Positions 1-53,972 of a stretch of DNA of 53,972 bases are shown piece after piece; the stretch's first letter is position 1; the number at the start of each line of letters is the position of its first letter. This DNA comes from an uncultured Bacteroidota bacterium. GTDB lineage: Bacteria > Bacteroidota > Bacteroidia > UKL13-3. The stretch lies in the NCBI GenBank assembly GCA_903850915.1, contig CAINMV010000012.1, positions 1-53,972 on the forward strand. Direction: 5' to 3'. The translations under genes were made by a program, and so were the position numbers. The notes under the pieces were generated by a model. That model was given only the letters and a program-made list of their open reading frames with translations, was not told the DNA's origin and did not search any database.

Positions 1-1
1 A

Positions 2-1288
2 GACTATCAACTTTTGCTAGATAGCTTGAAACAAGCGATGAGGTCAAACAAAATCAATCTTTCGATCTCCAAAAACTATGAGTTGAATTTTGCAACCTTA
101 AAGGTATCATTACTACAATTGGATAATACCAACTATCTGAATATGATTGATTTAGCTCCATTGAGCCCAAACGGAACTAACAATTACTTCTCCTATCATT
201 ATGCCAAGTCGGAAATGGCGCTGAAAGACATATTAAATAAGTACCAGCTTTTTGGTGGTTTCCGATTGTCGGCCAATTTGGGCGGAGGGTATGATGCTTT
301 TTTTCGATTCGAGAAGAACTACAGGCGCTATATTTTACAGGCCTCGGTTTATTACTACCAGAAACGAAATATTCCGGTGGCAAACAATCAAATTGTGAAA
401 CAGCAGATTCAAAGCACCGCTTTTTCGTATACCTATAAATTATCTAACACCTCGGCATTAAAAGCTGGATTAACCATCATGCCTAGTCAAAATTCCATTC
501 TTTCAACAGAGTGGCAAGGTTTAATCCAACCCAATTTTGTTGCTTTTGTTACCCAAGTCAATGTTGCATATCACTATAATCGCCTGAAAAAATACAACGA
601 TTTCTTGTTTCAAGGAGTAAGTTTTCAATTTGAGCCAATTTGTTATTTTAATAGTTTAACTAGAAATTTTAATTCTGTAATTAAAGGCATCGCCAAATAT
701 TACAAACCGATTTGTAGAAGAATAATATGGAGCAATCAGCTTTTAGTGAACACTTCGCAAGGGAAAGACAAAGTTGCAAGCATACTTGGAGGCGCAGAGA
801 ACTGGATTTTTGCCAGGTATTATGATCAAAATCAGTTACTAGAGCAAATGAATTATAGGTTACGACTTTATGGGGGAGCAGTTCGTGGTTTTCAAGAAAA
901 TGCAAGAAACGGCAACAATAGCTTTTGCCTAAATACTGAATTACGTATTCCTATATCAACTTTCTTTAGTAAATGGCCCACCGATAAGTTCTGGTATCAG
1001 AAGCTGATTATTATTCCATTTGCCGATTTGGGTTCTGCTTGGAATGGATTAAACCTTTTCGATAAGTCCAACAATTACACTTCCCGAGTTTTCGATTTTA
1101 GCACCTCAGCCAATGGAGTAGCGCGTGTAGAGGTGAAAAACCTAAGAAATCCACTTCTAGGAAGTTTCGGTTGCGGAATCAACACCCGCATCATTGGTTA
1201 TAATTTGCGTTTCGATGTTGCCTATGGTATTGAAGATGGACTTTTAAAGAAGCCAATGTACATGCTGAGTTACGGAACCAACTTTTAA
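2..1288 (+). CDS. Omp85/BamA-superfamily outer-membrane protein, C-terminal part (cut by window start)
   Basis: The reading frame is open from the left edge, so this is only the last 428 residues of a longer protein. The C-terminal part reads as a 16-strand-type barrel. It has the Omp85 loop-6 motif VRGF within GGAVRGFQENARN, a penultimate strand resembling RFDVAYGIEDG, and it ends in an aromatic residue (GTNF), as barrel substrates of the BAM machinery do. Omp85 proteins insert or export proteins across the outer membrane. The missing N-terminus could hold POTRA domains alone (BamA/TamA type) or a patatin domain, so the subfamily cannot be decided here. It ends about 45 nt before the promoter-like site of rplK. 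Confidence 0.8.
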   Translation, partial: DYQLLLDSLKQAMRSNKINLSISKNYELNFATLKVSLLQLDNTNYLNMIDLAPLSPNGTNNYFSYHYAKSEMALKDILNKYQLFGGFRLSANLGGGYDAFFRFEKNYRRYILQASVYYYQKRNIPVANNQIVKQQIQSTAFSYTYKLSNTSALKAGLTIMPSQNSILSTEWQGLIQPNFVAFVTQVNVAYHYNRLKKYNDFLFQGVSFQFEPICYFNSLTRNFNSVIKGIAKYYKPICRRIIWSNQLLVNTSQGKDKVASILGGAENWIFARYYDQNQLLEQMNYRLRLYGGAVRGFQENARNGNNSFCLNTELRIPISTFFSKWPTDKFWYQKLIIIPFADLGSAWNGLNLFDKSNNYTSRVFDFSTSANGVARVEVKNLRNPLLGSFGCGINTRIIGYNLRFDVAYGIEDGLLKKPMYMLSYGTNF

Positions 1289-1333
1289 TTTGGCGAATTT
1301 CCGACGGATTTTTTATTTTTCAAACTAATTTTG

Positions 1334-1341
1334 TATCTTCG
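1334..1341 (+). promoter_or_regulatory. Bacteroidota -7 box of the rplK operon
   Basis: TATCTTCG matches the TAnnTTTG consensus with T to C at the seventh base. The same octamer lies before the helicase gene (4042) and the ABC-F gene (6809). No clean TTTG -33 box is visible at the expected distance. The predicted leader of about 150 nt before rplK holds the hairpin listed next. Confidence 0.6.
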
Positions 1342-1345
1342 CAGC

Positions 1346-1367
1346 CCTTTTACAGAAATGTAAGGGG
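1346..1367 (+). promoter_or_regulatory. GAAA-capped hairpin in rplK leader
   Basis: Bases 1346-1354 pair with 1359-1367 (9 bp including two G-U pairs) around a GAAA tetraloop. It begins just after the predicted transcription start. A second, weaker stem can form downstream (1378-1382 with 1405-1409, or 1391-1395 with 1404-1408). L11-operon leaders are commonly bound by L1 in other bacteria, so an autoregulatory role is an inference. No T-run follows, so this is not a terminator. Confidence 0.5.
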
Positions 1368-1494
1368 TGTTGTATGTCTGAAAGTGTGTGTGAATAGGTT
1401 TTGATTCAGATTTCGGCATTATTAATTAGACTGTTACGTTGCTTCCAAAACATATATACAGTAAATTTTAACCAATTAATTAACGCTAAACACA

Positions 1495-1926
1495 ATGGCA
1501 AAGGAGATTTCAGGATTTGTGAAGTTGCAGGTAAAAGGCGGAGCCGCTAACCCAGCGCCACCAATTGGACCAGCATTAGGTTCAAAAGGTATTAATATCA
1601 TGGAGTTTTGCAAGCAGTTCAATGCGCGCACCCAGGATAAAGCAGGGAAAGTATTACCTGTAATTATTACAGTTTATGCCGACAAGAGTTTCGATTTTAT
1701 TATCAAAACTCCTCCGGTGGCTGTGCAGTTGTTAGAGATTACTAAAGCAAAAGCTGGTTCAGACCAATCCAATCGTAAGAAAGTTGGTTCCATTACATGG
1801 GATCAAGTGAAAGCGATTGCAGAAGGTAAGATGGTGGACATGAATTGCTTTACAGTTGACGCGGCAATGAGCATGGTAGCTGGTACAGCTCGTAGTATGG
1901 GTATCAGTGTAACCGGAACAAAATAA
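1495..1926 (+). CDS. rplK: 50S ribosomal protein L11
   Basis: Encodes 143 residues, the normal length for L11, which forms the GTPase-associated centre on 23S rRNA together with L10 and L7/L12. The N-terminal domain carries the conserved proline-rich segment [16 protein letters not shown] (about residues 21-36). The C-terminal RNA-binding domain ends in the conserved GTARSMGI segment. The ATG start is preceded by a long AT-rich leader without a strong Shine-Dalgarno sequence. It is the first gene of rplK-rplA-rplJ-rplL. Unlike the usual bacterial order, no nusG or secE lies immediately upstream. Confidence 0.98.
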
Positions 1927-2036
1927 TTGAAATGGTAATTCAGCTTTCGAGTTGATAAATCATTTTCAGTTAAAACGTGGGAGCATCTACCAACAAAAAA
2001 TTAGATGCGTTATTACCAAATTTTAATTCAAGTAAA

Positions 2037-2735
2037 ATGGCAAAAATTTCAAAAAAACGCAAATTAGCGTTAGCTAAAGTAGATGGCAACAAGCTATACA
2101 CGCTTGCTGATGCTACTAAGCTTGTAAAATCGATTTCTTACACCAAATTCGACTCTTCAGTAGATTTAGATGTTCGTTTGGGAGTAGATCCGAAAAAATC
2201 AAATCAAATGGTGCGTGGCACTGTTACTTTACCGCACGGAACAGGTAAAACAATCCGTATTTTAGTATTATGTACCCCCGACAAAGAAGCTGAAGCGAAA
2301 GAAGCAGGAGCTGATCATGTTGGATTAGATGAGTACATTGCTAAAATTGAGAAAGGCTGGACCGATGTCGATTTAGTAATTACGATGCCTTCAGTAATGG
2401 GAAAAGTAGGACGTTTAGGTAAAATTTTAGGACCGCGCAATTTGATGCCGAATCCTAAAAGTGGAACTGTAACGTTAGAAATTGGCAAAGCTGTAAAAGA
2501 GGCAAAAGCAGGTAAAGTAGAGTTTAAGGTAGACAAAACAGGTATCATCCATAATTCAGTAGGTAAAGTATCCTTCACCCCTGAGTATTTGGCTGCCAAT
2601 GCTGTAGAGTTAATCCAAAACTTGGTGAAAGCGAAACCTTCATCATCAAAAGGAACTTACCTGAAATCCATCACCATTAGTAGTACCATGAGCCCTGGTA
2701 TTGCCATTGACACCAAATCAATTCCGGGCATTTAA
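2037..2735 (+). CDS. rplA: 50S ribosomal protein L1
   Basis: Encodes 232 residues, as expected for L1, the L1-stalk protein and a translational repressor in many bacteria. The start chosen is ATG 2037 (MAKISKKRK), which fits the family N-terminus. An in-frame GTG at 1977 would add 20 residues unlike any L1 start. Conserved features include [19 protein letters not shown] and the [20 protein letters not shown] segment around residues 125-145. It lies 110 nt after rplK and 26 nt before rplJ, in the same operon. Confidence 0.97.
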
Positions 2736-2761
2736 TTCACAATTTAATTCGTATACCCGAA

Positions 2762-3283
2762 ATGGAACGTAACGAGAAAGATCAAATTATTAGTGAGTTA
2801 AAGCAATTGTTTCAGGATTATCCAGCGTTTTACCTGACCGATACAACGGCTTTAAACTCAAAACAAACAAGCGACTTACGCCGTATCTTGTTTCAAAATA
2901 ATATTAAAATGCAGGTGGCTAAAAACACCCTCATTGAAAAGGCTTTGGAACAATGCGGATTAGATGTTACAGAAATGTGTAGCGTGCTAAAAGGCAATAC
3001 CGCTATCATGTTTAGTAATGACGCTAAAATGCCTGCTAAAATTATCAGAGAATTTCGTAAAAACGCGAAAATCCCTGCATTAAAGGCAGCATGGGCTGAA
3101 CAAACTGTATTCATTGGCGACAATCAATTGCCGGAATTGGAGAAAATCAAAAACAAAAACGAGTTAATCGGAGATGTACTAGGTTTATTGCAATCACCTG
3201 CGAAAAGTGTTATCGGTGCATTACAAGGTGGTGGCCACAAATTATCGGGAATTCTTAAAACGCTTGAAGAAAGAGCCGCATAA
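2762..3283 (+). CDS. rplJ: 50S ribosomal protein L10
   Basis: Encodes 173 residues, the usual L10 length. L10 anchors L7/L12 dimers to the ribosomal stalk base. The N-terminal half is the RNA-binding domain (conserved VAKNTLIEKAL near residue 56), and the C-terminal helix binds L7/L12. The gap to rplA is only 26 nt, too short for a separate L10 leader, so any L10-L12 control would have to act elsewhere in the operon transcript. A 69-nt AT-rich gap precedes rplL. Confidence 0.96.
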   Translation: MERNEKDQIISELKQLFQDYPAFYLTDTTALNSKQTSDLRRILFQNNIKMQVAKNTLIEKALEQCGLDVTEMCSVLKGNTAIMFSNDAKMPAKIIREFRKNAKIPALKAAWAEQTVFIGDNQLPELEKIKNKNELIGDVLGLLQSPAKSVIGALQGGGHKLSGILKTLEERAA

Positions 3284-3352
3284 GCACCCACAAAACAATT
3301 ATTTATTATTCAATTTTTTTATTAATCAAACAAATTTAAATCATTCAATATC

Positions 3353-3724
3353 ATGGCAGACTTAAAATCATTCGCAGACCAGTTAGTAAATCTAACAGTA
3401 AAAGAAGTTAACGAATTAGCTAAAATTTTAAAAGACGAGTATGGCATCGAGCCAGCTGCTGCTGCAGCTGTTGTTTCTGCTGCCCCTGCTGCTGCAGCTG
3501 TTGCTGCTGAGCAAACAGCATTTACAGTAATCTTGAAAAATGCTGGACAAGCTAAATTAAACGTAGTAAAAGTTGTTAAAGACCTTACCGGTTTAGGCTT
3601 GAAAGAAGCTAAAGATTTAGTAGATGGTGCACCAAAACCAGTTAAAGAAAATGTTGACAAAGCTACAGCTGAAGATCTTAAAGCAAGATTGACAGAAGCT
3701 GGTGCTGAAGTTGAAATCAAGTAA
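3353..3724 (+). CDS. rplL: 50S ribosomal protein L7/L12
   Basis: Encodes 123 residues, the normal length. L7/L12 forms the flexible ribosomal stalk that recruits translation GTPases. The N-terminal dimerisation domain (about 1-33) is followed by an Ala/Val-rich hinge (about 34-53) and the globular C-terminal domain with [22 protein letters not shown]. The hinge is encoded by an 18-nt direct repeat at 3456-3473 and 3486-3503. It is the last gene of the operon: a strong intrinsic terminator follows, and no rpoB or rpoC follows. Confidence 0.98.
3456..3503 (+). repeat. Direct repeat in L7/L12 hinge
   Basis: An identical 18-nt block (CTGCTGCTGCAGCTGTTG) occurs at 3456-3473 and 3486-3503. The 30-nt period keeps frame and duplicates part of the Ala/Val hinge. 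Confidence 0.85.
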
Positions 3725-3745
3725 TTTCTTTTCTTGAGATAATCA

Positions 3746-3779
3746 ATCCCAATCTGATAATTCAGGTTGGGATTTTTTT
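3746..3779 (+). terminator. Intrinsic terminator of the rplKAJL operon
   Basis: A 12-bp stem (3746-3757 with 3762-3773, one G-U pair) with a TAAT loop is followed by a run of seven T (3773-3779). It sits 21 nt after the rplL stop codon. It ends the ribosomal operon where rpoB would normally follow. Confidence 0.93.
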
Positions 3780-4041
3780 CGTTTGAGATTTTTTAACTTG
3801 CTGTTGTAAGGAATTCTTTTCTAGCTAATATTATATATTTTCTGCTTTGTTGTTTTAATGGTTAAATTGAAATGAATCAAATTCTAATTTGAAATCTGCC
3901 TAGCTTTTAGATAATAAATATATATTTAAATAAATAATGAAAAGCAATAATGAATATAATTTTGAGTGTAAGCGTCTAGTGAAATAAAAGAAGACTTGAT
4001 TTAATCTCAACATTTATCCACATAATATCCTCAAATTAGCG
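3780..4041. other. Gene-free AT-rich spacer between rplL and the helicase gene
   Basis: Together with the terminator on its left and the promoter on its right this is a 348-bp gap. It contains only very AT-rich DNA without an open frame, tRNA or repeat that I can support. Confidence 0.6.
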
Positions 4042-4049
4042 TATCTTCG
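4042..4049 (+). promoter_or_regulatory. -7 box of the DEAD-box helicase gene
   Basis: TATCTTCG lies 23 nt before ATG 4073, so the predicted 5' untranslated region is about 17-19 nt. No clear -33 box is seen. Confidence 0.55.
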
Positions 4050-4072
4050 CGTTTTTATAATTATATATACCC

Positions 4073-5902
4073 ATGAATGCATTTGAAGCGATTGGTTTGA
4101 GTGAAGCATTAGTTAAGGCCACGGCCGACTTAGGTTTTGTTACCCCATCCGAAATACAAGAAAAAGCCATTCCTATCCTATTGTCGGGAACAACCGACTT
4201 CGTTGGATTGGCTCAAACTGGAACAGGCAAAACTGCCGCTTTCGGTTTGCCATTATTACAATTAATAGACGCTGACGCAAAATATCCGCAAGCCCTTATT
4301 GTTTGTCCAACACGCGAACTTTGTTTGCAAATTAGTAACGACATCCGCGACTACAAAAAACACATGAGAGGTGTTGCTGTAGAACCTGTTTATGGTGGTG
4401 CCTCAATTATGATGCAAATTAAGGCCTTAAAAGCCGGTGTACAAATCGTTGTAGCCACTCCCGGTCGTTTGATTGATATGATCGAGCGTAAGGCGGTAAA
4501 TCTCGAAAAAATCAAGTACGTTGTGCTTGATGAAGCCGATGAAATGCTAAACATGGGCTTTCGTGATGATATCGAATTTGTGTTGAAAAATGCCATCAAC
4601 CGCGAAAGTATTTGGTTGTTTAGCGCCACCATGCCTACCGAAGTTCGTGCCATTGCAAAGAACTTTATGACCACGCCGAAAGAAATTACCGTTGGTAAAA
4701 AGAACACCGGCAACGTAAATATCGATCACCAATACTATATCACCAGTTCCCAAAATCGATACGAGACGCTAAAACGTCTCATTGATTTTAATCCCGGTAT
4801 GTATGGAATCGTTTTCTGTCGTACTCGATTGAATTGCCAAGAGGTGACTGAAAAATTGGTAAAAGAAGGTTATGATATAGAAGCCTTACACGGCGATTTA
4901 ACACAACAACAAAGAGATAAGGTGATGTTGCGCTTTCGTCAGAAAAGCCTTCAGCTTATTGTTGCTACCGATGTAGCTGCTCGTGGTATTGATGTTGAAG
5001 GTATCACGCACGTAATTAATTACGAGTTGCCGGATGAAATGGAGGTGTATACTCACCGAAGTGGTCGTACTGCTAGAGCTGGTAAAAGTGGGATCTGCAT
5101 CAGTATCCTTCATACTAAAGAAGTAGGTAAAGTGCGTCACCTAGAGCGAATGGTGAATGCTCAATTTCATAAAATGGATGTTCCTTCTGGGAGCGACGTT
5201 TGTCGTAAGCAATTCTTTAATTTTATGGACAAGCTTATCGCAGTTGATGTTACCGAAGGTGAATTTGCAACATATATGCCTGCTTTAATTGAGAAGTTTG
5301 CACATTTAAGTAAAGAGGAAATATTGCAAAAGGTTGCTAGTATAGAATTTAGTCAATTACTGAAATACTACGAAAATGCATACGACTTAAATGCGCGTAC
5401 CGATGGAAGACGTGAAGTAGGAGATACTCGTCACAATGGTTTTTCTAAACTATTTGTAAACTTGGGTTCAAAAGATGGATTTACTAAAGGACAATTCTTA
5501 CAATTCATTTTAGATGAAACTGGCTTGAAGAAAGAGGTTTTAGGCAGAATTGATATCCGTGATATGAACACCTTCTTTGAAGTCGACAGTGAGTCTGCAC
5601 CGCTTATAATTAAAAAGTTCGATGGCGCAGATTTTGAAGGTCGACAAATTCGCATGAACGATGCAGATAGTGGAGGTCCTAAAGGAAGAGTTGGTAGCGG
5701 TAGTAGTAGTAGTAGGGGTGGAAGTAGAGAAGGCTACGGTAGAGATAAGGCTTATTCTGGCGGTGATAGAGGAGGAAGAAGTGGCGGTGGTTATAGTGGA
5801 GGAGGAGGTTACAGTGGCGGAAGAAGTTCAAGCACCTCTGCAGGTTCTCGCAATAAATACGACGACCGTCAGGGTAAAGACGTACAACGTAAAAGAAGAT
5901 AA
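4073..5902 (+). CDS. DEAD-box ATP-dependent RNA helicase with DbpA-type RNA-binding domain and Gly-rich tail
   Basis: Encodes 609 residues. All core helicase motifs are present: Q motif (about 21-34), Walker A AQTGTGKT (47-54), PTREL, TPGRLID, DEAD (153-156), SAT (184-186), VATDVAARGID and HRSGRTARAGK (328-338). A DbpA/CsdA-type RNA-binding fold lies at about 455-530. The last 75 residues are a Gly/Ser/Arg-rich tail ending in KDVQRKRR. This architecture is typical of DeaD/CsdA-like helicases for ribosome assembly and cold-shock RNA unwinding. Its position directly after the large-subunit operon fits that role but it has its own promoter and terminator. Confidence 0.93.
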   Translation: MNAFEAIGLSEALVKATADLGFVTPSEIQEKAIPILLSGTTDFVGLAQTGTGKTAAFGLPLLQLIDADAKYPQALIVCPTRELCLQISNDIRDYKKHMRGVAVEPVYGGASIMMQIKALKAGVQIVVATPGRLIDMIERKAVNLEKIKYVVLDEADEMLNMGFRDDIEFVLKNAINRESIWLFSATMPTEVRAIAKNFMTTPKEITVGKKNTGNVNIDHQYYITSSQNRYETLKRLIDFNPGMYGIVFCRTRLNCQEVTEKLVKEGYDIEALHGDLTQQQRDKVMLRFRQKSLQLIVATDVAARGIDVEGITHVINYELPDEMEVYTHRSGRTARAGKSGICISILHTKEVGKVRHLERMVNAQFHKMDVPSGSDVCRKQFFNFMDKLIAVDVTEGEFATYMPALIEKFAHLSKEEILQKVASIEFSQLLKYYENAYDLNARTDGRREVGDTRHNGFSKLFVNLGSKDGFTKGQFLQFILDETGLKKEVLGRIDIRDMNTFFEVDSESAPLIIKKFDGADFEGRQIRMNDADSGGPKGRVGSGSSSSRGGSREGYGRDKAYSGGDRGGRSGGGYSGGGGYSGGRSSSTSAGSRNKYDDRQGKDVQRKRR

Positions 5903-5925
5903 TTATCTTTTAGAATAACATCACG

Positions 5926-5956
5926 AAGGCTTGGAATTTATTTCAGGCCTTTTTTT
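5926..5956 (+). terminator. Intrinsic terminator of the helicase gene
   Basis: An 11-bp stem (5926-5936 with 5941-5951, with G-U pairs) and a 4-nt loop are followed by a T-run to 5956. It lies 24 nt after the stop codon. Confidence 0.85.
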
Positions 5957-6147
5957 ATATGTATTTATAATCTAATTAAATTTGGAGATACTGCTTATAG
6001 AACTATATATGATAAATATATAATGAAACCCACTAAATATGAAATCTGAGATTGTTGGCTTGTATTTTCTTTAGTTTTGATTTCGATTCTTAATACAACC
6101 ACTTAATATTGATAAGCATTGGCATTGGATTTCTCTAAATTATTGGC

Positions 6148-6651
6148 ATGAAAATTTTTTATTTGTTTCTCTTTTTCTGTACTTTCAAACTAGCAAATTC
6201 TCAACAAACATATAGAGCATCATTAGCTTTTAAGGAGGAGTTTCGGTATATATTAAATAATATTGATGTTAATACCAGTAATCTTGATTCTTTGCTGGCG
6301 CAGTCAGTAGCCGATTGCTCCGACCAGTTTGATACACTTCAACAAATTGAAAGTATTGCAAGTTATATGGGAATAGAGGCCAATCAGCCCATTGGAGGGT
6401 TTGAGCCCAATAAAATAAATGACAATGTTGCTTTTTTGCCTTTCAAAACAGACTCAAACAGTTTGATTAAGGACACGAAGGCCATATCAAGGAATGCCGA
6501 CACATCGAAGTTAACATCATGGAAAATAATGGTACTTATCCCCGAAAAATCAAAGGAACATGGAACGAAAGCCCCCGATGACTCTGATAAAACTTTTGAA
6601 ACGTATTGGCTTGAGTATAGAAATGGCAATTTAACCTTACGCAAATTATAG
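6148..6651 (+). CDS. Hypothetical secreted protein
   Basis: I do not recognise this 167-residue protein. It begins with a clear signal peptide (hydrophobic FYLFLFFCTF, likely cleavage after ANS near residue 18), so it is probably periplasmic or secreted. The mature part is polar, with one stretch IMVLIPEKS, no Cys-based motif and no sorting domain. It stands alone between the helicase terminator and the ABC-F promoter. Codon use looks like its neighbours. Confidence 0.65.
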   Translation: MKIFYLFLFFCTFKLANSQQTYRASLAFKEEFRYILNNIDVNTSNLDSLLAQSVADCSDQFDTLQQIESIASYMGIEANQPIGGFEPNKINDNVAFLPFKTDSNSLIKDTKAISRNADTSKLTSWKIMVLIPEKSKEHGTKAPDDSDKTFETYWLEYRNGNLTLRKL

Positions 6652-6784
6652 TCTGTTTTTTCTAATTCGGTAATCCTGTTGTTTTCATTTTTTTCTGATA
6701 ATAGGTGGCAATTTTAATCTAATTCTTATAAATAGAATTCATAAATTACTAACTATCATTTTTCATAAAATAACAAATCTTAAA

Positions 6785-6816
6785 TTGGCGTATTAGCCTC
6801 TTCTGGCTTATCTTCG
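6785..6816 (+). promoter_or_regulatory. Promoter abutting the ABC-F start codon
   Basis: TTG at 6785-6787 (-33) and TATCTTCG at 6809-6816 (-7) are 21 nt apart, the canonical Bacteroidota spacing. The -7 box ends 4 nt before the GTG start at 6821. A start site at the usual 4-7 nt downstream would make the mRNA leaderless. Confidence 0.7.
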
Positions 6817-6820
6817 CGAT

Positions 6821-8737
6821 GTGATAGCTTTAAATAATATAACATTTGAATTTGGTGGAAGAGTACTTTATAGAAACGCTTCTTGGCACATTCATCCAAA
6901 CGAAAGAATTGGTCTCATTGGCCTCAACGGAACAGGTAAATCAACTTTGTTGCGTGTCATAATGAATGAATATACGATTGCTGAAGGGAATATATCTCGT
7001 CAAAATGGTGTAAAGCTTGGCTTCTTTAATCAAGATTTGTTGAGTTTTGAAACCGAGGATAACATTAAAAATGTGGCTTTAAGTGCATTCGCAAAGGCTT
7101 TACATTATCGCGATGAAATTGAGAAAATGCTCAAAATTATTGAAACCGATTATAGTGATGAAAATTTGCATTCACTAAGCGATATGCAGCATGAGTTTGA
7201 GGTGCTGGGTGGTTATGAAATGGAGCATAAAACTGAAGAGCTTTTAGAAGGCTTGGGTTTTAGCACAGCGGATTTAGCTAAGCCGTTTAAAGAATTTAGT
7301 GGAGGATGGAGGATGCGCGTCATGCTTGCGAAATTAATTCTCGAACATCCTGATTTGTTGATGCTGGATGAGCCTACGAATCACCTTGATTTACCATCGA
7401 TTATTTGGTTAGAGGAGTACTTGAAAACGTATGATGGCACCATCATCGTTGTTTCCCATGATAGATTTTTCTTGGATCGGTTGGTGAATAAGATCGTGGA
7501 GGTGGCGAACCAAAAAATCACCATTTATCCAGGCAACTACACGTTCTATATGGAAGAGAAGGCGCAACGGGATGAAATACAGTTGAATCAATTTGTGAAT
7601 CAACAGCAACAAATACGGCAAACACAGCGAACCATCGATCGCTTTAAAGCCAAGGCCAGTAAGGCATCTATGGCAAAGAGCAAAGAGAAGATGTTGGAGA
7701 AGATGGAAAAAGTAGAAGCACCATCTGCTGCTGCTGCTACCGTAAATTTTGAATTCAGAATTGGAACCAACCCCGGTAGATTGATTTCAAGTTTAGAAAA
7801 TATAAGCAAGCGCTATGGAGAAAAGGTGATACTAGAAACTTCTAACGCGGAGATATTGAATGGCGATAAAATTGCATTAATTGGTGCGAATGGATTGGGA
7901 AAATCTACGGTATTGCGAATGATTGCGAATACGGAATCGTATGAAGGGAAGATTCAAATTGGATATAACGTGATTCCATCATTTTATGCGCAACATCAAT
8001 TGGAAAGCTTAAACCTAACGCACGATATGGTGGAAGAGTTGCAATGGCATGCCCCAAAACGAACGGAGAATGAAATTCGAACGGTATTAGGTTGCTTTCT
8101 TTTTACCGGAGATGAGGTTTTTAAAAAGCTTCGTGTTTTAAGCGGGGGAGAGAAAGCTCGTGTGGCATTGGCAAAAACAATTTTAAGTGATGCTAACTAC
8201 CTTATGCTAGATGAGCCAACAAATCACTTGGATTATCAAAGTGTAAATATATTAACTCAGGCACTTCAGAATTATGAAGGTTCATATATTATTGTTTCTC
8301 ATGATCGCCAGTTTATTCGCGATACAGCGAACAAAATTTGGTGGATTGAAAATCAACAGCTGAAGGAGTATCCTGGAACTTATGATGAATGGCAAGAGTG
8401 GATGCAGAATAGAAGAATAAAAGAAAAAGAACAAGAGAAAAAGAGTGAACCTCAAATTCCTTTAGAAAAAAATCCAATAAAGGAGGCTACTAAAAGTGAA
8501 AATGCGAATGCATTAAGAAAAGTGAAACAAACCTTTGAGCAGTGTGAACAGGAAATTGCGAGAATTGAAAAAGATATTGTGGAGAAGGAAAATGAATTGT
8601 CGATGGAGGCCAACATAAAGGATAAAGCCAAGTTATTAACTATCACAAACACCTACGATACCATAAAACGCGAACTGGCATTAAAGCAAAAAGAGTACGA
8701 GAAGCTCTTCGAACAGATTATGGAATTGGAAGGATAA
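6821..8737 (+). CDS. ABC-F family ATPase
   Basis: Encodes 638 residues from a GTG start. Two ABC domains are in tandem without membrane segments: Walker A GLNGTGKST (34-42) with signature SGGWRMR, then Walker A GANGLGKST with LSGGEKAR. Both have the DEPTNHLD Walker B, and an ABC-F interdomain linker rich in charged residues lies between them. A Lys/Glu-rich C-terminal coiled coil (about 540-638) resembles the Uup/YheS-type extension. ABC-F proteins act on the ribosome in translation or resistance; which subgroup this is cannot be decided by eye. GTG is the only sensible start because the promoter lies 4 nt upstream. Confidence 0.93.
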   Translation: MIALNNITFEFGGRVLYRNASWHIHPNERIGLIGLNGTGKSTLLRVIMNEYTIAEGNISRQNGVKLGFFNQDLLSFETEDNIKNVALSAFAKALHYRDEIEKMLKIIETDYSDENLHSLSDMQHEFEVLGGYEMEHKTEELLEGLGFSTADLAKPFKEFSGGWRMRVMLAKLILEHPDLLMLDEPTNHLDLPSIIWLEEYLKTYDGTIIVVSHDRFFLDRLVNKIVEVANQKITIYPGNYTFYMEEKAQRDEIQLNQFVNQQQQIRQTQRTIDRFKAKASKASMAKSKEKMLEKMEKVEAPSAAAATVNFEFRIGTNPGRLISSLENISKRYGEKVILETSNAEILNGDKIALIGANGLGKSTVLRMIANTESYEGKIQIGYNVIPSFYAQHQLESLNLTHDMVEELQWHAPKRTENEIRTVLGCFLFTGDEVFKKLRVLSGGEKARVALAKTILSDANYLMLDEPTNHLDYQSVNILTQALQNYEGSYIIVSHDRQFIRDTANKIWWIENQQLKEYPGTYDEWQEWMQNRRIKEKEQEKKSEPQIPLEKNPIKEATKSENANALRKVKQTFEQCEQEIARIEKDIVEKENELSMEANIKDKAKLLTITNTYDTIKRELALKQKEYEKLFEQIMELEG

Positions 8738-8794
8738 AACATTATTATTGCATAAGCTTCTTTTTCCCAAAAGTAACAATTTATAAAACCACCA

Positions 8795-10066
8795 ATGACC
8801 CTTAGAAGTTTTCTAACATTATTTTTCGCAGTCGTATTCTTTATAGGGGTGAACGGGCAAGTTGAGCCAATTCAAAGTAAGGTTTATCTTCCTTCAATTA
8901 AAACTGTGCTTTGCTACAGTAGTGTTGCTGACTATTCATTTCCAGTTGTTTCTATTAACTCACCAGAGTATATTAACCTTAGTTTTGATGAATTGAAATC
9001 AACCAATGAAAATTATTGTTTCACGGCCGTTTTATGCAATTCCGACTGGGTGCCAGTCGCCTTGCAACCGAATGAATATTTGATTGGTAATGCATTTGAG
9101 CAAATTAATAATATAAGTTATTCCACCTCTACATATCAAAAATTTGTACATTATTCGTGTGCTTTTCCGATGGAAAGTATGAATGTTAAGTATGCTGGTA
9201 ATTATATTATAAAGGTTTACCGTAATTATAATTTAGATGATGTGGTGCTAACGCAACGTTGCTATATCGTAAACACCAAAGCTAATATTACCAGTAGAGT
9301 GCATCGTGCTACAAATATCGATTTACGTTATTCAAGTCAAGAGGTGGATTTGGATGTAGATGTAGCGAATGCCACAATTCCATCACCTTTAAGCGATGCA
9401 CATCTTTCTATTTTACAAAATGGCAGATACGACAATGCCATAACAAAGCTTACCCCTAAATATATTAATGGGAATGTTTATAATTACGATTATGAGGATG
9501 GTAATCTGTTTTTTGGTGGAAATGAATTCAGGGCCTTCGACACAAGAAATATTCGCTCTGTGGGTCAAAATGTTTCCAATAAAACTATCGACACGGCCAT
9601 TCATATTCAATTAAAAACCGACGATTCAAGGGCTGCACAACAGCATCTTACCATGACAGACTATAATGGAAAGTTTCTGATAACTAATACTGCTGCTAGT
9701 GAGCCCAACGCACTTGACTATGCTTATGTAACTTTTGTTCTTAATTCTTTTTCCGAGAATATGGATACGGGATTATATGTTTTGGGAGCGTTTAATAATT
9801 TCCAACCCTCTGCCGATTGTAAAATGACTTATAACGATGCCCGTAAACTTTATCAATGTACGATATTGTTGAAACAAGGCTATTATAACTATGGATACTA
9901 TAGTTATAATCAAAACCAACTTTTAGAGACCTCACTTACAGAAGGAGATCATTTTGAAACTGAAAACGATTATTATTTTTTCTTTTATCAGAAAAACTAC
10001 AACTATAATTTCGATGAGCTAATAGGGTTTCAGAAGGCAAACTCTGGTCTAGGAGAGCGAAGATAG
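8795..10066 (+). CDS. Type IX secretion system plug protein (DUF5103)
   Basis: Encodes 423 residues with a signal peptide (cleavage near GVNGQ, residue 22). The sequence follows the DUF5103 pattern: an N-terminal domain with IKTVLCY and CNSDWVP, then NTYQ-like STYQKFVHYS, GNYIIKVY, SQEVDLDVDV, and DNAITKLTP followed by GGNEFRAFD. In the T9SS, the plug protein is reported to close the periplasmic or lateral side of the SprA translocon. Two genes with T9SS sorting domains are elsewhere in this window. It is convergent with pyrH, 88 nt apart. The family assignment is from memory of conserved motifs, not a search. Confidence 0.85.
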   Translation: MTLRSFLTLFFAVVFFIGVNGQVEPIQSKVYLPSIKTVLCYSSVADYSFPVVSINSPEYINLSFDELKSTNENYCFTAVLCNSDWVPVALQPNEYLIGNAFEQINNISYSTSTYQKFVHYSCAFPMESMNVKYAGNYIIKVYRNYNLDDVVLTQRCYIVNTKANITSRVHRATNIDLRYSSQEVDLDVDVANATIPSPLSDAHLSILQNGRYDNAITKLTPKYINGNVYNYDYEDGNLFFGGNEFRAFDTRNIRSVGQNVSNKTIDTAIHIQLKTDDSRAAQQHLTMTDYNGKFLITNTAASEPNALDYAYVTFVLNSFSENMDTGLYVLGAFNNFQPSADCKMTYNDARKLYQCTILLKQGYYNYGYYSYNQNQLLETSLTEGDHFETENDYYFFFYQKNYNYNFDELIGFQKANSGLGERR

Positions 10067-10154
10067 TAAAGTATTACTTAGTATTTTTCAAGCGCAAATT
10101 AGTACCATCCCGTCTTTTATCAGACAGAATTAAAATAAATAAACTTGATAAGAG

Positions 10155-10868
10155 TTATGATATTTTAACTAGCGTCCCAACGTTTTCTCCCATAACAACT
10201 CGCGCTAAATTACCGGATTTATTCATGTCGAAAACGATGATGGGTTTGTTGTTTTCTTGACAAAGCGTAAATGCTGTTTTATCCATTACATTTAAATCTC
10301 GGCTAATTGCTTCATCGAAGGTGATAGTATCGAATTTTGTTGCCGAAGGGTCTTTCTCTGGGTCAGCGGTATAGATTCCGTCTACGCGAGTTCCTTTTAA
10401 TATTACGTCGGCTTCTATTTCAACACCTCGAAGAGAAGCTGCGGTATCCGTTGTGAAATACGGATTACCAGTACCAGCGCCAAAAATCACGACACGGTGT
10501 TTTTCGAGATGACGAATAGCTCTGCGGCGGATAAAAGGCTCACATATTTGCTCCATTTTGATCGCACTAAGAAGACGCGTTTTAATGGAATGTTTTTCAA
10601 GAGCGCCTTGCAAGGCCATGGAATTAATCACCGTTGCAAGCATACCCATATAGTCGCCTTGTGCGCGATCCACAACACCACCTTCAACGCCTTGTATTCC
10701 TCTGAAGATGTTACCACCTCCTATTACTATAGCTAATTCGGCGCCCATATCTACGATGGTCTTGATTTCATCGGAATATCTTTCTAGAATTTTCGGGTCT
10801 ATTCCAAATTGCTGATCACCCATTAGGCTTTCACCGCTAAGTTTGAGGAGTATTCGTTTGTATTTCAC
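10155..10868 (-). CDS. pyrH: UMP kinase
   Basis: Encodes 237 residues and starts with GTG ([16 protein letters not shown]). UMP kinase phosphorylates UMP to UDP in pyrimidine nucleotide synthesis. It belongs to the amino-acid kinase fold: [19 protein letters not shown] and the ATP-site segment [16 protein letters not shown] are present. In many bacteria pyrH follows rpsB-tsf, as here, but a strong terminator (10997-11029) separates it from tsf, and frr does not follow. The upstream region carries TnnnTTTG-like boxes on the minus strand, so it likely has its own promoter. Confidence 0.96.
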
Positions 10869-10996
10869 GTGAGGTAATTGTGGTTATAGATTGAAAATTT
10901 GAACTGGTATTGTCGTTTGTGTTTATTTCTTTGCTTACTAATAAATTTTTATTAATGCAAAGTAACGCAAAAATATAATTGTTTAGAATAGGGCAT

Positions 10997-11029
10997 AAAA
11001 AAAGCGAAACTTAACGTTTCGCTTTTTTT
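10997..11029 (-). terminator. Strong intrinsic terminator after tsf
   Basis: A 14-bp inverted repeat (10997-11010 with 11016-11029), with core GCGAAAC/GTTTCGC, a 5-nt loop and A7/T7 flanks. It lies 12 nt past the tsf stop and works for minus-strand transcription. Its symmetry would let it act in both directions. Confidence 0.93.
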
Positions 11030-11041
11030 ATACTATATTTA

Positions 11042-11878
11042 TTATCCTAATGTTACTTTTTTGAAGGAAGTAACAGTAAGTCCTTTACTAACATCTTCTA
11101 ACATTTGGCATACTTTTTTAGACCCATCCATAATAAACTCTTGGTTTAGCAGGGTTGCTTCTTTGTAAAATTTCTCAAGTGCACCTTGAGCAATTTTATC
11201 TAACATATTTTCCGGTTTACCATCTTGTTTAGCTTTTTCTTTTGCCAAATCTAATTCACGTTTTACCACGTCTTCGGTAACCTCATTTTTATCTAATGCA
11301 ATAGGATTCATAGAAACAATTTGCATTCCTACTTGTTTTCCTGCAGCAGCAACAGCATCACCAGATTGATTTAAAGCTATAAGTGCACCATTTTTTTTGT
11401 TGCTATGTATATAAGCAACAACCGCTTCTCCAGTTAACAATGCGTATTGGGCGATATCTATTTTTTCACCAATCTTTCCTACTTGTTCAATAATGGCATC
11501 ACCAACAGTAACATTATTCATTGGAAATGCTTTCAATTGATCAGCGTCTGAAATGTTGTTATTTAGTCCAATTTCTGCACATTGCTCTGCAAAAGCAATG
11601 AAACCTTCACCACGAGCAACGAAGTCTGTTTCACAGCTTAAACCTAAAATTACTCCTTTTTTATTGTCGGAGCTAATTTTAAACACCACTGTTCCTTCTT
11701 TCGTTTCGCGATCGGCACGGCTAGCGCTAATTTTAGCACCTTTAAGGCGTAAAATCTCGATTGCTTTTTCGAAGTCGCCATTGGCTTCAGTTAAGGCTTT
11801 TTTGCAATCCATCATTCCGGAACCGGTTTGTTGGCGTAATTTATTTACATCTGATGCTGATATTGATACTGAGGTCAT
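11042..11878 (-). CDS. tsf: Elongation factor Ts
   Basis: Encodes 278 residues. EF-Ts exchanges GDP for GTP on EF-Tu. The N-terminal UBA-like domain has the conserved TGSGMMDCKKALTE motif, followed by LRLKGAKISASRADRETKEGTV and the CETDFVARGEGF motif of the core. The length and single-core arrangement match Bacteroidota EF-Ts. It follows rpsB with a 118-nt gap that contains a hairpin and T-run. Confidence 0.97.
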   Translation of the reverse strand: MTSVSISASDVNKLRQQTGSGMMDCKKALTEANGDFEKAIEILRLKGAKISASRADRETKEGTVVFKISSDNKKGVILGLSCETDFVARGEGFIAFAEQCAEIGLNNNISDADQLKAFPMNNVTVGDAIIEQVGKIGEKIDIAQYALLTGEAVVAYIHSNKKNGALIALNQSGDAVAAAGKQVGMQIVSMNPIALDKNEVTEDVVKRELDLAKEKAKQDGKPENMLDKIAQGALEKFYKEATLLNQEFIMDGSKKVCQMLEDVSKGLTVTSFKKVTLG

Positions 11879-11928
11879 TTTGTTAAATATTTAAATGTTG
11901 TATGTTTTGTATTGTTTAATTTGAGATT

Positions 11929-11968
11929 AAAAAAAGGGGACTTACCTTATTAAGATAAATCCCTTTTT
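11929..11968 (-). terminator. rpsB-tsf intercistronic hairpin with U-tract (attenuator candidate)
   Basis: Read on the minus strand, a stem of about 9 bp with one bulged C (arms 11960-11968 and 11931-11940) encloses a further 5-bp stem. A run of seven T follows (complement of 11929-11935). It sits between rpsB and tsf, which are normally co-transcribed, so it probably reduces rather than ends transcription. That is inference. Confidence 0.6.
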
Positions 11969-11996
11969 GATGATATTCTCAAATGAGATTTTTATG

Positions 11997-12758
11997 TTAT
12001 TCTGCTGGAGTAGAATCTACTGTTGCAGCTGCTTTTGCTTCAGCTTTCGTTTCAGCATCTTCTTTATCGCGTTTACGTTCACTATATCCTTCTTCGATAG
12101 CAGCTGTTATTGCTCTTGTGATTAGCTCGATTGACTTGATGCTATCGTCGTTTGCTGGAATTGCGAAATCAACTAAATTTGGATCTGAATTAGTATCAAC
12201 GATTGCGAAAGTTGGAATGTTCAAACGTTTTGCTTCAGAAACGGCGATATGTTCTTTCTTGATGTCAACGATGAATAATGCTGCTGGCAAGCGATTTTGA
12301 TCAGCGATACCGTTCAAAACTCTGCCCATTTTTTCTTTTTCACGGGTAATCATCAAACGCTCACGTTTGTTGATATTTTGGAATGTGCCATCCGTTACCA
12401 TACGCTCAAAGTTACTCATCTTTTTGATGGACTTACGAACTGTAGCGAAGTTAGTAAGCATACCTCCTAACCAACGTTCAGCAACATATGGCATTCCAAC
12501 GCGCTTAGCTTCGGTAGCAATAAATTCTTTCGCTTGTTTTTTAGTAGCTACAAACATGATTTTGCGTCCACTTTTAACAATGTTTTTTATTGCTAATGTA
12601 GCCTCATCTAATTTGGCTGCGGTTTTATTAAGGTCGATCAGGTGGATACCATTTTTCTCCATTAATATATATGGAGACATTTTTGGATCCCATTTTGATT
12701 TAAGGTGACCGAAATGGCAACCTGCATCCAACATTTCCTGCAATGATACTTTAGGCAT
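11997..12758 (-). CDS. rpsB: 30S ribosomal protein S2
   Basis: Encodes 253 residues. Conserved S2 segments are present: [10 protein letters not shown] near residue 9, [23 protein letters not shown] and [11 protein letters not shown]. The C-terminal 25 residues are a charged and Ala-rich extension ([16 protein letters not shown]), common in Bacteroidota S2. It follows rpsI after a 24-nt gap in the order rplM-rpsI-rpsB-tsf. Confidence 0.97.
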
Positions 12759-12782
12759 AGTGCTATTTTTTGTACTGTAATA

Positions 12783-13172
12783 TTAACGTTTAACGAATTG
12801 GAATTTCTTACGGGCTTTTTTCTGTCCTGGCTTTTTACGCTCTACCATACGGTTATCGCGGGTCATTAAACCTTTGGCACGTAATTTAGGCTTTACTTCA
12901 GCGTTATCGGCAACTAGTGCCTTTGATATCCCCAGACGTACCGCTTCAGCTTGACCTTTAAAACCGCCACCATCAACATGGATGTTTCCATCATACTGAT
13001 CAATAGTAGTTCCAATTACCAAAAATGGCTGCTCTATCACATATTGTAATAAAGAAGTTGGAAAATAAACTTTAAAATCTTTACCATTGATGGTAAATTT
13101 ACCAGAACCGGCCTGCAAGTAAACACGTGCTACGGCTGTTTTTCTTCTTCCTGAGGTATTCGTAACTGCCAT
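12783..13172 (-). CDS. rpsI: 30S ribosomal protein S9
   Basis: Encodes 129 residues with the S9 hallmarks: TSGRRKTAVARVYL at the N-terminus, VDGGGFKGQAEAVRLGISKAL in the middle and the conserved basic end (KKPGQKKARKKFQFVKR) that reaches the tRNA P site. It lies 3 nt after rplM and is almost certainly co-transcribed with it. Confidence 0.98.
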   Translation of the reverse strand: MAVTNTSGRRKTAVARVYLQAGSGKFTINGKDFKVYFPTSLLQYVIEQPFLVIGTTIDQYDGNIHVDGGGFKGQAEAVRLGISKALVADNAEVKPKLRAKGLMTRDNRMVERKKPGQKKARKKFQFVKR

Positions 13173-13175
13173 TAA

Positions 13176-13625
13176 TTATATATTGAAGGTTAATTTTTCC
13201 GGTTGTTGAGCATCGTGATTATGCGTAGGCCCGGCTATGATATGAACATTTTTAAACAACTGTGCGCCCAATTTGTTTTTTGGTAACATCCCTTTGATTG
13301 CTTTTTCAACAACCATAGTTGGTTTTTTTGCCATTAATTTTTTTGCTGTAATCCATTTTTGTCCACCTGGATGACCTGAATAACTTACGTATTCTTTATC
13401 GTCCATTTTCTTGCCTGTAAGTTTTACCTTTTCAGCATTAATAATGATAACATGGTCACCACAGTTAACATGTGGAGTGTATGAAGGCTTGTTTTTTCCA
13501 CGGGCAACCATTGCTACCTGACTGATTAAACGTCCTAATACCTGGTCTTCTGCATCAACAACGTACCATTTTTTTGTAACGGTTGCTTTGTTGGCTGATA
13601 TTGTTTTGTAACTTAACGTGTTCAC
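13176..13625 (-). CDS. rplM: 50S ribosomal protein L13
   Basis: Encodes 149 residues. The start chosen is GTG 13625, because the protein then begins (M/V)NTLSYKTISANKATVTK, the standard Bacteroidota L13 N-terminus. An upstream in-frame ATG at 13688 would add 21 residues and lie upstream of the promoter. Conserved segments include VVDAEDQVLGRL, YTPHVNCGDHVIIINAEKV and VEKAIKGMLPKNKLG. First gene of rplM-rpsI-rpsB-tsf. Confidence 0.96.
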   Translation of the reverse strand: MNTLSYKTISANKATVTKKWYVVDAEDQVLGRLISQVAMVARGKNKPSYTPHVNCGDHVIIINAEKVKLTGKKMDDKEYVSYSGHPGGQKWITAKKLMAKKPTMVVEKAIKGMLPKNKLGAQLFKNVHIIAGPTHNHDAQQPEKLTFNI

Positions 13626-13645
13626 GGGCTTTTTTTTTAGGAGTG

Positions 13646-13676
13646 CAAAAGTAGATAAAATAATTTGATTCTCAAA
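13646..13676 (-). promoter_or_regulatory. Promoter of the rplM-rpsI-rpsB-tsf operon
   Basis: On the minus strand TTTG (complement of 13673-13676) and TACTTTTG (complement of 13646-13653) are spaced by 19 nt, a full match to the Bacteroidota consensus. The leader before the GTG start would be about 15 nt and is A-rich. This promoter decides the rplM start. Confidence 0.85.
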
Positions 13677-13979
13677 GAAGGTGTGCACTTTTTTTCTTGT
13701 GTTTTAGTTGATAGAAAAAATTATGCTCTAAATAAGCTACATTATAAGTCTGTTTAACCCTTATTAACGGTCAATTATTGCTTTTTACGATGTATTTTCT
13801 GATTTTTTAGGATATTTTTTTAAAACGATATTTATAAATTATTTTCTAATATGTTGAATTGTAGATATTTACGCGGTTTTCAAGTTCAGTTTTAAACTTC
13901 TTTACTTGGAATTGGTCTTAATTATTTCTTTTGGGGCTATATCTTGCTTTTTTGTGTAATTATTATTTCAAATTGGACA
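13677..13979. other. Gene-free AT-rich spacer upstream of rplM
   Basis: About 300 bp of AT-rich DNA between the end of the aminotransferase-like gene and the rplM promoter, both on the minus strand. I see no supported gene, RNA, repeat or terminator. Confidence 0.55.
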
Positions 13980-15269
13980 TTACTTAATCGCTATTTTCTT
14001 TAATGCTTTTACAAATTGATCCAACTCCTCAATAGTATTGTATAAATGTGGTGTTACTCTAATACCTTTTACCGCGACATGGTCGATGGCAACGGTGAAA
14101 ATACCATGCTCTTTTAATAAGGTTTCAGCTAGTTCGCCAGGTGTAAACCCTTCCATAGCAATATTTGCTATTGCGCAACATTCACTATCATTTAAGGTTG
14201 GTGTGTTTATCGTAATCTTTGGAATTGACTTCACCTGATTTACCCAATATCGCATTAAATAACGCAGTCGATTCTGTTTTAATTCAGATCCAATGCTTTC
14301 ATGGAACTTAATAGATTCGGCAATAGTTTCAAGTGATTGTATTGGGCGAGTACCCTGATGTTCGAATTTTCGAATGTCATTAATGGGATAATCCTCATCG
14401 GCTGTTAATGGAAATATCTTATGAATATGTTCTGATTTCATCCATAAAAATCCAGCACCTAAAGGGTTGCAAAGCCATTTATGTAGGCTAGCACCCACAT
14501 AATCGGCATTGAGATCGGGAAGCATAAATTTTAAATGAGCAACGGCATGTGCAGAATCAACCATAACTTCAACTCCTGCTGATTTTGCTCTTTCGGCAAT
14601 TGCCGCTACAGGTATTACTTGTCCGGTAAGATTTATAAGATGTGTGATATGAACTAATCGTGTTCGTGAGGTAAATAGCTTTGTATATGCAGAAACTACT
14701 TCTTCAATGGATTGCGGATGTAATGGTATTTCAGCCACTTTTATTATTATGCCATAACGCTTGGCAGCCTGATGATAAGCGCTAACCATACTACCATAAT
14801 CTTGATTGCCTATTACAACTTCATCTCCAAATGCCCATGGATATCCATTAATTACGATATTCATGGATTCAGTGGTGTTTCTGGTTAAGGCTAACTCATT
14901 GGTTAGGCAACCTAAAAACGCAGCCAAATTATTTCTAGATGCCTCAATGGCTTGCGATTGCTCTTTGCGCATAAACCATGATGTGTTTTTATTAATATAA
15001 CTTTCACGGTTCTGATGGAAGGCTAGTGTGGATTTTGGTTGTGGGCTAAAATATCCGTTTTCTAAATTTATAAATCCTTCGGGAACTTGAAATAAAGTTC
15101 GGACTTTTTTCCAATATATCTCGTCGTCAACACCTCCGACATTCGGTATCAGGTTTTCTGCAAAGGATGCGGATTCAATGCTATTGGAAGCAAGGCTATT
15201 GTTGTTAATCATGGTGAAGCCAATGCCAGAAAGCATGGTGTTTTGAATAAAGGAACGTCGATTTAACAT
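13980..15269 (-). CDS. Class V aminotransferase-fold PLP enzyme with Tat-like signal
   Basis: Encodes 429 residues. The N-terminus MLNRRSFIQN followed by a weakly hydrophobic stretch ending LAS looks like a twin-arginine signal, so a folded PLP enzyme may be exported to the periplasm. The fold matches the isopenicillin-N epimerase/cysteine desulfurase-like group: NTTESMN, the cofactor Asp in VMVDSAHAVAHL (D238) and the PLP lysine in GASLHKWLCNPLG (K264). The reaction is unknown; related genes are annotated as epimerases or aminotransferases. It stands alone, with the flippase 92 nt upstream on the same strand. The Tat call is inference. Confidence 0.85.
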   Translation of the reverse strand: MLNRRSFIQNTMLSGIGFTMINNNSLASNSIESASFAENLIPNVGGVDDEIYWKKVRTLFQVPEGFINLENGYFSPQPKSTLAFHQNRESYINKNTSWFMRKEQSQAIEASRNNLAAFLGCLTNELALTRNTTESMNIVINGYPWAFGDEVVIGNQDYGSMVSAYHQAAKRYGIIIKVAEIPLHPQSIEEVVSAYTKLFTSRTRLVHITHLINLTGQVIPVAAIAERAKSAGVEVMVDSAHAVAHLKFMLPDLNADYVGASLHKWLCNPLGAGFLWMKSEHIHKIFPLTADEDYPINDIRKFEHQGTRPIQSLETIAESIKFHESIGSELKQNRLRYLMRYWVNQVKSIPKITINTPTLNDSECCAIANIAMEGFTPGELAETLLKEHGIFTVAIDHVAVKGIRVTPHLYNTIEELDQFVKALKKIAIK

Positions 15270-15361
15270 AAATAGGGAAGTACTTTGATGGCAATTTAAA
15301 TAATCGATTTTACTTTCACGTATTTTAATGCTTTAATTTTGATTATTGTGGCCGATTTTGC

Positions 15362-16675
15362 TTAACGCTGAACAAAAAAAACAGTAAGGTAAACCAACCA
15401 AAGTATTACACTATAAAATCCCCATTGTTTAATTGGTAAATATAAACGTAGTGATATGCCTTCGGATTTGCAAAAATAAAGCAAGATTGTTTTTTCAATA
15501 TAGCATCCAATTAATGTTGCAAAAGCCACACCTAATATACCAAAAGGACGAATGAGTATAAATGCGAAAATGATTATAAATGCTAATTCTAATATTGAAG
15601 TGTAAGCGAGATATTTGTTCTTATGCAATCCGAGTAGCACCGTTTGCGGAAATAAAAAACGGCTAACCAACAGCAATAGTAAAACATTGAAAACTTTATA
15701 GCCATCAACAAACTCAGGTTTATTAAAGTAAAGCATGGTAAAAATTGATTTACTTAGAATTAATAAAATCACTGAAATTGGGAAAAGGTACTGGATTAAA
15801 TACGCTGTCTTCTCTTTTAATTTCGTTAATCCTTCATCAAGTTGATCCTTTAGGTTATATGCGGCAATTTGTCCGCTTAACACATTGCTTAAGGTATTTG
15901 TCATGATTAAAAAAAGCGGGAACTCGCGAGCTCCTGCACGATATCTGGCAAAATCCAAGGCGCCTAAATAATGTCGAATCATAAACCCATTGCTGAAATC
16001 GATGGTGCCACTAAAGAATAGGCTTAAAATAACAGGTCCTGACTTCTTCAAGACTTTCAACATTAAAATTTTATCAAATATTGCTGATGAAAATCGCTTT
16101 AAAATAAAGCCCATGTAAATTAGTTTCGCCAGAGAAAGCACTAACAATGAATCAACCACAAAAAACAGGTCGAAATTTAATAGGGTAGGGACAATATTGC
16201 ATATTATCTGCAAGAAAAAAATTATCGCGGCATAAATTAAAACATGCAAATATTGATGTTCTAAAATTAAAATGTATTCCGTAATGTAGGTTACTGCGTT
16301 TAAAATGGTATAATAGGCATAACGTTGCAATAAGCATTGATTGGGCAATGTATGGTCGGTTGTAGCATAACCCATCATGGCCAATCCAGAAATAAGCGAA
16401 AAGACGCAAAGTAAGATAAAGGCATTGTAATAGATTTTTTTGCCATGCGTTGCTCTCAAAGGAAAGAGTGTATTGTTAATTCCTGAAAGCCAAAAGGTGT
16501 AGAATGTTGATCCGTATAAAAACAAGGTTTCATAGGCACTCACATCATTAACGGTATGCAAGAAGTTACCCATCAGCACGCTATTAAGGAACATCGTTCC
16601 ATAACGCATCAGCTGAAAAAGCTGTAAACTGCTTAGTTGTGTTAATTTAAATGAATTGATTTTAAACCCTTGCAT
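15362..16675 (-). CDS. Polysaccharide/lipid flippase (MATE/Wzx-like)
   Basis: Encodes 437 residues with 12 or so hydrophobic segments and no signal peptide, in the pattern of oligosaccharide flippases of the MOP superfamily. These move lipid-linked sugar units across the inner membrane. The start chosen is ATG 16675 (MQGFKINSF), because the -7 box lies at 16684-16691; an ATA-rich upstream extension would start before transcription does. It is divergent from the secreted protein gene at 16748. No other Wzx/Wzy cluster gene adjoins it, although a GT-C-like protein, a GT4 enzyme and an O-antigen ligase occur elsewhere in the window. Confidence 0.75.
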   Translation of the reverse strand: MQGFKINSFKLTQLSSLQLFQLMRYGTMFLNSVLMGNFLHTVNDVSAYETLFLYGSTFYTFWLSGINNTLFPLRATHGKKIYYNAFILLCVFSLISGLAMMGYATTDHTLPNQCLLQRYAYYTILNAVTYITEYILILEHQYLHVLIYAAIIFFLQIICNIVPTLLNFDLFFVVDSLLVLSLAKLIYMGFILKRFSSAIFDKILMLKVLKKSGPVILSLFFSGTIDFSNGFMIRHYLGALDFARYRAGAREFPLFLIMTNTLSNVLSGQIAAYNLKDQLDEGLTKLKEKTAYLIQYLFPISVILLILSKSIFTMLYFNKPEFVDGYKVFNVLLLLLVSRFLFPQTVLLGLHKNKYLAYTSILELAFIIIFAFILIRPFGILGVAFATLIGCYIEKTILLYFCKSEGISLRLYLPIKQWGFYSVILWLVYLTVFFVQR

Positions 16676-16718
16676 CCTCGCTTCAAAAATAATTACATTT
16701 GCCAAGATATTAACAAAA
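16670..16718. promoter_or_regulatory. Overlapping divergent promoters
   Basis: Minus strand: TATTTTTG (complement of 16684-16691) with a TTTTG upstream (complement of 16714-16718). Plus strand: TACATTTG (16694-16701) with TTG at 16670-16672, 21 nt upstream. The two -7 boxes are only 2 bp apart, and each -33 box lies beyond the other -7 box. The two promoters therefore share DNA and probably cannot be bound at once. Confidence 0.7.
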
Positions 16719-16747
16719 TCCTTAAAATAATTAATCCATTCATTTCC

Positions 16748-17530
16748 ATGAAGTACCTTTTTCTTTCCATTATTGCAACAATTGGTTTTATTGCTTCAAG
16801 TTTTATTGCTTTAACTGCATCTAGCAATATTGGTAGGCAAGCCACAGAAATTACATTAACAGTTGCAGACGAGTCGATTGCTTACCCAAAGGCTGCGATA
16901 ACAAATTTTAAATATACAATTTCAAAGGATTCGGTGCAGTTTGATTATTCTCTTAGCGATTACACCTTAGGCAATCAAACACCAGATGCTGCATCAAAAT
17001 CTTGCGCTAATAGTGCCAAAGGACAGCATATCCATCTGTTGTTAAACAACCTTCCTTACGAAGCGTGGTATTTGCCTTCCTTTAAGAAACGTTTGGCTGA
17101 AGGGCATTATGTGGCTCTTTCCTTTTTATCGCGCAGTTACCACGAGAGCATTAAAATTTCCTCTGCTTTTGTATTAAAACAATTCAATGTAGGGAAAAAT
17201 GAAGGGACAACCATTGGTGATATCAATTTGAAACAACCATTATTGTTTTTCAGTCGGCCGAAAGGTGAATATATTGGCAACGACACCAAAAAGATACTTT
17301 TGGATTTCTATCTTATAAATACAAAGTTAAGTTCGAAGGGTAATAAATTACGTGCCACCATTAATGGTAAAGAATTTATAATCACGGACTGGAAGCCTTA
17401 TTTTATTGAAGGATTGCCGATGGGTGAAAGTACAATTAAGTTAGAGTTGCTCAACAAAAACAATCAACCTGTGAGCAAGGATTTGATGTTTCAGACCATC
17501 GAACGTAAAATTACATTAAAAGAAAAGTAG
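16748..17530 (+). CDS. Secreted/periplasmic protein of unknown function
   Basis: Encodes 260 residues from ATG 16748 (MKYLFLSIIATIGF), which opens a signal peptide or N-terminal anchor. An in-frame ATG at 16670 lies upstream of the promoter and is rejected. The mature part has GQHIHLLLNNLPYEAWY, YVALSFLSRSYHESIK, PLLFFSRPKGEYIG and YFIEGLPMGESTIKLELL. This pattern resembles Bacteroidota proteins often labelled phosphopeptide-binding, a label without clear experimental basis that I know of. It is tail-to-tail with the small membrane protein, 3 nt apart. Confidence 0.8.
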   Translation: MKYLFLSIIATIGFIASSFIALTASSNIGRQATEITLTVADESIAYPKAAITNFKYTISKDSVQFDYSLSDYTLGNQTPDAASKSCANSAKGQHIHLLLNNLPYEAWYLPSFKKRLAEGHYVALSFLSRSYHESIKISSAFVLKQFNVGKNEGTTIGDINLKQPLLFFSRPKGEYIGNDTKKILLDFYLINTKLSSKGNKLRATINGKEFIITDWKPYFIEGLPMGESTIKLELLNKNNQPVSKDLMFQTIERKITLKEK

Positions 17531-17533
17531 GAT

Positions 17534-17755
17534 TTAAAGTTCCCAGGCACTTTTCTTTTTCTCAGAGATGTAGTTCTTAAGATTGAACCAGAAATAAAGT
17601 ATCAATTTTAAAATAATGGGCGATGTTGAAGCCACAAAGGTGGAGTAAAGAAAAAACAATCTTACTCGAGAAGAGGCCACTCCCATGATTTCACCTAATG
17701 CAGTGAAAAACTGAAACGCATTTTTTTCAATCCAAAATTTATATATAAGAAACAT
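17534..17755 (-). CDS. Small hypothetical membrane protein
   Basis: Encodes 73 residues with two hydrophobic segments (about 12-28 and 33-57) and a charged C-terminus (EKKKSAWEL). I do not recognise it. Support for expression is a good -7 box, TACCTTCG, on the minus strand at 17774-17781, giving a predicted leader of about 12 nt. Its end is 3 nt from the end of the convergent upstream gene. Confidence 0.55.
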   Translation of the reverse strand: MFLIYKFWIEKNAFQFFTALGEIMGVASSRVRLFFLYSTFVASTSPIILKLILYFWFNLKNYISEKKKSAWEL

Positions 17756-17773
17756 AGTTAGATTGTTTTTTTA

Positions 17774-17781
17774 CGAAGGTA
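17774..17781 (-). promoter_or_regulatory. -7 box of the small membrane protein gene
   Basis: TACCTTCG on the minus strand, ending 18 nt before ATG 17755. No clear -33 box and no Shine-Dalgarno sequence are seen. Confidence 0.5.
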
Positions 17782-17818
17782 AGCAAACCGAAGTTTAATT
17801 TCAAGTATTGGCTGTTTT

Positions 17819-20800
17819 CTAGCGCATTATCGAAAGGGAACGCAAAAGGTTTAATGGATTCATTTTTTCAAGGTTCAATAAAATTGTAATGGTTTGTAAA
17901 TAACGGTATTTATTGGTCGATATAATTTCGTTGATTTGCTTGGACTGCGTGAATTTTAAGGGTGGCAATACCTCATAAGTTTTATCGCTTCCAAAGCTAA
18001 TTTGATGAGTGAATGCTAGAGGGAAATTTATTTCTAGCAAATCCTCCAATATGACAATTGAAATTCCTGAAGTGTAAATCAAATGAAAGTGCTCGTCTTT
18101 GAATAATCCATTATAACTACCTAAATCAATGTATGGGCGAATAGCATTGGTAAACGGAAGATGGGTTCGAAGTTTTATTGTAGCCGACAAATTAGAGGTG
18201 TTGAAAGCAAAAACATTACTTCTAATACCTCCTTGTTCATTATATGTAATGGTGCTCAAATTTCCTGGGTTTCTATTTATAGATGGCATCCAATATTTGT
18301 AATCGTTGTAAATGTTTTCACCCGACAAGAAATTGTTGTATTCGTTTTTTTTAGCTGAGTTTTTATAAAATACCTGACCAACAAAGAAATCAACACGAAG
18401 TTTCTTTTTAGGATTCGAATAATTAATTTGGTACTTGCCTTTAAATGTAAGTTTTGTGAAAGTAACTTCATGGGACTTTGCTAGTTTCCTCTCAACTAGA
18501 AATCTAAAATCATAAGGATGTAATATTCGACTATTCGAATGTTGGTATATAGCGGTTAAGAATTGGGCTTTAGGGTTCTTTATTTCTAATGAAAAAATAG
18601 AGTCATCATCTACTTCTGATTGTTTCGAAATTGCGGTTAAATCAACACGTAAAAACCGATCCAAATGGCTTGCATTACTTGGTTTGGTGAAATTTAATTG
18701 CACATAAGGTTGCATTTTTAAATAAATCATTGGCAGATTGTTTTCAAAAGTTCCTGCATTAAATTTCGCTGTCTTAATTCCTAGGCTCCAAACATTTATT
18801 ATGTATTTTCTTGTAAGAAAAGTATAAGAGACGTTGGCGTAACCATTGCTATTTTTCTTCTCGAAAGAAAAAAGCGGAGCTAGTAAAAATTCAAAAGGTT
18901 TACGAATAATCGTGCTATTGTAAAGAGCTATTCCAAGCATAAGTTTGTTGCTGGCATTTGCCGCAATTAGTGGTGTAAAGAATAGCGTACTGTGGTATTT
19001 GTTTTCTAAACCTGCTGCATAACGAAGTTCTAAAGGTGCAGCATGATGGTTTTTATTTTGAATTAGATAATAGTTGTTGTTTGTTTTTGTTTCAACTAAG
19101 TATGAACTATCATTAACTTCGGCTTTATTGTAGAAGTTATTATGAAGGTGAATTAGTGTGTCGTGAGCAAATGGATCAATCCAAAATACTTGTGAAGTGC
19201 TGTCGCTGATCATTTTTAATGGAACTGCCACAGCCTTACCACTATTATTTCGGAGATGAATTTCTAGTTCTCTATTTTGGTCTTCGCTAATAATTTTTGA
19301 TATTGCGATATCATAATTTTGATTTTCAATCAATATTCCATTAAAGAACCAACCTAAATCCTTGTTTGAAGTTTTCTCAAAACAATTCCTTATGTCACCA
19401 GGTAGAGGATGTTTATGATTCCAAAGTTTGAAATAGTGCTGCATACATTGGTCGAAGACCTCTGGCCCAAGATATTGCATTAGATAATTTATATTCATAG
19501 CTGCTCGAGCATAAATTATCGCGCCGTAGTTCATTTCGCTATAGTCCATGGAATGCAAAGAAACCGGTGCATCATTGCCTCTTGTGGTATTCGCCAAGCC
19601 AAGGAGAAGCTCTAAGTTTTCATTGGAGTTTACAAATTCTCGACCTGTGATAAAGCGAGCAAATTTTGGCAGTTCTGATTCTTTTTCTGTGCATATACGT
19701 AGCTGATAAAATGTATTTATCCCTTCATCCATCCATGGGTAACGTCTTTCGTTACTTCCTAAAAGTCCGTAAAACCAGTTGTGTCCAATTTCGTGAACCA
19801 CTTCGGCCTCGTTTTGATGTCCTACAATGGTTACAGTTGGATATTCCATGCCCGCACCGGCTACTAATGCACCTGTGCATGATTTTGCTGTTTGATAAGG
19901 ATATTCACCAACATGTTGTGAAAGATAAAGTAAGGTTTTTTTTATATACCCAACTCCTTTCAGCGCTTCGTCATACACAGTATCAAAAGCCCAAGCTGTT
20001 ATCTTTTTTCCTGAAGGTAGTTGAACATCTTCAGAGGCTACGCACCAACGTTTGTCGGCAAAAAAGGCAAAGTCGTGAATGTTATTCTCGGTAAACCGTA
20101 ATGTTTTTGTTTCATCGTCTGCAAATTCATGAATATTCTTAATTTTATTTTCGGCTCTTTGCTTCAGCCATTTTATTTCATTGGAATTTTGTAAGTTACC
20201 TGTAGCCGCCACTAGATAGTTCTTGGGAAGGGTAATTTCTACATCATAATTACCATAGTCGCTATAAAATTCACCTTGGTCGAGATAAGGAAATTGATTC
20301 CAGCCATTTACATCAAATACTGATATTTTTGGAAACCATTGCGAAATCTGAAATGATTGTCCTACGTGACCTAATCTAGAAAAAGTGTACGGTATTTTAA
20401 CTTCAAAAGGTGTAGTTATCGTAATTTTTTGACCTGGTATTAGCGGCTCATTTAATCTTAAGATTGCATTGTCAGGTGTGTTTTTTATATATATAATTTC
20501 TATTTTTTTTCCATTGCTTCGAAAATCTAAGTGGTCGATATAACCATAATCTATTGGGTTTGAGTTATAAAAATCTGTTTTACCTTGATTGATTTTTTGA
20601 AGCGCAAAGGCAGTTGTATGGTTTTTATAGGCATTAGGGAATAAATGAATGTATATTTCATTAAGCGTTGTAGGTGAATTATTGGTATAGGTAATGGTTT
20701 CAAAACCAAAGAGGTAGTTGGCCTTGTCATTTAATGAAACTTTTATAGCGTAGTCCGCTTGTTGTTGCCAAGCTGCCTGATTTATTGATTCTTGGGCGTT

Positions 20801-20848
20801 TGCAAATAAAGTACAGGCGAGTAAAAAAAGTAGTATGGGGGATTTCAT
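17819..20848 (-). CDS. M1-family metallopeptidase with probable C-terminal outer-membrane barrel
   Basis: Encodes 1009 residues; ATG 20848 opens a signal peptide (MKSPILLFLLACTLFANA). The zinc site HEIGH is at 352-356 with the third ligand E375 (WMDEGINTF), and GAGMEYP (331-337) takes the place of the M1 exopeptidase motif. So it is an active-looking gluzincin aminopeptidase. The last 400 residues (about 610-1009) are unlike M1 peptidases. They alternate polar and hydrophobic residues in strand-like segments (YANVSYTF, YVQLNFTKP, KLTFKGKYQINY, RVDFFVGQVFYK), as a transmembrane barrel would. This suggests a peptidase tethered at the outer membrane (inference). Promoter TATTTTTG ends 7 nt before the start. 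Confidence 0.85.
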   Translation of the reverse strand: MKSPILLFLLACTLFANAQESINQAAWQQQADYAIKVSLNDKANYLFGFETITYTNNSPTTLNEIYIHLFPNAYKNHTTAFALQKINQGKTDFYNSNPIDYGYIDHLDFRSNGKKIEIIYIKNTPDNAILRLNEPLIPGQKITITTPFEVKIPYTFSRLGHVGQSFQISQWFPKISVFDVNGWNQFPYLDQGEFYSDYGNYDVEITLPKNYLVAATGNLQNSNEIKWLKQRAENKIKNIHEFADDETKTLRFTENNIHDFAFFADKRWCVASEDVQLPSGKKITAWAFDTVYDEALKGVGYIKKTLLYLSQHVGEYPYQTAKSCTGALVAGAGMEYPTVTIVGHQNEAEVVHEIGHNWFYGLLGSNERRYPWMDEGINTFYQLRICTEKESELPKFARFITGREFVNSNENLELLLGLANTTRGNDAPVSLHSMDYSEMNYGAIIYARAAMNINYLMQYLGPEVFDQCMQHYFKLWNHKHPLPGDIRNCFEKTSNKDLGWFFNGILIENQNYDIAISKIISEDQNRELEIHLRNNSGKAVAVPLKMISDSTSQVFWIDPFAHDTLIHLHNNFYNKAEVNDSSYLVETKTNNNYYLIQNKNHHAAPLELRYAAGLENKYHSTLFFTPLIAANASNKLMLGIALYNSTIIRKPFEFLLAPLFSFEKKNSNGYANVSYTFLTRKYIINVWSLGIKTAKFNAGTFENNLPMIYLKMQPYVQLNFTKPSNASHLDRFLRVDLTAISKQSEVDDDSIFSLEIKNPKAQFLTAIYQHSNSRILHPYDFRFLVERKLAKSHEVTFTKLTFKGKYQINYSNPKKKLRVDFFVGQVFYKNSAKKNEYNNFLSGENIYNDYKYWMPSINRNPGNLSTITYNEQGGIRSNVFAFNTSNLSATIKLRTHLPFTNAIRPYIDLGSYNGLFKDEHFHLIYTSGISIVILEDLLEINFPLAFTHQISFGSDKTYEVLPPLKFTQSKQINEIISTNKYRYLQTITILLNLEKMNPLNLLRSLSIMR

Positions 20849-20855
20849 TATTTCG

Positions 20856-20934
20856 CAAAAATACACATAAAGAAAAAATTATAGCAGTTTGCATATTTAT
20901 GTTCTTGCATATTACCATTAATTCAATTTCTTTG
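20856..20934. promoter_or_regulatory. Divergent promoters of the M1 peptidase and methyltransferase genes
   Basis: Minus strand TATTTTTG (complement of 20856-20863) ends 7 nt before the peptidase ATG. Plus strand TTTCTTTG (20927-20934), with TTG at 20905-20907 (19-nt spacing), ends 4 nt before the methyltransferase ATG 20939. Both transcripts would be leaderless or nearly so. Confidence 0.6.
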
Positions 20935-20938
20935 CTTT

Positions 20939-21610
20939 ATGAATTGGCAAGAATATTGGAATCATACTTCGCAATCCAATGAGGTTTTAGCTCAAGTTGG
21001 AAGATTGAATGTAAATCAGGAAACTGCGGTGCAAGAAGCCGCTGAAAGAATTGTCAACTTGCTTAATTTACAACCAGAAGACCGTATTTTAGATGTGTGT
21101 TGCGGAAACGGACTTCTTACATCGTATATCGCAAATAAAGGGTATTCAATCACAGGTGTTGATCTCTCCGAAAAACTAATCGAAAATGCTAAAAAAAGCC
21201 ATCCTAGTGTTGATTTTTACAGACAAGATGCTATTTGTTTAGATCTTAATAAAACCTTCGACAAATTATATATAGCCTTTTCTTTTCAATATTTTGATTC
21301 ATTTTCTAAAGGAAAAAAAGTTTTAGATGCACTTATTCGTCATGGTAATTCGAATGCAACCATTGTATTAACGGATATCCCTGACAAAGACCGTTGGGGG
21401 AATTATTATAACTCGTTACTTAAAAAGTTTTTTTACTTTAAACAGATGTTAACAGGTAAGCAAACTATGGGTAAATTCTGGAGCGTAAAAGAGCTTCTTT
21501 TAATTTGCGAATTATTGGGAGTAAAAGGTTCCGTAATTCAGCAGCCTGATAATTTACCTTATAGCTATTATAGATTTGATTTTATAATAAATAAGACTTC
21601 GAAATTATAA
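20939..21610 (+). CDS. Class I SAM-dependent methyltransferase
   Basis: Encodes 223 residues. SAM-binding motif I is DRILDVCCGNGLLT (about 48-61), followed by GVDLSEKLIENA (motif II acidic residue) and a motif IV-like IAFSFQYFDSF. It belongs to the Methyltransf_11/25-type small-molecule methyltransferases; the substrate is unknown. It is divergent from the M1 peptidase gene and convergent with the putative porin, 18 nt apart. The -7 box abuts its ATG. Confidence 0.85.
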   Translation: MNWQEYWNHTSQSNEVLAQVGRLNVNQETAVQEAAERIVNLLNLQPEDRILDVCCGNGLLTSYIANKGYSITGVDLSEKLIENAKKSHPSVDFYRQDAICLDLNKTFDKLYIAFSFQYFDSFSKGKKVLDALIRHGNSNATIVLTDIPDKDRWGNYYNSLLKKFFYFKQMLTGKQTMGKFWSVKELLLICELLGVKGSVIQQPDNLPYSYYRFDFIINKTSKL

Positions 21611-21628
21611 GTCTATTTTTAGAATTGA

Positions 21629-23566
21629 CTAATTGTAAAAGGTCCAGCAAACTCCAAATCGAATGGCTTTGTTTGCAATTGGGTAGTGTGGCGTTATATA
21701 TGAAGCGTTGCTGAATCCTGCCATTCCTTGATTGACATGTTCTGAAATGATAAAAATGCGGATACGTTGTATTTGTATATTAACAAAGGCATCGAACTGA
21801 GGGTAGTTCCCGATTTCCTTTTTATCTTGAATGTAAAAAATATTAACCGAAGGCATAAATAATGGGGCAAAGTATTTTGAAAAATAATTTACCGAAGTTC
21901 CTAATTGAACATGCAGTGCCTTTTTAAACCATTCATCATCGTAAAACAGAGTTGCCTTTAAGACTACTTGTGGCAATGCCATTGCCTTGCTATTTGAGGA
22001 ATGTTGCCAAACAGCTTGATGTGAATAATGGATTGATTTGTAGTTAAAGTTTTGTTTCCAATGTGCTGCGAAGTAACTAAGTGCTTCTGCTTGGCGCGGA
22101 GTCACCATCGAATCGAAATAAGTATAGTTGTTAATTTGGGAATACGAAATTTTGATAAAAGTATGTTCTTTTGCATCTTTGGCCTCAATTATTATTGAGC
22201 TGATCTTTGTTTTTTGCAAGGTGCTTGTATACCAATAAAAGTGATTTCCAGTGTAATAAGTTTGCAATAGTGTAGGTGCATTTGCCGATACGGAGTAGCC
22301 TAATTTAAATGAGTATGGAGGAGCCAACATTGTTGCTCCTCCATCAACAATATAATCACCTCCACTAAATTCATTGAAATTATTAAACAAACAATAGCTT
22401 ATATTTTGTTTTAGCTGAACCGTTTTGTTACTGTCTATTATAAACATTTTTTGTACTTGTCCGTGAACAAAGTTTTCATTCATCACATTGACTTTGCTCT
22501 TCAATTGATATAACCAATGCAGTCTGTTTTCGAGGGAAATATACCAAAGGGTGTTTTTTTTCGAAGGCAATGTGGCATCTATAAGGTTCGATAACGTATT
22601 CTGATGAAGTGTGTCTTTTGTTCTTAAGGTGTCGAAAAAGTAATGTTTAAAGAAGCTTTCATCTTTAGAAATGTTATCTTGATATACCCATGCTTCACGA
22701 CTAAACTGAAGGCAATGGCCCAATTGCAATCGAGTGTCTATCTCCCTTAGGGTATCAATTGTTGTTGAATCACGTTTAATTTTACGGGTTACGTAATGCT
22801 GTTTTTCATCTCCCATGCGATATATTTGTTTTACATGATATATCTGCGCCTTGTATCTAAATAATGAGGAATCTTTTAGCAATCCTTCGATTTCTCGCGT
22901 TACTCCCGAGGAGTTTTCATAGTTAGAATCGTTTACAATTCCACCATTAAGTTTGTTTGAAGAGCTGTTGAAGTTTGTGTTGGCGAATATTTGATATCGG
23001 TAATTGGCGGAATGGAACCATGAGAAAATTTGGCTTGATGAAGCTCGGGCTTCTGCATTGGTGCTAAATCCGTTACATCGATTATTGTTGATTTTTACAC
23101 CGATATTAAACAATGGGCCCCAGTTTTGCGTGTGGTAAAGCTTTACCTGTTGCAGGTAGTCGAGGTAGTTTCCAGGGCGCTGCCCGCTTACATAAGATGC
23201 TAATGTAAATGGTAAGGTAGCTTTGTAATAACGTGCTGATTGAGGGGTGAAAAAATACTGATCTGCTTTAAACCACCCACTTTTAAAACCTATATCGTTA
23301 GGGTTTTGCCAATATAGAAAACGATACGGAGACGTAAGATTGCCCAAGTCTTGGGCTAATAGTAAAGGCTTATATATTTCGAAATTTGTGATGGATGAAT
23401 CCTCACGACTCATACTATCGTTTAAAAAGGTGATGCTTTTTTCGCTAGTATTTAAAGGCGATGCATTTCTTTTTTGAGCGTAGGTGCTTTTAAATTGCAA
23501 AAAAAGAGAAACAACAATGGCTATTGCTTTAGAAATAAAAGAGTAGTTTTTTTTGAAAGAAAACAT
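21629..23566 (-). CDS. Putative porin (outer-membrane beta-barrel)
   Basis: Encodes 645 residues with a signal peptide (cleavage near STYAQ, residue 31). After a short linker it has the Bacteroidota putative-porin pattern: LGNLTSPYRFLYW, then many amphipathic strands ending in RFGVCWTFYN with a near-terminal aromatic. It is predicted to form a channel in the outer membrane; the substrate is unknown. It lies 7 nt after the T9SS cargo gene at 23574-24974 and is probably co-transcribed with it. Confidence 0.75.
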   Translation of the reverse strand: MFSFKKNYSFISKAIAIVVSLFLQFKSTYAQKRNASPLNTSEKSITFLNDSMSREDSSITNFEIYKPLLLAQDLGNLTSPYRFLYWQNPNDIGFKSGWFKADQYFFTPQSARYYKATLPFTLASYVSGQRPGNYLDYLQQVKLYHTQNWGPLFNIGVKINNNRCNGFSTNAEARASSSQIFSWFHSANYRYQIFANTNFNSSSNKLNGGIVNDSNYENSSGVTREIEGLLKDSSLFRYKAQIYHVKQIYRMGDEKQHYVTRKIKRDSTTIDTLREIDTRLQLGHCLQFSREAWVYQDNISKDESFFKHYFFDTLRTKDTLHQNTLSNLIDATLPSKKNTLWYISLENRLHWLYQLKSKVNVMNENFVHGQVQKMFIIDSNKTVQLKQNISYCLFNNFNEFSGGDYIVDGGATMLAPPYSFKLGYSVSANAPTLLQTYYTGNHFYWYTSTLQKTKISSIIIEAKDAKEHTFIKISYSQINNYTYFDSMVTPRQAEALSYFAAHWKQNFNYKSIHYSHQAVWQHSSNSKAMALPQVVLKATLFYDDEWFKKALHVQLGTSVNYFSKYFAPLFMPSVNIFYIQDKKEIGNYPQFDAFVNIQIQRIRIFIISEHVNQGMAGFSNASYITPHYPIANKAIRFGVCWTFYN

Positions 23567-23573
23567 ACGATTT

Positions 23574-24974
23574 CTATTCTTTTACTAGCTTAGAAGTATA
23601 GGTAGCAGTTGAAGTGGTAATTTGTAGAAAATAGATTCCCGTTTCATACGATGCTGTAGTTAATTGCAAACAATTCTTTCCCGTATTCAAGAGCATTTTT
23701 TTTGTGTCAACGATCTTACCAGTGGCGTCAATTACATTCAAAACCCCAAAGTCTTCAACTGGTGAAAATAACTTTACAGTTGTTTCGTCCTTGGTTGGGT
23801 TCGGTTGAATTGATAGCGACTCATTGTGTTTTATAGTCTTTATACCAGTCGCGTTCATGGATAGAGCAAACAACCCATGTGACATATCGCTAGCAAATAT
23901 ATTACCACTTGGGAGGTAAGGATAAACGCCCCAACATCCCTGAAATCCTGTGTAGGATGTGTTTTCAGTATAAGTGTCATAATATGCAACCACTTTTGGA
24001 TTGGTAACATCACTTATGTCAAATTTATAAACGCCATCTTGATAGTAAGAAAGGTAAAGTGAATTGTTACCTTGTATGAATGGATTGTGTGCTATGGCCC
24101 CTATATGTGATCTTAGCATGCTTTTCAGCCTATAAGAAGTTGGATTTTCAATTTCATAAAGCTTTACCCCAAGTCCAAGATTTTCGTCTGTAAAAACAAT
24201 ATGTTTTTTGTCCAATGTCAACCATGAATTGTGATTAAAGCCTTTTTCTGGATATTGAGTTATCGAATAAATATATTTTGGCGCTAGTGGGTTTTTGAAA
24301 TCGAAGATATGTAATCCATCATTGCCGCAGCTCAAATATGCGGTATCGTCAAATATCATCATATCGTGTATATTTCCGAAAAGTTTATTTCCACCTAAAA
24401 TTGGGCCATCAAATGTGGTGATGAATGTAGGGCTATCCGGTTGCGCAAGACTGGCGATTCGCATCGCATGAAAGTCTTTGTTATTTAAGGTGTTACTGCA
24501 CATGTAAAGCTTATCTTTGTATACGCAAATAGTATGAGTGGTCCTTCCTAAAGTATCATCATCGTAAACTTTATGAACCGAATCTGGCAAATATTGCAAA
24601 TCGAAAACTTGCAAAGAGCCTGAACACTGATCGTTTACAGCGTAGGCATAATGTTTGTAGGTTTGATAGTCGCGATTTACACAACCTTTCGTTTTTCCGG
24701 CCTCCACATCACACAATCTGATTTTTTTAGGATTGGTGACATCAAAAAAATAGGTGGAGTCCACACTGCCCATAATTATATACTCACGCGATCGTGAACT
24801 GTCAAAATAGCCCCATAGTTCATTAAATCGTTGGCCATTATTATTGTTTAATGCTGGAAGGCTATCGTTGCTCCATTGTCCCAATAACTGGGTATTGTAA
24901 CTCAATTGTCCGAAGCTAGTAAGCCCGATTATTGCTACAATTAGTGTGAGGCAGAATTTTTTATGAATTATCAT
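23574..24974 (-). CDS. T9SS-secreted LVIVD/choice-of-anchor B-type beta-propeller protein
   Basis: Encodes 466 residues. A signal peptide (residues 1-22, cleavage near SFG) leads into repeated blades such as YFFDVTNPKKI, LQVFDLQYLPD, LHIFDFKNPLAP and YKFDISDVTNP. These are LVIVD-type repeats typical of choice-of-anchor B proteins. The last 75 residues are a type A T9SS sorting domain (LSIQPNPTKDETTV through YTSKLVKE). It is therefore exported through the T9SS and attached to or released from the surface; its ligand is unknown. The putative porin follows 7 nt downstream. Confidence 0.88.
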   Translation of the reverse strand: MIIHKKFCLTLIVAIIGLTSFGQLSYNTQLLGQWSNDSLPALNNNNGQRFNELWGYFDSSRSREYIIMGSVDSTYFFDVTNPKKIRLCDVEAGKTKGCVNRDYQTYKHYAYAVNDQCSGSLQVFDLQYLPDSVHKVYDDDTLGRTTHTICVYKDKLYMCSNTLNNKDFHAMRIASLAQPDSPTFITTFDGPILGGNKLFGNIHDMMIFDDTAYLSCGNDGLHIFDFKNPLAPKYIYSITQYPEKGFNHNSWLTLDKKHIVFTDENLGLGVKLYEIENPTSYRLKSMLRSHIGAIAHNPFIQGNNSLYLSYYQDGVYKFDISDVTNPKVVAYYDTYTENTSYTGFQGCWGVYPYLPSGNIFASDMSHGLFALSMNATGIKTIKHNESLSIQPNPTKDETTVKLFSPVEDFGVLNVIDATGKIVDTKKMLLNTGKNCLQLTTASYETGIYFLQITTSTATYTSKLVKE

Positions 24975-25098
24975 TGTAGGTGCAAATTACGATTTTTATT
25001 TTGACACTTGGAAGCTTCAAATAAGTTGACCAGTAAAGATAAGATGGTTGAAAGAATGGTTTTTTTTGAGAGGTTCACGTTGCATGTGGTTCTAGATA

Positions 25099-26451
25099 TT
25101 ATTTTGGGGTTTCATCTTTAATTTCTGAATTATAATGAACCGGGAAACCTAATGGTCGAGCGCCATAGTAAATTATGTTTTTGGAATAACTATTAGGAGA
25201 GCCATGCAAATAGAAGTTGCTGTAAACGAAATTACTTAATGAGCTAGCATAAAGTCCGCCAGTGTTTATTAAAACATTGGTGACTATAGCTAAAAACATA
25301 ATGATGTTGAAAAAAAGTAACATTTTTTTTATCTTATAAATATGTTCTGCAAGGCGTATGATATAGAGTAGGTAAACCACAAATACGGCTTGATACAATC
25401 GGGCTAGCCAATCTCCCCACATTTGCCATTCTCCTTCATAGGGTGGTGCAATATTGTTAAATAAAAATAGAAACAAAACGCTCAAAAGCAAACAGCGCTC
25501 TAGCAAATTCAATTTAAAACTTAAATACCAGCGACCAATAAACCACGAAAAGATAAACAGTAGTGGTAATACATAAAAATTACTTCTAAAAAAGCAATGT
25601 AATAAAGTTTCCGGTACGTTTTTAATTCTTATATACCAAGCTGGTAGGTCATTAAGGATATGTGTATATGCCGTGATTATTACCTTGTAGGCTTCTTCGT
25701 TACCCGTGTTTGTATTGGCACCTCTTGCCGTTAGCCATAATTTTATGAGTAGTTGCGGCAATAAAAAAGTGACAATAGTAATTGGCAACAGCCATAGTTT
25801 TTGTTTTAATTCGATGCTTTTGTGGAGCGTAATATATAATAAAATTCCAGGGGCAAACAATGGTAATAAGTCGTAACCGGTAAATAAGACACCAATTACA
25901 GTAAGGTAGAAAGTCTTCTTGTACAAGCTTTTTTTATGCAGCTGATATAAAAGCATATATACTATCAAACTAAGTGGTACAACAAGGTTTTGAACAAAAG
26001 GTGATCCAATCCAGTACATTATTCCGGAATAGCTTCCAAGGAGCAGCATGGCAACTTTACATGCGAATTCTCCAAATTCACGTTCTACAAAGCGGAAGAA
26101 GAAGAAAAAAGTAGTTAGTAAGGTTAACACAATAGTGATTAATGAACCGGCATAAAATCCAAATATTTTTAAAAATGGAAATCCGATGACATATAAAAGA
26201 ATTCTTCGAAGCACTAGTCCATTTTCCCACACAGAATGGTCTTCTCCTCGAATAAAGTTGTAATTTGCAACATATTGCGGCCAATCGTAGTTTACATAAT
26301 ATCCATTATACAAAGCAGGTTTATCTAAAGTAGCCGCATAAGCACTTAAGGTGCCTGTGTTGAGGTACATCTGCAAAAGCAATACAAAAAAGCAAGCACC
26401 GAGCCAGTATATTAAGTTCAACGATAGAAAGCGTTGTTGAGAAGGTTGCAT
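25099..26451 (-). CDS. Polytopic membrane protein, GT-C glycosyltransferase-like
   Basis: Encodes 450 residues with about 11 hydrophobic segments. The first external loop (YYVNYDWPQYVANYNFI) holds acidic residues where GT-C glycosyltransferases carry their catalytic Asp, and a short soluble tail closes the protein. This fits a membrane glycosyltransferase using a lipid-linked sugar, but I see no diagnostic motif, so this is tentative. A -7-like box TACTTTTA (complement of 26459-26466) ends 7 nt before ATG 26451, and the gene is divergent from the cystathionine beta-synthase-like gene. Confidence 0.65.
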   Translation of the reverse strand: MQPSQQRFLSLNLIYWLGACFFVLLLQMYLNTGTLSAYAATLDKPALYNGYYVNYDWPQYVANYNFIRGEDHSVWENGLVLRRILLYVIGFPFLKIFGFYAGSLITIVLTLLTTFFFFFRFVEREFGEFACKVAMLLLGSYSGIMYWIGSPFVQNLVVPLSLIVYMLLYQLHKKSLYKKTFYLTVIGVLFTGYDLLPLFAPGILLYITLHKSIELKQKLWLLPITIVTFLLPQLLIKLWLTARGANTNTGNEEAYKVIITAYTHILNDLPAWYIRIKNVPETLLHCFFRSNFYVLPLLFIFSWFIGRWYLSFKLNLLERCLLLSVLFLFLFNNIAPPYEGEWQMWGDWLARLYQAVFVVYLLYIIRLAEHIYKIKKMLLFFNIIMFLAIVTNVLINTGGLYASSLSNFVYSNFYLHGSPNSYSKNIIYYGARPLGFPVHYNSEIKDETPK

Positions 26452-26458
26452 TTCACGG

Positions 26459-26530
26459 TAAAAGTAATAGAATTCTATCTATTGTGTTTCATCGTGGTCA
26501 TAAAAACTTCAACACTAATCTTTACCTTTG
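26459..26530. promoter_or_regulatory. Divergent promoters of the GT-C-like and CBS genes
   Basis: Minus strand TACTTTTA (complement of 26459-26466) ends 7 nt before ATG 26451. Plus strand TACCTTTG (26523-26530), a full consensus match, ends 4 nt before ATG 26535. Neither has a clear -33 box. Confidence 0.6.
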
Positions 26531-26534
26531 CTCC

Positions 26535-27896
26535 ATGTATTTTAATGATATTTTACAAACTATTGGCAATACGCCCATGGTACGTCTTAATAAAATTGCG
26601 AAAGATATCCCAGCGTTGGTATTAGCAAAAGTAGAAACATTTAATCCTGGCAATAGCATTAAAGATAGGATGGCGCTCAAGATGATTGAAGACGCTGAAA
26701 AAGAAGGGAAAATTAAACCAGGATATACTATTATTGAAGGAACTAGTGGAAACACGGGGATGGGATTGGCCATTGTGGCCATAATAAAAGGGTATAAGTG
26801 CATTTTTACTACCACAGATAAGCAGAGTAAAGAAAAAATGGATGCGTTACGCGCCATGGGTGCCGAGGTAATTGTTTGTCCAACAAATGTAGAACCTGAG
26901 GATCCAAGAAGTTATTATAGTGTTTCAAGTCGATTAGAGCGCGAGGTTCCCAATAGTTGGAAACCTAATCAATATGACAATCTGAGTAATAGGCAGGCAC
27001 ATTATGAAAGCACTGGGCCTGAAATTTGGGAGCAAACCGAAGGTAAAATAACGCATCTAATTGTGGGTGTTGGAACAGGTGGAACGATAACGGGAACCGG
27101 TAAATATCTGAAAGAGAAGAACCCGAATATCAAAATTTGGGGTATTGATACGTACGGCTCCGTTTTCAAAAAGTATAAAGAAACGGGAATCTTCGATAAA
27201 GATGAAATTTATCCATACATAACAGAAGGAATCGGTGAAGATTTTCTTCCTAAAAATGTTGATTTTGATGTTGTTGATCACTTCGAAAAGGTAACAGATA
27301 AAGACGCCGCGATTTATACACGCAGGATTACTAGAGAAGAGGGTATATTTGTTGGGAATAGTGCTGGCGCCGCGATAGGAGGGTTGATGCAATTAAAAAG
27401 TCAGCTTACAAAAGATGATGTTGTTGTGGTTATTTTCCATGATCATGGACTTCGTTATGTTGGTAAAATGTTCAACGACGATTGGATGCGTGAGCGAGGT
27501 TTTTTAGAGATACAACAACCGAATGCGCTTGACATTATTGCTGCTCATAAAGGGCTTCCTTTGATTACCATTCAGGAAACGGCCTTAATTACTGATGCAG
27601 TGCAATTGTTGAAAAAGTTTAAAATTTCTCAGATTCCTGTTATCGATGGCCGAAATAATATCGTAGGTTCTTTAAATGATACGCATATTTTCACCCAGCT
27701 TTTAGAGAATCCGGAGATGCGCTCGGAAATGGTGGCGACAATGATGCAAAAGCCATTTCCTTTTGTAGATTCAAATGCTAGTTTAGAGGAAGTTTCGAAG
27801 CTAATTACCAAAGACAATGCAGCAGTTATGGTTAAAGATAATATAGGTGACACGCATATCATCACCAAGCAAGATATTATTGAAACAATAGGATAG
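26535..27896 (+). CDS. PLP-dependent cystathionine beta-synthase-like enzyme with CBS domains
   Basis: Encodes 453 residues from ATG 26535 (MYFNDILQTIGNTPMVRL), the family N-terminus; a longer frame would start upstream of the promoter. The fold-type II PLP core has the cofactor lysine in NSIKDRMA (K43), the phosphate-binding SGNTG (71-75) and GVGTGGTITGTGKYL. Two CBS domains fill about residues 330-453. Enzymes of this form make cystathionine from serine and homocysteine, or cysteine; the exact substrate is not decidable. In Bacteroidota this single-gene form is common. Confidence 0.9.
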   Translation: MYFNDILQTIGNTPMVRLNKIAKDIPALVLAKVETFNPGNSIKDRMALKMIEDAEKEGKIKPGYTIIEGTSGNTGMGLAIVAIIKGYKCIFTTTDKQSKEKMDALRAMGAEVIVCPTNVEPEDPRSYYSVSSRLEREVPNSWKPNQYDNLSNRQAHYESTGPEIWEQTEGKITHLIVGVGTGGTITGTGKYLKEKNPNIKIWGIDTYGSVFKKYKETGIFDKDEIYPYITEGIGEDFLPKNVDFDVVDHFEKVTDKDAAIYTRRITREEGIFVGNSAGAAIGGLMQLKSQLTKDDVVVVIFHDHGLRYVGKMFNDDWMRERGFLEIQQPNALDIIAAHKGLPLITIQETALITDAVQLLKKFKISQIPVIDGRNNIVGSLNDTHIFTQLLENPEMRSEMVATMMQKPFPFVDSNASLEEVSKLITKDNAAVMVKDNIGDTHIITKQDIIETIG

Positions 27897-27973
27897 ATTG
27901 ACTTTTATAGCCTAATAACCGAATTTAATCTAATCTAATGATGCTGAATAGGTGGTTTATACAATGAAAAAAA

Positions 27974-28007
27974 GTATAAAGTACAAGAATTATACACTGT
28001 TTTTTTT
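27974..28007 (+). terminator. Weak terminator candidate after the CBS gene
   Basis: A 6-bp AT-rich stem (27974-27979 with 27990-27995) with a 10-nt loop, followed by eight T at 28000-28007. It lies between convergent genes and has an A-run on the left, so it could work both ways. The stem is weak. Confidence 0.35.
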
Positions 28008-28041
28008 CCAGAGTCTGAGAAATAAATTTTAGTGCTTTACG

Positions 28042-28512
28042 TTATTTGTTTTCCCAAAATTGATCTTTCCAGATCTCTTCCGGCGCTTTATCTCCAACCT
28101 CTGTTTTAATAATTTCTAACTGCTCTTTTGTAGCTGTAGCTTGAATTAAATTGAAAAGCAAACGTTCTTCAAAGCGAACATGCGATTCTAGTTCTTTTTC
28201 GATGAGTTCTAAGTTTTCACGTATGTTATCTACACTTTCGAAAATAATTGTTAACCGACGATGATCTGCTAAGGCGCGCTGAATTAACTCGTTTTTGTAA
28301 TCTACAATTGGGAATAAATGATTCTCTTCTATTTTAAAATGGGGTTTTAAAATATTTTGAAAAAATGAATTGGTATATTCCTTAATTCGGCTAACATCTG
28401 TTTTGTTTTTTAGTCCAGTTCTAATTTTCCAGCATAATAGCAAAGCATCGTGGTGTTCGTGACTTAAAGGTTGAAGAGATTCATGTCTCTTAATTGGTTT
28501 TTTAGGATGCAT
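28042..28512 (-). CDS. Hemerythrin-domain protein
   Basis: Encodes 156 residues. The ligands of a hemerythrin HHE di-iron four-helix bundle are visible in order: SHEHHD (residues 17-22), HFKIEENHLFP, DHRRL and HVRFEERLLF. Such proteins bind oxygen or NO, or act in iron or redox sensing; the role here is unknown. It has no signal peptide. It is convergent with the CBS gene and has no operon partner. Confidence 0.88.
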   Translation of the reverse strand: MHPKKPIKRHESLQPLSHEHHDALLLCWKIRTGLKNKTDVSRIKEYTNSFFQNILKPHFKIEENHLFPIVDYKNELIQRALADHRRLTIIFESVDNIRENLELIEKELESHVRFEERLLFNLIQATATKEQLEIIKTEVGDKAPEEIWKDQFWENK

Positions 28513-28893
28513 AGCGAGTGATTAATTAGAAGTGAAGGCCTCGATAAATGAATGTTGCTAACGGTTATAGGCAGACGAGAAATAAAACCTTTAGTAGATG
28601 ATGATATTGACTAGATTAGCAAATGCATTAGCAACTAGCATCAAAGGTATTCAGCTTCTGATAGAAAACACCATTAATATTAATAAAGTGCCTAGAAACT
28701 TAAAAATAAATATCAAGTTTTATTTTTTTATTCGGGAAACAAGTTCTGAATATTTAAATTTTAAGCGTAAAATTCACTTTATTAGACGATTAATTTTCTT
28801 TTATTAATGAACTTTTGGCATTACAATTTTGTATGTAAAGGGAAGTCAACAAAAGAAGTTACGATGCAATAATAATAGCTATCTCAATGGTTT
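28513..28893. other. Gene-poor interval between murF and hemerythrin genes
   Basis: A 381-bp gap. The only open frame of note (69 codons on the plus strand, 28598-28807) has a composition of translated AT-rich DNA and no promoter or family signal. I see no RNA gene, repeat or terminator. Confidence 0.5.
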
Positions 28894-30168
28894 TTACTTT
28901 CCTATAAGTCGTTCCATCTTCATGCCTCTAGATCCTTTTATTAAAATTGTTTTGTTGTGGTAATTTTGTGAATTGAAATAATTTTGAAGCGCTTCAAATG
29001 TGTCGAATTGTCGAACAGCGTTTAATGCGGTGGCAGTAGAGAAGTGTTTGCCGCAAACTATGGCTTCTTCAAAATTATAATCGCCGATATAATTAATCAC
29101 GATTTGATGTTCATCGCGCGATTCATTACCTAACTCAAACATATCGCCCAAGATCACAATTTTATTTGACGATTCTAGCTTATCGAAGTTTTTTAAAGCA
29201 GCAATCATGCTTCCTGGATTTGCATTGTAGGCATCGAGTAGTACTTTGTTTTCGTTCCAATTTAGCCATTGGTGGCGCATATTTTGAGGGATATAAGACG
29301 CTATAGCTTCACCAATTTTTTCATCTTCAATATTAAATTCTTTACCAACCGCCAATGCAGTAAGTATATTGTTGAAATTGTAGGCGCCACTTAATACAGA
29401 ATGATAAATAAGTCCAGAAAGTTCGAATGCAATATCAGGTGAATCGTGCAATAAGCTTGCAACTGAATATTCACCTTCACCAGAATAGTAAATACAAGTG
29501 TTGTTTTTGCTGAATATTACAGTGTTTTCTTCGAATAAATTTACAAATGCTTTTCCCTTGTTTTTAAACAAATAATAGTATAGTTCTGTTTTCCCTTTTG
29601 CTACACCTTCCTCGCCGCCAAATCCTTCCAAATGCGCTTTACCTATGTTTGTAATTACCCCATATTTCGGTGATGCAATACTGCATAAAAGCTCAATTTC
29701 ATGACGGTGATTGGCGCCCATTTCGATAATGGCGTGGGTATGCTTTTCTTCTAGTTTTAATAGGGTTAAAGGTACACCAATATGGTTATTTAGGTTTCCT
29801 GCCGTGGCAAGTGTTTCATGCTTCTGTGAAAGCACTTTATAAATTAGCTCTTTGGTTGTTGTCTTTCCATTGCTTCCTGTAATAGCAATTACAATTGGAT
29901 TTATTTTTTGCCGATGATAATGTGCAAGCTCTTGTAACGTTTTGAGCACATCTTTCACTAAAATTGTTTTGTTATTGATGAAATAGTTTTCATCGTCTAT
30001 TATGGCATATCCTGCACCCTTTTCTAAAGCCTCGCTCGCAAATTTATTACCATTGAAACTGTCTCCTTTTAATGCAAAGAACAAACAACCTTCAGAAATT
30101 GTTCTGGTATCGGTGCAAACGATGGGGTTTTGTATAAATAGAAGGTATAAATCAGTTAAAAATATCAT
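28894..30168 (-). CDS. murF: UDP-N-acetylmuramoyl-tripeptide--D-alanyl-D-alanine ligase
   Basis: Encodes 424 residues. It adds D-Ala-D-Ala to the UDP-MurNAc-tripeptide, the last cytoplasmic step of peptidoglycan precursor synthesis. The Mur ligase P-loop is GSNGKTTTK (98-106). MurF-type segments VCTDTRTISEGCLFFALKG, HAIIEMGANHRHEIELL, NIGKAHLEGFG, DAYNANPGSM and LGDMFELG are all present. The start chosen is ATG 30168 (MIFLTDLYLLF), because a longer frame would overlap the upstream M61 peptidase gene. It lies 31 nt after that gene on the same strand. Confidence 0.93.
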   Translation of the reverse strand: MIFLTDLYLLFIQNPIVCTDTRTISEGCLFFALKGDSFNGNKFASEALEKGAGYAIIDDENYFINNKTILVKDVLKTLQELAHYHRQKINPIVIAITGSNGKTTTKELIYKVLSQKHETLATAGNLNNHIGVPLTLLKLEEKHTHAIIEMGANHRHEIELLCSIASPKYGVITNIGKAHLEGFGGEEGVAKGKTELYYYLFKNKGKAFVNLFEENTVIFSKNNTCIYYSGEGEYSVASLLHDSPDIAFELSGLIYHSVLSGAYNFNNILTALAVGKEFNIEDEKIGEAIASYIPQNMRHQWLNWNENKVLLDAYNANPGSMIAALKNFDKLESSNKIVILGDMFELGNESRDEHQIVINYIGDYNFEEAIVCGKHFSTATALNAVRQFDTFEALQNYFNSQNYHNKTILIKGSRGMKMERLIGK

Positions 30169-30199
30169 GCGTTTTGAAAATTTAAAATATCTATATTCC

Positions 30200-31924
30200 T
30201 TATTTACGTGAAGTTTTGGCCCATTTGTTGAAATTTCGAATTGCAAAAGGCGTTGCATTTAGGTCAAGCTCTAATGCGTAATTCATAAAATACTCCTTTT
30301 TTTGCTTAATTGAATATTGATGTTGCTTTCCATTCCGCAAAATTTCAATATCATGCAAGTGTTCACCATTTAAAAGTGAATTGGCTTCATCTAAACTTAT
30401 GACATTTACTCCATTAATGGCGTAAATAATATCATCTTTGGCAATGCCTTGTTTGTATGCCTCACTATTTGGTGCCATCTGAGCTATTATTATTTGAAGG
30501 TCTTTTTGGTTGGCCATAATTCCATAATCGCTGGAAAGGGCGTTTATTTTGTTTCTTCGAATTTTTAATCCGAGAAGCTTTAATGCCGCATCTATATGTC
30601 TTTCTATCTGCCCTTTTCCATGAATAATTTCATTAAAATACCAATCGTAACGATGTCCGGTAAGATTCTCAATACAGGCTTTCCAAATTTCCTCATCGTA
30701 ACCGTAGCCTTTTTTATAATAGTCAAGGTAAAGACTACGTAGCATATCATCCATGCAAAATTCGGCATTTGTTTGGTTAATGCAATGAGCATCGAGAATG
30801 AGTGCAGCCAATAATCCTTCCGAATATATATTTACTTTTCTATCTGGAATTCCAATGCTATAGCCATCGAGCCAGGTGTCGGTGCTACTATCTGCTAAGC
30901 TATGGTGGTAACGGCCATAATTATTGAAGTGTTTGTTGAGATGGGCATTTACTTCAATAAGGTATTGTGCCATTGAATAAAGACCGCTTCGCAACAAAAC
31001 CAGATCTCCATAATATGTTGTAATGCCTTCATAAACATAACCCAAAGAGGAGTAGTTCTCATGTTCGAAGTTATAGGGCAACATCGATTTAGGGCGAATT
31101 CGTTTTACATTCCAAAGGTGAAATAGCTCATGACTACACAAGCCGATAAAATCGTTATATAAGGCAGCGTCCATTAGCTTTTGTCCAGGCCCAAGTGCAT
31201 TCACTGAGCTATTGCAATGCTCTACTCCATGATGAAAGTTGTAGGGTAACATTTGCATTAGAAAATGATAATCTTGACACTCACAATCTCCAAATATCAT
31301 AATCTGCTCTTTCGTGAAAACCTCGAAATCGCTCAAAATCTTTGATTCATTAAGGCTTACATCGCCCTGAAACCAAATGTGAAAGTTGGAGTTTGCTATA
31401 TTATATTGTAGGTGCTTTATTGATGCGGAAGCTATTAGAGGGCTATCGGCCAAGGTATCGAAATTGGGCGCAATGAACGTGTTTTTGGAAGTTGAGATTA
31501 ATTGCGTTGCAATTTGGTAATCGGAAGGGATGATAAATTGAATTTGTATTTCTTCATCAATTCTATCTTTCAGAAAAAGAAAGCAATTTACGGGGTTTAA
31601 ATAAAGTTGGTTCTCATCGAGGTAGCTTGAACCAGCATTAAGCACTGCGGCATAATATCGATATCTAATTGTAATTTTCTGATTGCCTTTTGTTTCAATT
31701 TGCCAAAGGTCTTTGCCCATTTTTTTGCATTTCAGAGGCTGCTGCTCTTGGTCGAACACACACACATTTTGTATGTTTTGTGCGAAATTGCCAATTTCAT
31801 AGCGTCCAGGCCGCCAACAGGCTAGGTTCACATTAAGCAAATTTTCGATGTTGCCATCAATATAAAAAGCAAAATCCACAAAATGATGCTGTGGAAGAGA
31901 ATATGTAACTTCAAATTTTAGCAT
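30200..31924 (-). CDS. M61-family metallopeptidase with PDZ domain
   Basis: Encodes 574 residues. The zinc motif HELFH (265-269) with the third ligand E299 (GYVYEGITTYYGDL) and the family segment WNVKRIRP identify an M61 glycyl-aminopeptidase-type enzyme. A PDZ domain follows at about 470-545 (QIIIAQMAPNSEAYKQGIAKDD). No signal peptide is visible, so it may act in the cytoplasm, unlike some secreted homologues. It probably forms a two-gene unit with murF. The function in cells is not established for this family. Confidence 0.9.
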   Translation of the reverse strand: MLKFEVTYSLPQHHFVDFAFYIDGNIENLLNVNLACWRPGRYEIGNFAQNIQNVCVFDQEQQPLKCKKMGKDLWQIETKGNQKITIRYRYYAAVLNAGSSYLDENQLYLNPVNCFLFLKDRIDEEIQIQFIIPSDYQIATQLISTSKNTFIAPNFDTLADSPLIASASIKHLQYNIANSNFHIWFQGDVSLNESKILSDFEVFTKEQIMIFGDCECQDYHFLMQMLPYNFHHGVEHCNSSVNALGPGQKLMDAALYNDFIGLCSHELFHLWNVKRIRPKSMLPYNFEHENYSSLGYVYEGITTYYGDLVLLRSGLYSMAQYLIEVNAHLNKHFNNYGRYHHSLADSSTDTWLDGYSIGIPDRKVNIYSEGLLAALILDAHCINQTNAEFCMDDMLRSLYLDYYKKGYGYDEEIWKACIENLTGHRYDWYFNEIIHGKGQIERHIDAALKLLGLKIRRNKINALSSDYGIMANQKDLQIIIAQMAPNSEAYKQGIAKDDIIYAINGVNVISLDEANSLLNGEHLHDIEILRNGKQHQYSIKQKKEYFMNYALELDLNATPFAIRNFNKWAKTSRK

Positions 31925-32050
31925 AACTTCTTAACATGCAATCTTATAAAAAAAAACCTACAAATGGGGTATTTTCTTTTTTTTGTTTTGTTCAGCTTTT
32001 CATACAGTTTAATATTTCTAAACAGAAACCTTTTAATTAAATTCGAATGT

Positions 32051-32058
32051 TATCTTTG
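32051..32058 (+). promoter_or_regulatory. -7 box of the PBP1A gene
   Basis: TATCTTTG ends 14 nt before ATG 32073, so the predicted leader is only about 8-10 nt, too short for a Shine-Dalgarno site. No clear -33 box. Confidence 0.6.
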
Positions 32059-32072
32059 CAATAGACACAATT

Positions 32073-34268
32073 ATGGCATCAAAGTTCTCTTTACCCCCTT
32101 TCAGTCCCACCAGATTTTTAAAATTCTTTTGGTATTGTGTTTTTTCTGGGATACTAGCTGTATTTCTAATGCTCCTGATAATAAGTTGGGGATGGTTTGG
32201 CAAATTACCTTCTACCAAAGAACTTGAAGATCCAACGCCTTCTTTGGCTACAGAGGTTTATGCCGATGATTCAACGACGGTTTTGGGCCGTTTTTATATT
32301 GAAAATCGAAGTAACTCTAATCATAGAGATATAAGTCAATATGTATATGACGCACTTATAGCTACCGAAGATGTGCGTTTTGAAGATCATTCAGGTATTG
32401 ATGCAAGGCGATTAGTTTCAGCAGCGGTATATTTGGGTAAAAATGGTGGTGCTTCCACTATTACTCAGCAATTGGCTAAAAATCTTTTCAAGACGCGCCA
32501 TAATTCAAATTTAGTAGCTACAATATGGGCAAAGCTAAAAGAATGGGTACTCTGTGTTCGCCTCGAACGCCTTTATACCAAAGAGGAAATTATTACGATG
32601 TATCTAAATACGGTTCAGTTTCAAGGCAACGCCTATGGAATAAAAACAGCTTCGAAAGTTTTTTTCAATAAAAGTCCGGATAAGTTAAATTTACAAGAAT
32701 CGGCTACGCTAGTTGGTTTACTTAAGGCCATAGGAACTTTTAATCCCATAAGCAATCCAGAGAAATCTAAAAACAGGAGGAACACAGTACTTGAGCAAAT
32801 GCAGAAATATGATTATCTAAAACCGGAAGTTTGCGATTCGGTGAAGAAGATGCCGATTGAAACTAACTACAGCTCTGAGAGTCATACCCAAGGGCAGGCG
32901 ACCTATTTTCGAGAATATTTACGTGATTATTTAAATAAATGGTGTAATGAAAATGGCTACAATTTATATCGTGATGGTTTGAAAATTTACACGACTATAA
33001 ATGCAAAAATGCAGCAATATGCCGAAGATGCGGTATTAAAGCACATGAAGACCTTGCAAGCTGAATTTCACACTATCTACAAGAAGAACGTACCTTGGAA
33101 GAAAACGCCAGAAAGTGTTAATACAGCCATGTTAAGAACTGACCGTTATCTTAATTTGAAAAAGGCAAATGCCACTGATGATGAGATTTATGATGCTTTT
33201 TACACGCCTGTGAAAATGAAAATATTTACATGGGACGGAGAGAAGGATACCACCCTCACACCCATGGATTCTATAAAGCATTATTTGTATTATCTAAATT
33301 GTGGATTTATGAGTATGAATCCCAAAACAGGTTTTATTAAAGCTTGGGTTGGTGGTATCAATTACAAATATTTCCAAGTTGATCACGTTGCCACGCAGCG
33401 TCAGCCCGGTTCTACCTTCAAGCCTTTTACATACGCCTATGCAATAGATAATGGCATTCCACCATGTACCTCATTTCCTAATGTGCCTCCTGTGTTTAAA
33501 GGGTATGAAAGCTGGCAGCCTAGAAATGCGGATGGAAGTTACGGAGGCAGTTTTAGCATGCGGGTTGGCTATGCGCTCTCAGTGAATTGTATCGCGGCTC
33601 AGGTTTTAAGTCAATTTAACGAGCAAGGTCCACAAGGTGTTATCGACTTATGCAGAAAAATGGGAATAAAAAGTGATTTGAAGCCATATCCTACAATTTG
33701 TCTTGGCGTTTTTGATGTTTCGGTTTTTGAAATGGTAGGAGCCTATGGCACATTTGCCAATCAAGGTGTTTGGACGGAGCCTATTTTTATTAATAAAATA
33801 GAAGACAAGAATGGAAATGTATTGCAAGAGTTTTCACCTCGAACTGTTGAGGCTATGGGTGCTGATAAAGCCTATGTTATGCTCGATTTGATGAAGGGAT
33901 GTGTGAACATGGGAACTGGTATTGAAGTTAGAACTCGATTTGGAATTAACACTCCAATAGCCGCAAAAACAGGTACTACAAGCAATTATGCCGATGGCTG
34001 GTTTATTGGTATTACACCTGATCTGGTTAGTGGTGGTTGGGTTGGAAATGATGATCGTTCGATACATTTTCCTGATATCGCCCATGGCTGTGGTGGGCAC
34101 ATGGCATTGCCGATTTGGGCTTATTACATGCAAAAAGTTTATGCAGATAGGAGTTTAAACATTAGCAAAGGAGATTTTGAATATCCAAAAACGGAGATTA
34201 AAGTGGATATGAACTGTTCTAATAATGATGACAACGAAACATATCGCGATTTCTTAATCGGATTTTAA
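32073..34268 (+). CDS. Class A penicillin-binding protein (PBP1A-type)
   Basis: Encodes 731 residues. A single N-terminal membrane segment (about 18-41) anchors it to the inner membrane. The GT51 transglycosylase domain has the catalytic Glu in TEDVRFEDHSGID (E99) and GGASTITQQLAKNLF. The transpeptidase domain has SxxK as GSTFK (S447, K450), SVN and KTGTTSNYADGWF. It builds and crosslinks peptidoglycan. Related genes in the window: murF about 1.9 kb upstream on the other strand. Confidence 0.95.
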   Translation: MASKFSLPPFSPTRFLKFFWYCVFSGILAVFLMLLIISWGWFGKLPSTKELEDPTPSLATEVYADDSTTVLGRFYIENRSNSNHRDISQYVYDALIATEDVRFEDHSGIDARRLVSAAVYLGKNGGASTITQQLAKNLFKTRHNSNLVATIWAKLKEWVLCVRLERLYTKEEIITMYLNTVQFQGNAYGIKTASKVFFNKSPDKLNLQESATLVGLLKAIGTFNPISNPEKSKNRRNTVLEQMQKYDYLKPEVCDSVKKMPIETNYSSESHTQGQATYFREYLRDYLNKWCNENGYNLYRDGLKIYTTINAKMQQYAEDAVLKHMKTLQAEFHTIYKKNVPWKKTPESVNTAMLRTDRYLNLKKANATDDEIYDAFYTPVKMKIFTWDGEKDTTLTPMDSIKHYLYYLNCGFMSMNPKTGFIKAWVGGINYKYFQVDHVATQRQPGSTFKPFTYAYAIDNGIPPCTSFPNVPPVFKGYESWQPRNADGSYGGSFSMRVGYALSVNCIAAQVLSQFNEQGPQGVIDLCRKMGIKSDLKPYPTICLGVFDVSVFEMVGAYGTFANQGVWTEPIFINKIEDKNGNVLQEFSPRTVEAMGADKAYVMLDLMKGCVNMGTGIEVRTRFGINTPIAAKTGTTSNYADGWFIGITPDLVSGGWVGNDDRSIHFPDIAHGCGGHMALPIWAYYMQKVYADRSLNISKGDFEYPKTEIKVDMNCSNNDDNETYRDFLIGF

Positions 34269-34336
34269 TTCATTTTTAATGTTAAGTTCCAGTGCTACGC
34301 CATATTGGTGAAAGCTATTACAGATGAAAAAAAATT

Positions 34337-35467
34337 ATGAGTAAGAAAATTGTTTTAGTAGGTAGCGCTTATCCACTTCGGGGAGGATTAGCAACGTTTA
34401 ATGAAAGGTTGATGCGTGAGTTTAATAACGAAGGTTGTGAAACTCATATTGAGACTTTTTCGCTACAATATCCTGAATTTTTATTTCCTGGTAAAACCCA
34501 ATATAGCACTGATGTTCCGCCTCAAGACTTGAAAATTGAGGTTTCAGTAAATAGCATTAATCCATTAAATTGGATTAAAGTTGGTCTTAAAATTAGAAAA
34601 CAAAAACCAGAGTTGCTCTTGTTTAAATATTGGACGCCTTTTATGGCTCCGTGTTTTGGTACAATTATACATTTTGCAAAGAATAGTAAAACTCAAGTCG
34701 TTATTGTTTGTGACAATATCATTCCTCATGAAAAGCATTTTTTTGACGACTTCTTAAATCGTTTTATTCTTACAAAAGTAGATGCCTTTATTTGTATGTC
34801 GGCTAGCGTAAAGGAAGATTTATTGAAATATTTACCCAACGCAAAAAATATATTAACGCCGCATCCAGTATATGATAATTTCGGCGCTGCTGTTCACCAA
34901 GAAAACGCTCGAGCTAAATTTGGTTTGAACGCATCCGATAAGGTAATTCTATTCTTCGGTTTTATTAGACAATACAAAGGCCTCGATATTTTGTTGCACG
35001 CCTTAAATGATTCACGTATTAAGGCGATGAACATTAAAGCAATTGTTGCCGGTGAATATTATGAGGATGCTGCGCCTTATCGAGCATTGATTAAGGAGTT
35101 TAAGCTAGAAGAACGATTGATTATAAAGGATGATTTCATTGCCAATGATGAGGTTAAAGAATATTTTAGCGCCGCAGATATTATTGTTCAACCTTACAAA
35201 AGTGCAACACAGAGTGGAATATCTCAAATATGTTACCACTTCGAGAAGCCTATGATTGTAACCAATGTTGGAGGCTTGCCCGAAATTGTTCCTCATATGC
35301 AGTGCGGTTATGTATGCGAAGTTGATTCGAAATCTATTTCTGATGCTATTGTTGATTTCTTTGAACACAACAATCGCCCTGAATTTCTTTCATACCTGCG
35401 AGAGGAAAAGAAAAAATATAGTTGGTCGCGCATGACGGAAGCTATATTAAAATTAGCGCATCTCTAA
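34337..35467 (+). CDS. GT4-family glycosyltransferase
   Basis: Encodes 376 residues of GT-B fold. The N-terminal domain opens VLVGSAYPLRGGLATFNERL (sugar-acceptor side). The C-terminal Rossmann domain contains FFGFIRQYKGLDILLHAL and the GT4 E-x7-E-like region IVQPYKSATQSGISQICYHFEKPMI. It transfers sugars to lipid or glycan acceptors; the substrate is unknown. It lies 68 nt after the PBP1A gene and may be co-transcribed. A 6-codon open frame (ATG 34324) overlaps its start codon, of doubtful meaning. Confidence 0.88.
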   Translation: MSKKIVLVGSAYPLRGGLATFNERLMREFNNEGCETHIETFSLQYPEFLFPGKTQYSTDVPPQDLKIEVSVNSINPLNWIKVGLKIRKQKPELLLFKYWTPFMAPCFGTIIHFAKNSKTQVVIVCDNIIPHEKHFFDDFLNRFILTKVDAFICMSASVKEDLLKYLPNAKNILTPHPVYDNFGAAVHQENARAKFGLNASDKVILFFGFIRQYKGLDILLHALNDSRIKAMNIKAIVAGEYYEDAAPYRALIKEFKLEERLIIKDDFIANDEVKEYFSAADIIVQPYKSATQSGISQICYHFEKPMIVTNVGGLPEIVPHMQCGYVCEVDSKSISDAIVDFFEHNNRPEFLSYLREEKKKYSWSRMTEAILKLAHL

Positions 35468-35503
35468 TTGGTCACCCAAATTTAATTTATAAAGAAATAT
35501 TAA

Positions 35504-36832
35504 TTGTATAACGTCACCACTACACCCGAATTTGAAGTTCTTTTTCAAGCCTATCAGTCACCGCTTCAAAAGATGGAGCGGGCAGGTGACATACTATTCG
35601 TAACTGGTAAGGCTGGAACAGGGAAGTCGACTCTCTTGCGTCTTTATACGATGCTTCATCCTACAGATACCATTGTTTTAGCACCTACCGGAATAGCTGC
35701 AATAAACTGCGGAGGGGTAACTATTCATTCGTTCTTTGGATTTCCATTTCGTCCATTAATAATAGCTGATGAAGAAATCAAAAAATATGGCAAGAGCCAT
35801 CCCAAAAACAAATTAATAAATAATGCCAGTACTTTTATCATTGATGAGATCTCCATGGTACGTGCCGACATTCTAGATGCTATTGATTATTCGTTACGTA
35901 TAAACACGGGTAACTTAAATATACCTTTCGGTGGAAAGCGTATGATTTTTATTGGCGATATGTTTCAGCTGGAACCTGTTGTCCAAAATAATATCGTTGA
36001 GAAGTTAATGTTTACTGATTTTTATACGTCTCCATATTTTTTTAGTGCCAAGGTTTTTGAAAATGTAAAGCTAGAAATGATTGAGCTGATAAAAGTTTAC
36101 CGTCAGCAAGACTCCTATTTCATTGGCATACTCGACAACATACGAACCCAAGAGATGGAAGTAGAGGATTTATTTAATTTAAATCAACAGCAGTTGCCTG
36201 AATTAGCGGAATTAGATCCTTATACCATTACACTAACCACCACAAACGCTAGTGCACAATTAATAAACGATAAGCAATTGCTGCAACTTGATCCGCCAGA
36301 GTATACATACAAAGCTTTAGTTAGTGGTGAGATAAATAAAAACCATGTTAGTGCTGACGAAAATCTTAGATTACGCCTAGGAGCTCAAGTGGTATTTTTA
36401 AAAAATGACGCTAATCGAAGATGGGTTAATGGCTCTATAGGAAAGGTTTCGTATTGCGATTCTTCGCAAATAAAAGTTTTATTTGAAGATGGTACAGAAC
36501 ATGATGTTCTTCCAGCTGATTGGGAAAATAATTTATACCGTTGGGATGATACAAAGAAGAGAGTGGCAACCGAAACAATAGGTACTTTTAAACAATTTCC
36601 ATTAAAACCTGCATGGGCCATAACTATTCATAAAAGTCAAGGGCTAACCTTCGACCGCTTGCGCATCGATTTAGGTAAAGGCACTTTCGCCCATGGCCAG
36701 CTTTATGTTGCTTTAAGCAGAGCACGAACACTAGAGGGTATAAAACTTACACGTCCTGTTCGCTATAATGATATCATTGTCGATCAGCGTATTATTGACT
36801 TTATGATGGAGATGCGAAGAAATAAAGTTTAA
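35504..36832 (+). CDS. Pif1/RecD-like helicase (SF1B)
   Basis: Encodes 442 residues. Walker A is GKAGTGKST (35-43), followed by LAPTGIAAINCGGVTIHSFFGFP (motif Ia, Pif1-type), Walker B IIDEISMVRADILDAID, GDMFQLEPV (motif III), and the C-terminal TIHKSQGLTFDRL and LYVALSRARTLEGI motifs. This is the compact Bacteroidota Pif1-like helicase. The start used is TTG 35504, since no ATG lies between the stop and the first conserved residues. A start at residue 24 (MERAGDIL) is less likely because it would remove a conserved lead-in. Convergent with the EamA gene, 2 nt apart. Confidence 0.9.
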   Translation: MYNVTTTPEFEVLFQAYQSPLQKMERAGDILFVTGKAGTGKSTLLRLYTMLHPTDTIVLAPTGIAAINCGGVTIHSFFGFPFRPLIIADEEIKKYGKSHPKNKLINNASTFIIDEISMVRADILDAIDYSLRINTGNLNIPFGGKRMIFIGDMFQLEPVVQNNIVEKLMFTDFYTSPYFFSAKVFENVKLEMIELIKVYRQQDSYFIGILDNIRTQEMEVEDLFNLNQQQLPELAELDPYTITLTTTNASAQLINDKQLLQLDPPEYTYKALVSGEINKNHVSADENLRLRLGAQVVFLKNDANRRWVNGSIGKVSYCDSSQIKVLFEDGTEHDVLPADWENNLYRWDDTKKRVATETIGTFKQFPLKPAWAITIHKSQGLTFDRLRIDLGKGTFAHGQLYVALSRARTLEGIKLTRPVRYNDIIVDQRIIDFMMEMRRNKV

Positions 36833-36834
36833 TG

Positions 36835-37731
36835 TTAATCTGATTTTCTTACCAAATAAACTCCAAATAGAATAAAAGACAAGCAAAAAAGAGATTGCGT
36901 AGCAATGGTTTCGCCAATGATAAGTGCAATTATTATGGTTACAAATGGCATTATGTAGGTTACCATCGAAGCAAAGCTAGCACTGCTAATTTTCACTAAT
37001 TGGTAAAATAAAACATTAGAAAGTGCGGTGTTTAATACCCCTAAGGCAACTGCAAACCAAACATGTCGTTCATCCCATTGTATTAGCGAAAATGAAGCAT
37101 GTCCAATGCTAATGTCAATACCATACCAAAGCAATGCAGTATAACAAATTCCAATACCTAAGGTTGATACAGTGCCAATATACAAGGAGGGTATGTCCTT
37201 CATATATTTATCAACGATATTAATATTAAGGCCATACATCATGGTTGCAGCTACAATCAAGAGACTAAGCTCTAAATGATGTAAACTAATATTGCCTTTT
37301 GAGATAAACAATAGTAAAATTCCAGCGAAACCAGAAAGAACTCCAAGCGTTCGTTGAGTGCTGCTTTTTTTACCAAAGAACAATACCCCAAGTAATAATA
37401 CCCATAGTGGAGTCAACGAATTTAGAATGCCACCCAAATTGGTGTCCAAACCTTGTAATGCCAAACAAAAAAGAATTGCAGGGAAGCCATTGCCTAAAAA
37501 TCCTGAAATCATTAGCAATCCAATTTTATTCTTCGGAACTTTACTGAGATGCCAAAGACTCCATGGCAGCAAAGCGATTCCAGCAAAGGCGATACGCATA
37601 GATGCCATCTGCAAAGGGCTGTAAACCTCCATTCCAGCCTTCATAAAAAAGTAACTACATCCCCAAAGAAGGGTAAGAATTGCGAAAAGAGTCCAAACCC
37701 AGAATTTACTAATAAACATTGTTTTATGCAT
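36835..37731 (-). CDS. EamA-family (DMT superfamily) transporter
   Basis: Encodes 298 residues with ten hydrophobic segments arranged as two EamA halves. Family features include LWGCSYFFMKAG at the N-terminus, FNSLTPLWVLLLGVLFF and the second-half YIMPFVTIIIALIIGETI. It is a drug/metabolite-type exporter or importer; the substrate is unknown. A -7 box TATCTTTG lies on the minus strand at 37801-37808, so it has a leader of about 64 nt. It is divergent from the C25-like T9SS gene. Confidence 0.88.
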   Translation of the reverse strand: MHKTMFISKFWVWTLFAILTLLWGCSYFFMKAGMEVYSPLQMASMRIAFAGIALLPWSLWHLSKVPKNKIGLLMISGFLGNGFPAILFCLALQGLDTNLGGILNSLTPLWVLLLGVLFFGKKSSTQRTLGVLSGFAGILLLFISKGNISLHHLELSLLIVAATMMYGLNINIVDKYMKDIPSLYIGTVSTLGIGICYTALLWYGIDISIGHASFSLIQWDERHVWFAVALGVLNTALSNVLFYQLVKISSASFASMVTYIMPFVTIIIALIIGETIATQSLFCLSFILFGVYLVRKSD

Positions 37732-37800
37732 TTTTTACTTTCACGAGAGGCTTTTTTTAAACATTGATATTACTTGTTTTGCACTACAAAAACTAGGTAA

Positions 37801-37808
37801 CAAAGATA
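37801..37808 (-). promoter_or_regulatory. -7 box of the EamA transporter gene
   Basis: TATCTTTG on the minus strand, a full consensus match, about 70 nt before ATG 37731. No -33 box is evident. Confidence 0.45.
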
Positions 37809-37953
37809 CTCCGCTTGTTTCTTTTGAATTTGAATTATTTGCACATTTGTGGATTATAACATCCGTATTTGTTTTAATGTGCTCATAAAAAAACATCTTT
37901 TTATATGGTTTTTGGTTTGACATTCGCTTAATTTGAAGAAATACCGTTTTATC

Positions 37954-39945
37954 ATGAAGATTAAACTTACCCTCTTTTTCGTATTAATAGCTTTTAATAT
38001 TTTGTATGCGCAAACATCAAAAGACCTTACTGTTTCATTAACAGCGGTGGCTAATTTATCCCCAGCCTCTATTACCTTAAAATGGAAAGTTGATCCAACA
38101 GCATCTTATTATGCTATTTACAAAAAAACACGAGATGCCAATAAATGGGACTCAATAAGTAAAGTGAGTAATACAATAAGCACATACACTGATTTGGCTG
38201 TTGTTATAGGCGGAAGCTATGAATACATGGTTATCAAACGTAGCTCTACATTGGTTTCTGTGAGTTATGTGCTTGCGGGTATTCAAAAAAATTTACCGTA
38301 CAATAGAGGAAAAATGCTTTTAATTGTAGATAAAAATTACGCCATTCCGCTTTATACTGAAATAAAGCAACTTGAAAATGATCTCCGTGGCGACGGTTGG
38401 ATTGTGATTCGTCACGATGTAAACAGAACGGATGCCGTAACAGCAGTGAAGCAAATAATTCTAAATGATTTCAATGCAGATCAGCAGAATGTAAAGTCGG
38501 TTTATCTTTTAGGCCATATTCCAGTGCCATATTCTGGAGGTTTTGATTTACAACAATATTATCCTCCTGATGGTCATCCTGATCATGTGGGAGCTTGGCC
38601 CGCCGATTTATATTATGGCACGATGAATGAATCGATTTGGACGGATAATTCATTTACGAATACTGCAGGCTCCCGCACAGAAAACCATAATATTCCGGGA
38701 GATGGTAAATTTGATAATGCCTATATTTATAATGACACAGTTACCCTACAAGTAGGACGTGTCGATTTGTTTAATTTACCTGCTTTTGGTGTTAGTGACA
38801 CTGTTTTAATGCGACGTTATTTAAATAAAGCGCATAACTTCAAAATTGGAATTAATGTAGGACAAAGGAGAGGTTATGTAAGCGATAATTTTGGCTTCAT
38901 GGGAGGTGAGGCTTTTGCAAGTAGCGGTTGGCGCGCACTTACGCCTATGTTTGGCGATTCGGTATTTACAATTGCCAGTGGCGGTTATTTTAGCACTCTC
39001 GATTCTAAATCATCACAATTTGTTTATGGTTGCGGAGGTGGTTCGTACACTAGTTGCGGTGGAGTAGGAGCAACCTCAAATTTTGTTACGGATAGCCCGT
39101 TGTATAACTTCGGAATGCTATTTGGTAGCTATTTTGGGGATTGGGACGCACAAGATAATATTTTGCGTGCACCCTTGGCTTCTAAAGGGTGGACGCTAAG
39201 TAATTCATGGAGCGGAAGGCCTTACAACTATTATCATCAAATGGCGATGGGTGAAAATTTGGGATATTGTATTCAGCGGTCTCAAAACAACTATCCCTTG
39301 TATGTTTATAATATCTATCCAACTTTTGTTTATATATCGCTTATGGGCGACCCAAGTTTGCGTATGAATCCTGTTTTGCCTGTTTCGAATGTAGCACTCA
39401 CTAATAGTGCGGATAAGAAGAAAACAACAATTCGTTGGAATAAATCCAAAGATCAAAGTGTAACTTCTTATGCTGTATATCGGTCACCGTCAAAATCTGC
39501 ACCATTTGTGCTTTCTGGGAGCGTTCCATCCAGCGATAGTATTTTTATAGATAACGGACCGTATAATGGTTTAAATTATTTTATGGTTAAGGCTATCCGT
39601 CCAGAAACCACCGCAAGTGGTACATATTGGAATACGAGTATAGGAGTTCAGGATACTATTACATCTATTAATACTTTAGGTGTTTCCAAGCCAAAGCAAG
39701 ATGGATTTGCCATGTATCCGAACCCGGCGAATAGCATTTTGCATTTTTCAAATGAATTTGGAACTGATGCTACCTATGATGTTGTTGTATATAACGTAGA
39801 TTCAAAATTGGTAATGCGTAATACTTGGAATAATGATGATTCTCAATTCCAATTAGACATTTCGAGTCTGATGCCAGGTGTTTATGTGGTAAGTATACGT
39901 CAAAATGGAGCCGTTATCCATACCGAGAAACTTATAAAAATGTAG
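37954..39945 (+). CDS. T9SS-secreted C25 (gingipain)-fold protein, possibly catalytically inactive
   Basis: Encodes 663 residues from ATG 37954 (MKIKLTLFFVLIAFNILYAQ, signal peptide). A fibronectin type III-like domain (about 25-110) leads into a caspase-like C25 domain. Gingipain-type landmarks are VYLLGHIPVPYS (resembling the LVGD-x-IP strand) and YISLMGDPSLRM at its end. A second FN3-like domain follows (about 470-565) and a type A T9SS sorting domain closes the protein (YPNPANSILHF through TEKLIKM). Where gingipains have the catalytic GHG and C, this protein reads GCGGGS and GSYFGDW, so the His/Cys dyad seems absent. A TTG at 37933 is a less likely start. Confidence 0.8.
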   Translation: MKIKLTLFFVLIAFNILYAQTSKDLTVSLTAVANLSPASITLKWKVDPTASYYAIYKKTRDANKWDSISKVSNTISTYTDLAVVIGGSYEYMVIKRSSTLVSVSYVLAGIQKNLPYNRGKMLLIVDKNYAIPLYTEIKQLENDLRGDGWIVIRHDVNRTDAVTAVKQIILNDFNADQQNVKSVYLLGHIPVPYSGGFDLQQYYPPDGHPDHVGAWPADLYYGTMNESIWTDNSFTNTAGSRTENHNIPGDGKFDNAYIYNDTVTLQVGRVDLFNLPAFGVSDTVLMRRYLNKAHNFKIGINVGQRRGYVSDNFGFMGGEAFASSGWRALTPMFGDSVFTIASGGYFSTLDSKSSQFVYGCGGGSYTSCGGVGATSNFVTDSPLYNFGMLFGSYFGDWDAQDNILRAPLASKGWTLSNSWSGRPYNYYHQMAMGENLGYCIQRSQNNYPLYVYNIYPTFVYISLMGDPSLRMNPVLPVSNVALTNSADKKKTTIRWNKSKDQSVTSYAVYRSPSKSAPFVLSGSVPSSDSIFIDNGPYNGLNYFMVKAIRPETTASGTYWNTSIGVQDTITSINTLGVSKPKQDGFAMYPNPANSILHFSNEFGTDATYDVVVYNVDSKLVMRNTWNNDDSQFQLDISSLMPGVYVVSIRQNGAVIHTEKLIKM

Positions 39946-39971
39946 TCATTAAATACAATAGGATATATTAC

Positions 39972-40124
39972 TCAATATATACGTTTTAGAACATGATGAA
40001 GGTGGCTATTTTCAGCATTCCGAAAGCTCAATTGTTCAATACTATGTTCATCGCCATTCAATCCAGTGTCGTGCCACATGATGATTTGTATGCTTTTTAT
40101 TATGCCTCCTATGTTGCTCATCAT
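39972..40124 (-). pseudogene. Relic of a type I DNA methyltransferase subunit (HsdM N-terminus)
   Basis: A 50-codon minus-strand frame starting with two ATGs. Residues 5-33 read IGGIIKSIQIIMWHDTGLNG then DEHSIEQLS. This matches the start of one HsdM subgroup as I remember it (pattern I-x2-IM-x-D-x-G-hydrophobic-x-GD-x6-EQLxW). After EQLS the family continues with LFLKIFD-type residues, but here the frame changes to unrelated sequence and ends. No methylase catalytic motif remains. The call rests on memory of the family pattern and needs a search. Confidence 0.45.
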
Positions 40125-40142
40125 TTTGTTTTTAATTTATTT

Positions 40143-40204
40143 GGCTAAAGTCAATAGGTGTTAATGATTTTTTTAAAATAATGGGCTAAAGCCACATTCC
40201 TATT
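40143..40204. repeat. Degenerate palindromic intergenic repeat candidate
   Basis: GGCTAAAG occurs at 40143-40150 and within the palindrome GGCTAAAGCC at 40184-40193. AATAGG (40153-40158) and CCTATT (40199-40204) form an outer inverted pair. GGCTAAAGCC next to CCTATT recalls scattered intergenic repeats of Bacteroidota genomes. One copy in one window cannot prove a family. Confidence 0.4.
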
Positions 40205-40334
40205 CAATACAATGAAAAATGAATTGCATTTTACTTTCGATCATGCGGGATGCGGCTTGCAAATGTTTATTACTTTGTAGGATTGGCATTGTTGACTAAT
40301 TAGGTTGTTTCCATAATTTTTATTTCACCTTCGG

Positions 40335-40605
40335 TTAATTCTTAAAGATGGTAAACCAATTGGTCTTGAAACCTTCAATTGCAGCCCTGTTCGGTTTTAC
40401 CTTTAAAAAGGATTTGTTGAGTGCCTTTCTAGGTTTCAATCCTTTTAATTCCAAATACAATTTATATTCTAATTTCAGTCGATTAAGATAAGTTTTAATG
40501 TCGAAATGATGGTAGTGAGTTAGCAAAAAAGTGTCCCATTTTATGCCCTTGTCTGTCTTTTTATAATAACCACTAACTAACGAACAAATCGCGCGACTAA
40601 ACCGT
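40335..40605 (-). pseudogene. Orphan C-terminal open frame, probable gene remnant
   Basis: The minus-strand frame runs from just after a TGA inside the end of the NfeD gene to a stop at 40335, about 90 codons. It has no ATG; a TTG (40526) would give 63 residues. The encoded text is protein-like and Lys/Tyr-rich (GYYKKTDKGIKWDTFLLTHY, then LNRLKLEYKLYLELKGLK). I do not recognise the family. Absence of a start and overlap with the upstream gene suggest a 5'-truncated remnant. Confidence 0.4.
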
Positions 40606-41919
40606 CTTCACCCAAATCATCATCGCATTTTCTTTGTAAACCATAACCTCTGTTCGTGCATCAATAAATTCGCCACTGCTAACAGCATTGAACATATTTC
40701 CATTGATTTCCACTTTTCCTTGAGGTTTTAATTCTGTGATGGTTATTCCTTTGCAGTTAAGAACACTCTCACGATGTAAAATGCTATTCGATAACTTAGA
40801 ATCGGCTAGTGTTTGTGTATGCGCTATTTTCTCAAAGAAGTTTTCACTTACGATAAATCGACTTAGTATTAGTAGCAAAATAATGCTGCCTATAAATGAT
40901 AAACTAACTACCGCCAAGGCTAGATTTAGTGAGCTTTTGCCAACGTAATCAAAATTGAAGTAGTTGTTGTTTACCAACGCAAGTATCAACGACGAAATCA
41001 TAAATATAATGCCTGAAATACCAGCCACACCGAACCCTGGAATCACAAAAATTTCAAGTATTATTAGCGCCAATCCAATAAAAAAAACTATAATTTCCCA
41101 ATTGGCAGCAAGACCTTCAAGGTAATTTGGTGCAAAATATAAAAGTGCTGCAATCATGCTAACCCCAATGGGAAATAAAGCTCCTGGGTGTTGAAATTCG
41201 AAATAGATACCACCTAAAATTAATAATATTAACAATCCACTTAAAAATGGCGCTCTTAAAAAGCCCAAAAATTGATCAAGGGTAGTTGGCTCAAATTCTA
41301 TTATGGTACATTTTGTTAGTTGGGTGCGTTCAAGAACTTCTTGAACTGAATTTAACTTTGCTTCACAATAGCCATATTTTATGGCCTCTTCAGCGGTGAA
41401 GGTAATCACTTGTCCTTTTTTGTTGATGCTGTCAACCACAATATTCCCATCCACCATACCTTCTGCAATATCGCCTCTGCGATTGTTTTGTGTTGCTGTA
41501 CTTCGCATAATCGCGCGCATATAGCTTTGGTATTTGTCGGGTAAAAGTTCACCACTTTGATTTACAACAGACGCAGCCCCAATAGTACTTCCGGGGTTCA
41601 TATAAATGCTATCACACGCCAAACTTATTAATGCTCCAGCGCTAGCGGCATTGTTGTTTATATAAACATACACTGGTATCTGCGAATTTAATAGGGTTGT
41701 TCTTATGGAATCGGCTTCATCGAGCAGCCCCCCATAGGTATTCATTTCTATAATTATCGCAACGGCATTGATGGATTTAGCCTTTTGAAATGCTTTTTGG
41801 GTAAAATGCCATGTTTTTGGAGAAATTTCATCTTTTAGTTTAAAAAGAAGAACATTTTGCTGTCCTTCTGCTAATAGGGTGCCTAGGCACCATAAAGATA
41901 CAAAAAATAGTTTTTTCAT
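40597..41919 (-). CDS. NfeD-family membrane-bound ClpP-class serine protease
   Basis: Encodes 440 residues. A signal peptide or first membrane segment precedes a ClpP-like domain with the nucleophile in AASAGAL (S93) and the oxyanion-type loop MNTYGGLLDEADS. Four or five hydrophobic segments follow (about 215-350), then a C-terminal OB-fold NfeD domain (about 370-440, GKVEINGNMFNAVS). Long NfeD proteins cleave membrane proteins such as stomatin partners in other organisms. No stomatin gene adjoins it here. The -7 box TATCTTTG (complement of 41928-41935) ends 8 nt before the ATG. Confidence 0.88.
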   Translation of the reverse strand: MKKLFFVSLWCLGTLLAEGQQNVLLFKLKDEISPKTWHFTQKAFQKAKSINAVAIIIEMNTYGGLLDEADSIRTTLLNSQIPVYVYINNNAASAGALISLACDSIYMNPGSTIGAASVVNQSGELLPDKYQSYMRAIMRSTATQNNRRGDIAEGMVDGNIVVDSINKKGQVITFTAEEAIKYGYCEAKLNSVQEVLERTQLTKCTIIEFEPTTLDQFLGFLRAPFLSGLLILLILGGIYFEFQHPGALFPIGVSMIAALLYFAPNYLEGLAANWEIIVFFIGLALIILEIFVIPGFGVAGISGIIFMISSLILALVNNNYFNFDYVGKSSLNLALAVVSLSFIGSIILLLILSRFIVSENFFEKIAHTQTLADSKLSNSILHRESVLNCKGITITELKPQGKVEINGNMFNAVSSGEFIDARTEVMVYKENAMMIWVKTV

Positions 41920-41927
41920 GACTTACG

Positions 41928-41935
41928 CAAAGATA
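41928..41935 (-). promoter_or_regulatory. -7 box of the NfeD gene
   Basis: TATCTTTG on the minus strand, full consensus, ending 8 nt before ATG 41919. The predicted leader is 0-4 nt. Confidence 0.6.
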
Positions 41936-42014
41936 TTCATTTGCAAATGATAAGTTATATTCGCCTCAATATAATCAAAAATAACATTTCTTTATCGAGG
42001 CTATTTCGTTAACT

Positions 42015-43278
42015 ATGTTTATAAAACTAATTACAGCGTATAATTTTTTACTCATGGGATGTTGTTTCATCGCCATCGGTATTCCCTGTGATGGTTTCTT
42101 GCGTGGCTTTGAAAATTCGGGCTTGATAATGATACTTTTTGCAGGTGCAATTAATTTTATACAAGGCAATCGATGGCCAAAGTTCACTCGCGAAAGCATT
42201 TTCCTCATCTCCTTGTTTTTGCTTTCTATTTTTGGTTATTTTTATGCCAATAGCATACACGAACTTAATAAAAAGGTTGGATTAAAGGTTCTATTTCTGT
42301 TGTTTCCAATAGCCTTTACCTACAATTTAACCATAAATGATGCCATAAAACGTTTGACTATATTACTTTTTACAACAATTACGGCCATATTAGCATTTCT
42401 TTCATGCCTTCGTTATTTCTTGCACTATCAAGAATACAATATATTGATAGAACAATCGAAGCCAATCGAAATTATTGGAGGTACCATGCATATTTATTTT
42501 AGTGTGATAATGGCGATTGCTGTTTTTCTTGGTTTGCATTTAATTATACGTGGCATGAAAATATCCTTGGAAAACGCCTGGGATCGTTTGATATTTATTG
42601 GAGTTATTATAAATATTTTAGCTTTACATATATTAAGTGCCCGTACCGGATTATTCGCCTTCTATAGTGCGTTGTTGGTGGTTTTAATTCGTTATTCAAT
42701 CATAAACAAACGGTTTAAAATGCTCTTTGGCGGATTATTTGTAATCTTCCTTTTTCCAACAATTATGTATTTAGCAGTTCCATCGGTGAAAAACAGGCTA
42801 AATAATACTTATGAAGATTTAAATCGCTACTTCACAGGAGATTATGTTGGCTATTTTTTCAATTTCTGGGCGTTTTGAAACTTGGAAGGCTGCGTATCAT
42901 ATTTTTGAAGATCATCCGATTTTTGGGGTAGGTGCTGGCGATCTGCAAGAGGCTATTGAGGCACAATACAAAATAGACAACACCCGTTTAATGCGCGAAG
43001 AAACTTTGCCAAATTGCCATAATCAATATTTAGAAACACTTGCCGCCCATGGTTTGATTGGTTTTTTCTTTTTTATTACCTTATTTGTTTTATTAATACA
43101 ACGAATAAAGTATTTGCCAGTTAATAATTACATTTTACTCGCGTTTGTTACCATTTTTGTTTCAGCACTAATGGTTGAAAGTCTGTTTGAAAGGCAAGCT
43201 GGTATTACTTTGTTTCTTTTTGTTTTCTATTTAATAAAAAACAATGCCAATTGCAAATGTAAGATTGCGGTTAATTAA
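42015..43278 (+). pseudogene. O-antigen ligase/polymerase (Wzy/WaaL-like), frameshifted
   Basis: Two overlapping frames together encode one polytopic membrane protein of about 420 residues. The first (42015-42878) has the N-terminal membrane segments and the ligase region ARTGLFAFYSALLVV. The second carries the conserved C-terminal part, RFETWKAAYHIFEDHPIFGVGAGD, and three more membrane segments. The switch lies at a run of six T (42854-42859). Removing one T joins the frames perfectly as GYFSISGRFETW. The enzyme would attach or polymerise surface polysaccharide. The defect may be a real mutation, phase variation or a sequencing error. It ends 4 nt inside the end of the Smr gene. Confidence 0.8.
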
Positions 43279-44216
43279 GATTGAAACGTTACATCTGTTG
43301 CTCCATAGCCAAATTCATGTGTTGGGGCATCTTTAATTTCTTTTACATGTTCGTTGTTTTTCAAAAGCTTCAAAATTTCATTTTTTAGTTTTAGATTTCC
43401 AACGCCATGAATAAAGGTTATTTTTTTCATCCCTGCTGCTAAACCGTCTTCAAGATTTTTTTCAAAATACTTTATTTGAACTGCAAACGTTTCTTGTTTT
43501 GTAAGCTGCGTGTAGTTGTTGTGTAGTTTATCAATATGCAAATCAATAATCTGTAATGGAGCTTTGAAGTCAGATATCACCTCTTGCCGTGATTCAGTGC
43601 TCATTTCGAAGTTGCTGATTTTTTTAATGTCTGCTTCGTTTAACCCACCATTAATTATGAATAAATAACCTTGTTTATTTAATATGGGGGTTGCTCTTAA
43701 ATGCTTGAAAAATTTATTGGCTGGAATTTGTAATTGTTTTACAACCGGAGAGGTTACTATAACATCAGGCTGCGTTATAACTTGGAAATTAAAGGATTCC
43801 CAGGAGGTAAACTTAGCTAGTTCTAGTTTATCGATGCTCTTATAATCGTAAGGCTCTATCGTTTGAAAGAATCTTGACGTGATTTGAGCGTTATGTAGTG
43901 TAAAGTAATTAACGAAAACTCTAAATTTAGTATGATTCACAAAATACAATTCAAGTTGTTGCTCATTTATTTGAACAAATGAAGCGTACATATTCTCGTC
44001 AAAGCCTTTGTCGGCAATACGAACCTCAACAGGGGTGATTTTCGCTTCTGTTTTAAGGTAATCTTCGAAGGCTATTTTTACCACCTGATTCACCAAAACA
44101 GGGATCTCAAAATCGTCGACCGTTACACCCAAGTTATTCGAATCTATTATTGCCGAAACAATACCATTCATATTCTCATTAACAAATCGAACTTTATCTC
44201 CAATACTAAATTTCAT
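43275..44216 (-). CDS. DUF2027/Smr-domain protein
   Basis: Encodes 313 residues from ATG 44216 (MKFSIGDKVRFVNE); a TTG frame 15 nt longer would start inside the -7 box. The N-terminal domain is a small Tudor/SH3-like fold followed by the DUF2027 region. The C-terminal 90 residues are a Smr domain: IDLHIDKLHNNY and the HGVGN loop in FIHGVGNLKLKNEI. Smr domains of MutS2 relatives bind or cut nucleic acid; the function of this Bacteroidota form is not established. It is convergent with the O-antigen ligase (4-nt overlap) and divergent from the flavoprotein gene. Confidence 0.88.
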   Translation of the reverse strand: MKFSIGDKVRFVNENMNGIVSAIIDSNNLGVTVDDFEIPVLVNQVVKIAFEDYLKTEAKITPVEVRIADKGFDENMYASFVQINEQQLELYFVNHTKFRVFVNYFTLHNAQITSRFFQTIEPYDYKSIDKLELAKFTSWESFNFQVITQPDVIVTSPVVKQLQIPANKFFKHLRATPILNKQGYLFIINGGLNEADIKKISNFEMSTESRQEVISDFKAPLQIIDLHIDKLHNNYTQLTKQETFAVQIKYFEKNLEDGLAAGMKKITFIHGVGNLKLKNEILKLLKNNEHVKEIKDAPTHEFGYGATDVTFQS

Positions 44217-44220
44217 TTTA

Positions 44221-44307
44221 CAAAGATACAAGATTGCTTATTGGTTATTAATCTTGGATAAGTTTACCCAATCGAAGGTAATAAACAAGTGTGGTTTCTT
44301 ATCTTTG
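44221..44307. promoter_or_regulatory. Divergent pair of start-abutting promoters (Smr and flavoprotein genes)
   Basis: Minus strand TATCTTTG (complement of 44221-44228) ends 4 nt before ATG 44216. Plus strand TATCTTTG (44300-44307) ends 5 nt before ATG 44313. Both are exact consensus matches. Both genes would give leaderless mRNAs from one 96-bp spacer. Confidence 0.75.
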
Positions 44308-44312
44308 CCGCT

Positions 44313-45533
44313 ATGCAAATTGTAATAATAGGAGGTGGAGCTTCAGGTTTTTTTTGTGCTATTAACATTGCACAGAGGCATCCTAATGTAGATGTTACAA
44401 TTTTAGAAAAGTCTAGTAAATTATTGAGTAAAGTACGTATTAGTGGCGGTGGTCGATGCAATGTTACCAATAACCTTCCAGATCCAAAGGAATTAACGAA
44501 ACGTTATCCAAGAGGGGGAAAAGAAATGTTGGGTCCTTTTCATCAGTTTTCCATTACCTCCACTATCGAGTGGTTTAAAGATAAGGGGGTTGCATTAAAA
44601 GCCGAAGCTGATGGACGAATGTTTCCAGTCACAGACTCTTCAGAAACTATTATTGAGTGCTTCACAAGTGCTGCTGAAAGTTTAGGTATCGATATTCAGA
44701 TGAATATTAATGTCACAGGGATTTCTCCTAATATTGAAGGATTTCAGCTGTCGACGAATAAAGGTAGTATTGCGGCCAATTATGTGGTAGTGGCTACAGG
44801 AGGCAATACAGATAAGGAATTTAAGGAGACATTAATGAAATTAGGCCATACCTTATCGCCCGCAGTGCCATCACTTTTTACATTTAACGTTTCTAATCAT
44901 CCCATAAATCAGCTAATGGGAGTTAGCGTTCCCAATGCGATAATTAAAATCTCTAATTCAAAATTAAAGGAAGAAGGTCCTTTGCTTATTACACATTGGG
45001 GTTTTAGCGGACCTGCAGTGTTAAGGCTTTCGGCTTGGGGTGCGAAGCATCTAGCACAATGCAATTATAATTTCAATTTCACCATCAATTGGAATGGTGA
45101 ATATAAAGCTGAAGATTTACTCCTCGATTTTTTATATTTTAAACAACAGCATCAACAAAAAAATGTTTTAAGCGCTACCTTTAATTTGCCAAAACGATTG
45201 TGGGCCTATTTAATTGATAAATGTGGCATCATGGAAAATTCAGTATGGCAGAATATCTCTAAATCACAATTGCAAAAATTGGCTCAAACAATTTGTCATG
45301 ATAGTTATGATGCCCGTGGAAAAACCACGTATAAGGAAGAGTTTGTTACCTGTGGAGGGGTAAATTTAAAAGAAATCGACTTTAAAACACTCCAAAGTAA
45401 GATGCTTCCAAGGCTTTATTTTGCAGGGGAAGTGATTGATGTAGATGGCATCACAGGAGGATTTAATTTCCAGAACGCCTGGACCACTGGATGGATTGCT
45501 GCAAATTCTATCTCGGAAGCATTAAATAAATAG
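44313..45533 (+). CDS. NAD(P)/FAD-dependent oxidoreductase (BaiN/HI0933 family)
   Basis: Encodes 406 residues from ATG 44313 (MQIVIIGGGASG). The start is fixed by the promoter, which ends 5 nt upstream. The FAD-binding Rossmann motif GGGASGFFCA (8-17) is followed by the family signature SKVRISGGGRCNVTNN (about 41-56) and the C-terminal FAGEVIDVDGITGGFNFQ. Members include BaiN, implicated in bile-acid 7-alpha-dehydroxylation in gut clostridia, but most are uncharacterised flavoproteins. No link to bile acids is implied here. The OmpH/Skp gene follows after 23 nt with its own promoter. Confidence 0.9.
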   Translation: MQIVIIGGGASGFFCAINIAQRHPNVDVTILEKSSKLLSKVRISGGGRCNVTNNLPDPKELTKRYPRGGKEMLGPFHQFSITSTIEWFKDKGVALKAEADGRMFPVTDSSETIIECFTSAAESLGIDIQMNINVTGISPNIEGFQLSTNKGSIAANYVVVATGGNTDKEFKETLMKLGHTLSPAVPSLFTFNVSNHPINQLMGVSVPNAIIKISNSKLKEEGPLLITHWGFSGPAVLRLSAWGAKHLAQCNYNFNFTINWNGEYKAEDLLLDFLYFKQQHQQKNVLSATFNLPKRLWAYLIDKCGIMENSVWQNISKSQLQKLAQTICHDSYDARGKTTYKEEFVTCGGVNLKEIDFKTLQSKMLPRLYFAGEVIDVDGITGGFNFQNAWTTGWIAANSISEALNK

Positions 45534-45543
45534 CACATTTGCT

Positions 45544-45551
45544 TATTTTCG
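45544..45551 (+). promoter_or_regulatory. -7 box of the OmpH/Skp gene
   Basis: TATTTTCG (one mismatch) starts 10 nt after the preceding stop codon and ends 5 nt before ATG 45557. This again predicts a leaderless transcript. Confidence 0.55.
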
Positions 45552-45556
45552 CATCT

Positions 45557-46171
45557 ATGAAAAATATATCTATACTTTTAAATGCTATTTTATTTTTAGC
45601 TGTTGGTGTTCTATTCTGGTTGCATTTCAAGTCAGGTAAAGGAGGCGAGTCGTTAAAACAAATAAATTTCGGAGAGAAAAATATGCGTATTGCCTATGTT
45701 GATGTTGAGAAAATTGATAGCAATTACAAATATATTGTCGACAAGCGTGCCATTATGGAACGTGAAATTGATAACAGTAGAAACTCACTCGCTTCTACTG
45801 AACAAAATTTAGCGGCAGCCCAACAAAAGCTTCAAGATGATGCCTATGCCTTAGAGAATAACACCTCCATTAGTATGGCCAATAAATATAATATGCAAAA
45901 GGAGTTACAAGCACGTTATGAGAAATTCCAAGGCGATTATGCGGCCTATCAAAGTAGAAAAGATGCAATGGAAAAGGAGTTGGATAATAAAGTGCAGAGT
46001 TTTAATAAGCAAATGATGGAAAGCTTAAATAAAAACATCGAAAAATACAATAAGGATCAACATTACGACTACATCTTGACAAAACAACAGATGTTGGCAG
46101 CCAATGATAGCTTGGATATTACCGAAGATATTTTGAAGCTTTTAAACGATGAATATGCGGATACTAAGTAG
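45557..46171 (+). CDS. OmpH/Skp-family periplasmic chaperone
   Basis: Encodes 204 residues from ATG 45557 (MKNISILLNAILFLAVGVLF), with an N-terminal hydrophobic anchor or signal. The pattern MRIAYVDVEKIDSNYKYI is the family start of the core. A long coiled-coil region (about 70-165) and the final YDYILTKQQM segment match Skp/OmpH tentacle and beta parts. These proteins hold unfolded outer-membrane proteins in the periplasm. A 6-codon longer frame is possible but would begin before the promoter. The end overlaps the convergent membrane gene by 8 nt. Confidence 0.85.
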   Translation: MKNISILLNAILFLAVGVLFWLHFKSGKGGESLKQINFGEKNMRIAYVDVEKIDSNYKYIVDKRAIMEREIDNSRNSLASTEQNLAAAQQKLQDDAYALENNTSISMANKYNMQKELQARYEKFQGDYAAYQSRKDAMEKELDNKVQSFNKQMMESLNKNIEKYNKDQHYDYILTKQQMLAANDSLDITEDILKLLNDEYADTK

Positions 46172-46559
46172 TTTTACTGTGTATTTTAGTTCCTAAGAAA
46201 CCGCCCAACACGGTGGCGGAACTACCCAAAATAATTATCCATTGTGGGTGATGAAACATGAGGTAATTTACAAGCACAACCACTAAAAATAAAGTGGTCA
46301 TAATGAGTGACATCCTCGGATTGGCACAGAGAAGAAAAGTGACATAACTGCCAGCAAAAGCTACTATTCCATAGGCAATAGCATGTACAGCAAGCATTTG
46401 AATCGGTAAGTTTTTTATGTATTCATTAAAGTCGATGGCGTCTTTAGTCGCATCAAACGGGATTACATTAAATACTAAGGGTAATGTTTTTTCTACTAAA
46501 AGTAGCAGTAAAAATGCTGAAAATAAGCCACCGATAATAGAAAGTAAATTCTTAAACAT
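46164..46559 (-). CDS. Hypothetical membrane protein
   Basis: Encodes 131 residues from ATG 46559 (MFKNLLSIIGGLFSAF), with four predicted membrane segments and short loops (one with FDATKDAIDFNEYI). I do not recognise a named family. The -7-like TTTCTTTG on the minus strand about 15 nt upstream of the ATG supports a real gene. A 6-codon longer start (46577) would lie within that promoter. It overlaps the end of the OmpH gene by 8 nt. Confidence 0.65.
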   Translation of the reverse strand: MFKNLLSIIGGLFSAFLLLLLVEKTLPLVFNVIPFDATKDAIDFNEYIKNLPIQMLAVHAIAYGIVAFAGSYVTFLLCANPRMSLIMTTLFLVVVLVNYLMFHHPQWIIILGSSATVLGGFLGTKIHSKTT

Positions 46560-46611
46560 GTTGAAGATTGTAAGCAAAGAAAAAGAATTTCGGGGAGTAG
46601 AAAAATTTAAT

Positions 46612-46619
46612 TTAATTTG
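46612..46619 (+). promoter_or_regulatory. -7-like box of the GHMP kinase gene
   Basis: TTAATTTG (one mismatch) ends 8 nt before ATG 46628. No -33 box is clear. Confidence 0.4.
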
Positions 46620-46627
46620 AAGTAAAT

Positions 46628-47644
46628 ATGATTATTAGAAGCAAGGCTCCTTTACGCATCGGATTAGCTGGAGGAGGGACAGATGTAAGTCCGTATAGTG
46701 ATGTTTATGGTGGCGCAATATTAAATGCTACTGTAAATTTATTTGCCTATGCTACTTTAATACCTCGAACAGATTCAGTGGTTGTGTTTAATGCCGTTGA
46801 TAAAAATATTTCCGAGACAACGGTTTTGGAAGAAATTAACTGCAATGGCGAATTAAAGTTGTTAAAAGGGGTTGCCGCTTATATCCAAGAAAAACATCAA
46901 TTAATTTCGACAGGATTTGAATTAAGTACTTTTGTGGATGCGCCAGCTGGCAGTGGCTTGGGTACCTCTTCTACGCTATGTGTGGCAATAATTTCCTCGT
47001 TTGCCGAATGGCTCAATTTACCATTAGGGGAATACGACATTGCTCAAATGGCCTTTGATGTAGAGCGTAATTATTTGGGTATGGCTGGAGGAAAGCAAGA
47101 TCAATATGCTGCTACTTTTGGTGGCTTTAATTTTATGGAGTTTTTTGGTGAGAAGGTAATTGTAAATCCTTTACGTGTAAAAGAAAAATATCTTAATGAG
47201 ATGGAGAACAATTTTTTATTATACTATACATCAACATCGCGATTAAGCAGCACTATAATTGAAGAACAGCAAAGCAATGTAACTGCAAAAAAGGATAAAA
47301 GTATTGATGCCATGCATAAATTAAAGGAGCAAAGCATCATGATGAAGGAAGCGATTCTAACAGGGAATTTAGATATTATAGGTGAAATCCTCAATTTTGG
47401 TTGGATGTACAAAAAGCAAATGGCCGATGGGATTTCCAATTCCATTATTGATGGTATTTATGAAGCAGCTATTGCCAATGGTGCTACCGGTGGTAAAATT
47501 AGCGGAGCTGGTGGTGGTGGTTTTATGATTTTTTACTGCCCTAAAAATACAAGATATAAAGTAATGCAGGCGCTAAGAGAATTTGGAGGCGAATTTAAAC
47601 GTTTTCAATTCGAAGAACATGGTGTGCGAAGCTGGCGTATCTAA
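46628..47644 (+). CDS. GHMP-family sugar kinase, heptose-7-phosphate kinase (HddA)-like
   Basis: Encodes 338 residues. GHMP features are the N-terminal RSKAPLRIGLAGGGTDVSPY, the phosphate loop PAGSGLGTSSTL (about 106-117) and the C-terminal GGKISGAGGGGFMIFY motif. The RIGLAGGGTDVSPYSD start and GKQDQYAA segment are typical of HddA, the D-glycero-alpha-D-manno-heptose-7-phosphate kinase of GDP-heptose synthesis. Related L-fucose-type kinases share them, so the substrate is not certain. No gmhA, gmhB or hddC partner is nearby. Confidence 0.85.
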   Translation: MIIRSKAPLRIGLAGGGTDVSPYSDVYGGAILNATVNLFAYATLIPRTDSVVVFNAVDKNISETTVLEEINCNGELKLLKGVAAYIQEKHQLISTGFELSTFVDAPAGSGLGTSSTLCVAIISSFAEWLNLPLGEYDIAQMAFDVERNYLGMAGGKQDQYAATFGGFNFMEFFGEKVIVNPLRVKEKYLNEMENNFLLYYTSTSRLSSTIIEEQQSNVTAKKDKSIDAMHKLKEQSIMMKEAILTGNLDIIGEILNFGWMYKKQMADGISNSIIDGIYEAAIANGATGGKISGAGGGGFMIFYCPKNTRYKVMQALREFGGEFKRFQFEEHGVRSWRI

Positions 47645-47731
47645 TTTTTCTGGCGAAAAGCTAATATGTGATTCGATTGCATTTCAATTATAATATTTTT
47701 ATAAGAGTATTAATTTAATTTTTATCATACA

Positions 47732-48169
47732 ATGAAACCGATTTTCTTTCTATTTCTTTTTGTTACACTTTTTGTGAATTGTAAAAAAGGCAAAACAGAT
47801 CAAGAGAAGATTCAAGATTATGTTGACGCAAACCATTTAGTTGGAAGTTTCACTCCAAGTGGATTGTTTGTTGTTGTCGACCAGCCAGGTTCTGGTGGCA
47901 ATCCAACGATTAACAATATTGTGAAAGTAGAATATGCGGGTCAGTTGTTGGATGGTACTCGCTTTGATGCCACTGCAACTGGTGTTCCTATTGAATTTCC
48001 GCTACAGCAAGTAATATTAGGATGGCAAGAAGGCATACCGAAATTTCAAAAAGGAGGATATGGTAAATTAATCATCCCTAGTGCCTTAGGTTATGGTAGC
48101 TCTGCTGTTGGAAAGATACCGGCGAATTCTGTTCTGCTTTTCAATGTGAGTCTCATTGATTGGCGATAA
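47732..48169 (+). CDS. FKBP-type peptidyl-prolyl isomerase lipoprotein
   Basis: Encodes 145 residues. The N-terminus has a lipoprotein signal with lipobox FVNC (Cys at about 17), so the mature protein should be membrane-anchored. The FKBP core reads VKVEYAGQLLDGTRFDAT, IEFPLQQVILGWQEGIPKFQKGG and LIIPSALGYG, then ENSVLLFNVSLID-like IPANSVLLFNVSLIDW. It catalyses prolyl cis-trans isomerisation in envelope protein folding. It stands alone between the GHMP kinase and the DUF1801 gene. Confidence 0.92.
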   Translation: MKPIFFLFLFVTLFVNCKKGKTDQEKIQDYVDANHLVGSFTPSGLFVVVDQPGSGGNPTINNIVKVEYAGQLLDGTRFDATATGVPIEFPLQQVILGWQEGIPKFQKGGYGKLIIPSALGYGSSAVGKIPANSVLLFNVSLIDWR

Positions 48170-48198
48170 ATTAAAAACACGATTATTAATTTAGTTGT

Positions 48199-48591
48199 AT
48201 GTCGCGTAAATCGAACTTGCCTGAGCCTATAGCTTTATATTTTAACCAGTTTCCTTCAACTACTCAGAAATTGTTGAATGAAATTCGTAATGTTATCCTT
48301 GATGTGGCTCCAAATTCAGAAGAGCTTATCAGTTATAAGATGCCTGCCTTTAAATTGCACGGTATGCTTGTATATTATGCCGCCTATAGCAACCACATCG
48401 GGTTTTATCCAACTGGTGAAGGGATAGAGGCTTTTAAGTCGGAACTTGGAAGTTTGAAGTTTTCTAAAGGAGCCGTTCAATTTGCGATAGATAAGCCATT
48501 GCCAATTGATTTAATAAGAAAAATGGTGAAATTTAAAGTAAATAGAAATTTAGAGAAACTAAAAGTAAATAATACTTCATTAAAGAAATAA
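48199..48591 (+). CDS. DUF1801-domain protein (YdhG-like)
   Basis: Encodes 130 residues. The DUF1801 pattern is clear: LLNEIRNVILDVAPNSEELISYKMPAF near residues 20-48, then YYAAYSNHIGFYPTGEGIEAF and KGAVQFAIDKPLPIDLIRKMVKF. Members are small cytosolic proteins, in one bacterium described as an iron-binding chaperone; the general role is unknown. It starts 29 nt after the FKBP gene and is probably in the same transcript. Confidence 0.88.
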   Translation: MSRKSNLPEPIALYFNQFPSTTQKLLNEIRNVILDVAPNSEELISYKMPAFKLHGMLVYYAAYSNHIGFYPTGEGIEAFKSELGSLKFSKGAVQFAIDKPLPIDLIRKMVKFKVNRNLEKLKVNNTSLKK

Positions 48592-48617
48592 AATGCAATG
48601 AAAAATTGGTGTTGAAT

Positions 48618-49436
48618 TTAATTTTCGGATTTACCGAATTTTTTTGACAAGAAGTTAGGAAGTATTTCTTCTTGTGTTAAAATTAATTTTTCAGGATCAT
48701 CAAGGAATTCAAGCAATTGTTGATATTTCGCGTCTCCATATTTCTGTTTTATCTCATTTCCCTTATTTGTGTCGTTGATTAAAATTTCTTTCAGTTCTGG
48801 GCCATCAACTTCAGGATGAAACTGTGTTCCATAAATTTCATCTGAAAACCTGATAGCGGTTATGGCACGTTCCAAAGGTATATTTGGCCTCTCTTTCTCC
48901 ATCACCAATATTTCTGCGTTGGTTTCAAAGAAGGCATTTAGGTTGGGCTCAATTATCTGCCAGTTGCGATTGTCAAATACATAAAAAAGGCTTGAAAGGT
49001 TTTTTATGATCTTATCTCGCAAACCTGCAATTGTTTTATTAACAGGCACCACACCATATGATGTGCTTTTTCGTTCACAAACCAATCCATAGTTGTAATA
49101 CCTACAGTAAATTTGAAATGAATGGCAAATTAAAAACAAATATTTCTTGTCAGAGCTTTTAATGTTGTTCGCCTTTATTGCTTCAACCAAGTTAAAAAAT
49201 CGATTCTCCCATTCGCTCCCTTTGCTGTCAATTGGACTGCCTGGACCTCCGCTACTGATGAACATATCAAAGTTGCTTACCTCTGGAATTTCATTATTGC
49301 CTCTCAAATTAAATACCTCGTAGGTAATTGTAAGTTGATTTACTGATGCATATCTTTCAATGACATTAATAATGCCTTTTATACCCCTATTTACATTGCC
49401 ATTATAAAGGTCAAGAATCGCGATTTTATGATTCAT
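48618..49436 (-). CDS. Class I glutamine amidotransferase-like protein
   Basis: Encodes 272 residues. The catalytic triad of a class I amidotransferase is visible: Cys in FLICHSFQI (C104), then His and Glu in GTQFHPEV (H207, E209), with oxyanion-type GGPGSP earlier. No synthetase domain is fused to it. It resembles stand-alone GMP-synthase-like amidotransferases of Bacteroidota; the acceptor substrate is unknown. It follows xseB by 33 nt on the minus strand and may belong to that operon. Confidence 0.85.
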   Translation of the reverse strand: MNHKIAILDLYNGNVNRGIKGIINVIERYASVNQLTITYEVFNLRGNNEIPEVSNFDMFISSGGPGSPIDSKGSEWENRFFNLVEAIKANNIKSSDKKYLFLICHSFQIYCRYYNYGLVCERKSTSYGVVPVNKTIAGLRDKIIKNLSSLFYVFDNRNWQIIEPNLNAFFETNAEILVMEKERPNIPLERAITAIRFSDEIYGTQFHPEVDGPELKEILINDTNKGNEIKQKYGDAKYQQLLEFLDDPEKLILTQEEILPNFLSKKFGKSEN

Positions 49437-49469
49437 AATATGATTCGATAACGCAAGTTGCGATTTAGT

Positions 49470-49661
49470 TTATTGTAACGTTTCAAATTGCAAAGTTGCA
49501 TTTTGAAGAACAGATTCACAATTTTTAATTAACTCCATAGCTTCAGTGTGAAGTTCAATGGCTTTTTGTAATGGTAAATTATCGTTATTCAAAGATGAGA
49601 TGATGGTTTCAATTTTTTCTAAATTGTCTTCAAAGGAGCTTTCTTTTTTTTGTTTAGCCAT
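49470..49661 (-). CDS. xseB: Exodeoxyribonuclease VII small subunit
   Basis: Encodes 63 residues of the expected length and pattern: SFEDNLEKIETIISSLNNDN then LPLQKAIELHTEAMELIKNCE. The small subunit binds the coiled-coil arm of XseA to form the single-strand exonuclease. It lies 14 nt after xseA. Confidence 0.92.
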   Translation of the reverse strand: MAKQKKESSFEDNLEKIETIISSLNNDNLPLQKAIELHTEAMELIKNCESVLQNATLQFETLQ

Positions 49662-49675
49662 AATTTAGGGGGTCA

Positions 49676-50794
49676 TTATTTTACAATTGAGATTACTGAC
49701 CCATCGATGAAAATGGTTTCTAATTCATCTTGGGCTTGAATTGCATAGCTGCTTTTTAAGCGTAAGCCATTTTTTAAAGTTAATGAAAAACCTTTTTGTA
49801 AAGGCATTAGCGGGCTCGCATTTTCTAATCTAAGTGACAGCTTTTCAAGGATATGTTGTTTTTCCTGAATAGCATAACCTAAGCTATCAAACAAACTAGT
49901 TTTAAGCTTGTCGAGGTTTTCAAAATGATAAGCTAAAAATCCTTCAGTTGCTCTAATGCTGTTCTTCTTTAAATATTCTAGTCTGGCAAAAAGTTCGTTG
50001 ATATCAGGAACTGCTAATTCTGCAGCGGAAGTGGGTGTAGGAGCTCGCAAGTCGGCCACAAAATCGCAAAGTGTATAATCTGTTTCATGTCCGATTGCAG
50101 ATATTATAGGCTTTTTTGATTTGTAAATCTCATGCACCAATGCTTCATTATTGAAGGCCCATAAATCCTCCATGCTACCGCCACCACGTGCAATAATAAT
50201 GGTGTCTACATCTTTCATTGCTTCTAATCTTCTTAGCGCTGCAATAATTGTAGGAGCCGCTTTCTCACCTTGCATTAATGCTGTAGAAAGCACTAACTTA
50301 ACAGATGGGTAACGACGTTCAAGGGTATTTAAGATGTCTTGAATTACTGCACCTGTAGCTGATGAAACAACTCCAATTACTTTAGGGAAATTCGGTATTT
50401 GCTTTTTATGAGTTTCATCAAAAAGTCCGGCGGCCAATAGTTTGTTTTTTAATTGTTCAAATTGCTGGTACAAATCTCCAAGGCCTTGCAAATGAATTTG
50501 AGTTACACGAAGCTGATAAGTCCCTTGCGGTGGGTATAAATCAATGCTGCCATGCACCAATACTTTATCTCCTGACTTGAAATTTTGCTGTGCTGGGGAA
50601 TATCCGAAGTTTTTAAATTTTACACAACGTAGGGTAGCGCCTTCATCTTTAATTGAAAAATACTGATGACCAGATCCGTGTAACGTGTAGTTCGATATCT
50701 CGCCTTTAAGCCAGACACTTTGCAATAAATCATCATTTTCGAGTAAGCCTTTGATGTATTTTGTGACTTGGGAAACGCTATAGGATTCAATCAT
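49676..50794 (-). CDS. xseA: Exodeoxyribonuclease VII large subunit
   Basis: Encodes 372 residues. An N-terminal OB domain (SVSQVTKYIKGLLE, then VWLKGEISNYTLHGSGHQYFSIKD) precedes the catalytic region (VIGVVSSATGAVIQDIL, IIIARGGGSMEDLWAFN, SAIGHETDYTLCDFVADLRAPTPTSAAE). The protein is shorter than usual because the C-terminal coiled-coil arm is reduced to about 70 residues before the conserved PLQKGFSLT end. It degrades single-stranded DNA. Part of rhomboid-apt-xseA-xseB, 18 nt after apt. Confidence 0.93.
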   Translation of the reverse strand: MIESYSVSQVTKYIKGLLENDDLLQSVWLKGEISNYTLHGSGHQYFSIKDEGATLRCVKFKNFGYSPAQQNFKSGDKVLVHGSIDLYPPQGTYQLRVTQIHLQGLGDLYQQFEQLKNKLLAAGLFDETHKKQIPNFPKVIGVVSSATGAVIQDILNTLERRYPSVKLVLSTALMQGEKAAPTIIAALRRLEAMKDVDTIIIARGGGSMEDLWAFNNEALVHEIYKSKKPIISAIGHETDYTLCDFVADLRAPTPTSAAELAVPDINELFARLEYLKKNSIRATEGFLAYHFENLDKLKTSLFDSLGYAIQEKQHILEKLSLRLENASPLMPLQKGFSLTLKNGLRLKSSYAIQAQDELETIFIDGSVISIVK

Positions 50795-50812
50795 AAAAGT
50801 TTAAGCTCGTTT

Positions 50813-51343
50813 TTAATACGTAGCTAATGCAATAAGATGGTCTGAGTAATGTTGGAGTTTTTTATCACCGTTTAAAAAGCTAAGGTTAATGATAAAACTC
50901 ATCGCTTCAATAGTTCCTCCAGCCTTTAAGATTAGTTTGGCTGCTCCATCGATGGTGCCACCTGTAGCCAATAAATCATCGTGCAATAGAACACGCTGTC
51001 CAGGTTTAATTGCATCATGATGCATTTCTATGACAGCACTACCATATTCCAAGTTATAGCTTTGTTCAATAGTTTTATGTGGTAGCTTTCCCTTTTTTCG
51101 AATTGGAATAAATGGAACTTGTAATTCCTGTGCTATTAACATTCCAAATAAAAATCCTCTACTCTCAACTGCAGCAACACAGTCGATTTGTAACGTGTTA
51201 AATTCGGTACAGAATCCTTTTGTTATTTGGTGGCATAACTTAGGGTCTAATAATATAGGGGTTATATCTTTAAAGGTTACACCTGGCAAAGGAAAGTCTT
51301 GGATATCACGAACAGCAACTTTTATATTATTTTCGATGGTCAT
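50813..51343 (-). CDS. apt: Adenine phosphoribosyltransferase
   Basis: Encodes 176 residues. Apt converts adenine and PRPP to AMP (purine salvage). The N-terminal DFPLPGVTFKDITPIL, AVESRGFLFG (adenine side) and the PRPP loop RVLLHDDLLATGGTIDGAA are intact. It sits between the rhomboid gene (7 nt) and xseA (18 nt). Confidence 0.96.
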   Translation of the reverse strand: MTIENNIKVAVRDIQDFPLPGVTFKDITPILLDPKLCHQITKGFCTEFNTLQIDCVAAVESRGFLFGMLIAQELQVPFIPIRKKGKLPHKTIEQSYNLEYGSAVIEMHHDAIKPGQRVLLHDDLLATGGTIDGAAKLILKAGGTIEAMSFIINLSFLNGDKKLQHYSDHLIALATY

Positions 51344-51350
51344 AAGTTAA

Positions 51351-51968
51351 TTATATAAGTTTCTCTAAAAATAAACGGATTAACGCAGGTTGACTTGCGA
51401 ACATAAATAAAGCGCCCCAAAGTGCGCCATAAAAATGAGCTTCATGGCCAATATTATCTTGTCCGCGTTTAGACATGTAAACACAATACGCTAAATACAA
51501 GCCTCCAAATGCGATATTGGGAAGCAAACCTGGAGGGATAAAAAAGAAGCCTACTGTTTTACCCCAAGGATCGAGAACAATAAATGAAAATACCAATGCC
51601 GATGTTGCGCCGGAGGCTCCAAGTGCATTATATCCGCCATTATCACGATGTTTTATTACCGACGAAATATTAGCCACTATAATGGATGATAGGTAAAGTG
51701 TTAGGAAATAAAAGGCGCCGTTACTACCATAAACGTAGTTAAAATACTCCTCCATAATTTCACCAAACATATATAGTACAAACATGTTTATGGCAAGGTG
51801 CATAAAATCGGCATGAATAAAACCACTACTTATCATTCGCCACCATTGCCGATTATGATACACCATATAAGAGTTTAGAATCCAATCGTGTGTTAGCTTT
51901 TGATTGTAAAAAGCCAATACACTAAAGATACAAGTGATGGCTATAATTAAAATTGTGATGGATATCAA
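51351..51968 (-). CDS. Rhomboid-family intramembrane serine protease
   Basis: Encodes 205 residues with six membrane segments and the rhomboid catalytic dyad: Ser in GASGATSA (S119) and His in HEAHFYGALWG (likely H178). WWRMISSGFIHADFMHLAINM is the conserved membrane-2 and loop-1 region. The start is TTG 51968, because upstream codons run into a stop without ATG and the first membrane segment begins right after it. The catalytic residues suggest an active protease; the substrate is unknown. First gene of the apt-xseA-xseB operon. Confidence 0.9.
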   Translation of the reverse strand: MISITILIIAITCIFSVLAFYNQKLTHDWILNSYMVYHNRQWWRMISSGFIHADFMHLAINMFVLYMFGEIMEEYFNYVYGSNGAFYFLTLYLSSIIVANISSVIKHRDNGGYNALGASGATSALVFSFIVLDPWGKTVGFFFIPPGLLPNIAFGGLYLAYCVYMSKRGQDNIGHEAHFYGALWGALFMFASQPALIRLFLEKLI

Positions 51969-52071
51969 AGGGGATGAGGTTTATAAATTAATCATACTAA
52001 AGTTAACGTTTTGTATTTTAATCGCGTTTCATTTTTATATGCAACGCGATTAATGGAATGTTATATAAAGC

Positions 52072-53142
52072 CTAGTTTAATTTTTCAAAGTCTTGCATTG
52101 CATCAACTAACGCTTCAACGCTCTCAATAGGCAATGCATTATAAAGAGAGGCACGGAAACCACCAACACTTCGATGTCCTTTAATTCCTTCTAAATTACG
52201 CTCCTTTGCTAAAGTTAAAAACGCAGTTTCTTTCTCAGGATTTTCAAGCACAAAACAAACGTTCATTCTACTGCGATCTTCCACGGCACAGGTGCCTTTG
52301 AATAAAGGATTGCGATCTATTTCTTGATAAAGTAACGCTGCTTTTGCAATGTTTAATTTTTCCATTGCCTCAACCCCGCCCAATGATTTTACCCATTTCA
52401 ATGTTTCTAAACATACATAAATAGCAAAAACAGGCGGTGTATTATACATACTTCCGTTTTTTATATGCACACGATAATCTAACATAGTAGGTATTTTATG
52501 CGTCACTTTTCCAAGAATTGCATCTTTAACAATTACTAAAGTAACACCTGCTGGGCCCATATTTTTTTGAGCTCCTGCGTAAATCAAATCAAACTTACTT
52601 ACATCAATGGGCCTACTGAAGATATCGCTGCTCATATCGCAAACAATTGGAACATTGGTTTCGGGAAAACTAAACATTTCGGTTCCGAAGATGGTATTGT
52701 TACTGGTGCAATGGAAATATTTAGCGTCCGAAGGGATTTCATAGTTTTTTGGTATCCAATTATAATTTTCATTTTCACTTGTGGCTACTACATTTACATG
52801 GCCAAAAAGACCGGCTTCTTTGGTTGCCCGCATCGCCCATTCTCCTGTTTTAAGATAGGCTGCTGTTTCGTTTTCATCAAGTAAATTCATCGGAACCATG
52901 CAAAATTGCGTGCTTGCACCTCCTTGTAAAAACAATACACTATAACCTGTTGGTATATTTAAAAGGTCTTTTACAATTTGAGTTGCCTCAGCCACCACTG
53001 CTTCGTATTGTTTGCTTCGGTGTGAAATTTCAAGAATACTAAGATTCATTCCAGCGAAATTTTTAATTGCTTTTATCGAATTTTCGATAGCAATTTGAGG
53101 TAAAATGCCTGGCCCTGCTGAGAAATTGTGAACTTTTGTCAT
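52072..53142 (-). CDS. serC: Phosphoserine aminotransferase
   Basis: Encodes 356 residues. SerC transfers an amino group from glutamate to 3-phosphohydroxypyruvate in serine synthesis, and also serves pyridoxal-phosphate synthesis in some bacteria. The N-terminal HNFSAGPGILP is typical; the PLP lysine is K193 (YAGAQKNMGPAG), with the substrate-binding HRSKQYEAVV early on. A -7 box TAAATTTG (complement of 53182-53189) gives a leader of about 34 nt. No serA is adjacent. Confidence 0.96.
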   Translation of the reverse strand: MTKVHNFSAGPGILPQIAIENSIKAIKNFAGMNLSILEISHRSKQYEAVVAEATQIVKDLLNIPTGYSVLFLQGGASTQFCMVPMNLLDENETAAYLKTGEWAMRATKEAGLFGHVNVVATSENENYNWIPKNYEIPSDAKYFHCTSNNTIFGTEMFSFPETNVPIVCDMSSDIFSRPIDVSKFDLIYAGAQKNMGPAGVTLVIVKDAILGKVTHKIPTMLDYRVHIKNGSMYNTPPVFAIYVCLETLKWVKSLGGVEAMEKLNIAKAALLYQEIDRNPLFKGTCAVEDRSRMNVCFVLENPEKETAFLTLAKERNLEGIKGHRSVGGFRASLYNALPIESVEALVDAMQDFEKLN

Positions 53143-53181
53143 GAGTTGTGTGTGATAATAATAGATGCTCGATTAATCGTA

Positions 53182-53189
53182 CAAATTTA
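53182..53189 (-). promoter_or_regulatory. -7 box of serC
   Basis: TAAATTTG on the minus strand, full consensus, about 40 nt before ATG 53142. Unlike several genes here it leaves room for a leader. Confidence 0.55.
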
Positions 53190-53247
53190 CTATTAAAAAG
53201 GGTAACCAAAAATACTGCGAATGGTAAGGCAAAATTACTTTACAACC

Positions 53248-53559
53248 TTATGCGTCTTTTCCAGAGCTTAATCTGCCTTTATTGGCAGCTTTTAGTATTA
53301 AAAACAAAACAAAGGCAATGATAATAAAATTGAAAGTGGATTGTAGTGCTTTTCCATACATTAGCTCTACATCGCCAACATGCAAGCTCATTTTAGTAAA
53401 ATCGTGCCCCCCAAGTATTATTCCAATTAATGGCATGAGTATATCACCTACCAAGGAGTTTACAATTGTACCAAAAGCACCTCCGATAATAACACCCACG
53501 GCTAAATCTAGTACATTGCCACGCATGGTAAACTCTTTAAATTCCTTGATTATCCCCAT
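53248..53559 (-). CDS. mscL: Large-conductance mechanosensitive channel
   Basis: Encodes 103 residues. MscL opens under membrane tension to release solutes during osmotic downshock. KEFTMRGNVLDLAVGVIIGGAFG is the conserved N-terminal helix and pore helix. The second membrane segment FIIIAFVLFLILKA follows. At 103 residues it is shorter than the usual 120-140, with a short periplasmic loop and C-terminal helix. A -7 box TATTTTTG (complement of 53590-53597) precedes it. Confidence 0.94.
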   Translation of the reverse strand: MGIIKEFKEFTMRGNVLDLAVGVIIGGAFGTIVNSLVGDILMPLIGIILGGHDFTKMSLHVGDVELMYGKALQSTFNFIIIAFVLFLILKAANKGRLSSGKDA

Positions 53560-53589
53560 AGAATAGTACGTTTGTTAAGTTGTTTTGTA

Positions 53590-53597
53590 CAAAAATA
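53590..53597 (-). promoter_or_regulatory. -7 box of mscL
   Basis: TATTTTTG on the minus strand, full consensus, about 30 nt before ATG 53559. Confidence 0.5.
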
Positions 53598-53609
53598 AAA
53601 CTAAAATGT

Positions 53610-53903
53610 TTAACTAAAGTTCTTTTTTGTAATTATTCTCACCTCTTTTTCACTTGATGTTTTAGCGCAATCTACTAATGTTGCTGCTAGCTGTTCTGCC
53701 TCAACTGCTTGATATTGCTTAGGCAAAATAGGGCCCAATACTTTAGCTAGTATTTTGCCAATATGTTCGCCTGTGCGATGTTCATTTCTGTGACCTAAAA
53801 TTAAAGAGGGCCTTAAGATATCGAGTTCCTTAAACGATAGTTCTTTGCAAATATTTTCAAGTTTCCCTTTTATCTTTAGGTATCGATAGAGAGCTTTTGA
53901 CTT
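53610..53903 (-). pseudogene. C-terminal remnant of an SDR-type NAD(P)-binding protein
   Basis: A 97-residue minus-strand frame with no ATG, GTG or TTG near its start and an in-frame TAA just upstream. It reads YLKIKGKLENICKELSF, then LDILRPSLILGHRNEHRTGE. This is the substrate-side half (after the YxxxK-like YLKIKGK) of atypical SDR/TIP30-like proteins. The N-terminal NAD-binding half is missing: none of the three frames upstream contains it. It is a decayed gene, ending 13 nt before the mscL promoter. Confidence 0.6.
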
Positions 53904-53906
53904 TTA

Positions 53907-53972
53907 ATGGGGAAAACAGGCTTACGCTATATTGAAGTAGTTGGAGCAGCCATCTTAGTAGGAATCTTATCT
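53907..53972 (+). CDS. Start of an unidentified gene (cut by window end)
   Basis: An open frame from ATG 53907 to the right edge gives MGKTGLRYIEVVGAAILVGI, with a hydrophobic stretch from residue 8. That looks like an N-terminal membrane segment. The start overlaps the stop-containing upstream end of the SDR remnant on the other strand. Only 22 codons are visible, so this is tentative. Confidence 0.35.
   Translation, partial: MGKTGLRYIEVVGAAILVGILS

Follow-up and report, generated by a model that had tools for sequence, protein, structure and literature searches.

The 651-base gap at positions 39946-40596 of the window (the whole 53,972-nucleotide stretch of DNA that was analysed) is, with a probability of about 0.85, a graveyard of at least two minus-strand restriction-modification (R-M) genes, a DUF7149/Eco57I/TaqI_C gene followed by hsdM, that were lost by large deletions. 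DNA comparison with relatives demonstrated the 5' end of the hsdM gene and a fusion of the head of the second gene to its own tail. The gap is the site of a minus-strand 50-codon frame (39972-40124), and overall this is a well-supported case, yet one of ordinary gene decay at a rearranged place.

Genomic setting

The gap is bordered on the left by a plus-strand gene encoding a 670-codon protein (37933-39945) and on the right by an NfeD gene on the minus strand (40597-41919). The first-pass annotation of this DNA had called the left neighbour C25-like, a description that was not borne out by the Pfam search: only the Por_Secre_tail sorting domain scored above the cut-off, the best sub-threshold match was GH85_C (5.8e-5), and Peptidase_C25 gave no match to 37933-39945. 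Long relatives of the left neighbour are present in all four sister species.

All four sister species carry NfeD and the left-neighbour orthologue on separate contigs; the gap therefore has the appearance of a synteny break rather than of a conserved neighbourhood, a reading that is limited by the draft state of the contigs. The sequences 3' of NfeD were a ribosomal-protein block in G003 (the window carries relatives of this block at about 1495-3720) and, in G002 and G004, a gene that begins with MAYNEALANRIRE and is presumably TfoX-like; the NfeD copy of G001 was truncated by the contig end. When the sequences directly 3' of each neighbour were compared with the sister species, nothing exceeded shuffled sequences; the best case, the left flank against G002, had a score that 4 of 100 shuffles reached and was not counted.

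Identity and extent of the hsdM ghost

The minus-strand frame exists and encodes the 50 residues quoted in the first-pass annotation, which had recognized in it the N-terminal pattern of a type I methylase (HsdM). Comparison with the DNA of intact hsdM genes confirmed this reading. The gap was searched at the DNA level against 41 genomes, including the own genome, and matches were returned in 12. Seven members of the family (G019, G048, G068, G047, G063, G046, and G059) matched the frame at their hsdM loci, with E-values down to about 1e-26 and identities of 78-84% to the hsdM 5' ends in six genomes and 70% in the seventh. The match to G019 covered 40025-40131 and lay at the start of an intact hsdM gene of 478 codons (E = 1.1e-25); under looser settings, 97 of 116 columns (84%) were identical, with bases before the start included. 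The 478-codon protein contains the N6_Mtase (E = 1.1e-71) and HsdM_N (E = 1.4e-9) domains, and its gene belongs to a cluster with the order hsdR, Abi_2 gene, hsdM, hsdS. At the protein level, HsdM residues 1-33 were 76% identical to the ghost (E = 1.2e-13, with the gap alone searched). In an alignment of hsdM 5' ends, from which L106 and L107 were left out, five intact copies (L010, L103, L104, L105, and L108) aligned in register with the start codon of the ghost.

The ghost itself corresponds to codons 1-32 of the type I methylase (40026-40121, minus strand; 84% DNA identity to the G019 hsdM), and the bases 5' of its start (40122-40140, minus strand) still resemble those of relatives; this homology extends to a point between about 40131 and 40140 that differs from relative to relative. 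Because the hsdM homology ends after codon 32, frame residues 33-50 are not HsdM, leaving only about 32 of the 50 codons that are. The N6_Mtase catalytic domain is absent from the frame, which, together with the end of homology at codon 32, identifies it as a fragment and not a functional HsdM. Compared with known type I HsdM proteins (HsdM_N PF12161 plus N6_Mtase PF02384), the ghost is alike in its first 32 codons and start region, whereas it differs in comprising the extreme N-terminus only, with neither the catalytic domain nor hsdR or hsdS alongside.

The accessory genes between hsdR and hsdM differ among related type I clusters, being Abi_2 in G019 (L010, 7762-15769) and other ORFs in G048, G047, and G063 (L103-L105).

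A second ghost with a readable deletion joint

A second R-M gene ghost, which the first-pass annotation had not noticed, lies on the same strand of the same gap. Its head, together with the upstream region of the gene (40359-40541, minus strand), showed DNA matches at loci of 14 genomes (G043, G069, G018, G017, G079, G001, G013, G053, G046, G075, G023, G039, G058, and G072). At the protein level the head matched L016 (E = 2.5e-14, with the gap alone searched), and in Pfam it gave DUF7149 with E = 9.4e-4, which is below the curated cut-off. A tail of this gene type (40309-40366, minus strand), which contains an in-frame stop, was identified by its DNA match to the last codons of intact genes. 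Intact copies of 1378 codons (G013) and 1184 codons (G039) contain DUF7149, DUF7814, Eco57I, and TaqI_C domains, and we take this single-protein R-M enzyme to be type IIG-like. The head and tail of the ghost match the DNA of such intact genes, whereas its middle is gone, its fusion is out of frame, and its tail contains a stop. The Eco57I methylase and TaqI_C domains are absent: the head match stops at 40359, where the tail match starts.

The joint at 40359-40366 (minus strand) is an 8-base word, AGACCAAT, that is common to the head and the tail. Since the two ends are fused out of frame at this word, the middle of the gene was deleted, and by comparison with the lengths of intact copies the loss would amount to roughly 3.4-4 kb. 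Among the heads of related loci, AGACCAAT was present in L016, L012, L083, and L112 and altered in L015, L086, and L011; among the tails, it was present in five of the nine loci searched (L015, L016, L112, L011, and L017). A simple formula puts the probability that a random joint would show an overlap of at least 8 bases by chance at about 1e-4, which makes deletion between short repeats the likeliest mechanism.

Decayed copies were also found elsewhere in the family. The copy in G001 consists of about 133 head codons followed by the tail, and that in G015 of the tail plus some 95 bases from inside the gene, close to which stops occur; these copies suggest that genes of the DUF7149 type have undergone internal deletion on more than one occasion in the family. 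A search of the own genome for DUF7149 was negative, with 0 control genomes positive; the same family was positive in 18 of 64 family genomes. A limited literature search returned no paper on DUF7149.

A possible second joint

A 35-base scrap on the plus strand (39999-40033) showed a suggestive resemblance to a trypsin-like protease gene, its best match among the loci being that in G001 (E = 0.001); the term "trypsin-like" is our own reading, made without a profile match. The scrap overlaps the hsdM ghost by AGCTCAATT at 40025-40033, which is no more than suggestive of a second deletion between short repeats. The trypsin-like gene is present in all four sister species, where it lies two genes downstream of the left-neighbour orthologue and in the same orientation in G001, G002, and G003, and is represented in G004 by only a 44-residue piece at a contig end. 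It was not found in the own genome.

When compared with the gene alone, the scrap scored 40 for G001 and 31 for G002, above all 200 shuffles in a test made after the match was known. With a longer downstream stretch as the target, none of the 200 shuffles reached the G001 score, and 3 of 200 reached that of G002. The trypsin-like copy of G003 gave no match to the scrap (148 of 200 shuffles scored as high). At the protein level, the G001 gene matched the gap at a different place with a score that 18 of 200 shuffles equalled, and the genes of G002 and G003 gave no match; given this negative test, support for the scrap comes from DNA alone. The bases past the hsdM joint scored 21 against the R-M region of G019, no better than the shuffle mean of 24.9.

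Evidence for a larger R-M island

The first-pass annotation had proposed that a whole R-M island once lay between the two flanking genes. This proposal stands in part: a second R-M gene ghost adjoins the first, whereas no trace of hsdR or hsdS was seen when two HsdR and four HsdS proteins were compared with the gap (E <= 0.05), a result that counts against a complete island. When 19 proteins in total were compared with the gap at this threshold, the only matches were to HsdM, two DUF7149 enzymes, and an acyltransferase. An intact hsdRMS at this place in relatives, which the annotation had proposed to look for, was not found in the four sister species with their separated flanking genes, and the stretches around these genes showed no match to either R-M ghost, which also counts against the proposal.

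We attribute the acyltransferase match, from G001 (E = 0.005), to chance, since its score was equalled by 9 of 200 shuffled gaps and its counterparts in G002, G003, and G004 did not match the gap. The acyltransferase was also not found in the own genome, in a search run without a positive control, and we place no weight on this absence.

Proposed origin of the gap

We infer that an ancestor carried R-M genes in the gap and that large deletions joined short identical words, namely AGACCAAT and, less surely, AGCTCAATT. The ends left outside the deletions would have mutated freely afterwards, and the second deletion would probably also have removed most of the trypsin-like neighbour. Several points weigh against this origin: the missing hsdR and hsdS traces, the failure to find R-M genes at this place in any relative compared, the poor score of the bases past the hsdM joint against the G019 R-M region, the altered AGACCAAT in some heads, a second joint of 35 bases that did not hold for the G003 copy, the small number of ghost-only changes in the hsdM piece, and a DUF7149 search of the own genome with no positive control. 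The proposed origin agrees with the known picture of R-M turnover and loss. In the portions of PMC4176335 drawn on here, R-M systems are described as turning over rapidly, with frequent total gene loss, and rearrangements accompanying R-M insertion are mentioned. Those portions deal with gene families, whereas in the present case a single deletion joint is directly readable.

The alternative that deserves most attention is that the pieces are short R-M fragments captured as filler during the repair of a break that a rearrangement had opened between NfeD and the left neighbour. The distribution of the flanking genes over separate contigs in all four sisters indicates that a rearrangement did occur, the hsdM piece measures only about 110 bases, and hsdR and hsdS left no trace; we nevertheless regard filler capture as improbable, because the second ghost preserves both gene ends, in order, on one strand, and joined at a common word, as an internal deletion leaves them, and because partly deleted copies of the DUF7149-type gene also occur in G001 and G015.

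Loss by deletion remains our preferred reading. The case shows that short open frames in intergenic DNA, too small for annotation cut-offs, can be recognized as fossils of defence genes once their DNA is compared with that of relatives, even where profiles fail, and the joint at which an R-M gene was deleted is readable in the gap sequence.

Decay of the hsdM frame

Over the 32 codons that correspond to HsdM, seven residues are replaced in the ghost (S5G, N13I, Q17H, A25E, Q26H, R27S, and G32S), compared with two residues that vary among the five intact copies. Within the first 93 bases, four ghost-only changes fell at columns that are invariant in the five intact copies, one silent and three not, which is a small number. 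The contrast between seven replaced and two variable residues points to a loss of constraint.

The 50-codon frame is not a working gene. That it might encode a small HsdM-derived peptide could be argued from its open frame with a start codon, and is nonetheless very improbable: the hsdM piece was unmatched in all four sister species, 18 of the 50 residues, past the joint, are not HsdM, and there are replaced residues at positions that are invariant among the intact copies.

Profile and database searches with the 50 residues were uninformative. Pfam returned only a sub-threshold match to Transglut_core2 (E = 0.098), with no match to the PF12161 profile, and NCBIfam returned nothing. A phmmer search of the PDB gave a single match, to the HsdM structure 3ufb, with a non-significant E-value of 1.4, and a tblastn search of plasmids gave no match. 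A pattern scan of genome contigs for the frame found 105 stretches that fitted the pattern, of which 0 were confirmed. A chance resemblance to HsdM, which these searches taken by themselves would allow, has a negligible probability in view of the DNA E-values, the hsdM loci matched in seven genomes, and the start codon in register, which refute it. A search for the HsdM_N domain was negative in the own genome and positive in 9 of 14 control genomes, and relatives of the G019 HsdM at E <= 1e-60 were found in 15 of 64 family genomes and not in the own genome.

Distribution of the DUF7149 gene tail

The tail of the DUF7149-type gene, roughly 70 bases long, forms the in-frame end of the six intact genes whose 3' ends were available (L015, L016, L110, L111, L113, and L122). 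It also occurs outside annotated-length frames, directly after a Bro-N gene in G001 (L011: 6940-7008 and 7866-7928), a Y1 transposase in G015 (L017: 7204-7272 and 7849-7911), and an ORF in G031 (L123: 4581-4646). In the own genome, it lies 113 bases after a Fic gene (L018, G000:C9, 1728-1793). Further copies were located in broken arrays near contig ends of G018 (L013 and L014), and G053 has a copy at 4001-4066 of L122, upstream of its intact gene. In both L011 and L017, an accessory gene is flanked by a tail copy on each side, and the copies in L017 belong to a 254-base direct repeat.

It is conceivable, although we consider it unlikely, that the tail is a recombining unit that serves as an exchange site for accessory cassettes behind DUF7149 R-M genes, in which case the ghost in the window would be an emptied slot. 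The tail copies after unrelated genes could instead simply be the ends of further lost R-M genes.

Other features of the gap

The stretch between the two ghosts (40140-40308) is composed in part of short repeats that are dispersed through the family, with matches in 22 of 64 family genomes, the own genome included (E <= 0.01). Searching the gap against Rfam yielded no family at the gathering threshold. An imperfect inverted repeat is present at 40366-40383/40422-40439. Within the repeat stretch, the part around 40168-40207 contains the palindrome-like GGGCTAAAGCC, and the part at 40251-40290 is also found near an R-M cluster in G063.
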